Shown: positions 1-64,000 of the stretch, one piece after another | How the letters are laid out: each line of letters opens with the position of its first letter | Position numbering within the stretch: the stretch's first letter is position 1 | IMG/VR virus record: IMGVR_UViG_3300034524_000011 | Coordinates: 1 to 64,000 of that record | Reading direction: 5' to 3' (one strand) | Source: a virus | DNA length: 64,000 nucleotides | Position numbers and translations under genes: made by a program | Notes under the pieces: model-generated | Told to the model about the DNA's origin: nothing | The model's input: only the letters and a program-made list of their open reading frames with translations | Databases searched by the model: none

Positions 1-505
1 ATACCGGGACATGAACTCATCGGATAAACCAATCCGGAAACGCAGCCTTCAAAGGCTGGCCAAGGAGCTGGGACTTTCACTGGACCACCTAAAGAAGTTA
101 AGCGCCAAGAATGACTGGGTAAGCAGAGCCGCAGCATATGACGAATACCTGGATGAGCTGGCCAGAGAGCAAAACGAGGCTGAAATCATCAAGATGCGTA
201 AGAACCATGCGCTGCTGGCCTCTCAAATGATCACCAAGGCGGCCAAGAGGCTGCTAACAATGCCGGAAGAGGAGATAACCGCAGCCGACCTCGTGCGCCT
301 GGTCGATGTCGGAGTTAAAATCGAAAGATTAAGCCGCGGCGAATCCACCGAAAATAGACAGATAAGCGGAGAGGCAAAGGTCATTCACCAGGGAGAAGTA
401 ACGGTTAAAAATCCGATGAGCCTGGACCTTTCCCGATTATCTGACGAGGAGCTGTCGAACCTTGAACAGCTACTGGAAAAACTACATCCAGAGCCAGATG
501 TTTGA
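1..505 (+). CDS. Terminase small subunit, 5'-truncated by window edge
   Basis: The reading frame is open from base 2 and matches residues 28 onward of the complete copy at 56364-56948, so the first 27 codons lie outside the window. The protein recognises phage DNA for packaging and hands it to the large subunit. The visible part begins with a helix-turn-helix-like segment (residues RSLQRLAKELGLSLDHLK), followed by charged helices and an acidic C-terminus (DLSRLSDEELSNLEQLLEKL), the usual layout of small terminases. It overlaps the large subunit gene by 44 bases. Compared with the right-hand copy it differs at scattered residues (for example NDWVSRAAAYDEYLD against NNWVERAAAYDAYLE). Function rests on position and layout rather than on a diagnostic motif. 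Confidence 0.8.
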   Translation, partial: YRDMNSSDKPIRKRSLQRLAKELGLSLDHLKKLSAKNDWVSRAAAYDEYLDELAREQNEAEIIKMRKNHALLASQMITKAAKRLLTMPEEEITAADLVRLVDVGVKIERLSRGESTENRQISGEAKVIHQGEVTVKNPMSLDLSRLSDEELSNLEQLLEKLHPEPDV

Positions 506-1955
506 TGTTAACGCTCTGCGGGAAGCGATCCTGAAGGAGAAAGCGGAGCGCAACCTTTCAGAGTTCATCAAACAAGCGTGGCAAGTAATCGAACCAGGCA
601 CGCCGTATGTAGAGAACTGGCACATTGATTTAATAAGCGAGTATCTCCAAGCGGTGGATAACTGCGAGATATTGAGGCTTATAATCAATATCCCGCCCCG
701 GCACATGAAGTCCATACAAACAACAGTGTGCTACCCAGCCTGGTCATGGATCAAGAAACCGGAAAAGCGTTTTATAAAAGTTTCATACAGTGACAGCTTA
801 TCCAGGAAGCATAACGTACTCTGCAGAGATATTATTAGAAGCCCATGGTACCAGAAAAACTGGGGAGACCGGTTCAAGATCAAGGACGACGTCGACAGGC
901 AGGATGAGTTCAAAAATAATCACCACGGAATGATGTTCTCCACGAGCGTAGGCGGCCGATTAACCGGTGAAGGCGGAGACGTAATCATCGTGGACGACCC
1001 GCAAAATCCTCTCATGGCCAACAGCGCCACAGAGAGAGAAGCATCGATAGCATTCTTTAAGAACACGCTGCAGACCCGTCTCAATGATCCGAAAAAAGGC
1101 GCAATAATCGTAATCATGCAGAGACTGCATGAGAACGACCTGACAGGCTACATTCTTTCAGAGCAGCTGGGATATGAACATGTATGTCTGCCGGCAGAAG
1201 CTCCAGAAAGGACAATTATTCATTTTCCGATAAGTGGCCGTGAGATTATCCGGGAGAAAGGAGATCTTCTTAATCCACAGCGCTTTGACAAAGAAACCCT
1301 GGAAGGCCTCAAGAAATCCATGGGAAGCGCTCAATATGCCGGACAGTTCCAGCAGACACCGGCGCCGGCTGAAGGTTTAATATTCAAGAGAGAATGGCTG
1401 GGGAATTTCTTCAAGGCAGCACCTCACCAAAGCATGCTTATTCAATCCTGGGATATGCCGTTCACTAAAAGCGAAGGCAGCGCCAAATGTGCAGGCATTG
1501 TCATGGGAAGGAATGGCTCCAACATTTACATCCATGACCTGGTGAACGACAAAATGAGCTTCACAGAGAGCGTGGCTGCAGTTCGCACACTTACAGGCAA
1601 GTGGCCAAAAGCCAGAGCGAAGGTTATAGAAAACAAAGCAAATGGCCCGGCCATCGTTGACCTTCTGAAAAAAGAGATCCCAGGCATGGTGGAGTTTAAC
1701 CCGAAGGGCAGTAAGGAAGAGCGTGCAATCAGTGTAACACCTTACTTTGAAGCGGGAAATATCTGGTTCCCAGATCCAGAAACGCACCCATGGGTACACG
1801 ACTTAATCAATGACCTTTTGATATTTCCAAAAGGGCAATACAAGGATACAGTAGACGCCCTGGTACAAGGTATTTTATATCTCATGGATAAACCGTCCAT
1901 GACAGGTCCGCCAAAGGATACTACCCTCACAAAGAGCAGCTACTGGCGACGATAA
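462..1955 (+). CDS. terL: Terminase large subunit
   Basis: Packaging motor ATPase and nuclease, 497 residues. The N-terminal ATPase has a deviant Walker A (IPPRHMKS, about 78-84), Walker B VIIVDD (174-179) and a downstream coupling segment VIMQRLHEND (218-226). The C-terminal RNase-H-like nuclease shows the expected acidic residues: D331 in SWDMP, E390 in VIENKANG and D462/D465 in KDTVDALV. The start chosen is TTG at 462, which has GAGGAG about 10 bases upstream. ATG at 498 is an alternative but has no ribosome site. The gene overlaps the small subunit by 44 bases. It is about 96 percent identical by eye to the second copy at 56905. Confidence 0.95.
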   Translation: MNSYWKNYIQSQMFDVNALREAILKEKAERNLSEFIKQAWQVIEPGTPYVENWHIDLISEYLQAVDNCEILRLIINIPPRHMKSIQTTVCYPAWSWIKKPEKRFIKVSYSDSLSRKHNVLCRDIIRSPWYQKNWGDRFKIKDDVDRQDEFKNNHHGMMFSTSVGGRLTGEGGDVIIVDDPQNPLMANSATEREASIAFFKNTLQTRLNDPKKGAIIVIMQRLHENDLTGYILSEQLGYEHVCLPAEAPERTIIHFPISGREIIREKGDLLNPQRFDKETLEGLKKSMGSAQYAGQFQQTPAPAEGLIFKREWLGNFFKAAPHQSMLIQSWDMPFTKSEGSAKCAGIVMGRNGSNIYIHDLVNDKMSFTESVAAVRTLTGKWPKARAKVIENKANGPAIVDLLKKEIPGMVEFNPKGSKEERAISVTPYFEAGNIWFPDPETHPWVHDLINDLLIFPKGQYKDTVDALVQGILYLMDKPSMTGPPKDTTLTKSSYWRR

Positions 1956-1960
1956 AGAAA

Positions 1961-2031
1961 AGCACCGTGCAAGCACAGTGCAAGTATAGTGCTTTTATTA
2001 TACCAATATCAGCCCAGCACAGGGAGAGCAC
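1961..2031 (+). repeat. 11-bp-phased GCAC repeats, cluster 1
   Basis: Three head-to-tail 11-mers AGCACCGTGCA, AGCACAGTGCA and AGTATAGTGCT fill 1961-1993. Two further GCAC elements lie at 2017 and 2028, again 11 bp apart. The core GCACnGTGC is itself palindromic. One-turn spacing suggests protein binding on one face of the helix. Confidence 0.7.
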
Positions 2032-2100
2032 TACAAAAAGAGAGATAATCTAAAAAACGGTTTTTGTTATTAAAAATGTCATAAAAACGATGAGGTTTAG

Positions 2101-2127
2101 GAAGCGTTTATAGCGCTTCTTTTTATT
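2101..2127 (+). terminator. Rho-independent terminator after terminase
   Basis: Stem GAAGCG (2101-2106) with CGCTTC (2114-2119), 7-base loop, followed by TTTTTATTT. The second copy has a different but equally good hairpin at the same place (AAGCGTT/AACGCTT, 58546-58562), so the structure is kept while the sequence has changed. Confidence 0.75.
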
Positions 2128-2169
2128 TATTCCAATTACTCCAAACCCAGCAATAATGCGGTTTTGCAA

Positions 2170-2273
2170 AAAGCATAGTGCAAGCACCATACAAGCACAG
2201 TAAAAGCACAGAACGAGCCCTGCTGGTACCCTATTACCTTTAACCTATTACCTTTTACCTTTTACCTATCACT
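2170..2273 (+). repeat. Compound array: 11-bp GCAC repeats then 7-bp ACC repeats
   Basis: GCAT/GCAC/GCCC elements start at 2173, 2184, 2195, 2206 and 2217, exactly 11 bp apart. ACC or ACT then starts at 2228, 2236, 2243, 2250, 2257, 2264 and 2271, that is 7 bp apart after a first step of 8. The order and spacing match the array within the replisome-organizer gene, including a shared GGTACCCTAT at the junction. Such iterons next to a repeat tract resemble an initiator-binding origin. Direct proof is lacking. Confidence 0.65.
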
Positions 2274-2337
2274 GTATAGTGCGACAGGTAGGACGGGAAA
2301 GGAGGGATAAATAAATCAAAGAGAGGAGAGATCCATC

Positions 2338-2571
2338 ATGGACACCAAAGGCTATCAATTAAGGGCCCGTTTCCTTCAGGAAGCTGAAGAGAAAGGACCA
2401 ACAGCACAAATGCTGATAGTAGCTGTCAAGCTGCCAACCGGAGCCGTCGAGCTTATCACAAACACGGCCCTGCTGCACACAAAGATAGACTACTACAAAA
2501 ACGCATATGATGAGGAATTCAGGCTAAAAGGGAACTCCAACGTGCAGATAGTAGGCTTCATGTTTGTGTAG
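2338..2571 (+). CDS. Conserved small phage protein, function unknown
   Basis: A 77-residue protein preceded by GAGGAGAG. No family recognised. It is soluble, with mixed charged and hydrophobic residues and no membrane segment. The predicted protein is identical in the second copy (58784-59017) although the DNA carries several synonymous changes, so it is under purifying selection. It is the first gene after the repeat region and probably starts the portal-capsid operon. Confidence 0.75.
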   Translation: MDTKGYQLRARFLQEAEEKGPTAQMLIVAVKLPTGAVELITNTALLHTKIDYYKNAYDEEFRLKGNSNVQIVGFMFV

Positions 2572-2605
2572 CCAGGACAAGGCGGAAAGGGAGGTGAGAA
2601 AGTAA

Positions 2606-4006
2606 ATGGCTAACAATAATTTCAGGGAAATCGGCCGCATCGGACAAAAAAGATATGGTGGCTTTTTCTATGAGGAATTCCTGAAAGATCTCCAGGGAAG
2701 GAAAGGCGTCGAGGTTTACAAGGAGATGAGTGAGAACGACGATGTAATCGGCGCAATCCTTTATGCGATCGAGATGTTAATCAGGCAAGTATCCTGGATG
2801 GTTCAACCGGGAGGACCCACAGCAAAGGATGAGGAAGCTGCAGAGTTCATCTACCAATGTATGGACGATATGCAGGATACCTGGACCGATACCATATCGG
2901 AAATCCTTTCATTCCTGACATATGGATGGAGCGCTCACGAAATCGTGTACAAGAGGCGCGCCGGCAAGAGCAAGGATCCAAGACTTAACAGCAAATACAG
3001 CGATGGCCTCATAGGATGGCGCAAGCTCCCGATAAGAGCCCAGGAGACCCTCTGGGAATGGGTATATGACGACGAGGACAATCTTCTCGGAATGATCCAG
3101 ATGCCGCCGCCAAAGTATGAGCTCATCACGATACCAATTGAAAGGCTTCTAATCTTCAGGACCAAGAGCAGGAAAGGTAGCCCGGAAGGAAAGAGCATCC
3201 TCCGTAATGCATACCGCAGTTGGTACTTCAAGCGCAGGATCCAGGAGATAGAGGGAATAGGTATCGAAAGAGACCTGGCCGGTTTTCCGACATTGACAGC
3301 TCCGGAGGGAATGAACATCTGGGATGAAGACGACCCAGAAATGGTAGCTGTCAGGATGGCCGCAGACCGAATTGTCCAAAACATAAGACGGGACAGTCTG
3401 GAAGGTTTGACATTACCGGCCGGCTGGAAGCTGGAGCTCTTAAGCACAGGAGGGCGCCGACAGTTTGACACCAATGCAATTATTGAGAGATACGACACCA
3501 GGATAGCAATGACCGTCCTGGCCGATTTTGTTTTATTAGGTCACCAGAAGGTGGGAAGTTTCGCACTGTCCAGTGATAAGACAGAACTCTTTGCAATGGC
3601 CGTCGGAGCATACCTTGACATCATCTGCGAAACTTTCAACAACAAGGCAATCCCAGCGCTGATTGATTTAAACGCTCAACACTTCGCCGGCATCACCGAT
3701 TATCCTACGCTGCAGCATGGCGACATTGAGAGCGCAGACATTCAGGCTCTGGCCTCTTATATCAAGGATATGACAGGCGTCGGCATACTGGTACCGGACG
3801 ACCACCTCGAAGATTATGTGAGAGAAGTGGCCGGCCTGCCAGAAAGGCTGGATGAAGGGACCAATCCAAGGAAGCCAAGGCCAACAAGAGAGCGCAATCC
3901 TGACGTTCAGCCAGGCAAGGAGGCAGACATTGACGATCTGGGATATTTAGAGGACGATGAGGAAGCTGTAAAGAAGGCCATGGAGAGATTGGGGAGGTAT
4001 GATTGA
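2606..4006 (+). CDS. Portal protein (DUF935 / Mu gp29-like)
   Basis: The portal forms the dodecameric ring at the capsid vertex through which DNA enters and to which the connector and tail attach. The 466-residue length, the N-terminal GRIGQKRYGGFFYEEF, and the central stretch AYRSWYFKRRIQEIEG followed by GIERDLAGFPTLT fit the DUF935 (Mu gp29-like) portal family. The acidic, variable C-terminus (from about residue 415) carries most differences from the second copy, about 20 in total by eye. SD GGGAGGTGAG precedes the ATG at 2606. The gene overlaps the next by four bases (ATGA), as portal and MuF genes often do. Confidence 0.92.
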   Translation: MANNNFREIGRIGQKRYGGFFYEEFLKDLQGRKGVEVYKEMSENDDVIGAILYAIEMLIRQVSWMVQPGGPTAKDEEAAEFIYQCMDDMQDTWTDTISEILSFLTYGWSAHEIVYKRRAGKSKDPRLNSKYSDGLIGWRKLPIRAQETLWEWVYDDEDNLLGMIQMPPPKYELITIPIERLLIFRTKSRKGSPEGKSILRNAYRSWYFKRRIQEIEGIGIERDLAGFPTLTAPEGMNIWDEDDPEMVAVRMAADRIVQNIRRDSLEGLTLPAGWKLELLSTGGRRQFDTNAIIERYDTRIAMTVLADFVLLGHQKVGSFALSSDKTELFAMAVGAYLDIICETFNNKAIPALIDLNAQHFAGITDYPTLQHGDIESADIQALASYIKDMTGVGILVPDDHLEDYVREVAGLPERLDEGTNPRKPRPTRERNPDVQPGKEADIDDLGYLEDDEEAVKKAMERLGRYD

Positions 4007-7000
4007 TGTTCAGGATCCGGAAGTCAATTCACCTTCATCCGATATACAAGGCAAAGAAGAAAAGTAAAGCAGCGCAAGAGGTCCTCGATAAGTTAAATAC
4101 ATTCCTGGATGCAACGGAGCCCGAACCGGTGTTTTTCCTCACCAGGCTATGGAAGGACCAGCAGCAGGCCATAACATATAAGGAATTAAGAGAGGCAATT
4201 CTCAACGGTTACATCGACGAAAAGACCATCCAGGCCTGGCAGAACGACTACGCAAACTTTGTAAACGAGCACTTAAAACCTCTATGGATTGAGGCGATGC
4301 AGGCAGCTAACGCAGATTTGATGGCAGCACATCCTGAGTATTTCTTCGACCCAATGAGCCAGGGTGTCCTTAAGTGGACCAATGAACATGGGGCTCAATG
4401 GGTAACTGTAATAACGGAAGAACAGAAGGAAGCAATATCGGCCATGCTGGAGCATGCATACAGCGGAGCATTTTCTGTTGACGAGCTGGCCAGAGCAATC
4501 CGACCAACAATAGGACTAACCAAGGTTCAAGCCAAGGCCAACCTGAACTATTATCAGCATGTGAAAAACACACTCCTGGAGAACAACCCAGGAATGAAGG
4601 AATCCACGGCCCAGAAAAAGGCTCAAGAAGCAGCGGCAAAATATGCAGCCAAGCAGCATAGGCAAAGAGCTTTCACTATTGCCACAACCGAAATGGCATT
4701 CGCTTATAACAAGGGAGCTGATGAGGGAATAAAGCAGGCCCAGGAGCAGAACCTTATAGGCAAAGTGGTGAAAGTTTGGAGCACAGCCGCAGATGAAGGT
4801 GTATGCTCTATATGTGGAGCATTGGACGGCGTCGAAGTAGAAATGGGCGCTGATTTTGATTTCAAAGGCAATGAATTATACAGCGGTCAGAAGGAAACCC
4901 CGCCGGCGCACCCACGCTGCAGATGTGCATTGCTTTATGTCGAAAAAGAACCTCCGAAATACCAGGCGGTACCTGATCAGGAAGTGATCCAGAACTGGAA
5001 CCCGGAAGATCAAATACCAACACCTGAACATCCGGAATCAGCAAAGCCAATAATACCGCCGGCAGAGAAAATGCCACCAGGCATGAAATACAAAGGCAAG
5101 GCAAATCTCGGAGGAACCGGGGAAATGCATTTATACATCGATGATACCGGCCAGGAATGGCTATTCAAGCCAGCACAAAGCAAAGCTGGAAAACCAGAAG
5201 CCTTCAGAGCGTATGTCCAGGAGGCCGGATATAAGGTCCAGGCGATAATAGATCCAGACACAGCGGTACCCGTAGGAACCGGGGAACTGGGCGGCAAGTT
5301 TGGAGCCTACCAGAAGAGAATAACAACCATAAGCGACAAAATAGACCTGAAGCATTGGCAATACACCAGCGAACAGCTACCACCAGGAATGGCAGCGCAG
5401 CTACAAAGAGAGCATGTAACTGATTGGCTATTGGCCAACTTTGACAGCCATGGTGGTAACTTCGTAATGGACGAGGCAGGACGGCTCATAGGAACAGACA
5501 AAGAACAGGCTTTCAGGTACATCAAGCAGATAGGCGCCCAGCAGATGAGCTACACATACCACCCCAATGCAACCTATGGAGAGACAGAGCCGATTTATAA
5601 TACTTTATTCCGAAGGTTCGCAAAAGGAGAAATAGATCTGGATCTGCAGGATACATTGACTTACATCAAGAGAGTGGAGGCAATCCCAGATAACCAGTAC
5701 CGGGAAATATTCAGAGACTATGCCGAAGCTCTATATGGGAAAGGCAAAGAAGCAGAGGAGCTGCTGGACCTGATCGTCGAGAGAAAAAACCGGTTAAGAG
5801 AAGACTACCGTCAATTTTTCAGCGACCTTCTCACAGAGCGAACCGGTAAAAAACAAGTGTTCGTCTGGGCAGACGAGGCTGCAGAGCATATGAAACAGCC
5901 ACTAACGGCAGTAACACACAGCCCGGAAACCCTGCAAAAGATGAACATGGCAGAGCTTAAGCAACTGGCCAAACAAAAGCAGATCCCATACTACAACAAT
6001 ATGAATAAGACCCAGCTGGTAACAGCAATATCGGACCCGGTAAAAGCACCAGAAATGAGCGCCCAGGTAAGAAATAGGCTGCTGGCCAACGAGGCAGCCA
6101 GGAAAGCTGCAGCAAGAACACCAGCAGCGCAGAAGGCCAAAGAAATCGTATCTGCAGATGAAATATTCAAAGACGCCTCAATCATTCCAGAGAAAAAGCT
6201 GGGAGTTCCGGTCAGAAGCGATAAGGGCAGCGTTGAAGGTCTCAATTTAACGGCCAGGAGAATGCGGTTATTAGACGACGCAAGCGGTACGGAATATGAG
6301 GTCTATGAAATAACCGGCAAGCTGACCAGGGAAACATGGTCCAAGACATGGGACAAGATGAAACCCATAGGAGAGATAGGAGAGCTTGAATTTGAGCTCG
6401 CAGACGATGCCAAAAAGCTCTTTGCTTCCAAAGCGGACCTTGGAGCTTCCATCAGAAGCATTAAGGTAATAGATGGAGAAACAACATTCGAGCTTTACAT
6501 TGATGGCCAGACCAGGAGATACAATGGCTGGCGCGGCTTCTTTAGATTGAGAACACCGGTAACCTCAAATGGAGCCGCAGACGCTGCGAACATGAGAAAT
6601 ATGCTGCAAAAACTGGAGCTTGATGATCTTTTATTGAACCCGGATAGCGAAGCTGAAAGAGTGTTCAAAATGAGCCGACTTGTATGGCAACACGCTCCCC
6701 ATCGTATCCAGGAATTAGATGGTTTGACGCCAGAGCAGATACCGATTAAACTGGATATGATAATGAGGCAAGAAGGAATAGACCCGAAACGTATAAATAA
6801 CATGAAGCTGGTTAAAGTCTTTGATGGATATTCAACATACGTCGAAGAGGGAATTGTCGAAACATACAAGAAGGCAGGCCTAAAATATGTCTGGACTGGA
6901 GTTCCGGATGCAGACGATATCGTAAAGATCATTCAGAGCCCAGGCCTGATGTCAAACAACAACCGTTTCAGAGCAGGATTGAGGCGCACAGGAGCAAGCC

Positions 7001-7425
7001 CGGTAGAGGATTTCAGGACCGGCGGCAGCGATAACGTATTCACCAGGATAGGCGTCAAAAGCAAAAGTAACCCAAGATTTGACGACTGCTACCGTGGGAA
7101 CCGATATCGCATTCTTATTGATCCAAGAGTCATGGAAAGAACAGACTGGTACGCATACGATGGAGACTCCTTCGGGAGCTCGGATCCGTCGGCCATGGCC
7201 GGCAGAGTCTCACCGGTGGAATTCATCAAGCGAATGGCCACAAGCTACCGGTACGGCAATGAAATTATGTTCAGGCACGGCATAGCGAAGGAGACATTCA
7301 TCGGAATATCGTGTCAGAGCAATGCCCTGCGAGCAGAACTCCTGGAGAAGTTCAAACAGGCGCACATTACTAAGATAAACGGGATACCGATAGAAGATTT
7401 TGTAAAGGTGGGATCTACGATATGA
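4003..7425 (+). CDS. MuF minor head protein fused to kinase-like and possible ADP-ribosyltransferase-like segments
   Basis: At 1140 residues this is far longer than a plain MuF head-morphogenesis protein (about 250-450). Residues about 215-315 are the MuF domain with its cysteine/histidine set (VCSICGALDG about 267-276, HPRCRC about 303-308). From about 358 a second domain carries FDSHGGNF (about 480-487) and GTDKEQAF (about 497-504), arranged like the catalytic loop and metal-binding aspartate of HipA/PI3K-like kinases. A SAP/Rho-N-like helical motif follows at about 646-680. The last 200 residues include SNNNRFRAG (about 983) and GNEIMFRHGI (about 1085), which resembles the final glutamate motif of ADP-ribosyltransferase folds. 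Phage MuF proteins with C-terminal toxin domains are a known class; assignment here is inferred. Four-base overlaps link it to the portal and to the next gene. Confidence 0.8.
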   Translation: MMFRIRKSIHLHPIYKAKKKSKAAQEVLDKLNTFLDATEPEPVFFLTRLWKDQQQAITYKELREAILNGYIDEKTIQAWQNDYANFVNEHLKPLWIEAMQAANADLMAAHPEYFFDPMSQGVLKWTNEHGAQWVTVITEEQKEAISAMLEHAYSGAFSVDELARAIRPTIGLTKVQAKANLNYYQHVKNTLLENNPGMKESTAQKKAQEAAAKYAAKQHRQRAFTIATTEMAFAYNKGADEGIKQAQEQNLIGKVVKVWSTAADEGVCSICGALDGVEVEMGADFDFKGNELYSGQKETPPAHPRCRCALLYVEKEPPKYQAVPDQEVIQNWNPEDQIPTPEHPESAKPIIPPAEKMPPGMKYKGKANLGGTGEMHLYIDDTGQEWLFKPAQSKAGKPEAFRAYVQEAGYKVQAIIDPDTAVPVGTGELGGKFGAYQKRITTISDKIDLKHWQYTSEQLPPGMAAQLQREHVTDWLLANFDSHGGNFVMDEAGRLIGTDKEQAFRYIKQIGAQQMSYTYHPNATYGETEPIYNTLFRRFAKGEIDLDLQDTLTYIKRVEAIPDNQYREIFRDYAEALYGKGKEAEELLDLIVERKNRLREDYRQFFSDLLTERTGKKQVFVWADEAAEHMKQPLTAVTHSPETLQKMNMAELKQLAKQKQIPYYNNMNKTQLVTAISDPVKAPEMSAQVRNRLLANEAARKAAARTPAAQKAKEIVSADEIFKDASIIPEKKLGVPVRSDKGSVEGLNLTARRMRLLDDASGTEYEVYEITGKLTRETWSKTWDKMKPIGEIGELEFELADDAKKLFASKADLGASIRSIKVIDGETTFELYIDGQTRRYNGWRGFFRLRTPVTSNGAADAANMRNMLQKLELDDLLLNPDSEAERVFKMSRLVWQHAPHRIQELDGLTPEQIPIKLDMIMRQEGIDPKRINNMKLVKVFDGYSTYVEEGIVETYKKAGLKYVWTGVPDADDIVKIIQSPGLMSNNNRFRAGLRRTGASPVEDFRTGGSDNVFTRIGVKSKSNPRFDDCYRGNRYRILIDPRVMERTDWYAYDGDSFGSSDPSAMAGRVSPVEFIKRMATSYRYGNEIMFRHGIAKETFIGISCQSNALRAELLEKFKQAHITKINGIPIEDFVKVGSTI

Positions 7426-7757
7426 TAGACCAAAGAGCTGTATACGTCTTCAAGCCACCGGGAGAAAAAGATTTCACCGGGATAGCGCTGGATGTTCACA
7501 TTCACAAAGAGACCCTCCGGTTCTTTGACACCAACAGAGGACACGAACTGCCAGGCAAGGTAACCCAGGAGACTGACAACGGATTTATATTCACATCAAC
7601 AGGAATCATTCAAGGGGAATGGCAGTTCAAAGTGCTGGGAATTGGAGAGTTTAAACGGAAATATTTCAAACTGGTCGAAGGCGGCCAAACGCTGGCGGCC
7701 AAGTTACAAACAACAGAGGACCTCCACCAATGGTATCGGAGGGAGTTCAAGATTTAA
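7422..7757 (+). CDS. Small protein coupled to the MuF fusion, possible immunity partner
   Basis: 111 residues, ATG overlapping the MuF stop as ATGA, so translation is likely coupled. No family recognised. The sequence is beta-rich (YVFKPPGEKDFTGIALDVHI), soluble, without signal peptide. Small genes directly after MuF-toxin fusions commonly encode cognate immunity proteins, which makes that role possible here, but the evidence is position only. A head-assembly role is the alternative. The start of the second copy is at 63868. Confidence 0.6.
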   Translation: MIDQRAVYVFKPPGEKDFTGIALDVHIHKETLRFFDTNRGHELPGKVTQETDNGFIFTSTGIIQGEWQFKVLGIGEFKRKYFKLVEGGQTLAAKLQTTEDLHQWYRREFKI

Positions 7758-7785
7758 GGCGAGGGAAATAGACCTCGTCTTTTTG
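7758..7785 (+). terminator. Weak rho-independent terminator
   Basis: Stem GCGAGG (7759-7764) with CCTCGT (7773-7778, one G-T pair), 8-base loop, followed by a T-rich tract. It separates the portal-MuF genes from the protease-capsid genes. Confidence 0.6.
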
Positions 7786-7807
7786 CTTTGAAAGGAGGTT
7801 GATATCA

Positions 7808-8281
7808 ATGCCTAAATTCAGCGACCTGGTGAACATCAAGAAGGACCAGCCGAAACCGGCAAAAAAAACTTCAGGCGTGATAAAAGGTCGCTTCAAGATC
7901 CAGAAATCAGACGATGACAAAATGCTGGCCTTTGGATGGGCCAACGTAGCAGTCACTGCCAGCGGCCAACAGATAGAAGACTATCACGAGGACATGATAG
8001 ATCCGGAAGAGCTGGAGCAGGCCGCATACACATTCGTGGAGCTTTATCGTGAAGGTGGAGAGCAACACGAGCGCGGAGGAGTGGCTGTACTCATTGAAAG
8101 CATGGTATTCACCAAGGAGAAGATGAGGCTCCTGAACATTCCAGAAGGTACGCTGCCTGAAGGCTGGTGGATAGGCTTCAAGGTATTAGATCCGGATGTA
8201 TGGGAGAAGGTCAAGGATGGAACGTACCCGATGTTCAGCATTGAAGGAGAGGCCATCAGAGAGGAAGTTACCGAAGAATAA
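7808..8281 (+). CDS. XkdF-like prohead protease
   Basis: A 157-residue protein resembling PBSX XkdF and the Peptidase_S78_2 group, which process scaffold and capsid during head maturation. A histidine in GEQHERGG (H87) and a serine in LIESMVF (S98) sit where the catalytic His and Ser of this family are found. GTLPEGWWIGFKVLDPDVWEKV follows, as in other XkdF proteins. The ATG at 7808 is chosen because AGGAGG (7793-7798) lies 9 bases upstream. An in-frame TTG at 7799 directly abuts that site. It precedes the scaffold and capsid genes as expected. Confidence 0.85.
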   Translation: MPKFSDLVNIKKDQPKPAKKTSGVIKGRFKIQKSDDDKMLAFGWANVAVTASGQQIEDYHEDMIDPEELEQAAYTFVELYREGGEQHERGGVAVLIESMVFTKEKMRLLNIPEGTLPEGWWIGFKVLDPDVWEKVKDGTYPMFSIEGEAIREEVTEE

Positions 8282-8302
8282 TAGCATATCGGTAAATCAA
8301 GA

Positions 8303-8327
8303 AACGGCGAGAAATCGTCGTTTTTTG
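8303..8327 (+). terminator. Rho-independent terminator after protease gene
   Basis: AACGGCGA (8303-8310), GAAA loop, TCGTCGTT (8315-8322), then a T run. It would reduce read-through from protease to scaffold. Confidence 0.75.
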
Positions 8328-8367
8328 TTTTATATAAATCAGCCGGGAAAGGAGGAGAGACACGAAA

Positions 8368-9627
8368 ATGGCATTTAAACTGAAGGACCTTAAAATCACC
8401 AAGGTGGATTTTGTGGAGGCCGGAGCAAACCCAGAGGCAAATATCCTGTTTTTTAAGAGCAAAGACGGCACTCCTGGAGCAAAATCTTCCGAACCCATTG
8501 CAGCGAAAGGAGGTGAAAAAAGCGAGAACCCCGTCAAAAAGTTTTTCTCTGCCATAGCAAAAGCTCTGGGAATAGCCGAAGACGAACACGTAGGTGAGGC
8601 AATCGAAGAAATAGCCAAAGGATACGAGGCAGCTACATTCGGAGAGAAGATGGATGAGCAGAAGCGCAGGAGAGTAACCAGTGAAATCTGGGACGTTTGC
8701 TACGCCCTGGAGGAAAGCCTGTGCTCTATCATCTGCGACGACGATGTGCCGGAAGATGAAAAACCGGCCATGATGGAACAGAGCCTGAATGAGTTCGCAG
8801 AGGCCGTGAAAGAGCTTATTCCAACCTGGGCCCAGGGAAAGACCACAAATAAGATCGCAAAGAATGATCAGCCTATCACACCCGCAAGGCTTGAATTAGC
8901 CAAGGCTGCGAAGGAAAAGCTGGAAGCAATCATAGCCAAAGCGGAAAAGGATCCGGAAACAGATCCTGAAGACACGTCCGTTCAGGACGGATGTAAAAAA
9001 CCAAAACAAAAAAAATCGAAAGGAGACGTAGAGGACATGAAAATCGATAAGAGCAAACTGACACCTGAAGAGCTCGCAATGCTTGAGGCTATCGAAAAGA
9101 AGGCCGGCATTCCTGACGAGCCCGCAAATGACCCTAATCCCGCCGCACCTGCAACTGAAGTAAACAAGAGCGCAGGCCAGGCAGGGGACAATCAGAACAC
9201 CGGAGAAGAGGAAGACATCTACAAGGGACTTCATCCTGCAGTGAAGGCAGAGCTTGAAAGACTTCGTAAGGCAGCAGACCAGGCAGAGGAAAAAGAACTG
9301 ACCGAGATCGCAAAGAAGTATGAGATCATCGGCAAAAAGCCCGAGGAGCTGGTACCTCTCTTTAAGAGCTTAAAGAAAGCCGGCGGCAATGCATATGAGC
9401 AAATGATCGCCATACTCGACGCCAGCGTGGAAGCTGTGGAGAAGTCCGGGATATTCTCCGAAATCGGCAAAAAAGGCAACGATGGTACCATCGATGCATG
9501 GGCGGCCATTGAAAAGCACGCCGACGAGATCATGAAATCCATGCCTAATTTAACGAGAGCTCAAGCTATCGACAAGGCATGCCAGCTTCACCCCGAACTC
9601 GTACATGAGTACGAGAAAAACAGATAA
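8368..9627 (+). CDS. Head assembly / scaffold-like protein
   Basis: 419 residues, ATG after AAAGGAGGAG. The N-terminus (LKITKVDFVEAGANPEA) is typical of phage prohead-protease/XkdF-linked proteins. The middle is lysine- and glutamate-rich, and the C-terminal half (from about residue 224) is helical and acidic like a scaffold, ending in a PNLTRAQAIDKACQLHPEL motif seen in phage scaffold-region proteins. Location between protease and decoration/capsid genes supports a scaffolding role. An internal start with its own ribosome site (9037) suggests a shorter nested product. No catalytic residues are recognised. Confidence 0.7.
   Translation: MAFKLKDLKITKVDFVEAGANPEANILFFKSKDGTPGAKSSEPIAAKGGEKSENPVKKFFSAIAKALGIAEDEHVGEAIEEIAKGYEAATFGEKMDEQKRRRVTSEIWDVCYALEESLCSIICDDDVPEDEKPAMMEQSLNEFAEAVKELIPTWAQGKTTNKIAKNDQPITPARLELAKAAKEKLEAIIAKAEKDPETDPEDTSVQDGCKKPKQKKSKGDVEDMKIDKSKLTPEELAMLEAIEKKAGIPDEPANDPNPAAPATEVNKSAGQAGDNQNTGEEEDIYKGLHPAVKAELERLRKAADQAEEKELTEIAKKYEIIGKKPEELVPLFKSLKKAGGNAYEQMIAILDASVEAVEKSGIFSEIGKKGNDGTIDAWAAIEKHADEIMKSMPNLTRAQAIDKACQLHPELVHEYEKNR
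9037..9627 (+). CDS. Nested in-frame scaffold product (internal start)
   Basis: ATG at 9037 (residue 224 of the long protein, same frame) is preceded by AAAGGAGA (9019-9026) with about 10 bases spacing, a ribosome site as good as those of real genes here. The product would be 196 residues, starting MKIDKSKLTPEELAMLEAI, exactly where the sequence becomes scaffold-like. Nested scaffold genes inside protease/assembly genes are established for lambda C/Nu3. Translation here is inferred. Confidence 0.55.
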   Translation: MKIDKSKLTPEELAMLEAIEKKAGIPDEPANDPNPAAPATEVNKSAGQAGDNQNTGEEEDIYKGLHPAVKAELERLRKAADQAEEKELTEIAKKYEIIGKKPEELVPLFKSLKKAGGNAYEQMIAILDASVEAVEKSGIFSEIGKKGNDGTIDAWAAIEKHADEIMKSMPNLTRAQAIDKACQLHPELVHEYEKNR

Positions 9628-9639
9628 GGAGGAATGAAC

Positions 9640-10029
9640 ATGTATATCAGCACAGGAATCAATGATAGCCCGGTAATCACCGGAGTAGCAGCGCTGCAAA
9701 TGGTAAATGCAGCTTTTCACGCTGCGAAATTTGACGTCAACGGAAACATTGCCCCTGCAGGAGCGGGCGAAAATGCACTCGGCCTGTTCATTGCAACAAC
9801 GCCGGAAACCGTAAATGCTGGTGAAGAAGTGACCGTTCAGATCAAGGACATCGGCCTCTGGGTAACTGGAGACGCTGTAGCAGCCGGTGATGAGCTCACT
9901 TCTAATGAAAACGGAGCAGCCGTACCAGCTGGGCAGGGGGATTATGTCACTGCGATTGCACTTGAAGCTGCACCAGCTGCAGGCCAGGTAATCAAAGTGC
10001 AAATCGTTAAGTCAGGCATTAGGCCTTAA
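9640..10029 (+). CDS. Capsid decoration / DUF2190-like protein
   Basis: 129 residues, alanine- and glycine-rich beta protein with GDYVTAIALEAA and GQVIKVQIVKSG near the end, as in DUF2190-type head decoration proteins. These bind the outer capsid surface and stabilise it. ATG at 9640 is preferred because AGGAGG (9627-9632) is 7 bases upstream. The ATG at 9634 is only one base from it. Placed directly before the major capsid gene. Confidence 0.75.
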   Translation: MYISTGINDSPVITGVAALQMVNAAFHAAKFDVNGNIAPAGAGENALGLFIATTPETVNAGEEVTVQIKDIGLWVTGDAVAAGDELTSNENGAAVPAGQGDYVTAIALEAAPAAGQVIKVQIVKSGIRP

Positions 10030-10059
10030 GACAACTAAAAAGAAAGGAGATAACAGACT

Positions 10060-11079
10060 ATGAAAGGAACAAGTATATCCAACCTTCAGGTACAGATAGC
10101 AAAAGGCTGGAGACCCAATAATTATTTGACTAACATGAGCATGGCCTTCTTCCAGGAGGAAGGAGACTTTGTGGCAACATCGATATTCCCGATTTGCCCT
10201 GTAGCATTGAGCTCCAGCTATTACTACACATTCAGCAAGGCTGATCTCGCGAGAGACAACGTGCAGAGAAAACCTGCATTTGGAAAGGTTCAGCCTGCAT
10301 TGATGGGGCAGACAGACAACACCTACAAATGCGAAGTGGATCAGGTAATCGTAGGCATCGACCAAATCGACGCATTGAACTACCAGAGAGCAAAAGCACC
10401 TGGCGTAGCAGATCCGAGAAGGGCAAAAGTCAGATTTGTTACAGAACAACTGAAGCTCCACCTGGATATTCTCTTTGCTCGTAACTTCTTCACTCCACTG
10501 GCATGGCAGAATGTATGGACCGGCGTAAACGCCAACCCTGGTGCTAATCAGTTCCTGAAGTTCAACGATGCCAACTTCGATCCCGTTAACTTCTTCGATG
10601 CCAGAATTAAGGACATCAAACAGGCTGGCCGCAGAAGACCTAACAGGCTGGCCCTCGGTATCGACGCATACAATGCATTGAAGAACCATCCAGACATTGT
10701 CGAGAGGGTAAAATACACCGGTAGCACAGCCAACCCTGCAATCGTAACACCTCAAGCGCTTGCAGCAATCTTGCAGATTGAGGAAGTAAAGGTTCTCGAA
10801 AGCACTTACAACGCAGGCGGCATCGGTCAGGAAGACATGCAGTTTGTATGTGCAACCGACGGCGCACTGCTCTGCTATGCAACCGACAATCCTTCCATCG
10901 ATGAGCCCAGCGCAGGATACATCTTCACCTGGGATATGCTCGGAAACGGTCAGTACATCGCAATTGACCAGTACGAAGGAGAAAGAGGCACACATGCAGA
11001 GTTCATCGAAGGCTTGATGGCCACTGACATGAAGAAGACCTGCGACGATCTGGCAATCTACTTTGATCAGTGCGTATAA
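10060..11079 (+). CDS. Major capsid protein
   Basis: 339 residues after AAAGGAG. The protein forms the icosahedral shell. It lacks the long N-terminal scaffold of HK97 itself, and carries the features of capsid proteins that follow DUF2190 genes: an N-terminal NYLTNMSMAFFQEEGDFVA, an internal RRRPNRLALGIDAYNALKNHP, and a C-terminal YEGERGTHAEFIEG. Position between the decoration protein and the connector genes and the high translation signals fit the main structural protein of the head. Confidence 0.88.
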   Translation: MKGTSISNLQVQIAKGWRPNNYLTNMSMAFFQEEGDFVATSIFPICPVALSSSYYYTFSKADLARDNVQRKPAFGKVQPALMGQTDNTYKCEVDQVIVGIDQIDALNYQRAKAPGVADPRRAKVRFVTEQLKLHLDILFARNFFTPLAWQNVWTGVNANPGANQFLKFNDANFDPVNFFDARIKDIKQAGRRRPNRLALGIDAYNALKNHPDIVERVKYTGSTANPAIVTPQALAAILQIEEVKVLESTYNAGGIGQEDMQFVCATDGALLCYATDNPSIDEPSAGYIFTWDMLGNGQYIAIDQYEGERGTHAEFIEGLMATDMKKTCDDLAIYFDQCV

Positions 11080-11104
11080 AAGAAAAGAAGGAGGATGGGC
11101 ACAG

Positions 11105-11647
11105 ATGAACGGTAACAGTTACGGTTACATTTGCAAAAAAGCGTGTGTACTTGGAGGCGTCGCCTATTCAGAAGGCGACGCTATTCCAGCTGAAGCCGTT
11201 CTTCCGAGCCGTGAAAAGGTCTTAATCAAGCAAGGGCTTATAGTTCCGGCAGTGAATGTTGACGTGCTACTGGAGGAAAACAAATTTTTAAGAGCGAAGG
11301 TAGCCGAGCTTCAAAAGACCGGCGGAGAAGCCCCAGAATCGCCCAGGAACGACGAAAAAGAGCAAAAGGGTATTATTATACCTATCACTGCAAAAGGCGG
11401 CCTAATTGAGCTGGAAATGACGCCAGAGGATATAGTAAAAGCTATAGCTACCCTGCAGCTTAATGCAGAGGAGGCTGCCAAGGAAGTGGGCGCAATCGAT
11501 AAAGAGGAAATCCTTATACTGATTGATGCGCTTGACTACAGAAAAACGGTCAAGACAGCAATCATGGAAAGGGTAGCCCAAATGGAGACCAGCGGAGAGG
11601 AAGAGCAGGGCGACAACGAGGAGGATAAGGGTCAGGGTGATGCATAA
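11105..11647 (+). CDS. Phage protein of unknown function after capsid gene
   Basis: 180 residues. ATG at 11105 is used because AAGGAGG lies 10 bases upstream. The N-terminal 60 residues form a small beta domain (CKKACVLGGVAYSEGDAIPA), then a short coiled coil (DVLLEENKFLRAKVAELQK), then a helical region and an acidic tail. Similar two-part proteins lie between capsid and connector genes in clostridial phages. A head-completion role is inferred from position. The stop codon overlaps the next ATG by one base. Confidence 0.7.
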   Translation: MNGNSYGYICKKACVLGGVAYSEGDAIPAEAVLPSREKVLIKQGLIVPAVNVDVLLEENKFLRAKVAELQKTGGEAPESPRNDEKEQKGIIIPITAKGGLIELEMTPEDIVKAIATLQLNAEEAAKEVGAIDKEEILILIDALDYRKTVKTAIMERVAQMETSGEEEQGDNEEDKGQGDA

Positions 11648-12093
11648 TGGCAGAGAGAAAATACACCTATGACCCAACGAAGATTAAGGAAAAAGGCAAA
11701 GATAGAATGCGCTTTGAGCTTGGCGACACCATGGTAGAGGGAGGAGCCGAAACAGCAGCCCTTTCCGACGAGGAAATCAATGCTGTTTTGGAGATGTACC
11801 CAAACAAGTGGAAAAAAGCAAAGCTGGTGTTACTTGAAAGTATATGTCGGCGATTTTCCTACGAGGTAGATACAGATGTCGGTCCTCTTTCCCTGGGCCT
11901 ACAGGCCCGTGCAGAAGTATGGCGTGAAATGTATAAGGAGCTCAAGGCCGAATTAGGCAATTATTCAGTGCCGAGCGCAAATCCGGCCGCGATAAGCGGA
12001 GACCCATACTTCTACAAAGGAATGATGGATAACCCGACAGCAGGACGAAAGGAAGGTGGGGGATGTGTATCTCAGGCCAGGAAACCTTTATAA
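11647..12093 (+). CDS. Head-tail connector (adaptor) protein
   Basis: 148 residues, mostly helical, with ALSDEEINAVLEMYPNKWKKAKLVLLESICRRFSYEVD, a pattern typical of gp6/gp15-type adaptor proteins that bind the portal after packaging. It sits first in the series adaptor, stopper, gp10-like, tail terminator. The gene end overlaps the next by 29 bases. Confidence 0.75.
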   Translation: MAERKYTYDPTKIKEKGKDRMRFELGDTMVEGGAETAALSDEEINAVLEMYPNKWKKAKLVLLESICRRFSYEVDTDVGPLSLGLQARAEVWREMYKELKAELGNYSVPSANPAAISGDPYFYKGMMDNPTAGRKEGGGCVSQARKPL

Positions 12094-12412
12094 AGACTTT
12101 ATTGTAGAGAAGAAAGACAGGTCCATAAGCTCACGCGGAAGGGCAAAAAGCGGATATAACGACGAGGGAGAGAAAATAAGAGGCGTCCTGGCCGAGGCCA
12201 AACCCCAGGAGAAGGAGAGATGGCGGCAGCTCCAACATCCTATAAGTCACGTAATAGTCCAAAAAGGGAAACCCAAGGCGGCTCCGGAGGACCGCCTGAT
12301 TTTTGGAGATAGAATATTCTTCATCCAGGGAGTAGACGAACCGGGCGCCTTGGGACTTTGGACCATTTACTATGTGGAGGAACGCTTCGATGGCCATGAA
12401 TATCAAGATTAA
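12065..12412 (+). CDS. Head-tail joining (stopper) protein
   Basis: 115 residues, beta-rich, resembling XkdH/gp16-type stoppers that close the portal channel (MYLRPGNLYKDFIVEKKDRS, then GDRIFFIQGVDEPGALGLW). GTG at 12065 is chosen since AAGGAAGG lies about 8 bases upstream. GTG at 12056 lies within that purine run. Confidence 0.75.
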   Translation: MYLRPGNLYKDFIVEKKDRSISSRGRAKSGYNDEGEKIRGVLAEAKPQEKERWRQLQHPISHVIVQKGKPKAAPEDRLIFGDRIFFIQGVDEPGALGLWTIYYVEERFDGHEYQD

Positions 12413-12881
12413 GCCCGAGATAGACAAGATCGTGGACCAGATAAACTACGAAGCGAAATCCAGAGCTTTCAGGGCCGCCAATGAGCTCCGAAATGCAGCG
12501 CTTAATGTCCTACGAGGCCAAAGATCAGGTCGCGTTTACAAAAGGCCTTTTTCAAGCAGCAGATATACGGCATCAGCGCCAGGAGAACCACCTGCAGCAA
12601 GGACCGGTAACCTGCGCTTAAGCTGGAAGACAAGGACAGGATCGGAGACAGCAGGCAACAGTCTAACGGTAAGGCCTGCAATTATTACTGACGTGAAATA
12701 TGCCCCAATCCTCGAAAAAGGATTTGACGGCGAAGTTCAGAAGATAAAGAAGCTGAAAAAAGGCGGAACAAAAACCATAGCTTACCATCTCACTATTGAG
12801 CCGCGTCCATTCGAGGAGCCGATAATCGAGGCTGCAAAGCCAAAGATTAAACAGATCTACAGCGAGCCATATCTTAAATAA
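12390..12881 (+). CDS. HK97 gp10-like head-tail protein
   Basis: 163 residues from ATG 12390 (GGAGG 9 bases upstream). YTASAPGEPPAARTGNLRLSW near residue 60-80 and YAPILEKGFDG are the hallmarks of the HK97 gp10 / minor head-tail family. RPFEEPIIEAAKPKI closes the protein as in that family. It overlaps the stopper gene by 23 bases. Confidence 0.85.
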   Translation: MAMNIKIKPEIDKIVDQINYEAKSRAFRAANELRNAALNVLRGQRSGRVYKRPFSSSRYTASAPGEPPAARTGNLRLSWKTRTGSETAGNSLTVRPAIITDVKYAPILEKGFDGEVQKIKKLKKGGTKTIAYHLTIEPRPFEEPIIEAAKPKIKQIYSEPYLK

Positions 12882-12901
12882 ACCAGGGAAGGAGGGAAGC
12901 C

Positions 12902-13186
12902 ATGCCGTTAATAATTGACGCCACAAGCAAAGTGTTTGATAAAGCCAGCGTGCACAAAGGAGACTTAATCAGAGCGAAGCATGAGACATGGGATGAACCC
13001 AGGAATGGGATTGTAACAGCGGTGAGCGATAAAAAGCTGACCGTTTTATTTTTGCCAGGCCTGGGGAATGTCACGAACTACTTCACGATACTCGCTTCAG
13101 AAGTAGCTGCCGGGAAATGGACGGTCAAATGGACTACCGACATGGAGACCATCAAAACCGAAGGCACGGCAGGCGATGAACAATGA
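12902..13186 (+). CDS. Small conserved phage protein (DUF5026-like)
   Basis: 94 residues, SD GGAAGGAGG. SVHKGDLIRAKHETWDEPRNG and VLFLPGLGNVTNYF look like an SH3-type beta barrel and resemble DUF5026 proteins of clostridial phages. Role unknown. Overlaps the next gene by four bases (ATGA). Confidence 0.7.
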   Translation: MPLIIDATSKVFDKASVHKGDLIRAKHETWDEPRNGIVTAVSDKKLTVLFLPGLGNVTNYFTILASEVAAGKWTVKWTTDMETIKTEGTAGDEQ

Positions 13187-14154
13187 CATTGGAAGATTTG
13201 ATCTATAACCGACTTTTAGCCAGCAAAAACCTCACGGACAAGCTGGCCAAGTTCGACAATCTGCCGGCGATTTTCTATCAGGCAGCTCCTGGAGACCAGA
13301 ACGAAGGCTGGAAAGGCAAAAAGCAGTATCCGAGGATTGATTTTGTGGTAGATATGCAGGCCAATCCGGAACGGCAGAGCTCCGGATTAATGACGCTCAA
13401 TATATGGTGCATTGAATCAGGAATCCCTCCGGAAGAAATAGAACCGGAAGTGCGCGCTGCTTTATGCGATGTGTTCATGCAGCCGGCCGAACAGCCTCCG
13501 TATTGCCTGGCCTGGGTAAGATCAGACAGCTTCGAAGTAAGCGCAAACACAATAAAAGGATCCCATGTAAACGGCATAACAGTTCTTTTTGACGTGCTGG
13601 CTTTTCCCTGCCAAGAGACAACAGACCCGGATCCCATCATGGCCATGAGCGAGTTCATCAAGGAATGGGAGCCGGCCGCTGTATTGATAGGGAGAGACAA
13701 GATCCCGGACTATTTCACAGCAGGCAATGACAAGCCTGCTTTTTATTTCAGGCTTGCGACTTTAGAGCTGGCCCAGGAAACAAATACAGTGGCATGGATG
13801 CACGGGACCATAGCTGGACATGTGTTTGCTCCATCCGCAGAAGCAAGGCTGCAATGGCTTAAATACCTCGTAGACACGCTGGCAACCCAGGGAGAGGTTA
13901 CAATGCTGGACACATCTCCCATGTTTATACGAAGCATAAGGGCCGACAGCGCGGCCAATTACCTTATAACAGGACAACTTCGAATAAATGTTCGGTTTGG
14001 CATACTCCGCAGACCGAAATATTCACATGTGCTGGCAAAGACGAATATCCCGCGTGAGAAACTGGAGGAAAAGGTAAATGTCAACGTAGCGCCGCAGCCA
14101 ACTGCAGGATATACGGTCGAATATAAGCTCGCAGGAACAGATTATGAGGAATAG
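13183..14154 (+). CDS. Tail terminator / completion protein
   Basis: 323 residues, about twice the usual size. The N-terminal half (MTLEDLIYNRLLASKNLTDKL, YPRIDFVVDMQ) looks like a DUF3168-type tail completion protein. The C-terminal half (from about residue 150) is a second domain with RINVRFGILRRPKY near its end, resembling a second tail-end protein, so it may be a natural fusion. It lies directly before the sheath gene, the normal position of the terminator that caps the tail tube. Confidence 0.7.
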   Translation: MTLEDLIYNRLLASKNLTDKLAKFDNLPAIFYQAAPGDQNEGWKGKKQYPRIDFVVDMQANPERQSSGLMTLNIWCIESGIPPEEIEPEVRAALCDVFMQPAEQPPYCLAWVRSDSFEVSANTIKGSHVNGITVLFDVLAFPCQETTDPDPIMAMSEFIKEWEPAAVLIGRDKIPDYFTAGNDKPAFYFRLATLELAQETNTVAWMHGTIAGHVFAPSAEARLQWLKYLVDTLATQGEVTMLDTSPMFIRSIRADSAANYLITGQLRINVRFGILRRPKYSHVLAKTNIPREKLEEKVNVNVAPQPTAGYTVEYKLAGTDYEE

Positions 14155-14165
14155 GAGGTTATTCT

Positions 14166-14393
14166 ATGGCTGGCAAAACCGAAAACATCAAGAAGACCAG
14201 CTCCGAGGAGCAGATAATCCAGGAGCCCGAATACACAGCCGAAGAGCTCGCTGCAGCATCAGAAAAGGTATTCGGGAAAAAGGTCTTGCCTGAATGCGTA
14301 ATAGCTGCCTTCCGCGTGGCGGGCATCACAAAGGCCACAAAAACACAGGCAGCAAAAATAGTAAAAGATTTCATGACGAAGGAGGTCAAGTAA
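14166..14393 (+). CDS. Small acidic protein before tail sheath
   Basis: 75 residues, SD TAGGAGG. The C-terminal part (LPECVIAAFRVAGITKATKTQAAKIVKDF) is helical. Proteins of this size occur just before sheath genes in PBSX-like modules. Function unknown. Confidence 0.65.
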   Translation: MAGKTENIKKTSSEEQIIQEPEYTAEELAAASEKVFGKKVLPECVIAAFRVAGITKATKTQAAKIVKDFMTKEVK

Positions 14394-14394
14394 C

Positions 14395-15807
14395 ATGGCA
14401 GGAGTTTTCACAATAGGTGAAAAGAAAGTCCGCCCTGGCGTCTATACCAGATATGAGAACGCCGGCGGCGTATCGCTGGCCGGAGCCGTAAACGGTATAG
14501 GCGCAGTAGTTATCAGGGCAAACTGGGGACCGCTCAACAAGCTTGTAGAACTTGACAGCCCCAGCGCGGCAGCTTCCACCTTTGGAACAGAGCTCACCGT
14601 GGATGCAATCACAGAAATGTTCAACGGAGGCTGCAGCAAAGTAAAAGCAGTAAGAGCCGGTACCGGTGGAACAGCCGCAACAATAACCTTGAAAGACAGT
14701 GCTTCAGCTGACGTGGTAAAGATCACCGCAAAATATGTCGGAGACCGTCCGTTCAGCGTAACCATCAGGGATAGCTTACTGAACGATGATAAACGCGAAT
14801 GCATCATCTATTCAGGGACCGCAGAATTTGAAAAGGTGGAGTTTACAAAAGGCTCAACCGGAGCAGGAGAACCTGAAGCTCTCGTGGCAGCATTTGCCAA
14901 CAGCAAGAACTTCACAGCAGAAAAGCTCGCCGATGGAAACAAGTTACTGGCAACAGTAGCACAGGCGGCCATGACACCAGGAACCAATCCGACAGTAACC
15001 AACGCCGAATACAGCGCAGCGCTTAATGTTCTGGAAGCTGGCAAGTGGAACGTGCTGTGCGTAGACACATCAGATACAGCAGTTCATGCACTGGTTCAAT
15101 CATTTATCCAGAGGATCTACCTCGCAGGAGCTACATCGATGGCCTGCATAGCAGAGACAAAGGACGTGGACCTCGACACCAGAATGAACCATGCTGCAGC
15201 TTTCAACGACGAGAAAATAATCTACGTCTTGAACCCGGCATATGACGCCAGTGGCAACCTTTATGACGGATACAAGCTGGCAGCCAGGATCGGTGGCATG
15301 ATAGCAGCCGCAGCTTCCAACACAAGCCTGACCCACACCGTGGTAAACGGCTTTGTTTCTCTTGCAGAGCCGCTGACAAATAGCCAGATTGAGAAGGCAC
15401 TGCAAAAAGGCTGCCTCGTTCTCACAGTTAACGCAAGCGACCAGATCTGGATAGAGAGCGCCATCAACACCCTGGTAACACCAAGCGGCAACCAGGATGA
15501 AGGCTGGAAGAAAATCCGCAGGACCAAGACCAGGTTTGAGCTCATCGAAAGGATCGTAGCAACCACCGATCCATTGATCGGCAAGATAAACAACGACAGT
15601 GACGGAAGAGCAACATTCATAGCTGCGGCCCAGGGAGTAGTTAACGCCATGATCGGCGAGAAGAAACTCCTGGACGGTACCGTTTACGAGGATCCGCTCA
15701 ATCCACCTGCAGGAGACAGCGCATGGTTTGTAATTGCTGTTGACGACATCGACAGCATAGAAAAGGCATATCTGACCTTCAAGTTCAGATTTTCGCCTGA
15801 ATCTTAA
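14395..15807 (+). CDS. Contractile tail sheath protein (XkdK-like)
   Basis: 470 residues, starting one base after the preceding stop. The N-terminus (KVRPGVYTRYENAGGVSLAGAVNGIGAVVIRANWGP) is the classic start of PBSX-type sheath proteins, and the C-terminal WIESAINTLVTPSGNQDEGWKKIRRTK and VVNAMIGEKKLLDG belong to the conserved sheath core. The sheath contracts to drive the tube through the host envelope, which identifies this as a myophage. Confidence 0.95.
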   Translation: MAGVFTIGEKKVRPGVYTRYENAGGVSLAGAVNGIGAVVIRANWGPLNKLVELDSPSAAASTFGTELTVDAITEMFNGGCSKVKAVRAGTGGTAATITLKDSASADVVKITAKYVGDRPFSVTIRDSLLNDDKRECIIYSGTAEFEKVEFTKGSTGAGEPEALVAAFANSKNFTAEKLADGNKLLATVAQAAMTPGTNPTVTNAEYSAALNVLEAGKWNVLCVDTSDTAVHALVQSFIQRIYLAGATSMACIAETKDVDLDTRMNHAAAFNDEKIIYVLNPAYDASGNLYDGYKLAARIGGMIAAAASNTSLTHTVVNGFVSLAEPLTNSQIEKALQKGCLVLTVNASDQIWIESAINTLVTPSGNQDEGWKKIRRTKTRFELIERIVATTDPLIGKINNDSDGRATFIAAAQGVVNAMIGEKKLLDGTVYEDPLNPPAGDSAWFVIAVDDIDSIEKAYLTFKFRFSPES

Positions 15808-15823
15808 GGAAGGAGGATAAGGT

Positions 15824-16279
15824 ATGTTAAATAACAGAGCACCGATTGACGCCAGGAAAGTATTGACCGGGAAAGATGGCGCACTTTATAACGACGAGGG
15901 CGTCATGCTGGCCACCGTTGAAACATTCCAGACCCAGGTCAATGTGACAAATGCTAAATATCAGCCGCTGGGAGACGCACAAGAGCATGAAGTGTTCCAG
16001 GCCTACGGCGTGACCCTAACCTTCACAGAAGTAGTAATCGCAGACGAGCGCTTCATCCAGGAGCTGTTCGAAGGAATGAAGACCGGAGTAATGCCGGCTT
16101 GGAATTTCCAAGGCGTGGTAAAGGGACGCAACGGAAGCGAACAGCGCATGATTTACAGACAGTGCGTACCAAGCGGCACTATAGATCTGCAGAACCTTTC
16201 CGTGGGAGACACCATCAAGAGAGCTTGGAGCCTCTTTGTCAACGATCCTCCGGAATTGCAGAGCTTGTTAACCGCCTAA
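15824..16279 (+). CDS. Tail tube protein (XkdM-like)
   Basis: 151 residues, SD GGAAGGAGG. GKDGALYNDEGVMLATVETFQTQV and the closing GTIDLQNLSVGDTIKRAWSLFVNDPPELQ match XkdM-type tube proteins. It forms the inner tube inside the sheath. Immediately followed by a strong terminator, as is usual after highly expressed tube genes. Confidence 0.93.
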   Translation: MLNNRAPIDARKVLTGKDGALYNDEGVMLATVETFQTQVNVTNAKYQPLGDAQEHEVFQAYGVTLTFTEVVIADERFIQELFEGMKTGVMPAWNFQGVVKGRNGSEQRMIYRQCVPSGTIDLQNLSVGDTIKRAWSLFVNDPPELQSLLTA

Positions 16280-16386
16280 TACGCAGCCTAATACGCAATG
16301 GAGGCGTGCAGGCATATAACCAAATATTGATGGCCGTCCTGCACACCAGGGCGGCCAATTTTTTAATTTAAGGAGGTTATGAAATC
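16280..16386 (+). terminator. Rho-independent terminator after tube gene
   Basis: An 11-bp stem TGGCCGTCCTG (16331-16341) with CAGGGCGGCCA (16347-16357), 5-base loop, then ATTTTTT. The leader also contains a 12-base direct repeat GCCTAATACGCA just after the tube stop codon. Confidence 0.85.
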
Positions 16387-16902
16387 ATGGCAAACGATAA
16401 AATCGAAAAAACCAAAATCGAAGAGATCGAGCTTACTGAAGAGGAGAACAAAGGCCAGTTAAGGGCATACGAGGACGATATCCTCAAAGGCTTGTTGGCG
16501 GCCGCAAACTTCAAGGCCGAGGAAGACAATATTCAAACCATCGAGATCGCAAGAAACGGCGTGGTTCTCTTTAAATTCCGCATCCGCCCATTGACCGAGG
16601 AAGAGTACCAGAACTGCAAAGAGAAGTACACGAAATACGTCAGAAACAAGCAACTTGGCATTAAATTCCCTGAATACACCGACACTGTAAGATACAGAAG
16701 TGCCTTGATTTACCAGGCAACCATAGAGGAAGACAGGGCAAAGATCTGGGACAACAAGAGCGCATGGAAAGCCTTAAATGTGCTCAATGGTGTGGACCTT
16801 ATAGACAAGACCCTGCTTGCCGGAGAGAAGGACGCTGTGCTTGAACTTATCGACAAAATCAGCGGTTATTCAGTCACTGCGGAGGAAACAGCAAAAAACT
16901 AA
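16387..16902 (+). CDS. Tail assembly chaperone, upstream frame (XkdN-like, gpG equivalent)
   Basis: 171 residues, SD AAGGAGG. IRPLTEEEYQNCKEKYTKYV and the helical C-terminus match XkdN-type chaperones, which bind the tape measure during tail assembly. The frame ends at TAA (16900) directly after an A-AAA-AAC heptamer, so a fraction of ribosomes should shift into the -1 frame to make the longer G-T type product. Confidence 0.88.
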   Translation: MANDKIEKTKIEEIELTEEENKGQLRAYEDDILKGLLAAANFKAEEDNIQTIEIARNGVVLFKFRIRPLTEEEYQNCKEKYTKYVRNKQLGIKFPEYTDTVRYRSALIYQATIEEDRAKIWDNKSAWKALNVLNGVDLIDKTLLAGEKDAVLELIDKISGYSVTAEETAKN

Positions 16903-17063
16903 TAAAAGCCGGAGGAATGGCCACTTTACTCCATCACATATTCCAGCGGATGGGCATTCCTCCGGACGAGGTTATGGCCAAACCGCCAGGAGTGAGAGCT
17001 TTCATGTTAGCCTCTATGCGCGTGCAGCTTGAGGAAGAGAATAACGAAGGAGAGGAGGATTGA
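16387..17063 (+). CDS. Tail assembly chaperone, -1 frameshift product (gpGT equivalent)
   Basis: Slipping back one base at 16893-16899 continues translation at CTA (16899) for 54 codons to TGA at 17061. The extension contains GGMATLLHHIFQRMGIPPDE and ends with an acidic tail, like the XkdN' extension of PBSX-type phages. There is no good separate ribosome site for it. Frameshifted chaperone pairs before the tape measure are conserved in long-tailed phages. The heptamer and frames are seen directly; the shift itself is inferred. Confidence 0.8.
16893..16899 (+). promoter_or_regulatory. -1 ribosomal slippery site A-AAA-AAC
   Basis: In the zero frame the codons read GCA AAA AAC TAA, giving a canonical X-XXY-YYZ heptamer directly before the stop. 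Confidence 0.8.
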
Positions 17064-17070
17064 TTGATGG

Positions 17071-20000
17071 ATGGCAGCTGAAACATTTCGCATTGAGATA
17101 CCTATCCACGTCGAGGATAAGACAGATCCTGGCGTCTCCCAGGCAACACGGAAGATAAATAAATTTGACGAGGCCAACCAGAGGACGCAGGAACGGCTAA
17201 ACCAGATGAATAAAACAAAATATCAGGTCGTCCTTGACGCGCTGGATAGGGCGTCAAGCATTGTCGGTAAAGTTTCATCAAAAGCACGCAGCATAGCAGG
17301 TAAGACGTTTAGCTTTACGATGAAAGTAATCGACTTGGCCACGGCGCCATTAAGAGCCTTATGGAATTTCGCGACATCCATACAAGGCGCCATACTCGGC
17401 GCTACCGGTGCATTTGCCGGTATTTATAAACCGATGGAAATAGCCGCAGATTTTGAGCAAACGCAGATTGCATTTGAAACCATGCTAAAAAGCGCCGAGA
17501 AAGCAGAGAAATTCCTGAAGGAAGCGTCAGAATTCGCAAATAAAACACCGTTTGAATTCCCGGAACTGATCAACAGCAGTAAGCTGCTAATGGCCTTCGG
17601 ATTTGAAGCCGATAAGGTGCTGGATATGCTAAAGACCATAGGTGATACTGCCAGCGGCCTGGGAGCTGGATCGGAGGGAATAGACAGAATCACAAGAGCC
17701 CTCGGTCAGATGCGGGCCAAGGGACGAGCACAAACAGAAGAACTCTTGCAGCTCCAGGAACTCGGCGTGCCGGCTAACCAAATCCTGCAGGAAGAGCTCG
17801 GTCTCACCGGAGAGCAGGTAGCAAACATCGGTAAAGAAAGCATAGAAGCATCAAAGGTTATAGAGGCATTGCTGCGAGGAATGGAAAAGCGCTTCGGAGG
17901 CATGATGGACAACCAATCCAGGACGGCCAAAGGTATGATATCAACCCTTAAGGACACTCTCGAAAATTCACTTTTAAGACCATGGGGACAAGGTCTATGG
18001 GAAGGTATAAAGCCGGGACTTGAAAGGATCACAACCTGGATAGATGAGAACCAGGATATCATCGCAGAATGGGGAGAAGCCTGGAAGAAAGCAGGAGCAA
18101 ATATCTCCAAATGGGTAATGGTCAGAGTAGATGGATTGAGAAACAGCATACAGCGTATGGTTAACTCCCAGGAGTGGAAAGACGCCAAAAACTTCGGAGA
18201 AAAGCTGAAGATAGCATGGGATCAGATAATAGCGCAGCCATTCAACGAATGGTGGAATTCAACCGGCAAAGCCTGGCTTGCAGATAAAGCCAGTAAGATA
18301 GGCGAAGGAATAGGAACTGCACTCTCCGCAGGATTACTGACCATACTCGGAATAGACGCAAAAGGCGCTGTAGAGGAAGGGACCAGCATAGGTGCTTCAT
18401 TTGCTGAAGGCTTCAAAAAGGGATTTGATGGGAAGAAGGTAGGAGAGGCACTCCTGAATGCTATAAAGGGAGTATTTAAAGATGCGGCAACGCTACTCCC
18501 AGGAGGAGAGGAAGCAAGCTCAACGTCCTGGCTGTCGGCTGGAGCAATAGTTCTCGCAATGCAAAAGCTCGGAATTTTCAAGCTGTTAGGCAAAGGCGGT
18601 AAAGGATTAATTAACCTCTTTGGCAAAGGCAGTAAAAGCGGAGCACCGGATACAACTGGAATACCATCGGCTTATGGAACAGACACCGTTTATATGACAG
18701 CTTCAATAGTTTATATTTACGGGAAGACAATCCAGGGTCCAGGAGGATCCCCAACAGGTGGCTCGCCGTTAGGAGGATATCCTTCACTGCCAACAGCAGG
18801 AAAAACCCCGTCATTGCCGCCGGCCGGAGGTTCGCCTTTAGCACTTCCGGGAGCTGCAGGAGCAGCGGGTAAAGCATTAAATACAGTGCAGCTGTCCAAC
18901 GGAACTTATGTAGTCACAGGCGGAGCATTAGCAACCGGACTGGCCAAGACTGGCGTAGCGCTTGGCAGCGGAGCAACAACTGCAGGTGGAGCCATAGCAG
19001 CCGGAGCTTCAAGCGTACTGGGAGGCGCTTTCGGTATTGCTGGACTTGGAGCCGGAGCAATAGACATCTACCAGGGCACAAAGAAAACCGGAAAAGAGGC
19101 CAAGGACGAATACTTCCAAGGCGGAACCAAGATAGGTATGGTAGGAGCAGGCGCCGGCATAGGAGCTGCGGTAGGTTCCGTGGTACCGGTAATAGGAACC
19201 GGCGTAGGAGCTCTTGTAGGAGCAGGAATCGGTGGAGTGGCCGCACTTTTCACCGGAGATAAAGCAGGTAAAGCCTTATCGGACGCAACAGACAAAGACG
19301 GAGCTTTATCAAAGTTCTGGGAAAACACAAAGCAATGGGCAAGCAACACATGGGACTCCATCAAGACCGGAGCTTCAAACGCCGGATCCTGGGTGGCCGA
19401 GAAGTGGAACGCGGCTGGAGATTGGATCAGCAACAAATGGAGCAGCTTCAGCGACTGGTTCGACACTTCGGTATGGACCCCGGTAAAAGACGTCGGAATA
19501 TCGGCCATTAACATAGCAGCCGGCGCATGGAGTGAAGTCAGAGACTGGGTAGGAGAGAAATGGATCGATTTCTCCGCATGGTTCGACGAAAGCGTATGGA
19601 CTCCGGTAAAAGACGCGGCGCAAGCTGCAGGTGAATGGGTAAGCCAGAGATGGGATGAAGCCAGGACGTGGATCGGAGACAGATGGTCTGATTTTTCTTC
19701 CTGGTTTGACGAATCCATATGGACCCCAGTAAGCAATGCAGCGCAGGCAGCCGGCCAATGGGTAAGTGACCGCTGGAACGAGGCAAGGACATGGATAGGC
19801 GAACGCTGGTCCGACTTTTCAACATGGTTTGAAGAGAGCATATGGACCCCGGTCAAAACAGGAGCCCAGGCGGCAGGTCAGTGGGTAAGCGAAAGATGGA
19901 GCGAGGCCAAGGCCTGGGTAAGCGAGACATGGGGAACTGTAAGCACCTGGTTTGATGAAACGGTATGGCAGCCGGTAAAAAGCGCAGCACTGACAGCCGG

Positions 20001-20661
20001 AGCATGGCTGGGAGATCAGTTCACAGCGGCAAAGAACGCCATAAGCGAGGCCTGGTCCGGAGTATCCGACTGGTTCTCAAATAACGTATGGGAGCCCATC
20101 AAGAACGGAGCAACCAAAGCATGGGAATGGGTAGGCGAGAAGCTCGGCGGCATTGGCGAATGGATCGGAGACCTGGGCCAAAAAGGCTCAAAGGAAACCG
20201 GCCTGACAACCAGCAAGGGCAAAGGCAGTATCCTCGAACATGCATACGGCGGAATTATGACAAAACCGCACATGGGCATCGTGGCCGAGGACGGAGCCGA
20301 AAGCCTTATCCCGTTAAGCCCAAGCAAGAGACAAAGAGGCCTTGATTTATGGCAGCGGACCGGTGAACTTCTCGGAGTCAGGGCCTACGAAGACGGCGGA
20401 ATAGTAGGTGAGGAACCGGACGAAATTCCGGTAGCTCCTGCAACCGGAAAAACTGGCCAGAACATAACCGTAAAAGTGGAAGTCAAAGCAGAACCTAAAT
20501 TCGTGATTGAAGGCAGCGGAGATAACACTGACGAAAACAAAGTGGTGGCCATATTGAAAGCCTATATCCGTGAAATGACCGACGACATAGGAGACGAGCT
20601 GGCAGAGAGACTGGCCCGCATTTTTGCAAATATGCCGGTGAAAGGAGGAGCTGAAGCGTAA
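17071..20661 (+). CDS. Tape measure protein
   Basis: 1196 residues. It sets tail length and is ejected with DNA. N-terminal region (about 85-330) has the conserved tape-measure signature (EIAADFEQTQIAFETMLKSA, PFEFPELINSSKLLMAFG). Glycine- and alanine-rich hydrophobic helices follow (about 620-735). Residues about 770-1015 contain six 41-residue repeats (123 bp each), each with SWFDESIWTPV and W-rich segments. The C-terminus carries GGIMTKPHMGIVAEDGAESLIPLS, common in such proteins. ATG at 17071 is used; the ATG at 17067 opens a frame that stops at once. Length fits a tail of ordinary myophage size. Confidence 0.95.
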   Translation: MAAETFRIEIPIHVEDKTDPGVSQATRKINKFDEANQRTQERLNQMNKTKYQVVLDALDRASSIVGKVSSKARSIAGKTFSFTMKVIDLATAPLRALWNFATSIQGAILGATGAFAGIYKPMEIAADFEQTQIAFETMLKSAEKAEKFLKEASEFANKTPFEFPELINSSKLLMAFGFEADKVLDMLKTIGDTASGLGAGSEGIDRITRALGQMRAKGRAQTEELLQLQELGVPANQILQEELGLTGEQVANIGKESIEASKVIEALLRGMEKRFGGMMDNQSRTAKGMISTLKDTLENSLLRPWGQGLWEGIKPGLERITTWIDENQDIIAEWGEAWKKAGANISKWVMVRVDGLRNSIQRMVNSQEWKDAKNFGEKLKIAWDQIIAQPFNEWWNSTGKAWLADKASKIGEGIGTALSAGLLTILGIDAKGAVEEGTSIGASFAEGFKKGFDGKKVGEALLNAIKGVFKDAATLLPGGEEASSTSWLSAGAIVLAMQKLGIFKLLGKGGKGLINLFGKGSKSGAPDTTGIPSAYGTDTVYMTASIVYIYGKTIQGPGGSPTGGSPLGGYPSLPTAGKTPSLPPAGGSPLALPGAAGAAGKALNTVQLSNGTYVVTGGALATGLAKTGVALGSGATTAGGAIAAGASSVLGGAFGIAGLGAGAIDIYQGTKKTGKEAKDEYFQGGTKIGMVGAGAGIGAAVGSVVPVIGTGVGALVGAGIGGVAALFTGDKAGKALSDATDKDGALSKFWENTKQWASNTWDSIKTGASNAGSWVAEKWNAAGDWISNKWSSFSDWFDTSVWTPVKDVGISAINIAAGAWSEVRDWVGEKWIDFSAWFDESVWTPVKDAAQAAGEWVSQRWDEARTWIGDRWSDFSSWFDESIWTPVSNAAQAAGQWVSDRWNEARTWIGERWSDFSTWFEESIWTPVKTGAQAAGQWVSERWSEAKAWVSETWGTVSTWFDETVWQPVKSAALTAGAWLGDQFTAAKNAISEAWSGVSDWFSNNVWEPIKNGATKAWEWVGEKLGGIGEWIGDLGQKGSKETGLTTSKGKGSILEHAYGGIMTKPHMGIVAEDGAESLIPLSPSKRQRGLDLWQRTGELLGVRAYEDGGIVGEEPDEIPVAPATGKTGQNITVKVEVKAEPKFVIEGSGDNTDENKVVAILKAYIREMTDDIGDELAERLARIFANMPVKGGAEA
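19390..20120 (+). repeat. Six 123-bp (41-codon) repeats in tape measure gene
   Basis: The TGG opening the WFD motif recurs at 19456, 19579, 19702, 19825, 19948 and 20071, exactly 123 bp apart. Units have diverged at DNA level but keep the W-x2-F-D-x3-W-x-P pattern, so they encode protein repeats. Unit number changes would alter tail length. Confidence 0.85.
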
Positions 20662-21323
20662 TGGATATATACCTCACTGAAATAGAAACAGGAGCAAGGC
20701 TGGCGCTTTCCATGCTCCCCGAAAAAACAAAGCAAGAAGGCGACGCTGCATTCCAGGTTTATGACATTATCAATGTCGGGGAGGTAAGGATCCCGAAGGG
20801 TACCAACCTTTTAACCTTCTCGTGGAGCGGTACCCTCCCCGGCAAAAGCCGAAGGAACGCCAGCTATGTAAAATCCCAATACTGGCAAAGCCCGGAGGAG
20901 ATCCAGAACATATGGGAAAGATGGCGTAAAGAAGGCACCAAAATAAGGCTCATGGTCACAGAGACACCAATCAACCACGATGTATACCTGGACAGTTACA
21001 CTGCAGAGGCCGCCGGAGGAAACGGCGACTACGAGTACACAATCACCTTTATTGAAGCAAAGCCTATAGAGGTTTACACGGTAAACGAGCTGAACATCAA
21101 GCCCAAAACGCAGACAAATAAGACGAGCACATCAACTCGGCCTCCGGCAGCAAAAGCTGCAGCCAAGACTTATACCGTTAAAAGTGGAGATAGTCTCTGG
21201 AAAATTGCACAAGTGACCCTTGGCAAGGGCGGAAGGTATATGGAGATTTACAACCTGAACAAAGACAAGCTGAAAAACCCAAATCTAATATACCCGGGAC
21301 AAGTCCTAACGCTGCCGAGTTAG
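20661..21323 (+). CDS. Tail protein with LysM domain (XkdP-like)
   Basis: 220 residues, ATG overlapping the tape measure stop by one base. The N-terminal domain (about 1-150) is the XkdP type baseplate-hub part. A proline/threonine linker leads to a C-terminal LysM domain (TYTVKSGDSLWKIAQVTLG to NPNLIYPGQVLTLP, about 171-219) that can bind peptidoglycan. Confidence 0.9.
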   Translation: MDIYLTEIETGARLALSMLPEKTKQEGDAAFQVYDIINVGEVRIPKGTNLLTFSWSGTLPGKSRRNASYVKSQYWQSPEEIQNIWERWRKEGTKIRLMVTETPINHDVYLDSYTAEAAGGNGDYEYTITFIEAKPIEVYTVNELNIKPKTQTNKTSTSTRPPAAKAAAKTYTVKSGDSLWKIAQVTLGKGGRYMEIYNLNKDKLKNPNLIYPGQVLTLPS

Positions 21324-21339
21324 GAGGTGAAGAGCCACG

Positions 21340-22587
21340 ATAGACATTAGCAGAATCAAATACAGAGTGATACTAATTACATCTTCAGGCAAACAGATCG
21401 ATGTCACCCAGGCTGCCGAAAGTCTCGGATGGGAGGAAGGCGACGCAGAGCTGGCCATGAGAACCAGCATATCACTCCATAATATCACATACGAAGGCAA
21501 AAAACTCTCCAGCATTGCACAACCAGGATGCATAGTGGTCGTTATTGCAGACTGGGGAACAGGCAGCGACGAGGTCGCCAGAGGAACCATAGTGGAATGG
21601 GAACCTGGAGAAATCGGGAACACTGCTACCATCTTTGACATCATGGCTTATGATGAGCTCTTCAACCTTCAACAGAGCCAGGATAACCGGTATTATACGG
21701 CTGGCACAGGAACCAAATCGGCCATCATGGGAATATTCAACGACTGGGGAGTACCCGTCGAAAAATACGAGGGCCCGGATGTAGCACATGCAAAGATGCC
21801 TTTCAAGAACGAATATTTGAGCAATATTCTCCTGCAGCTTTTAGATGATGCAGCAAAGAAAGGCGGACCCAAATGCATTATCCGAGCCACAAAAGGCAAG
21901 GTAAGCGTGCTGCCGAAAGGAAGCAATAAAACCATATACCACTTTGATGAAGACACAAACGCGACGCTGGTCAGAGATAAGATCAGCACCGCGGATCTTG
22001 TCACCAGGGTAAAGGTGGTAGGCAAGGAAGACAGCGAAGGAAGGCAGCCGGTGGAGGCCGTACTTGACGGATTAACCCAATACGGTATCCGGCAAAGGAT
22101 CTACAATAGGTCCGAAGACGATACACTGGCCACAGCGAAATCAGCGGCCCAGCAAATGCTGGACGAGCAAGGCAAACCGGCCAGGCCAATAGTCCTCGAA
22201 GCTCCAGACGTGCCAATGATCCGCAAAGGAGACAAAATCCATGTCAAGGCAGGTACCCTCAACGGATACTACATCATCAAGGCCATAAGGCACGATGCCG
22301 GCAGCAGAACCATGACCATGGAGCTGGAAGACGAAGAGGACAAAACAACAACAGCTACCACCACACAGGCCACAACCACTGCAGCTTCAAGCTCCGGAGA
22401 GTTCAACAAGGGAGATACCGTAATCTTGAACGGACCGGTATACCGCGACAGCTACGGAAACGGCAAAGGAAAAACCTTCACCAACCGGAAATGCACCATC
22501 ACCATTAAAGTGGACACTTCAAGGCCATGCCCGTACCATGTGGACGCCATCGGCTGGGTAAAGCCAAATACAATAACTAAAGCATAG
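21340..22587 (+). CDS. Baseplate hub protein (XkdQ-like), non-canonical start likely
   Basis: About 415 residues. The domain composition (hub-type beta domains, then an acidic threonine-rich linker and an SH3-like C-terminus) and its place between XkdP and DUF2577-type genes mark it as the XkdQ equivalent. The first ordinary start is GTG 21367, but the only ribosome site, AGGAGGTGA (21322-21330), is about 37 bases before it and 9 bases before an in-frame ATA at 21340 (ACG at 21337). Residues IDISRIKYRV would precede the GTG. I therefore favour a non-standard start near 21340. Confidence 0.85.
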   Translation: MDISRIKYRVILITSSGKQIDVTQAAESLGWEEGDAELAMRTSISLHNITYEGKKLSSIAQPGCIVVVIADWGTGSDEVARGTIVEWEPGEIGNTATIFDIMAYDELFNLQQSQDNRYYTAGTGTKSAIMGIFNDWGVPVEKYEGPDVAHAKMPFKNEYLSNILLQLLDDAAKKGGPKCIIRATKGKVSVLPKGSNKTIYHFDEDTNATLVRDKISTADLVTRVKVVGKEDSEGRQPVEAVLDGLTQYGIRQRIYNRSEDDTLATAKSAAQQMLDEQGKPARPIVLEAPDVPMIRKGDKIHVKAGTLNGYYIIKAIRHDAGSRTMTMELEDEEDKTTTATTTQATTTAASSSGEFNKGDTVILNGPVYRDSYGNGKGKTFTNRKCTITIKVDTSRPCPYHVDAIGWVKPNTITKA

Positions 22588-22598
22588 GAGGTGGGAGC

Positions 22599-23045
22599 AT
22601 GAAACCATCATCGGGAAGCTCAGGCATAAACAAGCTGGCCAGGGTAATGCAGCAGCGCATGAAGGAAGTAAATGCATCTCCCCTTCTGCTTGATTTTGGA
22701 GTAATCCAAGCGGATTACAGCTTGCTGACCAACACATACCCGATACCAATACCTAAAACGGATTACCTGGTATGCAGGGATGTAACCCATGACCCAGGCA
22801 AACCATTAACCCAAACCAAAACCGGACAAGGACAGCACCCACATGGCCCAAGCGGAAGCCACGACCAATACCAAGGCGACGGAACTCACAGCCACCCAAA
22901 TACAGAGGGAGCTCATGTTCACGATGTAGTGGTTCCGGAAAGCATGCACTGGCTGAAGCCGGGAGACAGGGTCCTGGTGGCCTGGGTACAAAACGACGCC
23001 GTAGTCATTGATATCGTGCTACCGGCAACAAAGATAGGAGGATGA
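22599..23045 (+). CDS. DUF2577-like baseplate protein (XkdR-like)
   Basis: 148 residues, SD AGGAGGTGGGAG. A C-terminal hub fold ends with WLKPGDRVLVAWVQNDAVVIDIV, as in DUF2577/XkdR proteins. The centre is rich in histidine and glycine (about 70-108: HPHGPSGSHDQY, HSHPNTEGAHVHD), which could bind metal at the tail tip. Confidence 0.85.
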   Translation: MKPSSGSSGINKLARVMQQRMKEVNASPLLLDFGVIQADYSLLTNTYPIPIPKTDYLVCRDVTHDPGKPLTQTKTGQGQHPHGPSGSHDQYQGDGTHSHPNTEGAHVHDVVVPESMHWLKPGDRVLVAWVQNDAVVIDIVLPATKIGG

Positions 23046-23049
23046 TCAT

Positions 23050-23499
23050 ATGGCAGATAAAAACCTGTTTCCTGTCTTTGACGTTCCAGAGATCAACATA
23101 ACAACTCCTCCGGAGGAGCAGAAATATAAGCCGAGCGTTTATTTTGATTTCCAGCTTGGAGACTTCAGGCGAGACGGAGCCAATAAACTGGTGGTGGCCG
23201 ACGGGAAAGAAGCATACAAACAATGGTGCATTAAAACCGTGCTGACAGAACGCATGGAAAGGCTGGCATACAGCAGCGATATAGGAATCGAGCTTCATGA
23301 CGCCTTAAAACAGGCGGACCGGCAGGCGGTAGAATCGGCCCTGGAGAGAACTATCACAGAGGCACTCATGGTCAACCCAAGGACAGAATATGTCCGGGGA
23401 TTTGAGTTTACATGGACCAGTGACAGCATATACTGCGAGTTCGTTGTAAAGGGCAAAGAATGGGAAGAACAAGAAATCGGTGTGAATTTTCAAACATAA
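23050..23499 (+). CDS. Baseplate wedge protein (DUF2634, XkdS-like)
   Basis: 149 residues, SD ATAGGAGG. PSVYFDFQLGDF, then GIELHDALKQADRQAVESALERTITEALMVNPRTEYV match the gp25-like/DUF2634 wedge family, a conserved sheath-nucleating baseplate component. Confidence 0.9.
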   Translation: MADKNLFPVFDVPEINITTPPEEQKYKPSVYFDFQLGDFRRDGANKLVVADGKEAYKQWCIKTVLTERMERLAYSSDIGIELHDALKQADRQAVESALERTITEALMVNPRTEYVRGFEFTWTSDSIYCEFVVKGKEWEEQEIGVNFQT

Positions 23500-23512
23500 G
23501 GAGGTGGAATAG

Positions 23513-24649
23513 ATGTCGATACCAGAGTTTACACCGCCCAGTTTCCTGAATGATCAGGATGCTGAAACAATTCATAAGCGCATGATGGAAAATCTGCCAC
23601 CGGACATAGACGATACGGAAAATGGCTTTCCTTGGGATTTTACCAAGCCTACAGCACTTGAAAAAGCAGAAATGCTGGAATTCCACCTCGTAGAAACGCT
23701 GAAGATCATGTTCCCGATGTGGGCATATGACGAATGGCTGGACTACCATGCCAAAGGGCGCGGTATAACAAGAAAACCTGCAAACGCAGCTTCAGGAGAG
23801 CTCCTTATAACAGGAGTACCAGGAACAACAATACCTGCAGGTTTCAGGTTCGCCGCACCGGCCACAGCTGACACGCCGGCAATTGAATATCAGACAACCG
23901 AAAAGTATACCATCGGCGAAGATGGGACCGTAAGAGTTCAAGTAACGGCTGTTGAACCAGGGACCAAAGGGAATGTGCCGGCAAATACGGTTACTTTGAT
24001 GATGACGCCAATCAAAGGCATTACATCAATAACCAACGAAGCAAGCATTACAGGCGGAACCGAAGTAGAGAGCGACGATGAGCTGCGCAATAGGATATTA
24101 GAAATTGACGCAGCCAGCGAGGCCAGCTTTGTCGGCAGCGATGGTGATTATAAGCGATGGGCGGAGGAGGTTCCTGGTGTAGGTACCGCGCTGGTAATGC
24201 CGGAATGGGCAGGACCAGGAACGGTGAAGGTGGTCGTAATTGACGCCAACGGCCAGCCGGCCAACCAGGCGATAATTACTGCAGTATACAACAACATCAT
24301 GTCGCCGGACGACAGGCTGCAGAGGAAGGCTCCAATAGGCGCCACGGTCACCGTAGAGGCACCGACGGCCAAGGAGATAAATTATAGCTTCACACTCGAA
24401 TTAAAGGCAGGTGTGAACCAGGAAACTGTTCTGGAGCGTTTCAAAGCGCAGCTTCGAACATATTACGTCGAAGCCAAGAAGGAAGGAGTAGTGAGATACA
24501 ACAGGGTAAGCTCAATTTTAACCAACACAGAAGGAGTGAAAGACTTCACGGGACTGACCATGAACGGAGGTACCGTCAATATCGTGCTTGAGGAGGACGA
24601 ATACCCGGTAACGGGCACTATTGATCCGGGCGGAGGTGGCAGCGAATGA
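23513..24649 (+). CDS. Baseplate J-like protein (XkdT-like)
   Basis: 378 residues, SD AAGGAGGTGG. N-terminal region has YDEWLDYHAKGRGITRKPA, then the conserved beta section (ATPAGFRF-type: TTIPAGFRFAAPA), and GGTEVESDDELRNRILE in the middle, all typical of P2 gpJ/XkdT proteins that link baseplate wedges. Overlaps the next gene by four bases. Confidence 0.95.
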   Translation: MSIPEFTPPSFLNDQDAETIHKRMMENLPPDIDDTENGFPWDFTKPTALEKAEMLEFHLVETLKIMFPMWAYDEWLDYHAKGRGITRKPANAASGELLITGVPGTTIPAGFRFAAPATADTPAIEYQTTEKYTIGEDGTVRVQVTAVEPGTKGNVPANTVTLMMTPIKGITSITNEASITGGTEVESDDELRNRILEIDAASEASFVGSDGDYKRWAEEVPGVGTALVMPEWAGPGTVKVVVIDANGQPANQAIITAVYNNIMSPDDRLQRKAPIGATVTVEAPTAKEINYSFTLELKAGVNQETVLERFKAQLRTYYVEAKKEGVVRYNRVSSILTNTEGVKDFTGLTMNGGTVNIVLEEDEYPVTGTIDPGGGGSE

Positions 24650-25311
24650 ATTTAGAGAATTTCCCTACCAGCCCGGCGGCCAAGAGAATGCTGAAGACCG
24701 TATCGCCGATTTATGACAAGTCCTATATTGCAAAGTGGATATTCCAGGTCATGGGCCTGGAGATAGACGAGGCATGGCAATTCATCGAAGAGCTGCGCCT
24801 TCAGGCATTCCCGGAGACGGCCACATGGGGAATAACATACTGGGAGCAACGATATAATATCCCACCCGATGAAAGCCTATCCCTTGAGGAACGCCGGCAG
24901 CGCGTGATCATTAAACGAGGTAAGCGCTCTCCAATGAACCCGGCAAGAATTGAACGGATTGTAAGAGACGTGACAGGCAGAGAGGACATGGTAACCGAGC
25001 AAAACGGAGAGTACACCTTTTATATTTCCATTTTGCCGGGAGAATCGACGGTGGACTACCAGGAGCTAATAGACACCATAAAAAGCGTGAAGCCGTCGCA
25101 TCTTGCATTTAAAGTGCTCTTCGAAACCGACGTGTCAATGACAATCCAGGTAAACAACCAGGCCTACACATTCGAATATCCGCTCACAGGGACCATCCCG
25201 GATATAAACACGGTAGGAGGCATAGAACACGGGTCAATATTACCGAGCATTACAGCACAAGGCTCGGTATTTGATTATCAGCTTTGCGGCGAAGGAGAAC
25301 GCGACCTATAG
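24646..25311 (+). CDS. Tail protein DUF2313 (XkdU-like)
   Basis: 221 residues. WQFIEELRLQAFPETATWGI and YWEQRYNIPPDESLSLEERRQRVI are diagnostic for the DUF2313/XkdU (P2 gpI-like) baseplate family. Confidence 0.92.
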   Translation: MNLENFPTSPAAKRMLKTVSPIYDKSYIAKWIFQVMGLEIDEAWQFIEELRLQAFPETATWGITYWEQRYNIPPDESLSLEERRQRVIIKRGKRSPMNPARIERIVRDVTGREDMVTEQNGEYTFYISILPGESTVDYQELIDTIKSVKPSHLAFKVLFETDVSMTIQVNNQAYTFEYPLTGTIPDINTVGGIEHGSILPSITAQGSVFDYQLCGEGERDL

Positions 25312-25325
25312 AAAGGAGGAAAGCC

Positions 25326-25637
25326 ATGGGATTGCTAACAGCGGCGGCGATTGAAGGGTATAAGGAGTATACCAGGAAGACAATCGCATATGCCAGATAC
25401 AAAGCAGGCGGCAATTATTACAACGCTAAAATTTCTTCGGTTTCCGTCCTTCCGGATGGCAGACTGGCGGTCGATTTCCTGATCGACCATATGGTACCAG
25501 GGGACATCAACGTGACGGAGGTTCAGCTTTACGACACGAACAATAACCTCTGGCTTTCAAAGCCGGAAAGCCTGGTCCGAAAGGATGTGCAAGAAGGAAT
25601 TTTATACAGGTTCACATTCATAATTCAGGAAGGGTAG
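25326..25637 (+). CDS. Conserved small tail protein after XkdU
   Basis: 103 residues. ATG at 25326 has AAAGGAGG about 8 bases upstream. The protein has DGRLAVDFLIDHMVPGDINV and VQLYDTNNNLWLSK, a conserved beta protein found between DUF2313 and tail fibre genes of clostridial phages. Probably a fibre-attachment or baseplate part; function unproven. Confidence 0.75.
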   Translation: MGLLTAAAIEGYKEYTRKTIAYARYKAGGNYYNAKISSVSVLPDGRLAVDFLIDHMVPGDINVTEVQLYDTNNNLWLSKPESLVRKDVQEGILYRFTFIIQEG

Positions 25638-25647
25638 GTGAAAAAGC

Positions 25648-26166
25648 GTGCATAAACAGACCGAATGGAAGGACCATGTGACCCAGTTTCCGAACCGGAG
25701 GATCATAACTGACAACGGCGACGGAACAGTCACAGTAACAAAAGCGCAGGGAGAGGTTATCCAGCAAGGGACACCTCAAAGCGCAACCAACTTCAACAAC
25801 GTAGAGAACGGGATCCAGGACGCCCATACAGCCTTTCAGGTATTCCTGCATTACTTCATGCAGTTTGACCGCTGGATCAGGCAGAAGGTGGCGGACTTTG
25901 CGGCCGAGTTTCTCAATGAAATTCAGACTGTGACCCTCACGAATACGCTTAAGTTCCCATTCAACGACAGCGTTTATACAGTGAGCCTGGTAACACCAAG
26001 GAAGACGCTTAACTATGACGTGAGCTGGGAGATCACCAGCGCAAACGGCAATGTCGGCGATATTACCGTGTCCGACAAACAGCTGAACGGCTTCAAAATT
26101 GCCTTTGATGGCAGCGCAACAAGCGTAACGATTAAATTAAGAATTAAAGGAGGCATGCTCGTATGA
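25648..26166 (+). CDS. Tail fibre-region protein
   Basis: 172 residues, GTG start. The N-terminus (DHVTQFPNRRIITDNGDGTVTVTKAQGEVIQQGTPQSATNFNNVENGI, about 9-57) is the common attachment motif of phage fibre proteins, followed by a helical section and a C-terminal beta domain. Overlaps the next gene by four bases. Confidence 0.75.
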   Translation: MHKQTEWKDHVTQFPNRRIITDNGDGTVTVTKAQGEVIQQGTPQSATNFNNVENGIQDAHTAFQVFLHYFMQFDRWIRQKVADFAAEFLNEIQTVTLTNTLKFPFNDSVYTVSLVTPRKTLNYDVSWEITSANGNVGDITVSDKQLNGFKIAFDGSATSVTIKLRIKGGMLV

Positions 26167-26489
26167 AGGTAATCGAAAAGAACGAAGGTCCTAAAATCGC
26201 TTACGAAGAAAACGGTACAATGGTATTTCTCGGCGATTACGAGCTCATGATCAACGTGGCCAAGTACCAAAGAGACTGGCCGATGCACATTGATATTTGC
26301 CGCAATAGAGATAACCAACTGGTCATAGGCACAGGAGAGGGCCTGTACTATGTGGCACAATTTGATATACCGGCAATCAAATACACGGAACCAGAGACCG
26401 AAGAGGAAATCCCAGAGCCGCTACCTATCGACATGAGCGAGGTAGTTCTAACGCTTTGGAGCCTTGAAAACCTGGTACCGTCAAACTAA
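26163..26489 (+). CDS. Small tail-locus protein of unknown function
   Basis: 108 residues. Two beta-rich halves with an acidic proline tail (PETEEEIPEPLPID). Coupled to the fibre-region gene and directly ahead of the DGR target gene. No family recognised. Confidence 0.65.
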   Translation: MKVIEKNEGPKIAYEENGTMVFLGDYELMINVAKYQRDWPMHIDICRNRDNQLVIGTGEGLYYVAQFDIPAIKYTEPETEEEIPEPLPIDMSEVVLTLWSLENLVPSN

Positions 26490-26505
26490 AGGAGGACTGA
26501 ACAAG

Positions 26506-27597
26506 ATGGCAAATTTTGATTTAGTGAAATTGGCACTAAAGGCGACATGCCCAGGAAACGACGTATTGTTGGACGATAAAGGGCTACCCAGCGTCATGGT
26601 GCGTATTCCGAAGTTTAAGATTTCAGACGTAATCGCCGGAGGCAGCAACAGCACACATCCAGCGTTCATCGTTAATGGAATAGAAGTTCCGGAAATATAC
26701 ATTTCCAAATTCCAGAATGTAATCCATAACGGCAGAGCCTACAGCCTGCCTGGCGAGGACCCCAAGACAAGTATTAACTTTGACACAGCAAGACAGGCAT
26801 GCGAGGCCAAAGGACCAGGCTGGCATCTTATGACGAACGCCGAATGGGCGGCGTTGGCATTATGGTGCAGGAAAAACAGCCTTATGCCTAAAGGCAACAA
26901 CAACTATGGCAAAGACACAAGCGAGAGCACGTTCGTTGCTATTCCAACTTCAGACTCAAATGGCGGCACATACGACACCGGTGACACCATTGGTAGAGTC
27001 GCAACCGGAACCGGCCCTGTGACATGGAGCCACAATGGAGAGGTCACAGGCATATGGGATTTAAACGGCAATGTATGGGAGTGGATAGGTGGATACCGTA
27101 CAGTAGATGGGGAAATTCAAATCCTACCCAATAACGACGCTGCAGATGCAGATAATAGCCAGCTGGTTGATAGCACAAAATGGAAGGCAATCATGCCAGA
27201 TGGAACACTTGTTGCACCAGGAACAGCTGGAACTCTTAAATGGGATTACACTGCCGCAAACCCAACAGGGCAACAGCCATTCAGACTTAATACAACGATC
27301 GAGTTCCCGGCAGCAGATGATACACCGTATGGAGGAATAAGTTTCTCAGCTTTAACTGCTGCATCAGGTGTTAACGTGCCAGAAATATTAAAAGCACTCG
27401 CACTATTCCCTGCAGACACCGGGGACCATGGCGGAGATTATATTTACATGAGAAACAGAGGCGAGCGCCTCGCGTGTCGCGGCGGCGGCTGGTACAACGG
27501 TTCGGCGGCCGGTGTGTTCAGTCTGAGCGGCTACCTTCCGCGCTCGTCCGTCGGCGCGAGCCTCGGGTTCCGCTCCGCTTTTATTCCGGGAATCTGA
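26506..27597 (+). CDS. DGR target: lectin-like (FGE-sulfatase-type) variable tail protein
   Basis: 363 residues from ATG 26506 (AAAGGAGG upstream). It has the formylglycine-generating-enzyme/C-type-lectin scaffold used by DGR variable proteins: GIEVPEIYISKFQNVI, GPGWHLMTNAEWAALALWC, then DLNGNVWEWIGGYR, with the variable region in the last 45 residues. Its final section (CRGGGWYNGSAAG, then FRSAFIPGI) corresponds to the ligand-binding face. As the last tail gene before the lysis module it most likely contacts the host receptor, and retrohoming would change host range. It ends just before a stable hairpin. Confidence 0.92.
   Translation: MANFDLVKLALKATCPGNDVLLDDKGLPSVMVRIPKFKISDVIAGGSNSTHPAFIVNGIEVPEIYISKFQNVIHNGRAYSLPGEDPKTSINFDTARQACEAKGPGWHLMTNAEWAALALWCRKNSLMPKGNNNYGKDTSESTFVAIPTSDSNGGTYDTGDTIGRVATGTGPVTWSHNGEVTGIWDLNGNVWEWIGGYRTVDGEIQILPNNDAADADNSQLVDSTKWKAIMPDGTLVAPGTAGTLKWDYTAANPTGQQPFRLNTTIEFPAADDTPYGGISFSALTAASGVNVPEILKALALFPADTGDHGGDYIYMRNRGERLACRGGGWYNGSAAGVFSLSGYLPRSSVGASLGFRSAFIPGI
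27465..27579 (+). repeat. DGR variable repeat (VR)
   Basis: 115 bp, gapless match to TR at 28043-28157. I count 17 mismatches (27476, 27487, 27488, 27493, 27507, 27527, 27532, 27535, 27536, 27540, 27547, 27548, 27553, 27554, 27556, 27560, 27562). Every one falls on a TR adenine. The last 17 bases (27563-27579) match exactly and contain no adenine, as expected for the homing initiation end. Confidence 0.95.
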
Positions 27598-27625
27598 TAT
27601 CTGGAACCCTGAATATCTGATCATT

Positions 27626-27648
27626 AGGGAGCCGCAAGGCTCCCTTTC
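27626..27648 (+). terminator. 8-bp hairpin with GCAA loop downstream of VR
   Basis: AGGGAGCC (27626-27633), loop GCAA, GGCTCCCT (27638-27645), then TTT. It can serve as a terminator for the tail operon. An 8-bp stem with a GNRA-type loop downstream of VR also resembles the hairpin/cruciform that guides retrohoming in phage DGRs. The distance from the VR end is 46 bp. Confidence 0.7.
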
Positions 27649-27671
27649 AATTTTCAAGACGGAGGGATTAG

Positions 27672-28010
27672 ATGGAAGAGCTGAAGATACTGCAGAAGAC
27701 ATACGACATGATCATGTATGGAAACCAGTGCCTTCTGCAATTTCCCAGAGCAGAGCGATATGCACTTGCAGCAGAGATTAAGCAAAGCATGTATAAAATT
27801 TTGAGACTTATCATCCAGGCAAATAAACAACGCAACAAAAGGCAGCTTCAAATCGAAATCGACACAGAGCTGGACGTGCTGCGTACGTTTATCAGATTGG
27901 CGGCAGATAACCAGACGAAATATCTTCCGCTCCGAAAATATGAAATTTGGAGCAAGCAACTGAACGAAATCGGGAAGATGCTCGGAGGCTGGATGAAGTC
28001 CACAAATTAG
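27672..28010 (+). CDS. avd: DGR accessory variability determinant (Avd)
   Basis: 112 residues, basic and almost wholly helical, the four-helix-bundle type that forms a pentamer binding the reverse transcriptase and the template RNA. Conserved-looking helix pairs are LQKTYDMIMYGNQCLLQFPR and YALAAEIKQSMYKILRLII. It lies between VR and TR, the usual place. ATG with GGAGGG upstream. Confidence 0.88.
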   Translation: MEELKILQKTYDMIMYGNQCLLQFPRAERYALAAEIKQSMYKILRLIIQANKQRNKRQLQIEIDTELDVLRTFIRLAADNQTKYLPLRKYEIWSKQLNEIGKMLGGWMKSTN

Positions 28011-28042
28011 ATAACACCGGGGATAGATCGCATAAACTTGCG

Positions 28043-28157
28043 GCGCCTCGCGTATCGCGGCGGCAACTGGAACAACGGTTCGGCAGCCGGTGTGTTCAGT
28101 CTGAACGGCAACAATCCACGCTCGAACGTCAACACGAACATCGGGTTCCGCTCCGCT
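28043..28157 (+). repeat. DGR template repeat (TR)
   Basis: 115 bp, non-coding in practice. I count 24 adenines, 17 of which differ in VR. In the VR frame it holds nine AAC/AAT codons, eight of which are changed in VR, the classic design for maximal amino acid diversity. The sequence from here to the RT start (28158-28340) carries no gene and probably belongs to the structured template RNA. Confidence 0.95.
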
Positions 28158-28340
28158 CTGCCCCCACACGTCAGAAGCCTGGCGCTCACGTGGCACCAGG
28201 ACGGAACAGGGGGACAAAGGGATCTATCTCCGTGCCTTTTGAGACAGCAGAGGGCAAAAGATTGAATTGCCGAGAAGACGACCGGTAGGAAACGAAAGCC
28301 GCCACGCTCGGCGTAATCAACAATTCGGAGGGAGGTACAC
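28158..28340 (+). ncRNA. Probable 3' part of DGR template RNA / RT leader
   Basis: 183 bases between TR and the reverse transcriptase with no convincing reading frame. In characterised DGRs the RNA downstream of TR is needed for cDNA priming together with RT and Avd. The assignment follows from position. Confidence 0.5.
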
Positions 28341-29432
28341 TTGGAAACACTACGAAATATTTACCCCACCATTTATGACTTCGAGAACCTCCACAAAGCA
28401 TACTTAAGCGCCAGAAAGAACAAGCGGTACCGAGGGGATGTACTGGAATTCACAGCAAACCTCGAAGAAAACCTTATCCAGCTGCAAAATGAACTGATTT
28501 ATAAGACATACCAAGTAGGTAGGTACCGGGAGTTCTATGTTTATGAGCCAAAGAAAAGGCTTATCATGGCCCTGCAGTTCAGGGACCGGGTAGTCCAATG
28601 GGCTATATACCGACACCTGAACCCATGGTTTGATAAGCAATTCATATACGACAGCTACGGCTGCCGAGAAGGGAAAGGCACCCACCGTGCAGCGGATCGA
28701 CTTCAATACTGGATAAGACAAGTGAGCAGAAAGGAGGGACGGTATTATTATTTAAAGCTGGATATTTCAAAATTCTTCTACCGGGTAGATCATGCAGTTT
28801 TAATGGACATTCTCCGGAAGAAAATCGAGGACCAGGACCTGCTGGATCTCCTCGAAAAAATTATCAACTGCGAACATACAGCATTTGGCCTGCCGGCATT
28901 TACGGACCCAGAAGACTGTTCCAGGGAGGACAGGCTCTTTGACAAGGGCATGCCCATAGGCAATTTAACCAGCCAGCTCTTTGCAAACATTTATTTGAAC
29001 GAGCTGGACCAGTACGCAAAGAGGGAGCTGCGGCTGCACTACTACATACGGTACATGGACGACATCATCATTCTTCACAACGACAAGCAGTACCTCCGGG
29101 CAATAAAGGATGACATCGAGAACTTTCTCTGGGAGCACTTAAAGCTGAACCTCAATAAAAAGACAGCAATCAGGCCAATAAGTCAAGGCATCGAGTTTGT
29201 AGGCTTCCGGATCTTTCCCACCCATCGCAAATTGAAAAAATCCAGCGTTAAGAAAATGAAAGCCAGACTGAAGTATGTCAGGTCCGCGTATGAACGCGGC
29301 GAAATTGACGAGGAAAGCCTGCGAGCAACGGAGGCATCTTATCTCGGAGTAATGAAACATTTCAACAGCTATGGATTACGGAAAGCTCTGGGTTTTGTAC
29401 CACCGGAGCAATCAGACGGGGAAAAGAGGTGA
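28341..29432 (+). CDS. DGR reverse transcriptase
   Basis: 363 residues. TTG start with GGAGGGAGG six bases upstream. RT motifs are in order: YYLKLDISKFFYRVDH with D141, the DGR-type GMPIGNLTSQ (about 203-212) and YMDD (238-241), followed by the thumb (GIEFVGFRIFPTHRKLKK). The DGR-type IGNLTSQ separates it from group II intron and retron enzymes, which have different residues there. With Avd it copies TR RNA, misincorporating at adenines, and the cDNA replaces VR. Confidence 0.96.
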   Translation: METLRNIYPTIYDFENLHKAYLSARKNKRYRGDVLEFTANLEENLIQLQNELIYKTYQVGRYREFYVYEPKKRLIMALQFRDRVVQWAIYRHLNPWFDKQFIYDSYGCREGKGTHRAADRLQYWIRQVSRKEGRYYYLKLDISKFFYRVDHAVLMDILRKKIEDQDLLDLLEKIINCEHTAFGLPAFTDPEDCSREDRLFDKGMPIGNLTSQLFANIYLNELDQYAKRELRLHYYIRYMDDIIILHNDKQYLRAIKDDIENFLWEHLKLNLNKKTAIRPISQGIEFVGFRIFPTHRKLKKSSVKKMKARLKYVRSAYERGEIDEESLRATEASYLGVMKHFNSYGLRKALGFVPPEQSDGEKR

Positions 29433-29441
29433 GTTTTATCG

Positions 29442-29759
29442 ATGCAATTTGATATGATAGCAGTTCTGGCCTTTATGGGAGTACCAAGCGCCGTAACAGG
29501 ATTATGCTTCTGGGCAATCCAGAGGAATATCTTAAAGCGGGACGCGAAGAGAGAAGAACTCGACAAGGCCAGAGAGAAGAACGAACTCTTAATGATCAAG
29601 GGAATAGGCGCTGCAATCGCTCTAGGAGAAGCTACAGCCCGCGCAATAAAGGACGGGAAATGCAACGGGGAGCTTACAGCAGCGCTGGAATACGCCCAGA
29701 AGGTAAAGCACGAGCAGAAAGACTTCCTAACGGAGCAAGGGGTGAAAAACTTGTATTAG
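29442..29759 (+). CDS. Small membrane-anchored phage protein
   Basis: 105 residues with one N-terminal membrane segment (about 5-26, MIAVLAFMGVPSAVTGLCFW) followed by a charged helical cytoplasmic part. Located ahead of the lysis genes. It could be an accessory lysis or holin-regulating protein, but no family is recognised. Confidence 0.7.
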   Translation: MQFDMIAVLAFMGVPSAVTGLCFWAIQRNILKRDAKREELDKAREKNELLMIKGIGAAIALGEATARAIKDGKCNGELTAALEYAQKVKHEQKDFLTEQGVKNLY

Positions 29760-29770
29760 GAGGCACGACC

Positions 29771-30052
29771 ATGAGGAAACGGAATAAAGGCAAGAAAAAG
29801 ATCGCATTTTCAAAAATCATTTTTGCGGGAGTATCGATAATGACCATTTCAGTGGTCATTTTTTCATGCAGGATGATTTATATCACCGGCGACCTTTCAC
29901 CGCTCGCTTACCTGATACCTTCGGTTTTTGCCGAGCTGGCCACGGCCACCGGCTTTTATTACAAGAAGGCAGAAAGGGAGAATACAAAGGGCGGTATTGT
30001 TTACGACTCTGCAATGGCAGAGAAGGTGAACAACGAGGAATACTCGGAATAG
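29771..30052 (+). CDS. Small protein with two membrane segments, holin-region
   Basis: 93 residues, ATG at 29771 with TTAGGAGG upstream. A lysine-rich start is followed by two hydrophobic segments (about 15-33 and 40-62). Similar proteins lie beside amidases in clostridial phages. A holin-like role is possible, though a better holin candidate follows the endolysin. Confidence 0.65.
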   Translation: MRKRNKGKKKIAFSKIIFAGVSIMTISVVIFSCRMIYITGDLSPLAYLIPSVFAELATATGFYYKKAERENTKGGIVYDSAMAEKVNNEEYSE

Positions 30053-30063
30053 GAGGTTAGACG

Positions 30064-31182
30064 ATGAACCTTAAAACTTTATTCTTAACTCAAAACAACT
30101 GCTATAAAGCAGGCAAAAGGCACACGGTAAAGGGAATCATGGTTCACAGTACCGGTGCCAACAATCCGTGGCTGAAGAGATACGTCGGCCCGGATGATGG
30201 ACTGCTGGGTCCAAACCCGAACAACAACCACTGGAACACACCGACACCAGGAGGCCGTAGCGTCTGCGTCCACGCTTTCATCGGGAAGCTGCAGGACGGC
30301 AGCATAGCAACATATCAGACCCTGCCCTGGGATATGGTAGGATGGCACAGCGGATCCGGTTCCCTTGGAAGCGCAAATAACGCCAACAACAACGGATATA
30401 TAGGCTTCGAGATCTGCGAGGACGACCTCACAGATCCGGTATATTTCAACCAAGTATACCAGGAAGCCGTGGAGCTTTGCGCGTATCTTTGCAAGATGTT
30501 TAATATTAAGCCTGAAAAGCCATGGCTTATATGCCATAGCGAAGGACACCAGCTCGGAATAGCCAGCAACCATTCTGACGTTATGCACTGGTTCCCACGC
30601 CATGGCAAGAGCATGGACACTTTCAGAGCAGATGTGGCCAAGAAACTGGCTGAAGGATCCACGGGACAAGCTGCCGGCCATCCCATCATGGGAAAGGCAA
30701 CAGCACCGGCACCACAGCCACAGCCAGGCGTTATGTATTATGTCCAGACAGGAGCTTATTCAAACAAGGCAAATGCAGACGCCCAGTATTACAAAGTGAA
30801 GGCAGCCGGCTTTGACGCCATAATCAAAAAATCCGGGAACCTTTACAGGGTACAGGTCGGAGCATTCTCCAAGAAGGCAAATGCTAACGCATTCGCGGCC
30901 AAGGTTAAGGCTGCAGGTTTTGACACCTATATAACGACCGCCGGCGGCACCCAGGTAGCAGCAGGGCCAGCAACACCGGCTCCAGCACCAAAGCAAACCA
31001 TCAAGGTAGGCAGCAAGGTCAAGGTAAAAAACGGAGCCAAGACATACACAGGAGGAAGCCTGGCCAGCTTCGTTTATAACACCGTTTATGACGTGCTGCA
31101 GATAAACGGAAACAGAGTGGTAATAGGCCTTAAAGGTCAAGTCACAGCAGCCGTAAGGCTTGAAGACTTGATACTTCAATAA
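30064..31182 (+). CDS. Endolysin: amidase with SPOR repeats and SH3-like tail
   Basis: 372 residues. N-terminal Amidase_2 domain (about 1-185) with HSTGANNP, YIGFEICEDDL and HSEGHQLGIASNHSDVMHWF, containing the zinc-binding histidines of N-acetylmuramoyl-L-alanine amidases. A linker leads to two SPOR-type repeats (YYVQTGAYSNKANADA and YRVQVGAFSKKANANA, about 224-300) that bind denuded glycan, and a C-terminal SH3-like domain (about 318-372). It has no signal peptide, so it depends on the holin for release. Confidence 0.93.
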   Translation: MNLKTLFLTQNNCYKAGKRHTVKGIMVHSTGANNPWLKRYVGPDDGLLGPNPNNNHWNTPTPGGRSVCVHAFIGKLQDGSIATYQTLPWDMVGWHSGSGSLGSANNANNNGYIGFEICEDDLTDPVYFNQVYQEAVELCAYLCKMFNIKPEKPWLICHSEGHQLGIASNHSDVMHWFPRHGKSMDTFRADVAKKLAEGSTGQAAGHPIMGKATAPAPQPQPGVMYYVQTGAYSNKANADAQYYKVKAAGFDAIIKKSGNLYRVQVGAFSKKANANAFAAKVKAAGFDTYITTAGGTQVAAGPATPAPAPKQTIKVGSKVKVKNGAKTYTGGSLASFVYNTVYDVLQINGNRVVIGLKGQVTAAVRLEDLILQ

Positions 31183-31197
31183 AGAGGAGGAGTTTCA

Positions 31198-31623
31198 ATG
31201 AAGGAAATATTAACAACCCTTGTCCAGGTCGTCATTATTCCGGCCATACCTGTAGTGGCCACCTACCTGGTGAAATACCTGAAGGCCAAAGCAGATCAGA
31301 CCACGACAAAGATCAACAACGAGCTCGTCAGGACATATCTCCAGGAAGCAACAGACGCGGTACTTCAGGCCGTCACTTATACGGCCCAGACCTATGTCGA
31401 CACCCTGAAAAAGCAGGGCAAATTTGATAAGGAAGCGCAGCAGAAGGCATTTAATACAGCAAAGGATATAGCCTTAAAATTGCTCACGGACGAGGCCAAA
31501 CAGATGATAGAGGACCTATACGGAGATTTAATGCTATGGCTTGAGACCAAGATCGAGCAGACAGTCAAAGAACAGAAGACCTTCACCATGGGGGTGCTGG
31601 AGCCAATCCCAACAGAGGAATAA
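31198..31623 (+). CDS. Holin, LLH family
   Basis: 141 residues, SD GAGGAGG. One N-terminal membrane helix (about 5-25, TLVQVVIIPAIPVVATYLV) followed by a long amphipathic helical domain, the layout of the phage LLH-type holins. It immediately follows the endolysin and ends the late operon. Confidence 0.85.
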   Translation: MKEILTTLVQVVIIPAIPVVATYLVKYLKAKADQTTTKINNELVRTYLQEATDAVLQAVTYTAQTYVDTLKKQGKFDKEAQQKAFNTAKDIALKLLTDEAKQMIEDLYGDLMLWLETKIEQTVKEQKTFTMGVLEPIPTEE

Positions 31624-31632
31624 CACGGACAA

Positions 31633-31671
31633 GGACCGCCGGGTATTTATTATATCCGGTGGTCTTTTTTT
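31633..31671 (+). terminator. Strong terminator at end of late operon
   Basis: GGACCGCCGGG pairs with TCCGGTGGTC around a TATTTATTATA loop, followed by seven T residues. Confidence 0.9.
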
Positions 31672-31672
31672 A

Positions 31673-31719
31673 TTGACTATTAACCAACGGCGGTTTATAA
31701 TGTTCTCAAATAATGAGAA
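31673..31719 (+). promoter_or_regulatory. Promoter with repressor-type operator ahead of post-lysis cassette
   Basis: TTGACT (31673-31678), 17-base spacer, TATAAT (31696-31701), followed at once by TTCTCA-AATAA-TGAGAA (31703-31719). The same 17-bp inverted repeat design occurs four times around the cI/cro switch (38210-38538). The promoter should be shut in lysogens by the phage repressor. Confidence 0.8.
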
Positions 31720-31733
31720 TTGGAGTGGTGATA

Positions 31734-31883
31734 ATGATAAAGAAAATTAAAACCTTTGATGTGAAGACAGAAGAACAGGAAAAGAGAATAGACCGCATGA
31801 TGAAAAGGGAAGGCTTTAAGTTAACACACCGGAGCCAGAGCAAGTTCGGAATTTACCTCATTTACGAACCCCAAAACAAATAA
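31734..31883 (+). CDS. 49-residue protein, first gene of post-lysis cassette
   Basis: Small basic protein (starts MIKKIKTFDVKTEEQEKRID, ends LIYEPQNK). The operator lies just upstream of its ribosome site (GGAGTGG). No family recognised. Confidence 0.6.
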   Translation: MIKKIKTFDVKTEEQEKRIDRMMKREGFKLTHRSQSKFGIYLIYEPQNK

Positions 31884-31899
31884 CAAGGAGGCAGGATCC

Positions 31900-32163
31900 A
31901 TGACGAAACAAGAGTTCAAATCTCTCACAACCCGAGAATTCACCGACAAGGAGTACGAAGCGATAGAAACCGTTTATACATTCCACCCGGCCATAAGCGA
32001 GACAGAAGGCAAGAAACAGATCGCCAGCCTTTATGACACCTTGAGCAGGCAAAATAAAACGAGGAGGAAAGAACATGGGATACAGGGACGAGTGGAACGG
32101 GACCAAGAAGGAACTTATAGGCCTGGTAGAGTTTTGCATCGAAGACATCCGGAAAGAGCTTGA
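31900..32163 (+). CDS. Small conserved phage protein with altered C-terminus
   Basis: 87 residues, SD AAGGAGG. The first 60 residues (FTDKEYEAIETVYTFHPAISETEGKKQIASLYDTL) resemble a common small phage protein that is normally longer and helical. From about residue 59 the frame runs out of phase over the next gene, with an arginine-rich, random-looking end. Likely truncated or frameshifted. Confidence 0.55.
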   Translation: MTKQEFKSLTTREFTDKEYEAIETVYTFHPAISETEGKKQIASLYDTLSRQNKTRRKEHGIQGRVERDQEGTYRPGRVLHRRHPERA

Positions 32164-32401
32164 TATTAATATCAGCGATAGAGACATGCGGAAACTTTTC
32201 TGTGAAGCATTTGGCAGGAACATAGTGCAGGCCGAATTAAGAGAGATGATAGCTTACATCCTCGATGAAGAGGAGAAGGACGAGAACGAACGGAAGTGCA
32301 GAGTTTGTGGATGCACCGAGGATAACGCCTGCGAAGGTGGCTGCTACTGGGTAGAAGAGGATCTGTGCAGCAAATGCGCAGAAAAGATGGAGGAGGATTA
32401 A
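32075..32401 (+). CDS. Phage protein with cysteine-rich C-terminus
   Basis: 108 residues, SD GAGGAAAG. Helical N-terminus, then CRVCGCTEDNACEGGCYWVEEDLCSKC (about 73-99), seven cysteines of a probable small zinc or iron-sulfur knot often seen in phage proteins. Function unknown. Confidence 0.7.
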   Translation: MGYRDEWNGTKKELIGLVEFCIEDIRKELDINISDRDMRKLFCEAFGRNIVQAELREMIAYILDEEEKDENERKCRVCGCTEDNACEGGCYWVEEDLCSKCAEKMEED

Positions 32402-32403
32402 CC

Positions 32404-32664
32404 ATGGGCAAACCTTACTACGAGCTGGACCAGGAGACCCGACATATCATCCTGGAGCTCCAAAAGAAGTGCATTGAACTGAACCTGGGAAATGTCAGCT
32501 TTCATTACTACCCCACCAGGACGCAAATGGAGGAAACAGAGTTTTATTTGACAGAGTACAAAGAATACTGGGAACTTGTCGTAAAGCAACGATGGGCAAA
32601 AACAGCCGACATCTACAGAATTAAAGACAGAAACATAACCTATTGCTATTCAGAAAAGGATTGA
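32404..32664 (+). CDS. Hypothetical phage protein
   Basis: 86 residues, ATG 32404 with TGGAGGAGG upstream. Aromatic-rich, soluble. No family recognised. Confidence 0.6.
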   Translation: MGKPYYELDQETRHIILELQKKCIELNLGNVSFHYYPTRTQMEETEFYLTEYKEYWELVVKQRWAKTADIYRIKDRNITYCYSEKD

Positions 32665-32678
32665 AGGGAGGACCGGCC

Positions 32679-32831
32679 ATGACCAACGCAGCGGCAATCG
32701 GATATATGATAAAAGCGGCCAAACAGGCCAAGCTGGACAAGAAAACCATTAAGCAGCTGGAAGCCTTAATGCTGGAAGAGATGGACTTTCACACCGAGGA
32801 GGAGGCAGAGCAGGAATATTACAATTTTTGA
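32679..32831 (+). CDS. Hypothetical small helical protein
   Basis: 50 residues from ATG 32679 with GGGAGG upstream. Lysine/alanine-rich helix and an acidic end (HTEEEAEQEYYNF). Confidence 0.55.
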   Translation: MTNAAAIGYMIKAAKQAKLDKKTIKQLEALMLEEMDFHTEEEAEQEYYNF

Positions 32832-32843
32832 GGAGGAATGAGA

Positions 32844-33776
32844 ATGAAGAATATAAGAGACAGAATCGCCGGCGCATTGTACGGCGTAGCAATAGGGGAC
32901 GCATTAGGAGCTCCCCTGGAGTTCATGAGCAAGGAGGAGATTTCCAGGAAGCATGGCCGGGTAACAGAGATGATCGGAGGCGGCTGGCTGAACGTGATAC
33001 CAGGAGAGATCACCGACGACACACAGATGACCCTGGCAGTAGCTGAAGGAATTATAGAGGACCCGGACAACCCGATTAAGGCCATCGGTAAAAGGTTTAT
33101 CGAATGGGCCAGGAGCGGACCGAAGGACATCGGAGGAACCTGCAGCATGAGTATCCGCTGGGCCATCTTCCTGGGCCAAAATGATGCGCCAGACGAAGAG
33201 AAATGGTTCGAGGCAAGTAAATATACCTCCAAAGCAAACGGAGGCCGTAGCGGCGGAAATGGAGCGCTTATGCGCACGGTTTACCCAGGTCTTTATTACA
33301 AGGATTTGCTGATGGCGGTAGAGACGGCCGGAGCCATAGCACAAATGACACACTGGGATAAAAAATCAACAGAGGCTTGTAATTTATACACGGAAATGAT
33401 ACACTTAATTATCGAATCGGTTAATAAGGAACAGGCCCTGCAGATTATAAGAGACGTGCTCCAGGGAAGCGAATACTGCCTGGAAACCAGGAAGCAGCTC
33501 AACCCCACCGGGTACGTCGTGGACAGTTTCAAATGTGCCTTGCACAGCATTGCAGTTTCGCCGACCTTTGAGGAAGCAATTACCGAAGCTGTCAACCTCG
33601 GAGGAGATGCAGATACCATTGCAGCAATTACCGGAGGACTCGCGGGAGCCATCTATGGATATAATATGATACCGGAACGATGGATAAACACACTTGCACA
33701 AGCAATCAAGAATCGACTCGATAGGCTCGTAGACGCAGCGGTGAAAAATAGGGAGGATGTTAACAAAAATGGATAA
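32844..33776 (+). CDS. ADP-ribosylglycohydrolase (DraG/ARH family)
   Basis: 310 residues from ATG 32844 (AGGAGG seven bases upstream; ATG 32838 is too close). All family motifs are present: GDALGAPLEF (18-27), metal-binding EITDDTQMT (55-63), NGALMR in the middle and GGDADTIAAITGGLAGAIYG (253-272) with the second set of magnesium-binding acids. The enzyme removes ADP-ribose from modified proteins or nucleic acids. Within a repressor-controlled cassette it could counter a host or phage ADP-ribosylation system. It overlaps the next gene by eight bases. Confidence 0.93.
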   Translation: MKNIRDRIAGALYGVAIGDALGAPLEFMSKEEISRKHGRVTEMIGGGWLNVIPGEITDDTQMTLAVAEGIIEDPDNPIKAIGKRFIEWARSGPKDIGGTCSMSIRWAIFLGQNDAPDEEKWFEASKYTSKANGGRSGGNGALMRTVYPGLYYKDLLMAVETAGAIAQMTHWDKKSTEACNLYTEMIHLIIESVNKEQALQIIRDVLQGSEYCLETRKQLNPTGYVVDSFKCALHSIAVSPTFEEAITEAVNLGGDADTIAAITGGLAGAIYGYNMIPERWINTLAQAIKNRLDRLVDAAVKNREDVNKNG

Positions 33777-34224
33777 CATATATGTTGTATATAATGGTGT
33801 ATATGAAGAACGTGAAGTAGTTTTGGTTACTACCTCACAAGATATAGCGATTAGAAAATATTTACAAATGGATGAATCGCCATTTATAGAAATATGGCAA
33901 GACGGAAAGTTTATAACGGTATTTGGCGATATGAAGTCGGATAATACTATAAAGGATTACGAGTCAATTAGAGATGAAATAGAAAAAAGACTTAAAAGAG
34001 TGAATTTCATGGGTAAAATAGAAAAGATAGAAACTAAAGCCTACATAAGCGGAGTAGATACAGTAACCAATTTTGATGGCTATTCATATTTGGATATTTT
34101 ATTGCCTTTTGATAAGGCAATAAGAATTTTTAAAATAGCGAATAACCAACAAGCTGTACCATTTAAAGTTACTTTTGAATTGGAAGATAATACAAACAGA
34201 GCCAACGGTAAAAGAGGGAGATAA
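33769..34224 (+). CDS. Hypothetical AT-rich protein
   Basis: 151 residues from ATG 33769 (GGGAGG about 12 bases upstream). Codon use turns clearly AT-rich from here. Starts MDNIYVVYNGVYEEREVVLV, a small alpha-beta protein. No family recognised. Likely recent acquisition. Confidence 0.6.
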   Translation: MDNIYVVYNGVYEEREVVLVTTSQDIAIRKYLQMDESPFIEIWQDGKFITVFGDMKSDNTIKDYESIRDEIEKRLKRVNFMGKIEKIETKAYISGVDTVTNFDGYSYLDILLPFDKAIRIFKIANNQQAVPFKVTFELEDNTNRANGKRGR

Positions 34225-34228
34225 GAAA

Positions 34229-34684
34229 ATGGATAAAAATATTTATTTTCCAGATTGGTTAACGGCAAATATAATGATAAGATCATTTTTAAAACAGTTT
34301 GGAGTATATGCATGGAATTATGAGGATGAGCCAACAAGGCTAAATGTAACGTTCCTTCCGCCTGGAATTTTCTATACAGTCCCAGAGGAAGATAGAGAAT
34401 TATTCGTAAGAATATACAACATTTTTTCAAATTGGGTTCAATCCAAAACTAATTTTAAATCAGCCATTGAAAAATATGTATATTCTCCAATGGTAGAAGA
34501 TGTCAAAAAGAGAATTGAACATACAATTCAAAGCATTATGTACAACTACGAAAAAAAGAGCGGAATTGAAATGAAAATATATCTTGCTGCATGCTTTGGA
34601 ATAGAGCCAGCATTCATATTACCTAAAGAGTTATTAGAAGAACTGAACAGAGCAGCTGGCAGTATTCAAAGGGAGGTGAAGTAA
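34229..34684 (+). CDS. Hypothetical AT-rich protein
   Basis: 151 residues, helical, with aromatic residues (YFPDWLTANIMIRSF). It follows the preceding gene closely and shares its AT-rich composition. No family recognised. Confidence 0.6.
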   Translation: MDKNIYFPDWLTANIMIRSFLKQFGVYAWNYEDEPTRLNVTFLPPGIFYTVPEEDRELFVRIYNIFSNWVQSKTNFKSAIEKYVYSPMVEDVKKRIEHTIQSIMYNYEKKSGIEMKIYLAACFGIEPAFILPKELLEELNRAAGSIQREVK

Positions 34685-35014
34685 ATGAGTGACACGAGTA
34701 TGATTAAAAAGTGGCAATATTATGCCGTTCATGCAAAGAAGAAAAGAATCAGGAAGAAATACAGGAATAAACTTAACAATCACATGCTTAAGCTAATCGA
34801 GTTTATATCGGTTAAAAAGAAACTGGAAGAAAAAACAACGGTTGACATCGATGTACAAGGCATGACGAGAGTAGATAAATTCAAGGTCAGGCTGCCAGAC
34901 GGTAGGATAGTCACACACCCAGCCTTCATACGTGACGGGAAGGAGATAGACTGCATTTATATCGGATCTCCAGTTTATGGGGAAGAAATGATGGAAATGG
35001 TAAAACAACGGTAA
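34685..35014 (+). CDS. Hypothetical basic protein
   Basis: 109 residues, SD GGGAGGTGAAG. A lysine/arginine-rich helical half (KKKRIRKKYRNKLNNHMLK) precedes a beta half (VRLPDGRIVTHPAFIRDGKE). Could bind nucleic acid; this is a guess from charge. Confidence 0.6.
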   Translation: MSDTSMIKKWQYYAVHAKKKRIRKKYRNKLNNHMLKLIEFISVKKKLEEKTTVDIDVQGMTRVDKFKVRLPDGRIVTHPAFIRDGKEIDCIYIGSPVYGEEMMEMVKQR

Positions 35015-35116
35015 AAAGAAGGCGCCATGCCAGGTGGAATTCCCATAACTACCAAAAGAAATTTTAATTAAACTGTAAAGCCTTACCAAAGCAGAAAGAG
35101 GAGGAATTGAACTAAA

Positions 35117-35410
35117 ATGGCAGCATACGGTAGGCCACTAAAAGGAAAAACAAGGCGCGTACCAATTACCGTACACGTATTAATAGGTATGCTTGATATT
35201 ATAGATGAGTATGTCAATGAAAGATACCAACAGCAAAAAGGATATTCACGTTCTGATTTTTATAATGAGGCGGCCAAATTTTACCTTGAACATTTGGGAA
35301 GATTGCCAGAAAGAAATGATGAGCGTACCAAAATCGTACCAAAAAAAATTGAAGAGAGAAATAAATATGATAATAAAGATAATATTAATAATATAAATGA
35401 GCAAAAATAA
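35117..35410 (+). CDS. Ribbon-helix-helix-like protein next to att region
   Basis: 97 residues, SD GAGGAGG. GRPLKGKTRRVPITVHVLIGMLDIIDEY followed by SRSDFYNEAAKFYLEHL fits a beta strand then two helices, as in Arc/CopG-type DNA binders. The C-terminus is asparagine-rich and lies over one pair of the 11-bp putative integrase arm repeats. It may act in regulation or as a recombination directionality factor. Confidence 0.6.
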   Translation: MAAYGRPLKGKTRRVPITVHVLIGMLDIIDEYVNERYQQQKGYSRSDFYNEAAKFYLEHLGRLPERNDERTKIVPKKIEERNKYDNKDNINNINEQK

Positions 35411-35535
35411 GGTGAAATAGCATAAAAAACTTTTCTACAATCGAGTGGGAATAACAGCAAAAAATCCGGAAACCAGCATGAAACCTGGTATTCCGGATTT
35501 AATTTTTATGAAATCGTACCAAAAGCGTACCACTT
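35323..35535 (+). other. Putative attachment-site region with paired 11-bp arm-type repeats
   Basis: Two head-to-tail pairs of an 11-mer: GCGTACCAAAA and TCGTACCAAAA at 35323-35344, and TCGTACCAAAA and GCGTACCACTT at 35514-35535. They flank about 170 bp next to the integrase stop codon, the normal position for attP or a prophage junction. The core crossover site cannot be named without an attB sequence. Confidence 0.55.
35462..35500. terminator. Bidirectional terminator between cassette and integrase
   Basis: AAATCCGGAAACCAG pairs with CTGGTATTCCGGATTT around a CATGAAAC loop (one bulged base). T-rich on both sides, between two converging genes. Confidence 0.85.
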
Positions 35536-35556
35536 TTAATTTTTTGACCCTTTTTT

Positions 35557-36708
35557 CTAATTTTTTGAGATTTCTTTTTCTACTTTTTCGAGATCCAAAA
35601 CGACTGCAGAAGGACTTTCATTTTTGATGGTAGCATGCCGATTTAGATCAGCAGCAACCTGCTCCATCTTGTTTGGATACAGATGTGCATAGGTAGACAT
35701 GGCCACCTCGACAGTATCGCCCAGGCGCTCGGCCACAGCCACGATGGAATAACCCAGCTCAACCAGCAAGGCAGCATGAGAATGACGGAGATCATGAACG
35801 CGGATCCGTTTCACGCCGGCAGCCTTGGCCGCCTCATTGAGAGCACGCCCCAGAGTTCCCTTCTGGAAGTAGAATATACGGTCGTGCTCGTCGATATCAT
35901 ACAGAGCATTGATATACCGCATGACCTCATCATAGAGGAAATCAGGCATTGAGACATCCCGGTAACTGTTGTCGGTTTTAGGAGGCCCGTTCTTATCCTG
36001 GCCTTTGCGCCGGTGGTGAGTTTTTTCAATGCGGGCAATCTTTGAGGGAAGGATATCGGCAGGCTGCAGAGCGAGGCACTCGCCTTCACGGAGGCCCAGC
36101 CAGTACATGAGCATAAAGGCAACACGGAAGCTCCAGTTTGTGACGTAAGCCATGGCCTGGTTAAATTCAGACAAGGTCCAGAATTTCATCTTCCCGGCCT
36201 TCTTTTTACCCATGAAGCCGGCAGGATGGCACGGATTAGACTTCAGGTTATAGAACTTAACCGCATAATTGAAAATGGCCGACAGCCGGCTATTTAACGA
36301 CCGGATATAGGTTTCAGAATACTTTTTACCGGTCCGAGGATTTATGGCAGACATGACGGTGTTCTGCCAGTTCCGGATCGTCACGGCGTCAATTTCATTC
36401 ACCGGGAGCTCACCAAAGTAAGGGAGCAGCCACTTGTCGATGATGGAATCCTGCGTGCCCTGCGTACCTTCCCGGACACGATGCTCGGCGTCGGCCCGGT
36501 ACAATTCCACCAGGGAGGCAAACGACATTTCACAGTTCCGGCTATTCTTCAGGAGAAACTCACGCTCGAATGCCTGGGCATCCGACTTTTTATCGAACCC
36601 TTCTTTTTTCTTTTTTCGCCTCTTGCCGGTCCAATCAGTATACCAGAAGGCGGCGTACCATTTTTTAGCTCCACTTTTAGTTTCGTACTTATAGACAGGC
36701 AATCGCAT
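35557..36708 (-). CDS. int: Tyrosine site-specific integrase
   Basis: 383 residues. An N-terminal arm-binding domain (KYETKSGAKKWYAAFWYTDWTGKRRK) is followed by a core-binding domain and the catalytic domain with LGLREGE (first Arg), KTDNSYR, HDLRH (H305, R308) and tyrosine Y340 in MSTYAHLYP. It carries out integration at att. The gene is preceded on its own strand by a terminator, so it is separate from the repressor operon. The ATG lies just after a GGGGG run. Confidence 0.96.
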   Translation of the reverse strand: MRLPVYKYETKSGAKKWYAAFWYTDWTGKRRKKKKEGFDKKSDAQAFEREFLLKNSRNCEMSFASLVELYRADAEHRVREGTQGTQDSIIDKWLLPYFGELPVNEIDAVTIRNWQNTVMSAINPRTGKKYSETYIRSLNSRLSAIFNYAVKFYNLKSNPCHPAGFMGKKKAGKMKFWTLSEFNQAMAYVTNWSFRVAFMLMYWLGLREGECLALQPADILPSKIARIEKTHHRRKGQDKNGPPKTDNSYRDVSMPDFLYDEVMRYINALYDIDEHDRIFYFQKGTLGRALNEAAKAAGVKRIRVHDLRHSHAALLVELGYSIVAVAERLGDTVEVAMSTYAHLYPNKMEQVAADLNRHATIKNESPSAVVLDLEKVEKEISKN

Positions 36709-36725
36709 ACCCCCTTTTACAAAAG

Positions 36726-36749
36726 CCCCGGCCAGGAAGCAGGCCAGGG
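36726..36749 (-). terminator. Terminator after repressor operon
   Basis: On the minus strand CCCTGGCC pairs with GGCCGGGG around an 8-base loop, followed by CTTTTG. It lies between the PH-like gene and int. Confidence 0.7.
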
Positions 36750-36767
36750 TTTAATTTTTCCCGAAGT

Positions 36768-37112
36768 TTATTCAGCTGCAGAGCCAGCCAGGACGTTATT
36801 AAAAGCAATTTCCCACTCAAGATATTTAGTAACCGCAAACTTGTACACTTCGCCGGCCTTCGTTTCAATCACAAGGACGTTATTGCTGAAGCCATGCTTC
36901 CCACGAGAGACACCTTTTATATCTTCCAAAGGGATCTCGAATTCATAATCGCCCTGCGTAAGGTTAACCAGGGCCCCGATGGCAATAATCTTTGAGAGTT
37001 TATGTCGGGAATAAATAAACCGACGGTTTGTCAGGATCCCGCGCCCGTTTTGCACGTTAAAAGCGCCTTTTACCCTATTAGCAAGGCCTTCCATGATGAT
37101 TTTTTCCTGCAT
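36768..37112 (-). CDS. Bacterial PH/GRAM-like domain protein in lysogeny operon
   Basis: 114 residues. RGILTNRRFIYSRHKLSKII and IPLEDIKGVSRGKHGFSNNVLVIETKAG are typical of bacterial PH/GRAM-like folds (a beta barrel capped by a helix). Third gene of the cI operon, so probably expressed in the prophage state. An immunity or superinfection role is possible; none is shown. Confidence 0.7.
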   Translation of the reverse strand: MQEKIIMEGLANRVKGAFNVQNGRGILTNRRFIYSRHKLSKIIAIGALVNLTQGDYEFEIPLEDIKGVSRGKHGFSNNVLVIETKAGEVYKFAVTKYLEWEIAFNNVLAGSAAE

Positions 37113-37123
37113 TTCACCACCCC

Positions 37124-37699
37124 CTAAAGATCAGGAAACAATTCCTTCAAATACTCATAGTTTGCAGGAGACAGAGCCCGTGAAGTCAGAACACCCTGGA
37201 GCCAGAGCTCCATCCGGTTCTTGCGGCCACGCTCCGTTTTTAGCTGCGAAGCCTCTTCCCACGCGTGATCATAGGCACGCTTAAGGGCAGCATTAAATAT
37301 CTGATCACGACGAGATCTGATATCCCGCAGCTGCGCTTTAAAATCATTTTGAGCCAGGCCGGCCAAAGCAAGATCAGCGTCCGAGGCCGACGCCAGCTGC
37401 TCCAGGAAATATTCCGCAGCAAAGAAACATGTAATAAACTGCTGAAAAACGAGAGAGGAACTCGCAGCATTAGAGAACTTCACAAAGGCTTCATAAACCC
37501 TTACAAGCCGGTGTTCCAGGAAGGATTCGTCCACCCAGGCAACAGCACACCGGCAACCATCATGTAGCGGAGGCTCCAGGACAGAATGCCCCGCAATTTC
37601 AAAAACCTCATCAATCCTCACGGCCGTGCCTTCCAGTTTAGCACAAAGCGAACAGGTGCAATCGTCGGCCGATGAAGACCACACCTTAAACATACCCAT
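37124..37699 (-). CDS. MuF-like small protein in lysogeny operon
   Basis: 191 residues from ATG 37699 (AGGAGG seven bases upstream). The N-terminus KVWSSSADDCTCSLCAKLEG through HDGCRCAVAWVDE closely mirrors the metal-binding core of the MuF head protein of this phage (KVWSTAADEGVCSICGALDG, HPRCRC). The rest is helical and unrelated to head proteins. It is transcribed with the repressor, away from all head genes. Its function is unknown. A modulator of MuF proteins is one possibility. Confidence 0.75.
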   Translation of the reverse strand: MGMFKVWSSSADDCTCSLCAKLEGTAVRIDEVFEIAGHSVLEPPLHDGCRCAVAWVDESFLEHRLVRVYEAFVKFSNAASSSLVFQQFITCFFAAEYFLEQLASASDADLALAGLAQNDFKAQLRDIRSRRDQIFNAALKRAYDHAWEEASQLKTERGRKNRMELWLQGVLTSRALSPANYEYLKELFPDL

Positions 37700-37750
37700 G
37701 ACCACCCTCCTCTCAATCCCAGAAGATAAAGTACCGCCGTAATTCGCGCT

Positions 37751-38167
37751 TTAAGCTTTCTCTTTGAAATCAACAACAGGCTCGGAGGACTTGATCTCTT
37801 CGAGCGTTTTCAACATGTCAATATATTCTGCGGCCTTCTCCTTTGCTTCAGGGGAAAGACTTTCAATTTTTTTAATAAGTTCTTTGTCGCCAGACGAAAT
37901 CGCCTCGGCCATCTTCGGCTTTGACTTCGACGTACCACATTTTGAGGATCTGGCTCGACCCATTTCATCGGATAGTCCCAGGATGAAATCGGCGGAGACG
38001 TCATAAAGCTCGATAAGAGCCCTAAGCGTTTCAGGGTCGGGTGTGGTTGCGTTATTCTCGTAGCGAGAAAGGGACTTATTGCTCAAGTTAATCGCCTTGT
38101 AGACATCAAGCTGAGTGAGACCTGCCCGTTCTCGAGCCATACGAAGACGTTCTCCAAAAGTGAGCAT
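37751..38167 (-). CDS. CI-like repressor (XRE family)
   Basis: 138 residues. Helix-turn-helix at about 15-40 (AGLTQLDVYKAINLSNKSLSRYE), then a linker and a helical oligomerisation tail (EKAAEYIDMLKTLEEI). No LexA-type protease domain, so induction must use another route than autocleavage. Transcribed leftward from the operator region at 38207-38300 and followed by the MuF-like and PH-like genes. Confidence 0.92.
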   Translation of the reverse strand: MLTFGERLRMARERAGLTQLDVYKAINLSNKSLSRYENNATTPDPETLRALIELYDVSADFILGLSDEMGRARSSKCGTSKSKPKMAEAISSGDKELIKKIESLSPEAKEKAAEYIDMLKTLEEIKSSEPVVDFKEKA

Positions 38168-38206
38168 AGAGACACCTCCATTCTAACATTATATAACATT
38201 CGCAGG

Positions 38207-38300
38207 TTTTGAGAAAAATATTCTCAAAAATTTAGAAATAACTATTGACTTCTCGGAAAACGAGACTTAAAATAGGATTAGAATTCTCAATAATTGAGTA
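38207..38300. promoter_or_regulatory. cI/cro switch: rightward promoter and three operators
   Basis: Three 17-bp inverted repeats: TGAGAA-N5-TTCTCA (38210-38226), TTCTCG-N5-CGAGAC (38250-38266) and TTCTCA-N5-TGAGTA (38284-38300). The rightward promoter is TTGACT (38245-38250), 17 bases, TAAAAT (38268-38273), with the middle operator filling its spacer. A possible leftward -10 (TATAAT on the minus strand) is at 38188-38193 with a poor -35. Confidence 0.85.
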
Positions 38301-38320
38301 TACGAAAGGAGGGCACTAAA

Positions 38321-38551
38321 GTGAAGCCAATGCATCAGAGACTCCGAGAATATCGGGAGAGCAAAGGCGTGACCCAAACACACATAGCCAAGAAAACTGG
38401 CAAATCCGTTCAAAGGATAAGCGCGCTGGAAATAGGCGCAATCCGGCTGACGGTCGACGAATTCGAGGAGCTTTGTGTGAATGGCTACGAAGTCAACCCT
38501 GCAATTTTTTTTACGGATCAGTTCTCTAAAAATGAGAACATCAAGCCGTAA
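38321..38551 (+). CDS. Cro-like regulator
   Basis: 76 residues. GTG start seven bases after AAAGGAGGG. Helix-turn-helix KGVTQTHIAKKTGKSVQRISALE. Divergent from cI and first gene of the early operon. A further operator overlaps its 3' end. Confidence 0.88.
   Translation: MKPMHQRLREYRESKGVTQTHIAKKTGKSVQRISALEIGAIRLTVDEFEELCVNGYEVNPAIFFTDQFSKNENIKP
38522..38538. promoter_or_regulatory. Fourth operator within cro 3' end
   Basis: TTCTCT-AAAAA-TGAGAA. A further weak half-site (TGAGAA at 38564-38569) follows. Confidence 0.75.
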
Positions 38552-38610
38552 TATCCCCAATATTGAGAATCTTTATGCATCAATTATATTGCAGGGAGGT
38601 GACCAAATAT

Positions 38611-39090
38611 ATGGCCAAAAAGGCTACGAAAGCCGCAGATAACATTTTTTACAAAGCACGAATGGAAGCAGCAGCGTGCAACGACAGATTAAGCAGCCGC
38701 GAAGGAGCAGCTGAACAGCTCGGAATTGACCGTACCAGGCTTGCACGAATAGAACTCGGTAGCCTTAACCCATATCCGGAGGAAGTTCTTTTAATGAGCG
38801 ACGCATACAACGCCCCGGAGCTGAACAACTATTTTTGTTCGAAAATGTGTCCACTCGGAAAAGAGACGATACCGACAGCAGAACTTCTTCACTTGGACAG
38901 GCTCACGATCAGGATCTTGACAGCATTGGGAAATACAGAGTTCATCCAGAGGACTATCCTCGAGATAGTGAAAGACGGGGTTATTTCAGACGATGAGCAA
39001 CCGCGGGTTGAGCAAATACTCACAGCACTTGAAAATGTCTCAAAGGCAGCATTAGAGATGAAGTTGTGGGTAGAGAAAAACTTAAGGTAA
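38611..39090 (+). CDS. XRE-family early regulator
   Basis: 159 residues from ATG 38611 (GGGAGGTGA upstream). Helix-turn-helix at about 28-50 (REGAAEQLGIDRTRLARIE), then YFCSKMCPLGK, a cysteine motif seen in a class of clostridial phage regulators, and a helical C-terminus. Confidence 0.8.
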   Translation: MAKKATKAADNIFYKARMEAAACNDRLSSREGAAEQLGIDRTRLARIELGSLNPYPEEVLLMSDAYNAPELNNYFCSKMCPLGKETIPTAELLHLDRLTIRILTALGNTEFIQRTILEIVKDGVISDDEQPRVEQILTALENVSKAALEMKLWVEKNLR

Positions 39091-39104
39091 AGGGGGTTTT
39101 AGTG

Positions 39105-39293
39105 GTGGCAACCAGCACACAAGAGAAATCGAAGTTTGTAAAAGTAGATGAAGTAGCGGAAATGCTCGAGATTTCAAAAAGCCATGCATATAAAATCATC
39201 CGGCAGCTCAACGAGGAACTGAAGAAACAAGGCAAGATCACAAACGCCGGCAGAGTTTCACGCCGGTACCTGGAGGAAAGGCTCTACTGTTGA
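39105..39293 (+). CDS. Excisionase-like winged-helix protein
   Basis: 62 residues, GTG start after AAAGGGGG. FVKVDEVAEMLEISKSHAYKIIRQLNEEL and RVSRRYLEERLY fit the MerR/excisionase helix-turn-helix family. Likely controls excision or early transcription. Confidence 0.75.
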   Translation: MATSTQEKSKFVKVDEVAEMLEISKSHAYKIIRQLNEELKKQGKITNAGRVSRRYLEERLYC

Positions 39294-39311
39294 GCTTACG
39301 GAGGACAAGCC

Positions 39312-39995
39312 ATGAAGCATTTCAGGAGAACAACAACCTTGATAATTGCCACGACAATAGTTTTCACAGGCAAAATAATGCTCGACTTGAACGCCGGAGG
39401 CCAGGAGGCACAAACCACATCCAGCGCGGTCGAGCCTGTACATACACAACAGCTCGAACCAGAGCCGACCATAGCAGCGATGATGGTAATCACTCCAAGC
39501 CCGACACCGGAACCGGAAGAGGATCCGGAACCACAGGTCAGATTTTACGACATCCCGCTTTCACGAGAGCTCCAGGAATACACCTTCAGGCTTTGCGAAG
39601 AGAACGGCCTGGATTACGAGATGGTCCTGGCATTGATGGACCAGGAGAGCGACTACCGGGAGAAGGTAATCAGCAAGACCAATGATTACGGCATCATGCA
39701 GATCAACGAGATCAACCACGAATGGCTCAAAGAGGAACTGGGAATAGACGACTTTCTGGAAGCAAAGCAGAACATTCGCGCAGGGATAAGGATCCTGGCA
39801 GAATTGACGGCAAAATACGAAGATCCGCACCTGGTATTGATGGCTTACAACTGCGGAGAGAGTGGAGCCAAAAGGCTCTGGAAACAAGGTAAAACTACGA
39901 GCGAATACAGCCGGTCGATAATGGCCAGAGCTGAAGAATTAAGAAAGGAGGCAGAGCAATGTCAACAGTATGCGGTAAATGCCAACGCCCACTAA
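39312..39995 (+). CDS. Lytic transglycosylase (SLT domain), early-region
   Basis: 227 residues. N-terminal hydrophobic anchor or signal (about 8-28), proline/glutamate linker, then a soluble lytic transglycosylase domain with ALMDQESDYR (catalytic E112), YGIMQIN and AYNCGESG. It cleaves glycan strands at the cell surface. Location in the early region next to the regulators, not with lysis or tail genes, is unusual. Confidence 0.88.
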   Translation: MKHFRRTTTLIIATTIVFTGKIMLDLNAGGQEAQTTSSAVEPVHTQQLEPEPTIAAMMVITPSPTPEPEEDPEPQVRFYDIPLSRELQEYTFRLCEENGLDYEMVLALMDQESDYREKVISKTNDYGIMQINEINHEWLKEELGIDDFLEAKQNIRAGIRILAELTAKYEDPHLVLMAYNCGESGAKRLWKQGKTTSEYSRSIMARAEELRKEAEQCQQYAVNANAH

Positions 39996-40108
39996 AAGAC
40001 CCGAAGAGCATAGAGCGCGGGTACGGGCCGGACTGCTGGAGAGAGATCAAAGCCAAGAGGGCCGAAGAGGAAGAGGCCAAAGAAAACGAAGAGGAGGCAG
40101 AGAAATGA
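39959..40108 (+). CDS. Small DUF6011-like zinc-binding protein
   Basis: 49 residues, SD AAAGGAGG, overlapping the previous gene. CGKCQRPLKDPKSIERGYGPDC is the DUF6011 cysteine pattern. Ends ATGA with the next gene. Confidence 0.75.
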   Translation: MSTVCGKCQRPLKDPKSIERGYGPDCWREIKAKRAEEEEAKENEEEAEK

Positions 40109-40395
40109 GGTCAGATTTCACCTACCACACCAGGGAAGTTAATGGGACAAGCGTCCTGGTAATCATCGATTTAGACCGAGGCGGGATGAGCGTCACCAAC
40201 AACGTAGAGGCAGTAGTTAAAAGCATAGCAGCAGAGCTCGGAGAGGACATCTACAAAAGGCCCATCATCTACAAGGACAGCATGGGGATTTATGACGGCA
40301 TAGACGGCACCAACCTGGCGAGCCCCTTCTACCACATAGGCGAGACGGACGAGGCCAGGGTAGCGGCAAAAGCAGCGGAAAGGACAAGGAGGTAG
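40105..40395 (+). CDS. Hypothetical early protein
   Basis: 96 residues, alpha-beta (SVLVIIDLDRGGMSVTNNVEAVVKSI). Coupled by ATGA. No family recognised with confidence. Confidence 0.65.
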   Translation: MRSDFTYHTREVNGTSVLVIIDLDRGGMSVTNNVEAVVKSIAAELGEDIYKRPIIYKDSMGIYDGIDGTNLASPFYHIGETDEARVAAKAAERTRR

Positions 40396-40397
40396 AC

Positions 40398-40535
40398 ATG
40401 AGTTATTTCTGGACTTGTGAGGTCTGCGGCGCCAGCCTGGATCCAGGCGAAAAGTGCGACTGCAGCAAAGAACAACAGAAAACGCCAGAACCGGCGGAAG
40501 CAAAGGGGGAAGAGGAATGCAAGAAAACAGCTTAA
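40398..40535 (+). CDS. Small cysteine-rich protein
   Basis: 45 residues with CEVCGASLDPGEKCDC, a zinc-ribbon-like half. SD AAGGAGG. Overlaps the next gene by 19 bases. Confidence 0.65.
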   Translation: MSYFWTCEVCGASLDPGEKCDCSKEQQKTPEPAEAKGEEECKKTA

Positions 40536-40774
40536 AAACCAACATCATCAAGCTGCGCTTCATCAGAAACGGCCAGCCACAGGGAAGGGAATACACCTAC
40601 TACACACCGGTAGAGGTCGCGGTAGGAGACATAGTAGAGATTGAAGCCAGGGAAGGCATAGCCAAGGGAATAGTAACCCAGGTAAACGTACCGGAGGAAG
40701 AAATAGCGCCTTTCAAGGACAGAGCAAAGTCCATCATCGGAAAGGCCCAGGTCGAGGAGGTCGCAGCGCAATGA
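40517..40774 (+). CDS. Small beta-barrel early protein
   Basis: 85 residues from ATG 40517. FIRNGQPQGREYTYYTPVEVAVGDIVEI suggests an SH3/OB-like barrel similar to the N-terminus of PriA-type proteins. Function unknown. Overlaps the next gene by four bases. Confidence 0.65.
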   Translation: MQENSLKTNIIKLRFIRNGQPQGREYTYYTPVEVAVGDIVEIEAREGIAKGIVTQVNVPEEEIAPFKDRAKSIIGKAQVEEVAAQ

Positions 40775-41070
40775 ACAACAGGATAAAGAAAAAGCCCCTT
40801 CGGTTAGGAAGGAGCATAAGAGCAGGAATCAAGATAGGAGTTCTCATTTTGACGGCCATGAGCACCGTCGAAATCGCCAAGATGGCCTGGGAGACATACC
40901 AGAGCAGGACCGGAGCTCCAGGCGGTGAGATTTTGGTATTGCCGATGATGATCCTGCTTTTTTATACAGGATGGACAGCAAGAGGAGAATGGATAGATTT
41001 CAAAAGAGCCTTTAGAGAAGCGGAAAGGAGAGAATACCATGCAAGCGACAATCCAGCTTATAAGGGATGA
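40771..41070 (+). CDS. Small membrane protein
   Basis: 99 residues with two probable membrane segments (about 19-36 and 52-68) and basic ends. No family recognised. Confidence 0.6.
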   Translation: MNNRIKKKPLRLGRSIRAGIKIGVLILTAMSTVEIAKMAWETYQSRTGAPGGEILVLPMMILLFYTGWTARGEWIDFKRAFREAERREYHASDNPAYKG

Positions 41071-41446
41071 AGCAGCCTTATTCCTTGGGAGAAGACCAAC
41101 AGATGAAGAAATGAAGTGGGCGCTTCCCAGGGCCAAGAAGAAACTCACCTGGATCATCGAGAGAGAAGGAGACGCTGACGGCATAAGACGGCAACCCTGG
41201 TACCTTGGAAAGCTGGTAGAAGAGGTAATCGTGGAAGAGGAATTCTCACAGTATACCCTTGCAAGATGCATGGAGATTGAAGCGCAGAGACAGGCTGCAG
41301 CTTCCGGGGAAAAAGAAAAAGGCCATCCTTTAACGGACGACCCAACCACGCTCCCATTATATCCCAGGGAGATGCAGTTTGTCAATCCAACCCAAAACTA
41401 TGAAACGAGGAGGATGACAAATGAAGCTGTTAACATTGAAACTTGA
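41039..41446 (+). CDS. Hypothetical early protein
   Basis: 135 residues, helical, with a proline-rich end. It overlaps the previous gene by 32 bases and the ATPase gene by 26. Confidence 0.6.
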   Translation: MQATIQLIRDEAALFLGRRPTDEEMKWALPRAKKKLTWIIEREGDADGIRRQPWYLGKLVEEVIVEEEFSQYTLARCMEIEAQRQAAASGEKEKGHPLTDDPTTLPLYPREMQFVNPTQNYETRRMTNEAVNIET

Positions 41447-43397
41447 GAATTTTCAGGGACTGAAAGCAGAGGAATTCAATTTCAACGGCCACAGTGCCAG
41501 CATTTACGGAGACAACGCCACAGGAAAGACGACAGTATTCAACGCTATAACCTGGCTACTTTTTGGAAAGGCCAGCACAGGAGCAAAGAACTTCACACCA
41601 AAGACCAAAGGTCCTGACGGAGACCTTCACTACCTGGACCACGCAGCAGAGGCAACATTCAAGCTGCAGGATGGCCGGGTAATAACCCTCCGCAAGGTTT
41701 TCCACGAGGTCTACAAGAAAAAACGCGGATCGGCCACAGAAGAGTTTGACGGCCATACCATAGACTTTTATATCGACGGCGTGCCAACCAAGGAGAAGGA
41801 ATACGAAGCAACCATGCTTTCACTTTGCGGCGGCAGCGTCGAGAAAATGAAGATGCTGACCATGCCGAACTACTTCCCGGAAGAGATGAGCTGGGACGCC
41901 AGGAGAAAGATCCTGCTGGAGATTTGCGGGGACGTTTCAGACGAGGACGTAATCAACAGCACATCGGAGCTCAAAGACCTTCCAAAATTCCTTCTGAAGC
42001 CAGGAACCACTAATCAATACTACGATGTGGACGAATACAAGAAGATAGCCAGCGCCAAAAAGTCCGAAATCAATAAACAGCTTCAGGAGATACCCGGCCG
42101 CATCGATGAGGCCCGGAGAGCAATACCTGACATCACCGGCCTTGACCCGAAAGCCATAGACCAGAAGATCCAGGAGCTCAATAAACAGAAGAGTGAACTC
42201 GAAATGGAAAAGGCTCAGGCCTTAAGCGGAGACCTTACAACAATGGCCATCAGAAAACAAATATCCGAGGCCAATACCAGGCTTGCAGAAGCCAGGGCAG
42301 CATACGCTGCTAAAACAAGTAGCCTGAACGAAGGAACATACGCAGCAATAAACAGCCTGAAAAGAGATCAGATAACAGTAACAAACCGTATCCAGGACGC
42401 AAAAGCAGACCTGGAGAGAACCCAAAGGACCATAGAAAGGCTCAAGAGCCACAGGGAGAGCTTAATCAACGATTACATGGCCATACAGAAGGAGACCTGG
42501 GACGAAAGCAAGGAAACCTGCCCGACCTGCCACAGGCCACTTCCGGAAGAGGAAATCCAGAAGCTCCGCGAGGCATTCAACCTGCAGAAGAGCAGACGCC
42601 TGGAGCAGATAAACCTTCAGGGCCAGCGCGAATGCAGCAAGGAGATGATCACCGAGCTGGAGGAAAAGGCCAACACATTAAGAGAGCAGATCAAGAAGGA
42701 TGAGCAGCTTATAGAAGACTACGAACTGCAGCTCAAGGCTTTGCAGAGCCAGCTCAAGACGCCGGCGCCTTTCGAGAGCACCGAAGAATACGCCCAGATA
42801 ATGGCCGAGATTGCCAAACTTCGCGAAGAGGAAAACAACAAGAGCGGCCAAATGGAAGCAATAGCAGCCAAATACACAGAGCAGATCCAGGCCCTGAACG
42901 AACAGATCAGAGAGCAGGAACAGCTCAAGACCAAGATATTCATAGCAGAGAGCCAGAAGGAGAGAATCGCAGAGCTGGCCGCCAAGGAAAAGGAGCTTTC
43001 AAAGCAGTACGAGGAGCTGGAGAGAGGCATCTACCTCTGCGAAGTGTTCACAAAGACCAAGGTAAGCCTCCTGGACGACAAGATAAACAGCAAGTTCAAG
43101 AGTGTACGCTTCAGACTTTTTCAGGAGCAGCTTAACGGCGGGATCAAGGACGACTGCGAAGTCATGATACCTACCGAAGACGGCAGGATGGTACCTTTCA
43201 CCTTTGCAAACAATGCGGCCAGAATAAACGCCGGCCTGGAGATCATCGACACCTTGTCGAAGCACTGGAACCTGGCAATGCCGGTATTCATAGACAACGC
43301 CGAGAGCGTGACCAGGCTCCTGAAGATGGACACCCAGGTAATACGCCTGGTAGTTTCAGAGCCGGACAAGAAGCTCCGACTGGAGGTGGACGCATGA
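41421..43397 (+). CDS. SbcC/Rad50-like ATPase with zinc-hook CxxC
   Basis: 658 residues. Walker A GDNATGKTT (30-38) follows an FQGL motif. Long coiled coils (about 215-350 and 375-555) flank a zinc-hook motif CPTC (C367, C370). The C-terminal lobe has the ABC signature region and acidic FIDNAESV. It is the SMC-type partner often found with RecT and an MBL-fold nuclease in clostridial phages, acting in DNA end processing and recombination. Confidence 0.9.
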   Translation: MKLLTLKLENFQGLKAEEFNFNGHSASIYGDNATGKTTVFNAITWLLFGKASTGAKNFTPKTKGPDGDLHYLDHAAEATFKLQDGRVITLRKVFHEVYKKKRGSATEEFDGHTIDFYIDGVPTKEKEYEATMLSLCGGSVEKMKMLTMPNYFPEEMSWDARRKILLEICGDVSDEDVINSTSELKDLPKFLLKPGTTNQYYDVDEYKKIASAKKSEINKQLQEIPGRIDEARRAIPDITGLDPKAIDQKIQELNKQKSELEMEKAQALSGDLTTMAIRKQISEANTRLAEARAAYAAKTSSLNEGTYAAINSLKRDQITVTNRIQDAKADLERTQRTIERLKSHRESLINDYMAIQKETWDESKETCPTCHRPLPEEEIQKLREAFNLQKSRRLEQINLQGQRECSKEMITELEEKANTLREQIKKDEQLIEDYELQLKALQSQLKTPAPFESTEEYAQIMAEIAKLREEENNKSGQMEAIAAKYTEQIQALNEQIREQEQLKTKIFIAESQKERIAELAAKEKELSKQYEELERGIYLCEVFTKTKVSLLDDKINSKFKSVRFRLFQEQLNGGIKDDCEVMIPTEDGRMVPFTFANNAARINAGLEIIDTLSKHWNLAMPVFIDNAESVTRLLKMDTQVIRLVVSEPDKKLRLEVDA

Positions 43398-43660
43398 AAA
43401 AGATAACCACGGCCACAGGATACATCGCATACGAGGCCACAAAGGAAGAAATTCAGCTTTTAGGTGGATACGGAATATGCGATGAGTGTGGAGAGGACAC
43501 AGAAAAAGGCTACCTGGTACCGGTTTTGAACCACTACCAGTGCCCGGAATGCTTCGAATCCTGGAGCAAAACAGCCAGGTATTACCCGGAAGACATCCCG
43601 ATTCAAGACAGAAGAGCAGCCTACTATGAGCGCATGATACCGCTCACAAATCAAAATTAA
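43394..43660 (+). CDS. Zinc-ribbon protein between ATPase and RecT
   Basis: 88 residues with two CxxC knuckles (CDECGED and CPECFES). Overlaps the ATPase gene by four bases. Probably part of the recombination operon. Confidence 0.7.
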   Translation: MKKITTATGYIAYEATKEEIQLLGGYGICDECGEDTEKGYLVPVLNHYQCPECFESWSKTARYYPEDIPIQDRRAAYYERMIPLTNQN

Positions 43661-43680
43661 GGAGTTAAGGAGGAATTCAC

Positions 43681-44826
43681 ATGTCTACAACCACAAGCGC
43701 AAAGAATCAGAAACCTGCAGTTCAGAACCAGAACCAAGCCACAAATCAGAACCATGGAGCTCTGCAGCCTGCAGAGAACCAGCAGCTCACAATGAGCGAG
43801 CGCTTCACGAACCTGGTGCTCCGCGAATTTGGCAGCAACGTAGCCGGAGCGCTTCAGGTGTCAGAGTACCAGAAGAGACTGATCCAGGGATACTTCATAG
43901 CAATTGACAGGGCCTTAAAGATGGCCGAGGAGACCAGGATCCGCAAGAACGAGGCCAACAAGGACCACAAATACGATAACAACCTGCCAGTAACATGGAA
44001 TAACGTCAACCTTAATGACCTGGCCCTCGATGTAGTGCACTACGCCAAGATGGGCCTGGACATGATGATGGATAATCACCTTTTCCCAATCCCCTACAAG
44101 AACAATAAGACTAACAAATACGACGTCACCCTCATGCCTGGATATAACGGGATCCAGTACATCGCCGAGAAATACGCGGTAGAAAAGCCCAAGGCAGTAA
44201 CCATCGAGCTTGTTTATAGCACCGACACCTTCAAACCAATCAAGAAGAGCAAGGACAACCAGGTGGAGAGTTACATCTTTGAGATCAATAACCCCTTTGA
44301 CAGAGGCGAAATCGTCGGCGGCTTCGGATACATCGAATACGAGGACCCGGTCAAAAACAAGCTGATAATCATGACCAGGAAGGACATCGAGAAGCGCAAA
44401 CCGGCATACGCAGCAGCGGAATTCTGGGGAGGAACCACCAAGGTATGGGAAAACGGCAAACAGGTAGAGAAGGAGACTGATGGCTGGTTTGAAGAGATGT
44501 GCCTGAAGACCATTAAGCGCGAAGTATATAGTGCAAAACACATCCCAAGAGACCCACAGAAGATCGACGAGAACTACCAGTACATGAAGATGCGTGAGGC
44601 CAGATATGCGGAGCTTGAGGCCCAGGCGGAAATTGACGGATATGCCAACGCCATAGTCATAGACACCACACCAACCACACCAGAGGAACCAAAACAGCTA
44701 CAAAGTCCACAGGCTGACCCGGAGACAGGAGAGGTTATAGAGCAGCCATCAGCACAGCCAACACAGAAGGCCGGCATAGAAGAACCGGCCAGACAGCAAA
44801 CCATCTTTGAAGGGCCGAACTTCTAA
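43681..44826 (+). CDS. recT: RecT-family single-strand annealing protein
   Basis: 381 residues. Glutamine/asparagine-rich N-terminus, then the RecT core: DLALDVVHYAKMGLDMMM, LMPGYNGIQYIAEKY, AAAEFWGG and ETDGWFEEMCLKTIKREV. The C-terminus is a disordered proline/glutamine tail. Anneals single strands during phage recombination. The stop overlaps the next ATG by one base. Confidence 0.94.
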   Translation: MSTTTSAKNQKPAVQNQNQATNQNHGALQPAENQQLTMSERFTNLVLREFGSNVAGALQVSEYQKRLIQGYFIAIDRALKMAEETRIRKNEANKDHKYDNNLPVTWNNVNLNDLALDVVHYAKMGLDMMMDNHLFPIPYKNNKTNKYDVTLMPGYNGIQYIAEKYAVEKPKAVTIELVYSTDTFKPIKKSKDNQVESYIFEINNPFDRGEIVGGFGYIEYEDPVKNKLIIMTRKDIEKRKPAYAAAEFWGGTTKVWENGKQVEKETDGWFEEMCLKTIKREVYSAKHIPRDPQKIDENYQYMKMREARYAELEAQAEIDGYANAIVIDTTPTTPEEPKQLQSPQADPETGEVIEQPSAQPTQKAGIEEPARQQTIFEGPNF

Positions 44827-45527
44827 TGGATATCAAGATTTTAGCCTCCAGCAGCGCTGGGAACGCCTATCGCATAAGCGACGGCCGAACCAGCCTGCTG
44901 CTGGATGCCGGCATACCAATCAAGGCAATACAGGTCGGATGTGGCTTCAAGGTGACGCAAATGGATGGCTGCTTTGTGTCACACAGCCACAAGGACCACA
45001 GTAAGGCCGCCAGGGACCTTGCAAAGCTCGGCGTGGACATTTACACCAGCAAGGGGACAATCGAAGCGTGTGGCCTTTCAGGGCACCGAATACACGCGAT
45101 AAAAGCCCTTCAGGAGCTGACGGTAGGAACCTTTAAGGTTTTACCTTTCGATGTGCAGCACGACGCGCCAGAGCCGCTGGGATTTCTTTTTACATCGACC
45201 TTTTCAGGAGAAAAGCTCCTATACTTCACGGACACGTACTACATAAAGTACAAGTTCCAGGGATTGACCCATATCATGGCGGAGTGTAACTACGACACAG
45301 AGACCCTTCAGAGAAGCGTAGAAGCCGGATATATACCAATAGAGCTGGTACCAAGGCTGGTAAAAAGCCACATGAGCCTTGAACACTTCCTGGACCTGCT
45401 AAAAGCCAACGATTTAAGCAAGGTAAAGCAGATATACCTTCTGCACTTAAGCAACAACAACAGCGACGAGAAGCGGTTCAAGGAGGCAGTTCAGAAACTC
45501 ACCGGTGCCGAAGTGTACGTTTGCTAA
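44826..45527 (+). CDS. MBL-fold nuclease-like hydrolase
   Basis: 233 residues. HSHKDH (53-58) is the metallo-beta-lactamase motif, with an FTDT metal site around residue 137 and more histidines (HMSLEH, LLHLSNNN) in the C-terminal half. In the RecT operon such proteins probably replace the usual lambda-type exonuclease. Confidence 0.88.
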   Translation: MDIKILASSSAGNAYRISDGRTSLLLDAGIPIKAIQVGCGFKVTQMDGCFVSHSHKDHSKAARDLAKLGVDIYTSKGTIEACGLSGHRIHAIKALQELTVGTFKVLPFDVQHDAPEPLGFLFTSTFSGEKLLYFTDTYYIKYKFQGLTHIMAECNYDTETLQRSVEAGYIPIELVPRLVKSHMSLEHFLDLLKANDLSKVKQIYLLHLSNNNSDEKRFKEAVQKLTGAEVYVC

Positions 45528-45554
45528 GTGAGGCCAAGGGGGTGACTTACACAA

Positions 45555-46424
45555 ATGGCAAGGACGAGAAGCATTAAACCTGGATTTTTTGATAACGAGA
45601 TACTCGGAGACCTCCCGCCATTAACCAGGCTTTTATTCATAGGCTTATGGACCATAGCAGACAGGGAAGGGAGGCTTGAAGATAAACCAAGACGGATCAA
45701 AAAGATGTTACTGGGATACGACGACGTGGACGCAGACGGAGTGGACAAAATGCTCCAATCCTTACACGATACAGGCTTTATTTTCAGGTACACAGTAGAC
45801 GGTAACAAATACATTCAAGTGGTTAATTTCCTGAAGCATCAAAACCCACACGTCAGGGAAAAACCGAGCGAAATACCGCCTCCACCGGACTTTATAGCAG
45901 AGCATCATGAAAGCCCGATACAAGCACCAGACTTGCACAGTGCTGGCACAGTACAAGCCACGCCTATTACCGTTAACCTATCACCTTCTACTGGTACCCT
46001 ATCACCCACTACCGATAACCCGCCAGAAGGCGAGGACGATGTGGACGGGCCTGATGAACAGCCAAAAAAATCCTTGTTAGAGCGACGATTTGACGAGTTC
46101 TGGGCAGCTTACCCCAAGAAGGTAGGCAAGAAGGCAGCTTGGGCGGCCTGGAAAAAGGTCAAACCGGATGCAGAACTGTTTGACAAGATCATGACGGCCA
46201 TAGGCAAGGCCAGAGTAACCGAACAGTGGACAAGAGAAAACGGCAGATTTATTCCGAACCCAACAACCTGGCTCAACCAGGGACGATGGGATGATGAATA
46301 CGAGGAGGGACCGATAAATGGAGTCAATAGCAAGTATTCTGACGGGTATCACCAGCAACCAGCGGCCAGCCCGCCGGGAAGCGAAGGTAAGAGAGATGCG
46401 CTTGCAGGCTTCAAACGAGCATGA
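45555..46424 (+). CDS. DnaD-like phage replisome organizer
   Basis: 289 residues. N-terminal winged-helix domain (RSIKPGFFDNEILGDLPPLTRLLFIGLWTIADREGRLEDKPRRIK, about 5-49), a low-complexity linker (about 115-175), and a C-terminal domain with FDEFWAAYPKKVGKKAAWAAWKKV and IPNPTTWLNQGRWDDE. It should bind the phage origin and recruit the helicase loader encoded next. The linker DNA carries a repeat array out of phase with codons (45902-46020), as expected for an origin placed inside the initiator gene. Confidence 0.9.
   Translation: MARTRSIKPGFFDNEILGDLPPLTRLLFIGLWTIADREGRLEDKPRRIKKMLLGYDDVDADGVDKMLQSLHDTGFIFRYTVDGNKYIQVVNFLKHQNPHVREKPSEIPPPPDFIAEHHESPIQAPDLHSAGTVQATPITVNLSPSTGTLSPTTDNPPEGEDDVDGPDEQPKKSLLERRFDEFWAAYPKKVGKKAAWAAWKKVKPDAELFDKIMTAIGKARVTEQWTRENGRFIPNPTTWLNQGRWDDEYEEGPINGVNSKYSDGYHQQPAASPPGSEGKRDALAGFKRA
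45902..46020 (+). repeat. Compound repeat array inside replisome organizer, candidate origin
   Basis: GCAT/GCCC/GCAC/GCCA elements start at 45902, 45913, 45924, 45935, 45946 and 45957, all 11 bp apart. ACC or ACT elements then start at 45969, 45976, 45983, 45990, 45996, 46004, 46011 and 46018, near 7 bp apart. Neither period is a multiple of three, so selection is on DNA rather than on protein. The same two-part array lies at 2170-2273 and 58615-58718. Confidence 0.8.
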
Positions 46425-47376
46425 CCAGGAAGAGGAAGCCCAGAACAGGTTCCAGGTACGGTCTGACCAGGCCATAGCCGAAGGGTGGAGATACAACGAG
46501 GATCCGCCGGAGCCAAAGAAATGCGAATATTGCGGCAAGACCTTATACCATTTCGGACTTACAAACCCACTGCAGCATAAACAGATTTTTATGTGGATGC
46601 CCGAACCGGAGCGCTGTGACTGCAAACAGGCCCAGCAACACTGGGCCAAGGTCGAGGCGGAAAAAAAGGCCGCAAAAGAGGAAAAGAAGCGCCGTGAGGA
46701 AGCAGAACGCCTGCAACGCAAGATAAACAAGCTGATCAAGGACAGCGGAATCAGAGGCCGGTTTTTAAACCGGACATTTGAGCGTTTCGAGGTAAACGAG
46801 GTCAACAGGAAAGCCTACGAAGTGGCCAAATATTACGCGGATAACTTCAAGGCCATGCTTCCCAGGAAGGGCCAGGACGGCATAGTAGAGCCGCCGGAGA
46901 CAGAATGCAACGGCCTATTCATAACCGGCAGCTACGGTACCGGAAAAACCCACCTGGCAGCGGCCATATCGAACCAGCTGATCATGGAAGGGATACCGGT
47001 TATATGCATGACGATGATTGACCTTCTGGCCAAGATTAAACAGACATTCGACCGCAACGACGAGGCCACCGAGGCCGAAATCATGAAGATTTATGAAGAG
47101 GTGCCGCTGCTGGTCATTGACGACATAGGCAGCGAGCAGCCAACCGAATGGGGATCCACAAAGATATTCTCGATAATCAACGCCAGATACGAGGCCTACA
47201 TGCCGGTCATAGTGACCACAAACTACGCCGGGGACGAGCTGGTAAGGAGAATGACACCGATAGGACCAAACGGCCGGCCATTGGACAGCAGGAACGCCGA
47301 AAAGACGCTGGACAGGCTGAAAGAGATGTGTGTAGGCATTGAAATGAACTGGGAAAGTTGGCGGTCAAGAGGATAG
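46318..47376 (+). CDS. DnaC-like helicase loader
   Basis: 352 residues. ATG at 46318 has GGAGG 10 bases upstream, giving a 107-base overlap with the organizer gene. A cysteine cluster (C69, C72, C100, C102) forms a likely zinc knuckle, followed by the AAA+ domain with Walker A GSYGTGKT (204-211), Walker B LLVIDD (264-269) and sensor VTTNY. It loads the host DnaB-type helicase. Confidence 0.93.
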   Translation: MESIASILTGITSNQRPARREAKVREMRLQASNEHDQEEEAQNRFQVRSDQAIAEGWRYNEDPPEPKKCEYCGKTLYHFGLTNPLQHKQIFMWMPEPERCDCKQAQQHWAKVEAEKKAAKEEKKRREEAERLQRKINKLIKDSGIRGRFLNRTFERFEVNEVNRKAYEVAKYYADNFKAMLPRKGQDGIVEPPETECNGLFITGSYGTGKTHLAAAISNQLIMEGIPVICMTMIDLLAKIKQTFDRNDEATEAEIMKIYEEVPLLVIDDIGSEQPTEWGSTKIFSIINARYEAYMPVIVTTNYAGDELVRRMTPIGPNGRPLDSRNAEKTLDRLKEMCVGIEMNWESWRSRG

Positions 47377-47391
47377 AGGAGGGATGAGATC

Positions 47392-47607
47392 ATGAAAAAC
47401 ACATTAACGGACTTGAATAATTACCCTGATGTGAACAAAAGGAAATTGTTGGAGAAATTCTTAGAATCGAAAACTGAGGATTGTCCAGGTTGGTGCAATA
47501 TGTGTGAATACGTTGAAATATGTGACACAATCGAAAGAATGTGGAGAAAGTTAAAGGAGCAGGAAGAATGGGAGAAAGATGAAGATGATGAAACAGATAT
47601 TGAATGA
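47392..47607 (+). CDS. Small cysteine-containing protein
   Basis: 71 residues, SD GAGGAGGG, with CPGWCNMCEYVEIC in the middle and a highly acidic end. More AT-rich than its neighbours. Confidence 0.65.
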   Translation: MKNTLTDLNNYPDVNKRKLLEKFLESKTEDCPGWCNMCEYVEICDTIERMWRKLKEQEEWEKDEDDETDIE

Positions 47608-48222
47608 ATTATAACAACATCTTACACCAAAGAGCAGCTCAAATCTTACTACGGGAACCACAAGATAAGCAGCGGCCTGACCGGATACTTTCAAAAGGGC
47701 TACACGCCGGCGAACAAAGGAAAGAAAGGCTACCATGCACCAGGATGCGAGAAGGGATGGTTCAAGAAAGGGCACAAGCCCCTAAACCATAAGCCGGTAG
47801 GCAGCGAGCGAGTAGACAGAGACGGATACACCCTGGTAAAGGTAGCGGAACCGAATGTATGGGAGCCAAAGCATAAGGTGCTCTGGGAAAAGAAAAACGG
47901 GAAGGTACCGGAAGGATATGTTCTAACCTTCCTCGACGGAGATAAAAGCAACATCACACTGGACAACCTGGCCCTCATATCGATGGCCGAATCGCTGGAA
48001 ATCACAAGGTCGAACTTAAGGAGCACCAATCCGGAATTCACAAAAACCGGCATTTTAATAGCAAAGGTTAAGATAGCCAGAAGCAAGCGGAAGCGGAAAA
48101 AGAATCTGATGGGAGGTCGAAACAATGAAGAAAAAGAGAGCATGCAGGATGACACAGGAGGAAAGAGCCATTCACAACAGAGCAGTGAGCATAAGGAAAA
48201 TGACAGATGCGCAGCTTTGTGA
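47608..48222 (+). CDS. HNH endonuclease-like protein, start unclear
   Basis: The frame opens directly after the previous TGA with ATT ATA ACA and has no early ATG, GTG or TTG. It encodes SYTKEQLKSYYGNHKISSG, a KGYTPANKGKKG stretch, then the HNH-type core KPVGSERVDRDGYTLVKVAEP, WEPKHKVLWEKKNGKVPEG and LDGDKSNITLDNLALIS. The N-terminus is shorter than in related phage HNH enzymes and the last 30 residues run over the next gene out of frame. It may start at ATT through coupling, or be a decaying gene. Confidence 0.65.
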   Translation: MITTSYTKEQLKSYYGNHKISSGLTGYFQKGYTPANKGKKGYHAPGCEKGWFKKGHKPLNHKPVGSERVDRDGYTLVKVAEPNVWEPKHKVLWEKKNGKVPEGYVLTFLDGDKSNITLDNLALISMAESLEITRSNLRSTNPEFTKTGILIAKVKIARSKRKRKKNLMGGRNNEEKESMQDDTGGKSHSQQSSEHKENDRCAAL

Positions 48223-48454
48223 GTTTATAGACCGCACATACGGAAAAGGCATGGAAGAAGGAGCGAGGCTGGCACAGAGCCAGGCCAAAGCAAAACCTGA
48301 AGACGCAATCGCTCACGTTAGGAAGTTCATCGATTACCTGACCGAGAAAACCGGCTGCGGCAACAGGATCGGCAAAGGAACCATTCTGCAGCTTAACAGA
48401 GAGCTGGAGAATGCCATCAAGAGCGGCCTGTTTTCCGGGGAGGTGAACAAATGA
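48125..48454 (+). CDS. Hypothetical phage protein
   Basis: 109 residues, SD GGGAGG. Basic start (KKKRACRMTQEERAIHNRA), helical. Overlaps the RecU-like gene by four bases. Confidence 0.65.
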   Translation: MKKKRACRMTQEERAIHNRAVSIRKMTDAQLCEFIDRTYGKGMEEGARLAQSQAKAKPEDAIAHVRKFIDYLTEKTGCGNRIGKGTILQLNRELENAIKSGLFSGEVNK

Positions 48455-49059
48455 GCAGAAGCCACGCGAACAGAGGACAAGCATTCGAGGATTTCTTAAG
48501 GTTTGTTCACCAAAGGTACCAGGCAGACGGAATAGCATGCGTCCACAAGGTACCGACGGAGTTTTTACCACTCCGGAACGCCAAAGGTCAGGTCTGTAGT
48601 GCGAAGGTCGAGCATAAAAGCTGCGTAGATTACCTGGGCAGATACAAAGGCATACCGGTGGCCATTGAGGCAAAGCACACGGAAGAGAACCGGATCGCAT
48701 TCAACCGGGTAGAGCCTCACCAGGCGGAATACCTCGACGACTGGCTCAAGGATCCACACGCAATAGCACTCGTCCTGGTGAGTTTCAGCCTTCGCAGATT
48801 TTACGCGGTACCATGGGAGTTCTGGAAAGCAGCGCTGGAGAGCTGGCAGCAGTACAAGGGTAAGGAGAAGAGGACTGTAACCGCATACGGATGGACATGG
48901 ACCACTCCAGGAATGGCCAGCGTATCGGAAGACCAGCTCCATCCGGAATGGGAGATAAAGACCGGGGGAAGATCAGGACTTCCATACCTTGAGATTATAG
49001 ACAAAATGACAGGGGGAGAGGTCAATGCAAACAGAAGACAAGGTAGTAAAGTCATTTGA
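48451..49059 (+). CDS. RecU-like Holliday junction resolvase
   Basis: 202 residues. An NRGQAFEDFL start, then CVDYLGRYKGIPVAIEAKHTEE (D, E, K catalytic set) and FNRVEPHQAEYLDDW match phage RecU-type resolvases. Resolves recombination intermediates before packaging. Confidence 0.88.
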   Translation: MSRSHANRGQAFEDFLRFVHQRYQADGIACVHKVPTEFLPLRNAKGQVCSAKVEHKSCVDYLGRYKGIPVAIEAKHTEENRIAFNRVEPHQAEYLDDWLKDPHAIALVLVSFSLRRFYAVPWEFWKAALESWQQYKGKEKRTVTAYGWTWTTPGMASVSEDQLHPEWEIKTGGRSGLPYLEIIDKMTGGEVNANRRQGSKVI

Positions 49060-49288
49060 CATGAGCAATCTCATGAAAATAACGAGGCTTCCGCTGATAT
49101 GCGTTTACAACAGCCCTTCAGACTACCCAGGAAAGTATGTAGCAAGGCTCTGGGACGTGGACAAGCCGACCAACATGGTGGCCGTCGCCGAAAGCCTGGA
49201 GGAAATCAGAGAAGCAAAACCACCGGAGATGATGATCATGGACAGAATGCCAAACGACGATCCGGTGATCGTTGAAACATGGATTTAG
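49025..49288 (+). CDS. Hypothetical phage protein
   Basis: 87 residues, SD GGGGGAGAGG. Alpha-beta; YPGKYVARLWDVDKPTNMV is typical of small phage proteins without assigned function. Overlaps RecU by 35 bases. Confidence 0.6.
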   Translation: MQTEDKVVKSFDMSNLMKITRLPLICVYNSPSDYPGKYVARLWDVDKPTNMVAVAESLEEIREAKPPEMMIMDRMPNDDPVIVETWI

Positions 49289-49306
49289 GAGAGGAGGCCC
49301 AACCAC

Positions 49307-49726
49307 ATGAAAGCAATCACATTATGGCAGCCCTGGGCCCAGCTAATCGTCCAGGGAGACAAGCTGATAGAAACGAGGAGTTATAACACCAACATAAGAG
49401 GCCGAGTGGCCATACACGCAGCAAAAAGCGACCACAGCGGGATATTACTTCACATACCAATGAGAGAGCTCGCATACTTCCAGGAAGCAGGAGTAACCGG
49501 CGTGAAAGAGCCGCCAAGGGGAGCAATAGTGGGAACGGTAGAAATCGTAGACAGCCTGCCAATAGAAGAGCTGATAGGCACCAAATACGACACACCGAAG
49601 GAGCGAGCCTTCGGAGATTGGAGTCCAGGACGCTGGGGATGGATACTTCGAAACCCGGTGCTTTTTGAAAAGCCGATACCGGCCAAAGGCGCCCAAGGTT
49701 TCTGGAATTGGAGGACAGACACATGA
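49307..49726 (+). CDS. ASCH domain protein
   Basis: 139 residues. ITLWQPWAQLIVQGDKLIETRS, GRVAIHAAKSD and GAIVGTVEIVD are ASCH hallmarks (PUA-like, RNA or nucleoside binding). Ends ATGA with the next gene. Confidence 0.85.
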   Translation: MKAITLWQPWAQLIVQGDKLIETRSYNTNIRGRVAIHAAKSDHSGILLHIPMRELAYFQEAGVTGVKEPPRGAIVGTVEIVDSLPIEELIGTKYDTPKERAFGDWSPGRWGWILRNPVLFEKPIPAKGAQGFWNWRTDT

Positions 49727-50034
49727 TCAGGTATAAGTGCCCAAGATGCCAAGGAAACCAATATTCCGCGAGCCCAGATAAAGCACACGAGCCGTGCATT
49801 TACTGCGGCCACGAAGGAACGGTACCGATGAAAAGCCTGGAAGAGGAGGGGAACGATGAAAACATACATGAACAGGATCGACCGGGAACACCATGTGATG
49901 ATCCTGGTCATATGGGATTATTTAAACACATGGCTGGAGCAGACCAGCTGCCTCACCAAAGAGGAGAGGAAGAGAGTCAAGACAGCGGCTACCCACCTAC
50001 TCCATACCAGCGACAGCATCGTGAAGAGGCTTGA
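49723..50034 (+). CDS. Zinc-ribbon protein with run-on C-terminus
   Basis: 103 residues. The first 45 (CPRCQGNQYSASPDKAHEPCIYCGHEG) form a four-cysteine ribbon. After about residue 45 the frame runs over the next gene for 179 bases with a random-looking composition, so an indel may have removed a stop near 49857. Confidence 0.55.
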   Translation: MIRYKCPRCQGNQYSASPDKAHEPCIYCGHEGTVPMKSLEEEGNDENIHEQDRPGTPCDDPGHMGLFKHMAGADQLPHQRGEEESQDSGYPPTPYQRQHREEA

Positions 50035-50299
50035 TACCGATTATGCCAAAAGACTATTAAGAACCGCGAAAAACACAGAGGTAAGAGTGGTGGATCGAGC
50101 AAACGTAATGCTCGGCCGAGAGCCAGACACCGTGAACATAAAAATAGACGACCTATACGACATCGCAAGCTACGCTTTGACAGACTGCAGAGGCTGCAAG
50201 AGACCCGACCACAAAAACTGCGATAAATACAAGCTCTTCATGGATTTGAATATACCCGTAGCCCAGGAACAAACGGACGGCTGCCCTTACGAGAATTGA
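49856..50299 (+). CDS. DUF5651-like phage protein
   Basis: 147 residues, SD GAGGAGGGG. LTKEERKRVKTAATHLLHTSDSIVKRLD and a C-terminal cysteine motif CRGCKRPDHKNC ending in GCPY match a common clostridial phage family of unknown role. Confidence 0.75.
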   Translation: MKTYMNRIDREHHVMILVIWDYLNTWLEQTSCLTKEERKRVKTAATHLLHTSDSIVKRLDTDYAKRLLRTAKNTEVRVVDRANVMLGREPDTVNIKIDDLYDIASYALTDCRGCKRPDHKNCDKYKLFMDLNIPVAQEQTDGCPYEN

Positions 50300-50312
50300 C
50301 GGAGGGACGGCC

Positions 50313-50612
50313 ATGAAGATAGAGATTTACTACGAATGCCCGATATGCCACCAAAGCTGGGCAACACAGAGCGCAGCAATCGCCTGCAGGAACCAGCACC
50401 CGGTCATTGAAAAGAAATGGGCCAACTGCGAGGTTTGCGGTCAGGGATGGAACATAACATACTGGGGAGAAAAACAAGCAGTAGAGCTCGCCAGGAAGTG
50501 CGAACAGGAACACGAGGCCAAAGGTGAGACCGAAGAATTAAGCCGAAAAACATTCTTCTTAAGCGGAGGGACAAAAGGCAAATATTACCCACCAAGGAAG
50601 GAGAGTAAATGA
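50313..50612 (+). CDS. Double zinc-finger phage protein
   Basis: 99 residues, SD GGAGGG. CPICHQSWATQSAAIACRNQH and CEVCGQGWNITYW give two finger-like motifs. Overlaps the next ATG by four bases. Confidence 0.7.
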   Translation: MKIEIYYECPICHQSWATQSAAIACRNQHPVIEKKWANCEVCGQGWNITYWGEKQAVELARKCEQEHEAKGETEELSRKTFFLSGGTKGKYYPPRKESK

Positions 50613-51274
50613 ATGGGACCGATTGTAAACCAAGGATCATCGAATGCAGCAGGTGCGGCTGCGAATGGAATGTAAGCAGCCAGGCACACATACCGGAAAC
50701 TGGTTATATTTGCCCGCACTGCACGAGCAGAGAGCGAGAAAATAACGCCTTTCAGGAGGATAAGCATATGGCAAATAGATCACTGCTTCACAGAAGCAAG
50801 ATAGAGGATTTCAAGAGCTGGCTTCAGGAAGACGGCTGGCAGATAGAACAGCCCAAAGGAATATACGAGGTCGTAAGGGCCACAAAGGGCACCAGGAAGC
50901 CATTAATAGTTTACACGAGGGATAACAAAGGCAATGAGCATATAACCGTTCAGGACCGCGATGTGCCGGTCGTAAGGGCATACATAAGGGACAGGAGAAG
51001 AGAAGCCAGGGCAAAGGCCAACGGGATCCAGAAAGTAACCAAAGAAGAAATGCTGAAGATAATCGACACCAGGGAGCCACTCGGAAAGTTTTACAGGATA
51101 GAAGGTAAGACCATCATCGCAGTGGATAATTCCACAGGAGACGCCTGGACCGAGGAATTCAAAGACTTTGAAATTTTCCTTCTGTGGATAACCACACAGC
51201 TGACCGTAGAGGATGCGGTAGAAAAAACAAGGAGGAGGAATAAGCATGCAAAATGTGTCAGCATTAGAAATTAA
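50609..51274 (+). CDS. Composite protein: zinc ribbon plus two small phage modules
   Basis: 221 residues in one frame made of three parts: a four-cysteine ribbon (CSRCGCEW, CPHC; about 1-45), a module starting at M54 (ANRSLLHRSKIEDFKSWLQ), and a module after about residue 143 (TKEEMLKIIDTREPLGKFYRI). The internal ATG at 50768 has its own AGGAGG eight bases upstream, so a shorter product is likely. Such modules are usually separate small genes in related phages. Confidence 0.7.
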   Translation: MNGTDCKPRIIECSRCGCEWNVSSQAHIPETGYICPHCTSRERENNAFQEDKHMANRSLLHRSKIEDFKSWLQEDGWQIEQPKGIYEVVRATKGTRKPLIVYTRDNKGNEHITVQDRDVPVVRAYIRDRRREARAKANGIQKVTKEEMLKIIDTREPLGKFYRIEGKTIIAVDNSTGDAWTEEFKDFEIFLLWITTQLTVEDAVEKTRRRNKHAKCVSIRN

Positions 51275-51308
51275 AGAAAACATATCAAGAGGAGGAGACA
51301 GTGTATGA
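51246..51308 (+). CDS. Possible 20-residue leader peptide
   Basis: ATG 51246 follows AAGGAGGAGG, encoding MQNVSALEIKENISRGGDSV, ending in an ATGA overlap with the next gene. May only couple translation. Confidence 0.35.
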   Translation: MQNVSALEIKENISRGGDSV

Positions 51309-51832
51309 ACGAGCTTAAAAAATGCGAAAGGTGCAGAAACAGCAGGTTTATATACCTGGAGAGAAAATGCAAATTTGAAATGCCGCAATTTCCAATAGAG
51401 GACGAGGGAGAATGTGAGCATTATGACAGCTGGTTTATCGAGTACCCGCTAACAATCGACGGAATAGACAATTGCTTTAACAAAGAAAGAGTAAGGAGCT
51501 TATACGATTGCGGAAAACTCGTCAGGATTTCACCATGCGGAGAAGAGTATAAAGGCAAAACATACCTCGGGATATTGCTTGGCGATCTTCCGATCGGTGC
51601 ACACATTTCTTTTAACAGAGAGAGCAAGATACTGAAGGTTTCACCTCATACGAACCCTGGAATATTTGTACCAGAGCTAAAAAAGATCATTTATGGATGT
51701 GAAAGCTGGTGGGGAGAGATCGAAAACCCAGAAGACCTGAAAGACATAACCAGTGAGGATATAGAAAACACCTGGTATGTTCAACTTCTCAAGAGTATGG
51801 CCGGAATGGAGGCGACCAAAGATGATGAATAA
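51305..51832 (+). CDS. Hypothetical protein with cysteine motif
   Basis: 175 residues. CERCRNSRFIYLERKCKFEMP and CEHYDSWF at the N-terminus suggest a metal site. The remaining alpha-beta part is unassigned. More AT-rich than its neighbours. Confidence 0.65.
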   Translation: MNELKKCERCRNSRFIYLERKCKFEMPQFPIEDEGECEHYDSWFIEYPLTIDGIDNCFNKERVRSLYDCGKLVRISPCGEEYKGKTYLGILLGDLPIGAHISFNRESKILKVSPHTNPGIFVPELKKIIYGCESWWGEIENPEDLKDITSEDIENTWYVQLLKSMAGMEATKDDE

Positions 51833-52811
51833 GAGCAAGATAGAATGGTGTGATTTCACCTGGAACCCGGTCACAGGCTGCCGGCACGGCTGCCCATACT
51901 GCTACGCAGCAAAGCAGGCAAGACGCTTTTCCGGAGATGTAAGGCTGAATAAGAGTTCAGACCAGCTGAAAAGAGACGAGAATGGTCTGTATATCCTGGA
52001 CAAGCCATTTAAAAACCAGGTAGGCAAGGTTATACCGGACCCGGTGGGATTTGAGCCGATAATGCACAAATACCGCCTGCCAATGCCGGCACAAAAGAAG
52101 AAACCGGCCAAGATTTTTGTAGTATCCATGGGAGATTTATTCGGATCCTGGATACCGGACAGCTGGATCGAGGAAGTATTCAGGGCCTGTGATGCAGCAC
52201 CATGGCACACCTACATGTTTTTAACAAAGAACCCACGCAGGTATGTGGAGCTGGCCGAAAAAGGCATACTCCGGACCGGCGACAACTTCTGGTACGGCAG
52301 CACAGCGACCACACCGGAAACGGAATTCTTCTGGGACGAAAAACTAAACACATTTGTAAGCATTGAACCAATTCACGCACCATTCCCGGACGTCATACGC
52401 CCGGATAACGGCCTTCAAAAGGTGAAATGGGTAATCATCGGAGCAGAGACAGGAAACCAAAAAGAAAAGGTGGTACCGGAGAAAAGCTGGATCAGGGACA
52501 TAGTCAAGGCCTGCTGGGTAGCAAAGATACCGGTATTCCTGAAGGATAACTTAAAGGAGGTGTGGGGAGAGGACCTCATCCAGGAGTGGCCGGCAGGAAT
52601 GCCGATGGACAAAGGAAACGACGTGCCGCAATGCAAAGAATGCGAGCATTGCGAAATAACACCTGAAGGTAAGAGAGGGAACCGGCACTACTGCAGGAAG
52701 GAAGACCGGCACGTTTTAGGAAGATATGCAAGGACCAGCCCACCATGGTGCCCACTTCGTAGAGAGGAGGAAGCAGCAGATGAAATCACGGATGAAGAAA
52801 CTGATTTATAA
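51822..52811 (+). CDS. DUF5131 (phage Gp37/Gp68-like) protein
   Basis: 329 residues from ATG 51822 (GGAGG nine bases upstream). IEWCDFTWNPVTGCRHGCPYCYA with the CxxxCxxC set, KIFVVSMGDLFGSWIP and FLTKNPRRY define the DUF5131 family, which looks like a radical-SAM-type fold. A second cysteine group (CKECEHC, later HYC and WCP) lies at the C-terminus. Activity unknown. Confidence 0.88.
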   Translation: MMNKSKIEWCDFTWNPVTGCRHGCPYCYAAKQARRFSGDVRLNKSSDQLKRDENGLYILDKPFKNQVGKVIPDPVGFEPIMHKYRLPMPAQKKKPAKIFVVSMGDLFGSWIPDSWIEEVFRACDAAPWHTYMFLTKNPRRYVELAEKGILRTGDNFWYGSTATTPETEFFWDEKLNTFVSIEPIHAPFPDVIRPDNGLQKVKWVIIGAETGNQKEKVVPEKSWIRDIVKACWVAKIPVFLKDNLKEVWGEDLIQEWPAGMPMDKGNDVPQCKECEHCEITPEGKRGNRHYCRKEDRHVLGRYARTSPPWCPLRREEEAADEITDEETDL

Positions 52812-53073
52812 CGCCAAGCGCTTTATTCACTCGCTCAAAGTGAGATGGAGGATCCGGAAGACACCGAAATTCATGCGCAAGTTTGCTTTCTGGTGGCACA
52901 TGGCGGCCTATGACACAGCCCAGGTACTAAAGGGAGTCAGGCCAATGGCCAAAGATACACTGGACAGCATGGCAGACCTTGTCGGGACAGAAAGGCAAGA
53001 GGGAGAAACAGACGAGGAGCTGCGAAAGCGAATAATCGAAATCGTTAAAAAGAAAGGAGGAATGGCCCGATGA
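52780..53073 (+). CDS. Hypothetical basic protein
   Basis: 97 residues from ATG 52780 with GAGGAGG nine bases upstream. Highly basic N-terminus (about 1-40) and an acidic helical end (GETDEELRKRIIEIVKKKGG). Confidence 0.65.
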   Translation: MKSRMKKLIYNAKRFIHSLKVRWRIRKTPKFMRKFAFWWHMAAYDTAQVLKGVRPMAKDTLDSMADLVGTERQEGETDEELRKRIIEIVKKKGGMAR

Positions 53074-53549
53074 TGATTGAGTTTTGTGGAAACTGCAAGG
53101 TCGGTGCAGAGACCAAGGACATATATCCAGGAACATGCCCTTATTACAAGAAAGCATCGGGCAGGCACTGTGCAAACCACAGGCCACTCCCATACAGGCC
53201 CAATGACGGCCGCATGGTTTACATCGCCAGCGCAATGAGAGGAGATATAGAAGGTAACCTCAAAAAGGCAGCAGCATACTGCCAGGCAGCTGCAGAATCC
53301 GGAGCGATACCGATAGCACCGCACCTTTATTTTTCATCCTACCTGGACGACAGGATCCCAGAGGAAAGAGCCGCCGGCATGGAGATGGGACTGCAGATCC
53401 TGAAGAGATGTGACGAGCTCTGGGTATTCGGGCCACCAACGGAAGGTATGAAGGCGGAAATAAGGCTGGCCGAAAGCCTGAAAATTCCGATCCTTTACAT
53501 ACCGGAAGAGACAATAAATAAGATTTTAGAGAGGAGATGTATCGCGTGA
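53070..53549 (+). CDS. DUF4406-like nucleotide-binding protein
   Basis: 159 residues. A cysteine-bearing start (CGNCKVGAETK) precedes VYIASAMRGDIEGNLKKAA, IAPHLYFSSYLDD and CDELWVFGPPTEGMKAE, the Rossmann-like DUF4406 fold related to nucleoside 2-deoxyribosyltransferases. Coupled with SSB. Confidence 0.8.
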   Translation: MMIEFCGNCKVGAETKDIYPGTCPYYKKASGRHCANHRPLPYRPNDGRMVYIASAMRGDIEGNLKKAAAYCQAAAESGAIPIAPHLYFSSYLDDRIPEERAAGMEMGLQILKRCDELWVFGPPTEGMKAEIRLAESLKIPILYIPEETINKILERRCIA

Positions 53550-53959
53550 ACAAAGCAATATTCACAGGACGCCTGGGCAGCGACCCAGAGCTCCGCTACA
53601 CAACCACCGGAATACCGGTATGTACTTTTAACCTGGCAGTGGACAGGCCCAAGCCAAAGGACGGAGAAGGAGGAACCGACTGGCCAACCATAGTGGCCTG
53701 GAGACATAAGGCCGAATTTGCAGCAAAGTATCTGACCAAGGGGCGCAAGATCCTTGTCGTGGCCACAGTGAGGACCAGGGTAACAGAGGACAGCAACGGC
53801 AAAAAGCGCAAAATTACAGAGTTCTGGGCCGAGGAAATAGAGTTCTGTGACAGCAAGCCACAAAACAGCGCGGCAGCGAGCGGATACCAGGAAGACGACA
53901 GAGATTATTATACGGACGGTTTCACGCCAGTAGAAGATGATGGCGATTTTCCGTTTTAG
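53546..53959 (+). CDS. ssb: Single-stranded DNA-binding protein
   Basis: 137 residues from GTG 53546, nine bases after GAGGAG (ATG 53537 directly abuts that site). NKAIFTGRLGSDPELRYT starts the OB fold, and DDGDFPF is the acidic interaction tip. Covers single strands in replication and recombination. Confidence 0.95.
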   Translation: MNKAIFTGRLGSDPELRYTTTGIPVCTFNLAVDRPKPKDGEGGTDWPTIVAWRHKAEFAAKYLTKGRKILVVATVRTRVTEDSNGKKRKITEFWAEEIEFCDSKPQNSAAASGYQEDDRDYYTDGFTPVEDDGDFPF

Positions 53960-53974
53960 AGAGGAGGGATAAGG

Positions 53975-54580
53975 ATGGCGATGAACAGCAAGGAGTCAAT
54001 GGGCATAGCAGGCATGAGCTTTGCCTGCTTAAGCACAAGAGTATTAGAAATAGCTCTTCAAAAAGGGATAGAGGCAGGAACCAAGGCAGCAATGGAATAC
54101 TTAATCGAGGAAAAGAAGGCGCAGAGGAAAGGGAGGTATGACCGACGACTACGAAATACCCGTCTGCTGCTTAAGAATTACAGGGCATTAAAACAACATG
54201 TCCAAGGCGCCGTGTTCAACGCCAAGCAGGCAAAGGAAAGCGCAATAGACATATTAGATGGTTTGGACGAGTTCAGCTTCGATGATAACCTATACATCGA
54301 AAGCATAAAGAGGAGCCAGCAGAGGACATTCATCATCCTACAACACATAGACGAGATGTTGAAATATTTCAGGATAGCCTGCGAGCAATCAGGCAGGGAG
54401 GAAGAGATGAGATGGTATAGGATCATCATGAAGACCTACATAGACGAGGAAAGGAAAACAGCTGAACAAATTGCAGAGGAAGAACACATAGAAAGGCGCA
54501 CAGTTTATAAGAATATCAATGCAGCAATAAAACCTCTCTCTGCCCTGATTTTTGGCATTGACAGCCTCAAACTTTACTAA
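53975..54580 (+). CDS. Late transcription regulator-like protein (ArpU/RinA-like)
   Basis: 201 residues, basic and helical. The C-terminal AEQIAEEEHIERRTVYKNINAAIKPLSALIFG looks like a sigma-region-4-type helix-turn-helix of ArpU/RinA-like regulators that turn on packaging and structural genes. It is the last early gene, directly upstream of a repeat array and the methyltransferase-terminase operon. Confidence 0.75.
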   Translation: MAMNSKESMGIAGMSFACLSTRVLEIALQKGIEAGTKAAMEYLIEEKKAQRKGRYDRRLRNTRLLLKNYRALKQHVQGAVFNAKQAKESAIDILDGLDEFSFDDNLYIESIKRSQQRTFIILQHIDEMLKYFRIACEQSGREEEMRWYRIIMKTYIDEERKTAEQIAEEEHIERRTVYKNINAAIKPLSALIFGIDSLKLY

Positions 54581-54590
54581 AAAGTATGGT

Positions 54591-54677
54591 GCAAGAACCA
54601 TGCCAGCACAGGGCACAAATTGGGCACTGTAAAGGCACTTTAAATATTATAAAATGATAGCGTGGAGGAGTGGAAAT
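54591..54677 (+). promoter_or_regulatory. 11-bp-phased GCAC array and AT-rich element, candidate late control region
   Basis: GCAA/GCCA/GCAC/GCAC/GCAC start at 54591, 54602, 54613, 54624 and 54635, all 11 bp apart, followed by TTTAAATATTATAAAATG (54639-54656), which holds a good -10-like TATAAAAT. No proper -35 is present, as expected of an activator-dependent promoter. There are no ACC repeats here. Confidence 0.6.
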
Positions 54678-56309
54678 ATGGCCAAGAAAAAGGCGACAAA
54701 TACCTTCATCGAGATTGACTACTCAACCGAGGCAACACCGAGGGCAGTAACACCGGACGGCATTCCGGTTTTCTGTGCTCATGATGATATTATTCCGATT
54801 GAGAAGGCAATCCCGAACCCCAAGAACCCGAACCAGCACAGCCAAGCTCAAATAGAGCTGCTGGGGAACATCATCAAAGCAAACGGATGGAGAGTAGCGG
54901 TCACCATTTCAAAGAGGAGCGGCTTCATTGTCAAAGGACATGGCCGACGCCTGGCCGCGCTGCATATCAAGAGCGGATATATCCCGGTAGATTACCAGGA
55001 CTACGCCAGCGAGGCCGAGGAATGGGCGGACCTTATAGCAGACAACAGGCTGGCAGAGCTCTCAACCATCGACACAGGAATGCTGGTCGATTTAATCAAC
55101 GATATGGACACCGGAGAGGTACCGGTGGAGCTGACCGGTTACACCGAGGAGGACCTGGCGGCCATCATAGCAGCTCTGGAAGGAGCAGACGACACGGTGG
55201 ACGACAAGGTCGACGATGTACCGGAGACACAAAACATACCAATGACCAAGGCCGGAGATATCTGGTTCCTTGGACCACATAAACTGATATGCGGCAGCGC
55301 AACGGACCGAGAGACCATCGAAAAGCTGATGGCCGGAGAAAAGGGCCAGATGGTCAACACGGACCCGCCATACGGAGTAAGCTATGAGACCCAGAGCGGC
55401 AAGTTTGACATGATCAAGAACGACGACCTCACTGGCGACGATTTAATGGCCGACCTTTTGATACCGGCATTCAAGAACTATGTAGAGTTCACGGATCCGG
55501 ACGCAGCCTTTTATATCTGGCACGCAAGCAGCACCAGGCGAGACTTTGAGGACGCCATGACAGCTGCAGGCCTTATCGAAAAGCAGTACATCATCTGGGT
55601 AAAGAACGCACCGGTCCTGGGCCATGCAGACTACCAATGGGCGCATGAACCGTGCTTCTATGCAGAGAAGGCAGGCCAGAGCGCTCACTTCTATGGAGAT
55701 CGATCGCAAAGGACCACCTGGAAGGTAGTCCTCCGGGACAGCAACCACATGGCAACGGTCCTCACAGGAGGCGTCGTATTGACCGACGGTGCCGGAGGGA
55801 AGGTATTCATCAACGATAAGCCTCCAAAGGGCAAGAAGATCAGGTATATACGCTTAAGCGAAGGCAAGAGCGTCTGCCTGTATCCGGAGAGCAAAGTGTC
55901 GACCGTCTGGGAAGTAGCCAGAGAAACCGGCACAGAGCACCCGACACAAAAGCCGGTAGAGCTCGCAATCAGAGCCATAGACAACAGCAGCAAGCCAGGA
56001 GACCTGGTACTTGATTTCTTCGGAGGCTCCGGGAGCACGCTCATAGGAGCCGAAATGACCGGCAGGCGATGCAACATGGTGGAACTGGACCCGAGATACT
56101 GCGATGTAATCATTAACCGGTATGTGCGCTTCACAGGAAATATCGGAGTGACCTGCCTGCGAGACGGCCAGGAGCTGACATACATGCAGCTGAAGCAGGA
56201 AAACGACAAGCTCAATGGCCTTGCGGGGGGGTACAGAATATTGATATTTAAAGTAAGATGCGCATTCACCCGATTAATCCGCACAATAAACAAAATATTC
56301 AGGAGATAA
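54678..56309 (+). CDS. ParB-like domain fused to DNA methyltransferase
   Basis: 543 residues from ATG 54678 (GGAGG upstream). N-terminal ParB/Srx-like domain (about 35-130: NPKNPNQHSQAQIELL, GFIVKGHGRRLAAL, LIADNRLAEL). C-terminal N6-adenine/N4-cytosine methyltransferase with catalytic DPPY (229-232) and SAM motif DFFGGSGST (446-454). Such fusions precede terminase genes in many phages and may mark or protect phage DNA. A run of seven G near codon 515 precedes an unusual basic-hydrophobic tail. Confidence 0.92.
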   Translation: MAKKKATNTFIEIDYSTEATPRAVTPDGIPVFCAHDDIIPIEKAIPNPKNPNQHSQAQIELLGNIIKANGWRVAVTISKRSGFIVKGHGRRLAALHIKSGYIPVDYQDYASEAEEWADLIADNRLAELSTIDTGMLVDLINDMDTGEVPVELTGYTEEDLAAIIAALEGADDTVDDKVDDVPETQNIPMTKAGDIWFLGPHKLICGSATDRETIEKLMAGEKGQMVNTDPPYGVSYETQSGKFDMIKNDDLTGDDLMADLLIPAFKNYVEFTDPDAAFYIWHASSTRRDFEDAMTAAGLIEKQYIIWVKNAPVLGHADYQWAHEPCFYAEKAGQSAHFYGDRSQRTTWKVVLRDSNHMATVLTGGVVLTDGAGGKVFINDKPPKGKKIRYIRLSEGKSVCLYPESKVSTVWEVARETGTEHPTQKPVELAIRAIDNSSKPGDLVLDFFGGSGSTLIGAEMTGRRCNMVELDPRYCDVIINRYVRFTGNIGVTCLRDGQELTYMQLKQENDKLNGLAGGYRILIFKVRCAFTRLIRTINKIFRR

Positions 56310-56310
56310 C

Positions 56311-56338
56311 GGCAGGTCGCAACAAGGGCCTGCCTTTT
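56311..56338 (+). terminator. Terminator between methyltransferase and terminase
   Basis: GGCAGG (56311-56316) with CCTGCC (56329-56334), then TTTT. Probably partial, since no obvious promoter follows. Confidence 0.7.
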
Positions 56339-56363
56339 AATATTCAGGAAAGGAGGTAGCAGC

Positions 56364-56948
56364 ATGGGGAAGCGCAAGGAAAATGTCTATCCGTGGGAAC
56401 GGATCCCAGGGGAGACTTCCAGGGAATATCAGAAGTTCTGTGCATACCGGGACATGAACTCATCGGATAAACCAATCCGGAAACGCAGCCTTCAAAGGCT
56501 GGCCAAGGAGCTGGGACTTTCACTGGACCACCTAAAGAAGTTAAGCGCGAAAAACAACTGGGTAGAACGAGCGGCCGCATATGACGCCTACCTGGAAGAG
56601 CTGGCCAGAGAGCAGAACGAGGCAGAGATCCTCAAAATGCGAAAGAACCATGCATTGCTGGCCTCTCAAATGATCACCAAGGCAGCCAAAAGGCTGCTGA
56701 CCATGCCGGAAGAGGAGATAACCGCAGCCGACCTCGTGCGCCTGGTCGATGTCGGAGTGAAAATCGAAAGATTGAGCCGCGGCGAATCCACCGAAAACAG
56801 ACAGATAAGCGGAGAAGCAAAGGTCATTCACCAGGGAGAAGTCACGGTTAAAAATCAGATGAACCTGGATCTTTCCCGCTTAACTGACGAGGAGCTGTCG
56901 GAGCTTGAACAGCTACTGGAAAAACTACATTCAGAGCCCGATGTTTGA
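56364..56948 (+). CDS. Terminase small subunit, second phage copy
   Basis: 194 residues, AAAGGAGG upstream. Complete version of the gene cut at the left window edge, with the additional N-terminus (MGKRKENVYPWERIPGE and so on). Same helix-turn-helix and acidic end as the first copy. Overlaps the large subunit gene by 44 bases. Confidence 0.85.
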   Translation: MGKRKENVYPWERIPGETSREYQKFCAYRDMNSSDKPIRKRSLQRLAKELGLSLDHLKKLSAKNNWVERAAAYDAYLEELAREQNEAEILKMRKNHALLASQMITKAAKRLLTMPEEEITAADLVRLVDVGVKIERLSRGESTENRQISGEAKVIHQGEVTVKNQMNLDLSRLTDEELSELEQLLEKLHSEPDV

Positions 56949-58398
56949 TGTTAACGCTCTGCGGGAAGCGATCCTGAAGGAAAAGGCGGAGCGCAACCTT
57001 TCAGAGTTCATCAAACAAGCGTGGCATGTTATCGAACCAGGCACACCGTATGTAGAGAACTGGCACATCGATTTAATAAGCGAGTATCTCCAGGCGGTGG
57101 ATAACAGCGAGATATTGAGGCTTATAATCAACATCCCGCCACGGCACATGAAGTCCATACAAACAACAGTGTGCTACCCGGCCTGGTCATGGATCAAGAA
57201 ACCGACAAAGCGCTTCATAAAGGTTTCGTACAGTGACAGCTTATCCAGGAAGCACAACGTACTCTGCAGAGATATCATCAGGAGCCCATGGTACCAGAAA
57301 AACTGGGGAGACCGGTTCAAAATCAAGGACGACGTCGACAGGCAGGACGAGTTCAAGAACGACCACCACGGAATGATGTTCTCGACCAGCGTCGGCGGCC
57401 GATTAACCGGTGAAGGTGGAGATGTAATCATCGTGGACGACCCGCAGAACCCTCTCATGGCAAACAGCGCTACAGAGAGAGAAGCGTCAATAGCTTTCTT
57501 TAAGAACACGCTGCAGACCCGTCTGAATGACCCGAAAAAAGGCGCAATAATCGTAATCATGCAGAGGCTGCACGAGAACGACCTGACCGGTTACATCCTT
57601 TCAGAGCAGCTGGGATACGAGCATGTATGTCTGCCGGCAGAGGCTCCGGAGCGGACAGTTATTCATTTCCCGATAAGCGGCCGGGAGATCATCCGGGAGG
57701 AAGGAGACCTTCTCAATCCAGGACGATTTGACAAAGAGGCCCTGGAAGGCCTCAAAAAGTCCATGGGAAGCGCTCAATACGCCGGCCAATTCCAGCAGAC
57801 ACCGGCGCCGGCTGAAGGTCTTATCTTCAAGAGAGAATGGCTGGGGAATTTCTTCAAAACCGCACCACACCAGAACATGCTCATTCAATCCTGGGATATG
57901 CCGTTCACCAAAAGTGAAGGCAGCGCCAAATGTGCCGGCATAGTCATGGGGAGAAATGGAGCCAATATTTACATTCATGACCTGGTGAACGACAAAATGA
58001 CATTCACCGAGAGCGCGGCCGCGGTTCGAACACTAACCGGCAAGTGGCCAAAGGCCAGAGCGAAGGTTATAGAGAACAAGGCCAACGGTCCGGCCATTGT
58101 CGACTACCTAAAAAAAGAGATCCCAGGAATGGTAGAGTTCAACCCAAAGGGAAGCAAGGAAGAGCGTGCCATCAGTGTGACACCTTACTTTGAAGCAGGT
58201 AACATCTGGTTCCCGGATCCGGAAACGCACCCATGGGTGCATGACCTAATCAACGACCTTTTGATATTCCCAAAGGGGACATACAAGGACACCGTCGACG
58301 CCCTGGTGCAAGGGATTTTATACCTCATGGATAAACCATCTATGACAGGCCCACCAAAGACCAGTACGCTCACCAAGAGCAGCTACTGGCGGCGATAA
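56905..58398 (+). CDS. terL: Terminase large subunit, second copy
   Basis: 497 residues, TTG start as in the first copy. Walker A-like, Walker B and nuclease residues are all unchanged. About 18 amino acid differences from 462-1955 by eye, for example K269 to E and L401 to Y. No sign of decay, so this copy should be functional. Confidence 0.95.
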   Translation: MNSYWKNYIQSPMFDVNALREAILKEKAERNLSEFIKQAWHVIEPGTPYVENWHIDLISEYLQAVDNSEILRLIINIPPRHMKSIQTTVCYPAWSWIKKPTKRFIKVSYSDSLSRKHNVLCRDIIRSPWYQKNWGDRFKIKDDVDRQDEFKNDHHGMMFSTSVGGRLTGEGGDVIIVDDPQNPLMANSATEREASIAFFKNTLQTRLNDPKKGAIIVIMQRLHENDLTGYILSEQLGYEHVCLPAEAPERTVIHFPISGREIIREEGDLLNPGRFDKEALEGLKKSMGSAQYAGQFQQTPAPAEGLIFKREWLGNFFKTAPHQNMLIQSWDMPFTKSEGSAKCAGIVMGRNGANIYIHDLVNDKMTFTESAAAVRTLTGKWPKARAKVIENKANGPAIVDYLKKEIPGMVEFNPKGSKEERAISVTPYFEAGNIWFPDPETHPWVHDLINDLLIFPKGTYKDTVDALVQGILYLMDKPSMTGPPKTSTLTKSSYWRR

Positions 58399-58783
58399 CA
58401 AAAAGCACTATACAAGCACAGTGCAAGTATGGTGCTTGAATGATACCAATACCAACCCAGCACAGGGAGAGCACAACAAAAGGTGAGGTAACCTCAAAAA
58501 CAGCGTCGAATGATAAAAATCGACACAAAAATGATGAGCTTACAAAAGCGTTCAAAACGCTTATTTTTTATTCGCTTCAACCGTTCCAAACCCAGCAATA
58601 ATGCGGCTTTGCAAAAAGCACAGTGCAAGCACCATACAAGCACAGTAAAAGCACAGAACGAGCCCTGCTGGTACCCTATTACCTTTAACCTATTACCTTT
58701 TACCTATTACCTATCACTATATAGTGCGACGGGTAGGATGGGAAAGGAGGGATAAATAAAAACAAAGAGAGGAGAGATCCATC
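58399..58783 (+). other. Repeat-rich intergenic region, second copy
   Basis: No gene. GCAC elements at 58405, 58416, 58427 (GTAT) and 58460, 58471. Terminator hairpin AAGCGTT/AACGCTT (58546-58562). GCAC elements at 58618, 58629, 58640, 58651 and 58662. ACC elements at 58673, 58681, 58688, 58695, 58702 and 58709, then ACT at 58716. The spacing is identical to the first copy. Confidence 0.75.
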
Positions 58784-59017
58784 ATGGACACCAAAGGCTA
58801 TCAATTAAGGGCCCGTTTCCTTCAGGAGGCTGAAGAGAAAGGACCAACAGCACAAATGCTGATAGTAGCTGTCAAGCTGCCAACCGGAGCCGTCGAGCTT
58901 ATCACAAACACGGCCCTGCTGCACACAAAGATAGACTACTACAAAAACGCCTACGACGAGGAATTCAGGCTGAAAGGAAACTCCAACGTGCAGATAGTAG
59001 GCTTCATGTTTGTGTAG
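58784..59017 (+). CDS. Conserved small phage protein, second copy
   Basis: 77 residues, the same protein as at 2338-2571 with only synonymous DNA changes. Function unknown. Confidence 0.75.
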   Translation: MDTKGYQLRARFLQEAEEKGPTAQMLIVAVKLPTGAVELITNTALLHTKIDYYKNAYDEEFRLKGNSNVQIVGFMFV

Positions 59018-59051
59018 CCAGGACAAGGCGGAAAGGGAGGTGAGAAAGTAA

Positions 59052-60452
59052 ATGGCTAACAATAATTTCAGGGAAATCGGCCGCATCGGACAAAAAAGAT
59101 ATGGTGGCTTTTTCTATGAGGAATTCCTGAAAGATCTCCAGGGAAGGAAAGGCGTCGAGGTTTACAAGGAGATGAGTGAGAACGACGATGTAATCGGCGC
59201 AATCCTTTATGCGATCGAGATGCTGATCAGGCAAGTGTCCTGGACGGTTCAACCAGGAGGACCCACAACAAAGGACGAGGAGGCCGCAGAGTTCATCTAT
59301 CAGTGCATGGACGACATGCAGGACACCTGGACCGACACGATATCTGAAATCCTTTCATTTCTGACATACGGATGGAGCGCTCACGAAATCGTTTATAAGC
59401 GGCGCGCCGGCAAGAGCAAGGATCCTCGACTAAACAGCAAATACAGCGATGGCCTCATAGGATGGCGCAAGCTGCCGATCAGAGCGCAGGAGACCCTCTG
59501 GGAATGGCTATATGACGACGAGGACAATCTCCTGGGAATGGTTCAGATGCCGCCGCCAAAGTATGAGCTCATAACGATACCGATTGAAAAGCTGCTGATA
59601 TTCAGGACCAAGAGCCGAAAAGGCAGCCCGGAAGGCAAGAGCATTCTCCGTAACGCATACCGCAGCTGGTACTTCAAGCGCAGGATCCAGGAGATAGAGG
59701 GAATAGGTATCGAAAGAGACCTGGCCGGTTTTCCGACATTGACAGCTCCGGAGGGAATGAACATCTGGGACGAAGACGACCCGGAAATGGTAGCTGTCAG
59801 ACTGGCCGCAGACCGAATCGTCCAAAACATCAGGCGTGACAGCCTCGAAGGTTTGACATTGCCGGCCGGCTGGAAGCTGGAGCTCTTAAGCACCGGAGGA
59901 CGCCGGCAGTTTGATACCAATGCAATCATCGAGCGATACGACACCAGGATAGCAATGACCGTCCTGGCCGATTTCGTTTTATTAGGCCACCAGAAGGTGG
60001 GCAGCTTTGCATTATCCAGTGACAAGACGGAACTTTTTGCAATGGCCGTCGGTGCATACCTGGACATCATTTGCGAGACCTTCAACAACAAGGCAATCCC
60101 GGCACTGATTGATTTAAACGCTCAACACTTCGCCGGCATTACCGATTATCCGAAGCTGGGCCACGGAGACATCGAGAGCGCAGACATTCAGGCTCTGGCA
60201 ACTTACATCAAGGATATGACCGGCGTCGGCGTACTGGTACCGGACGACCATCTCGAAGATTACGTGAGAGAAGTGGCCGGCCTGCCGGAAAGGCTGGATG
60301 ATGGGACCAACCCCAGGCAGCCAAAACCGGCAAGGGACAGAAATTCTGACGTGAAGCCTGGCAAAGAGGCAGACAGTGACGACCTGGTAGATTTGGAGGA
60401 CGACGATGAAGCTGTAAAGAAGGCCATGGAGCGACTGGGGAGGTATGATTGA
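59052..60452 (+). CDS. Portal protein, second copy
   Basis: 466 residues, about 95 percent identical by eye to 2606-4006. Half of the differences lie in the last 50 residues, the disordered acidic tail. The portal core is conserved. Overlaps the MuF fusion by four bases. Confidence 0.92.
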   Translation: MANNNFREIGRIGQKRYGGFFYEEFLKDLQGRKGVEVYKEMSENDDVIGAILYAIEMLIRQVSWTVQPGGPTTKDEEAAEFIYQCMDDMQDTWTDTISEILSFLTYGWSAHEIVYKRRAGKSKDPRLNSKYSDGLIGWRKLPIRAQETLWEWLYDDEDNLLGMVQMPPPKYELITIPIEKLLIFRTKSRKGSPEGKSILRNAYRSWYFKRRIQEIEGIGIERDLAGFPTLTAPEGMNIWDEDDPEMVAVRLAADRIVQNIRRDSLEGLTLPAGWKLELLSTGGRRQFDTNAIIERYDTRIAMTVLADFVLLGHQKVGSFALSSDKTELFAMAVGAYLDIICETFNNKAIPALIDLNAQHFAGITDYPKLGHGDIESADIQALATYIKDMTGVGVLVPDDHLEDYVREVAGLPERLDDGTNPRQPKPARDRNSDVKPGKEADSDDLVDLEDDDEAVKKAMERLGRYD

Positions 60453-63400
60453 TGTTCAGGATCCGGAAGTCAATTCACCTGCACCCGATACACAAGGCAA
60501 AGAGGAAGAGCAAAGCAGCACAAGAGGTCCTCGACAAATTAAACGCATTCCTGGACGCAACGGAACCGGAGCCGGTTTATTTCCTCACCAGGCTATGGAA
60601 CGACCAGCAGCAGGCAATAACATACAAGGAGCTGCGTGAGGCAATCCTCAACGGCTACATCGACGTGAAGACCATCCAGGCCTGGCAAAACGACTACGCA
60701 AACTTTGTAAACGAGCACCTGAAGCCCCTATGGATAGAGGCCATGCAGGCAGCAAATGCAGACTTGATGGCAGCGCATCCGGATTATTTCTTTGACCCCA
60801 TGAGCCAGGGTGTCCTCAAATGGATCAACGAACACGGTGCCCAATGGGTAACGGTAATAGCGGAGGAACAGAAGGAAGCAATATCGGCCATGCTGCAGCA
60901 TGCATACAGCGGAGCCTTCACCGTAGATGAGCTGGCCAGAACGATCCGGGCGACAATTGGCCTAAATAAGGTCCAGGCCAAGGCCAACCTGAACTATTAT
61001 CAGCATGTGAAGAAAACTCTTCTGGAAAACAACCCAGGCATGAAGGAATCAACGGCCCAGAAAAAAGCCCAGGAAGCAGCAGCGAAATACGCGGCCAAGC
61101 AGCATAGGCAAAGAGCTTTCGCCATAGCAACAACAGAAATGGCATTCGCTTATAACAAGGGAGCTGACGAGGGAATAAAGCAAGCCCAGGAGCAGAACCT
61201 TATAGGCAAGGTGGTGAAGGTTTGGAGCACGGCAGCCGACGAACTCGTATGTTCTATATGTGGAGCCCTGGATGGTGTCGAACTGGAGATGGGCGCAGAT
61301 TTTGATTTCAAAGGCAACCAGTTATACAGCGGTCAGAAGCAAACGCCGCCAGCTCACCCACGCTGCAGATGCGCGCTGCTTTACGTGGAGAAGGAACCGC
61401 CGAAATACAAGACGGTACCGGAGCAGGAAGTGATCCAGGACTGGAGCCCGGAAGATCAGATACCAACGCCCGAACCTCCGGACCCGGCAAAGCCCGTAAT
61501 ACCACCGTCAGAGAAAATGCCACCAGGCATGAAATACAAAGGCAAGGCAAACCTCGGAGGAACCGGGGAAATGCATTCATACATCGACGAGACCGGCCAG
61601 GAGTGGTTATTCAAACCGGCACAAAGTAAATCCGGAAAACCGGAAGCCTTCAGAGCATATGTCCAGGAAGCCGGTTATAAGGTCCAGGCGATAATAGATC
61701 CGGACACAGCGGTACCGGTAGGAACAGGAGAGCTGGGCGGGAAGTTTGGAGCTTTCCAGAAGCGAATAAACACCATAGGCGACAAGATAGACCTGAAGCA
61801 CTGGCAATACACCAGCGACCAGCTGCCGCCAGGAACGGCCGCACAGCTGCAGAGGGAACATGTAACTGACTGGCTGCTGGCCAACTTCGACAGCCACGGC
61901 GGCAACTTCGTAATGGACGACGCCGGCAGGCTCATAGGAACAGACAAGGAGCAGGCCTTTAGGTACATCAAGGAAATAGGCGCCCAGCAGATGAGCTACA
62001 CATACCACCCTAACGCAACCTACGGAGAAACAGAGCCGATTTATAATACTTTATTCCGGAGGTTTGCAAAGGGAGAGATTGACCTGGATCTGCAGGATAC
62101 CTTGACCTACATCAAGAGAGTGGAGGCGATCCCGGACGACCAGTATCGTGAGATATTCAGGAGCTATGCAGAGGCCCTTCACGGGAAAGGCAAAGAAGCA
62201 GAGGAGCTGCTGGACCTGATCGTCGAGAGAAAAAACCGGTTAAGAGAAGACTATCGTCAGTTTTTCAGTGACCTTCTCACCGAGCGAACCGGAAAAAAAC
62301 AAGTGTTCGTCTGGGCGGACGAGACAGCAGAGCATATGAAGCAGCCACTGACAGCAGTAACACACGGCTCGGAAACCCTGCAAAAGATGAACATGGCAGA
62401 GCTCAAGCAGCTGGCCAAGCAAAAGCAGATCCCATACTACAACAACATGAATAAGACCCAGCTGGTAACGGCCATATCGGACCCGGCAAAAGCGCCGGAA
62501 ATGAGCGCCCAGGTAAGAAACAGACTGCTGGCCAACGAGGCAGCAAGGAAAGCTGCAGCAAGGACGCCGGCAGCACAGAAGGCCAAAGAGATTATATCTG
62601 CAGATGATGTGTTCCAGGACGCGTCGATTATTCCGGAGAAAAGGCTGGGAGTTCCAGTCAGGAGCGACAAGGGCAGCGTTGAAGGTCTCAATTTGACGGC
62701 CAGGAGAATGCGCCTGTTAGACGACGCAAGCGGTACCGAATATGAGGTATACGAAATATCCGGAAAACTCACCAGGGAAGCATGGTCCAAGACATGGGAT
62801 AAAATGAAGCCAATAGGAGAAATAGGAGAGCTGGAATTTGAGCTTGCAGACGATGTCAAAAAGCTCTTTGCTTCCAAGGCGGACCTCGGAGCTTCCATCC
62901 GGACCATAAAGGTAACCGACGGAGAAACCACATTCGAGCTTTATATCGATGGCCAGACAAGGAGATACAATGGATGGCGTGGTTTTTTCAGATTGAGAAC
63001 TCCGGTAACCTCAAACGGAGCTGCGGACGCTGCAAATATGAGAAACATGCTGCAGAAGCTGGAGCTTGATGATCTTTTATTGAAACCGGACAGCGAGGCA
63101 GAAACGATCCTCAAAAAGAGCCGGCTTGTATGGCAACACGCTCCACATCGTATCCAGGAATTAGATGGTTTGACGCCAGAGCAAATACCGATTAAACTGG
63201 ATATGATATTAAAGCAAGAAGGAATAGACCCGAAGCGTATAAATAACATGAAGCTGGTTAAAGTCTTCGAAGGCTATTCAACTTATGTCGAAGAGGGCAT
63301 CGTGGAAACATACAAGAAGGCAGGCCTGAAATATGTCTGGACCGGAGTTCCGGACGGAGACGACATCGTGAAGATCATCCAAAGCCCTGGCCTGATGTCA

Positions 63401-63871
63401 AATAACAACCGTTTCAGGGCAGGATTGAGGCGCACAGGAGCAAGTCCGGTAGAAGACTTCCGGACCGGCGGCAGCGATAATGTATTCACCAGGATAGGCG
63501 TCAAGAATAAGAACAACCCAAGATTTGACGACTGCTACCGAGGGAACCGATATCGCATTCTTATTGATCCAAAAGTCATGGAGAGAACCGACTGGTATGC
63601 ATATGAAGGAGACTCGTTCGGAAGCTCGGATCCGTCGGCACTGGCCGGCAGGCTTTCGCCGGTGGAATTTATTCAGAGAATGGCCACAAGCTACCGGTAC
63701 GGGAACGAAATCATGTTCAGGCACGGAATAGCTAAGGAGACATTCATCGGGATATCATGCCAGAGCAACGCGCTCCGAGCAGAGCTCCTGGAGAAGTTCA
63801 AACAGGCGCATATTACTGCAGTAAACGGGATACCGATAGAAGATTTTGTAAAGGTGGGATCTACGATATGA
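60449..63871 (+). CDS. MuF fusion protein, second copy
   Basis: 1140 residues, same length and domains as 4003-7425. Metal-binding cysteines, FDSHGGNF, GTDKEQAF, SNNNRFRAG and GNEIMFRHGI are all kept. Differences cluster in the linker after MuF (about 325-350). The C-terminal part is not exchanged, so the two phages would carry the same effector specificity. Confidence 0.85.
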   Translation: MMFRIRKSIHLHPIHKAKRKSKAAQEVLDKLNAFLDATEPEPVYFLTRLWNDQQQAITYKELREAILNGYIDVKTIQAWQNDYANFVNEHLKPLWIEAMQAANADLMAAHPDYFFDPMSQGVLKWINEHGAQWVTVIAEEQKEAISAMLQHAYSGAFTVDELARTIRATIGLNKVQAKANLNYYQHVKKTLLENNPGMKESTAQKKAQEAAAKYAAKQHRQRAFAIATTEMAFAYNKGADEGIKQAQEQNLIGKVVKVWSTAADELVCSICGALDGVELEMGADFDFKGNQLYSGQKQTPPAHPRCRCALLYVEKEPPKYKTVPEQEVIQDWSPEDQIPTPEPPDPAKPVIPPSEKMPPGMKYKGKANLGGTGEMHSYIDETGQEWLFKPAQSKSGKPEAFRAYVQEAGYKVQAIIDPDTAVPVGTGELGGKFGAFQKRINTIGDKIDLKHWQYTSDQLPPGTAAQLQREHVTDWLLANFDSHGGNFVMDDAGRLIGTDKEQAFRYIKEIGAQQMSYTYHPNATYGETEPIYNTLFRRFAKGEIDLDLQDTLTYIKRVEAIPDDQYREIFRSYAEALHGKGKEAEELLDLIVERKNRLREDYRQFFSDLLTERTGKKQVFVWADETAEHMKQPLTAVTHGSETLQKMNMAELKQLAKQKQIPYYNNMNKTQLVTAISDPAKAPEMSAQVRNRLLANEAARKAAARTPAAQKAKEIISADDVFQDASIIPEKRLGVPVRSDKGSVEGLNLTARRMRLLDDASGTEYEVYEISGKLTREAWSKTWDKMKPIGEIGELEFELADDVKKLFASKADLGASIRTIKVTDGETTFELYIDGQTRRYNGWRGFFRLRTPVTSNGAADAANMRNMLQKLELDDLLLKPDSEAETILKKSRLVWQHAPHRIQELDGLTPEQIPIKLDMILKQEGIDPKRINNMKLVKVFEGYSTYVEEGIVETYKKAGLKYVWTGVPDGDDIVKIIQSPGLMSNNNRFRAGLRRTGASPVEDFRTGGSDNVFTRIGVKNKNNPRFDDCYRGNRYRILIDPKVMERTDWYAYEGDSFGSSDPSALAGRLSPVEFIQRMATSYRYGNEIMFRHGIAKETFIGISCQSNALRAELLEKFKQAHITAVNGIPIEDFVKVGSTI

Positions 63872-64000
63872 TAGACCAAAGAGCTGTATACGTCTTCAAG
63901 CCACCGGGAGAAAGAGATTTCACCGGGATAGCGCTGGATGTTCACATTCACAAAGAGGCCCTCCGGTTCTTTGACACCAACAGAGGACACGAGCTGCCAG
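63868..64000 (+). CDS. Coupled small protein, second copy, cut by window edge
   Basis: First 44 codons of the equivalent of 7422-7757, with ATGA overlap and two amino acid changes (K to R, T to A) in the visible part. Confidence 0.7.
   Translation, partial: MIDQRAVYVFKPPGERDFTGIALDVHIHKEALRFFDTNRGHELP

Follow-up and report, generated by a model that had tools for sequence, protein, structure and literature searches.

What marks the variable repeat (VR) of a diversity-generating retroelement (DGR) as the recipient of sequence copied from its template repeat (TR)? How mutated cDNA integrates at VR was recently described as unsolved (PMC12875486, 2026), and what is known of how VR is told from TR comes mainly from a 21-bp stretch of a single phage. 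The question is raised by a cassette located within 64,000 nucleotides of viral DNA (positions 1 to 64,000 of IMG/VR record IMGVR_UViG_3300034524_000011; the window). Between the end common to VR and TR and a hairpin, the DNA reads ATCTGATATCTGGAACCCTGAATATCTG (27592-27619), presenting four evenly spaced CTG units. This array is the only one in the 75.9-kb record, and neither it nor the hairpin between VR and avd figured in the first-pass annotation of this DNA.

The Cassette and Its Variable Protein

A repeat search of the window returned a single 115-nt pair (27465-27579 and 28043-28157; 85% identical). The retroelement lies on the plus strand, in the order target gene with VR at its 3′ end, avd, TR and reverse transcriptase (RT):

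26506-27597, plus strand: target (variable) gene; 363 aa, C-type-lectin/FGE-like (PF03781, 5e-07; phrog_2889, 5e-138)
27465-27579, plus strand: VR; 17 of 17 mismatches to TR on TR adenines
27565-27579, plus strand: invariant VR 3′ end, GGGTTCCGCTCCGCT, the same in TR
27592-27619, plus strand: phased CTG array, ATCTG-ATATCTG-GAACCCTG-AATATCTG, with CTG at 27594, 27601, 27609 and 27617
27626-27645, plus strand: hairpin/cruciform, AGGGAGCC-GCAA-GGCTCCCT; 8-bp stem, 4-nt loop, also terminator-like
27672-28010, plus strand: avd, accessory variability determinant; 112 aa (PF22296 bAvd, 1.9e-32; phrog_3206, 'Avd protein of DGR')
28043-28157, plus strand: TR; 24 adenines
28158-28340, plus strand: TR-RT spacer, taken, from its position and by analogy with BPP-1, as the presumed 3′ portion of the DGR RNA; no CTG array here
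28341-29432, plus strand: DGR reverse transcriptase; 363 aa (RVT_1, phrog_1423), with IGNLTSQ and YMDD

The reading frames of target, avd and RT are all intact; the stop codon of the target gene (TGA, 27595-27597) shares bases with the first CTG unit, and the RT gene starts with TTG, preceded by GGAGG. That target, Avd, TR and RT together make up a complete DGR, as the first-pass annotation had proposed, was borne out by profile searches and by the best match of the RT to a solved structure, PDB 8ub7 (E 2e-55), a 328-aa reverse transcriptase, 328 aa being the length of the BPP-1 RT. Every number given earlier for the repeats was also reproduced: all 17 mismatches in the 115 bp fall on TR adenines (17 of 24; hypergeometric P = 4e-15), with 10 A>G, 4 A>T and 3 A>C changes, and eight of nine AAY codons are altered. 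The element is typical of DGRs, since 818 of 845 mismatches were found on TR adenines among 65 dereplicated members of the class; Avd is present in about three quarters of DGRs. An Rfam scan of the window gave no match, a tRNA scan found none, and copies of the cassette were not found on plasmids.

The lectin fold previously assigned to the target protein was recovered in an AlphaFold (AF2) model (mean pLDDT 84.7; 20 sequences). Its best Foldseek match was TaqVP (5vf4), the C-type-lectin variable protein of a Thermus aquaticus DGR (E 6e-40, TM 0.90, 40% identity over the full length), and weak further matches were obtained with Mtd and TvpA. By analogy with BPP-1, changes in this protein would be predicted to shift host range. 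The RT motifs (I/V)GxxxSQ and YMDD, the confinement of TR/VR differences to adenines, a suitable target fold, Avd, and a VR that changes while TR stays fixed were all found; as read from sequence, the cassette is almost certainly a complete, functional DGR of known type through which a temperate myophage varies its lectin-like tail-tip protein.

The 3′ flanks of TR in the window (28158-28340) and in the DGR phages L119, L122, L123, L127 and L128 have in common a succession of the form CAGAAG / CCAAGGGG / CCAGTGC / AAAGGATG-like, probably corresponding to a structured spacer of the DGR RNA.

Recent Rewriting of VR

Adenine mutagenesis, past or current, had been claimed from the VR/TR differences of the window, and a comparison with contig L003 (IMG/VR 3300034685_000020), over the block common to the two, carries this further, to rewriting that was natural and recent. 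Identity was complete across the target gene upstream of VR (733/733 nt), across TR (111/111 nt) and at the non-adenine positions of VR (91/91), while 16 of the 24 adenine positions in VR differ; the two RTs are 99% identical. Independent homing events would be expected to leave just this, flanks that stay identical around a VR changed solely at the positions open to the mechanism, and rewriting must therefore postdate the origin of the common block. In the two contigs the same phage block is seen in two rewritten states, produced by a DGR recently used in nature, and the comparison argues against VR being clonal in every sample. The window itself shows a single VR state, as would a fossil element that carried old VR/TR differences and no longer worked; with every open reading frame intact, and with all 16 differences from L003 lying on TR adenines between identical flanks, such a fossil is very improbable.

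Within the same comparison, the 3′ half of avd (about 27732-28046) forms a divergent patch (78-93%) resembling the result of a recombinational exchange between the surroundings of VR and those of TR. As this patch sits between identical blocks, both genomes are mosaics.

A Phased Array Between VR and the Hairpin

The array was characterized in the 45 nt following VR in 65 dereplicated relatives, with dinucleotide shuffles and the 45 nt following TR as controls. CTG was observed 229 times after VR, compared to 113 ± 6 in shuffled sequences and 55 after TR. Pairs of CTG at lag 7 numbered 88 (3.7 ± 1.9 shuffled; 1 in TR flanks) and pairs at lag 8 numbered 58 (3.4 shuffled), the commonest spacing of units being 7-7-8. 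When 29 arrays of this spacing were aligned on YTG, most linker positions varied and the units were constant; the invariance of the units follows partly from how the chains were constructed, which is not so for the lag statistics. Conservation of the array is in part a matter of common ancestry, yet both the linkers and the stems of the hairpins have diverged.

Scans with four distant RTs provided breadth. Autocorrelation calculated without reference to any unit peaked at lag 7 in window-like (z = 17), nd12-like (z = 6.6) and VHML-like (z = 8.3) DGRs, with flat TR controls; the latter two groups peak at lag 15 as well, and the VHML-like group also at lag 8. With Pseudomonas D3-like DGRs, peaks were found at lag 4/8, again with TR-side controls flat at these lags; the BPP-1-like group gave no global autocorrelation peak. 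The units themselves differ by lineage, being CTG, TTG, CTT, TTC or ATC. In the D3-like DGRs (L193, L201, L204, L231 and others), two VRs were noted, with TTC-type units in about 8-nt phase near each VR end. A strict 21-base form of the array pattern was matched by 16 stretches in a search of 2.9 million viral contigs; each of the 16 has a VR end before it, a hairpin after it and avd 130-170 nt further on. Taken from these sequence comparisons, the array is probably a functional homing signal.

Descriptions of the hairpin and of the IMH were found in the literature searched (the text of openly readable papers, figures aside), and none of a phased array; the array is thus provisionally considered undescribed. 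The TAACTGA direct repeats of Beggiatoaceae (PMC4679880) likewise consist of 7-nt phased units containing CTG, but these are genome-wide, mostly upstream of start codons, with no DGR link mentioned, and the similarity is one of resemblance only, in another context.

Alternative Accounts of the Array and the Hairpin

Coding constraint was rejected as the source of the pattern because the first unit occurs in all three reading phases (phase 0/1/2 at 23/17/12 loci) and the stop codon is found anywhere between 10 nt upstream and 20 nt downstream of that unit. This same scatter bears on the notion that the array serves to block translation in three frames. The CTGA and TAA within it do give stops, and 27 of 52 loci are stopped in all three frames within 45 nt, but the other 25 are not, which led to rejection of a universal stop block. 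Moreover, VRs of the nd12 type lie inside a gene, where an array of CTT-CTT-CTT-CTG at 7-7-8 stands in open coding sequence. A stop block is accordingly an unlikely explanation. Guide-like base pairing between array and DGR RNA has even less to recommend it: repeated short units could match a repeated complement, but complementarity of the array to the RNA was at the shuffled level (mean z -0.09 ± 0.12, n = 65) and TR flanks have no clear CAG periodicity. With no signal detected, this RNA-DNA contact was rejected as highly improbable.

A further possibility is that the hairpin following the target gene is a transcription terminator and nothing else, leaving the array incidental. The hairpin of the window scores as terminator-like, with a T-rich tail. 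Published VR-side hairpins have a GC-rich stem of 7-10 bp and a 4-nt loop with the consensus GRNA (Guo et al., 2011), and are common in phage DGRs, though not universal. A 4-nt-loop hairpin was found after VR in 49 of 65 relatives, with 44 different stems; 43 of these 49 loops are GRNA, extending the published pattern, compared to none of 18 after TR. The GCAA loop of the window departs from this consensus and is common to its near relatives. Such constraint on loop identity argues against a terminator alone, as do the many hairpins of relatives that lack a T run and the role of the BPP-1 hairpin as DNA (Guo et al., 2011). Termination as the sole function is hence improbable, and a homing signal comprising the array remains the preferred reading.

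Association of the Array With Avd

Using a per-site threshold of P ≤ 0.01 and counting target sites without dereplication, an array was detected at 197 of the 382 sites that belong to Avd-bearing loci and at none of the 11 in Avd-less loci (nor at P ≤ 0.02); the 5 hits among 393 TR flanks give the rate at which the test succeeds by chance. When RTs were grouped at 65% identity, arrays were present in 35 of 61 Avd-bearing groups and 0 of 8 Avd-less groups (Fisher 0.002). The 26 Avd-bearing groups under the threshold include the BPP-1-like groups, where just a pair of units stands at lag 7, in coding sequence. Nine further named phages without Avd (including crAssphage LMMB, Butyrivibrio and FP_Epona) had no array (0/9), and one of three further named phages with Avd reached P 0.05. 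Altogether, none of the 20 target sites examined in loci without Avd carried an array, two of these sites being doubtful (L478, degenerate; L169, possibly truncated). In the RT tree, Avd-less elements form one deep clade plus ANMV-1, and for this reason the comparison amounts to two tree contrasts, not twenty.

One of the doubtful loci, L478 (2642-4121), holds a degenerate DGR that lacks avd, has the RT motif GSLLNQ, and has a target gene that enters a TR-like flank after VR. It looks like a product of VR-TR recombination; the view that Avd and array were both lost naturally was considered and rejected, given that the element is rearranged and its target gene now runs into the TR-like flank.

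Relationship to BPP-1 and Other Known Systems

In BPP-1, the IMH consists of a (GC)14 element and a 21-bp sequence that has five mismatches to TR and sets the direction of transfer (Guo et al., 2011; PMC3240598). The BPP-1 record reads CGGGGCGCGCGGCG, followed by TCTGTGACCACCTGATTCTTG in VR and TCTGTGCCCATCACCTTCTTG in TR; the two differ at positions 7, 11, 13, 14 and 15, with three of these mismatches in one CTGA. A pair of YTG units at lag 7 is kept in 19 of 21 BPP-1-like VRs and in none of 21 TRs, and the segment is coding there. By position, GGGTTCCGCTCCGCT at the VR end would be the counterpart of the (GC)14 element (Guo et al., 2011). The array of the window occupies the place of the 21-bp element, and on comparison of the sequences we infer that it represents the general form of this directionality element. 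Mutation of the 4-nt spacer directly before the BPP-1 hairpin is tolerated, which counts against a role for the array, but this spacer follows, and lies outside of, the 21-bp element.

Of known systems, the BPP-1 DGR (mtd-avd-TR-brt) resembles that of the window in its order of target, avd, TR and RT, its adenine-specific differences, its VR-side hairpin, its common VR/TR 3′ end, and the match of the window RT to a reverse transcriptase of BPP-1 length (8ub7). It differs in that the target of the window is closer in fold to TaqVP than to Mtd, the window has four CTG units and BPP-1 two YTG units at lag 7, and the hairpin loop of the window is GCAA instead of GRNA. The DGR of the Thermus aquaticus prophage has a variable protein of like fold (TaqVP, 5vf4; 40% identity) and the same cassette order (PMC6328139), but host and phage differ. 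Also close are the DGRs of Faecalibacterium phage FP_Lagaffe, Bacillus phage BalMu-1 and Dulem virus 37, with targets 42-53% and RTs 53-62% identical to those of the window. Array and hairpin are present in BalMu-1 and Dulem virus 37, and the array in FP_Lagaffe; the linkers, stem sequences, phages and hosts all differ from those of the window. The system is thus of a known and well-supported kind, with a target-site signal that is possibly undescribed.

Proposed Mechanism and Its Significance

By extension from BPP-1, the TR RNA would be bound by RT and Avd and copied with errors at adenines, and the mutated cDNA would then replace VR, an outcome to which the two rewritten states of the phage block testify. 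The direction from TR to VR would be set by DNA on the VR side, directly past the common VR/TR end. By comparison, this DNA consists, here and in much of the Avd-bearing part of the DGR tree, of a phased array with about four YTG units spaced at 7-8 nt and a hairpin behind them. The Avd of BPP-1 forms a pentamer. A period of 7-8 nt is unlike the turn of B-DNA and suits single-stranded DNA lying across a multi-subunit ring, and reading by an RT-Avd complex is therefore proposed: the array would be recognized as single-stranded sense DNA, each unit contacting one protomer of the ring. The target strand has been argued to be open as lagging-strand template (PMC12875486). That Avd itself does the reading is speculative, and doubtful as yet.

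The most far-reaching proposal, to which we assign a probability of roughly 0.45, is that about four YTG-type units in 7-8-nt phase, lying between the VR end and the hairpin, constitute a general and hitherto undescribed DGR target-site signal, the general form of the IMH that makes VR the recipient, and that the RT complex with its Avd recognizes this signal in single-stranded form. BPP-1, in which homing was dissected, keeps only the short form, and this would explain why the pattern was missed. With the DGR of the window, a phage lineage rich in relatives gains one more case that is well documented and was recently active; of greater importance than the DGR itself is the array, which is the part worthy of specialist attention. 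A target-site pattern tuned by lineage allows for a direct mutational test, helps to find remote VRs, and would guide the placement of DGR target sites in reporter genes.

Phage Setting and Host

In the 75,937-base record, two prophage-like genomes related to each other stand in tandem; the 19.5 kb covered by both is about 89% identical, and the record ends before the expected DGR position of the second, right-hand phage. The tandem arrangement is possibly an assembly chimera; a reading of the repeated contig ends as circular permutation was rejected, the two copies being only about 89% identical. To the left of the cassette are genes for the terminase large subunit, a Mu-type portal (Portal_Mu, PF06074), tail sheath (PF04984) and baseplate (wedge, phrog_6), and the presence of the sheath and wedge families supports the earlier designation of a myophage, its PBSX-like character being putative. 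Two features lie to the right:

35557-36708, minus strand: integrase (phrog_1), which may belong to the right-hand phage
56364-56948: second terminase small subunit

Sheath, baseplate and integrase genes, the last possibly that of the right-hand phage, are as found in contractile-tailed temperate phages. Named relatives of the RT occur in Clostridia, including Acetivibrio and Lachnospiraceae, and the host of the prophage is therefore likely clostridial.

Elsewhere in the window, an ADP-ribosylglycohydrolase-like gene (32838-33776; phrog_6572) follows the lysis genes, and a ParB-like domain fused to a DNA methyltransferase (54654-56309; phrog_498) is encoded directly before the second terminase. 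Among the other contigs, L012 carries a near-perfect tandem repeat of 114 nt at 698-942.
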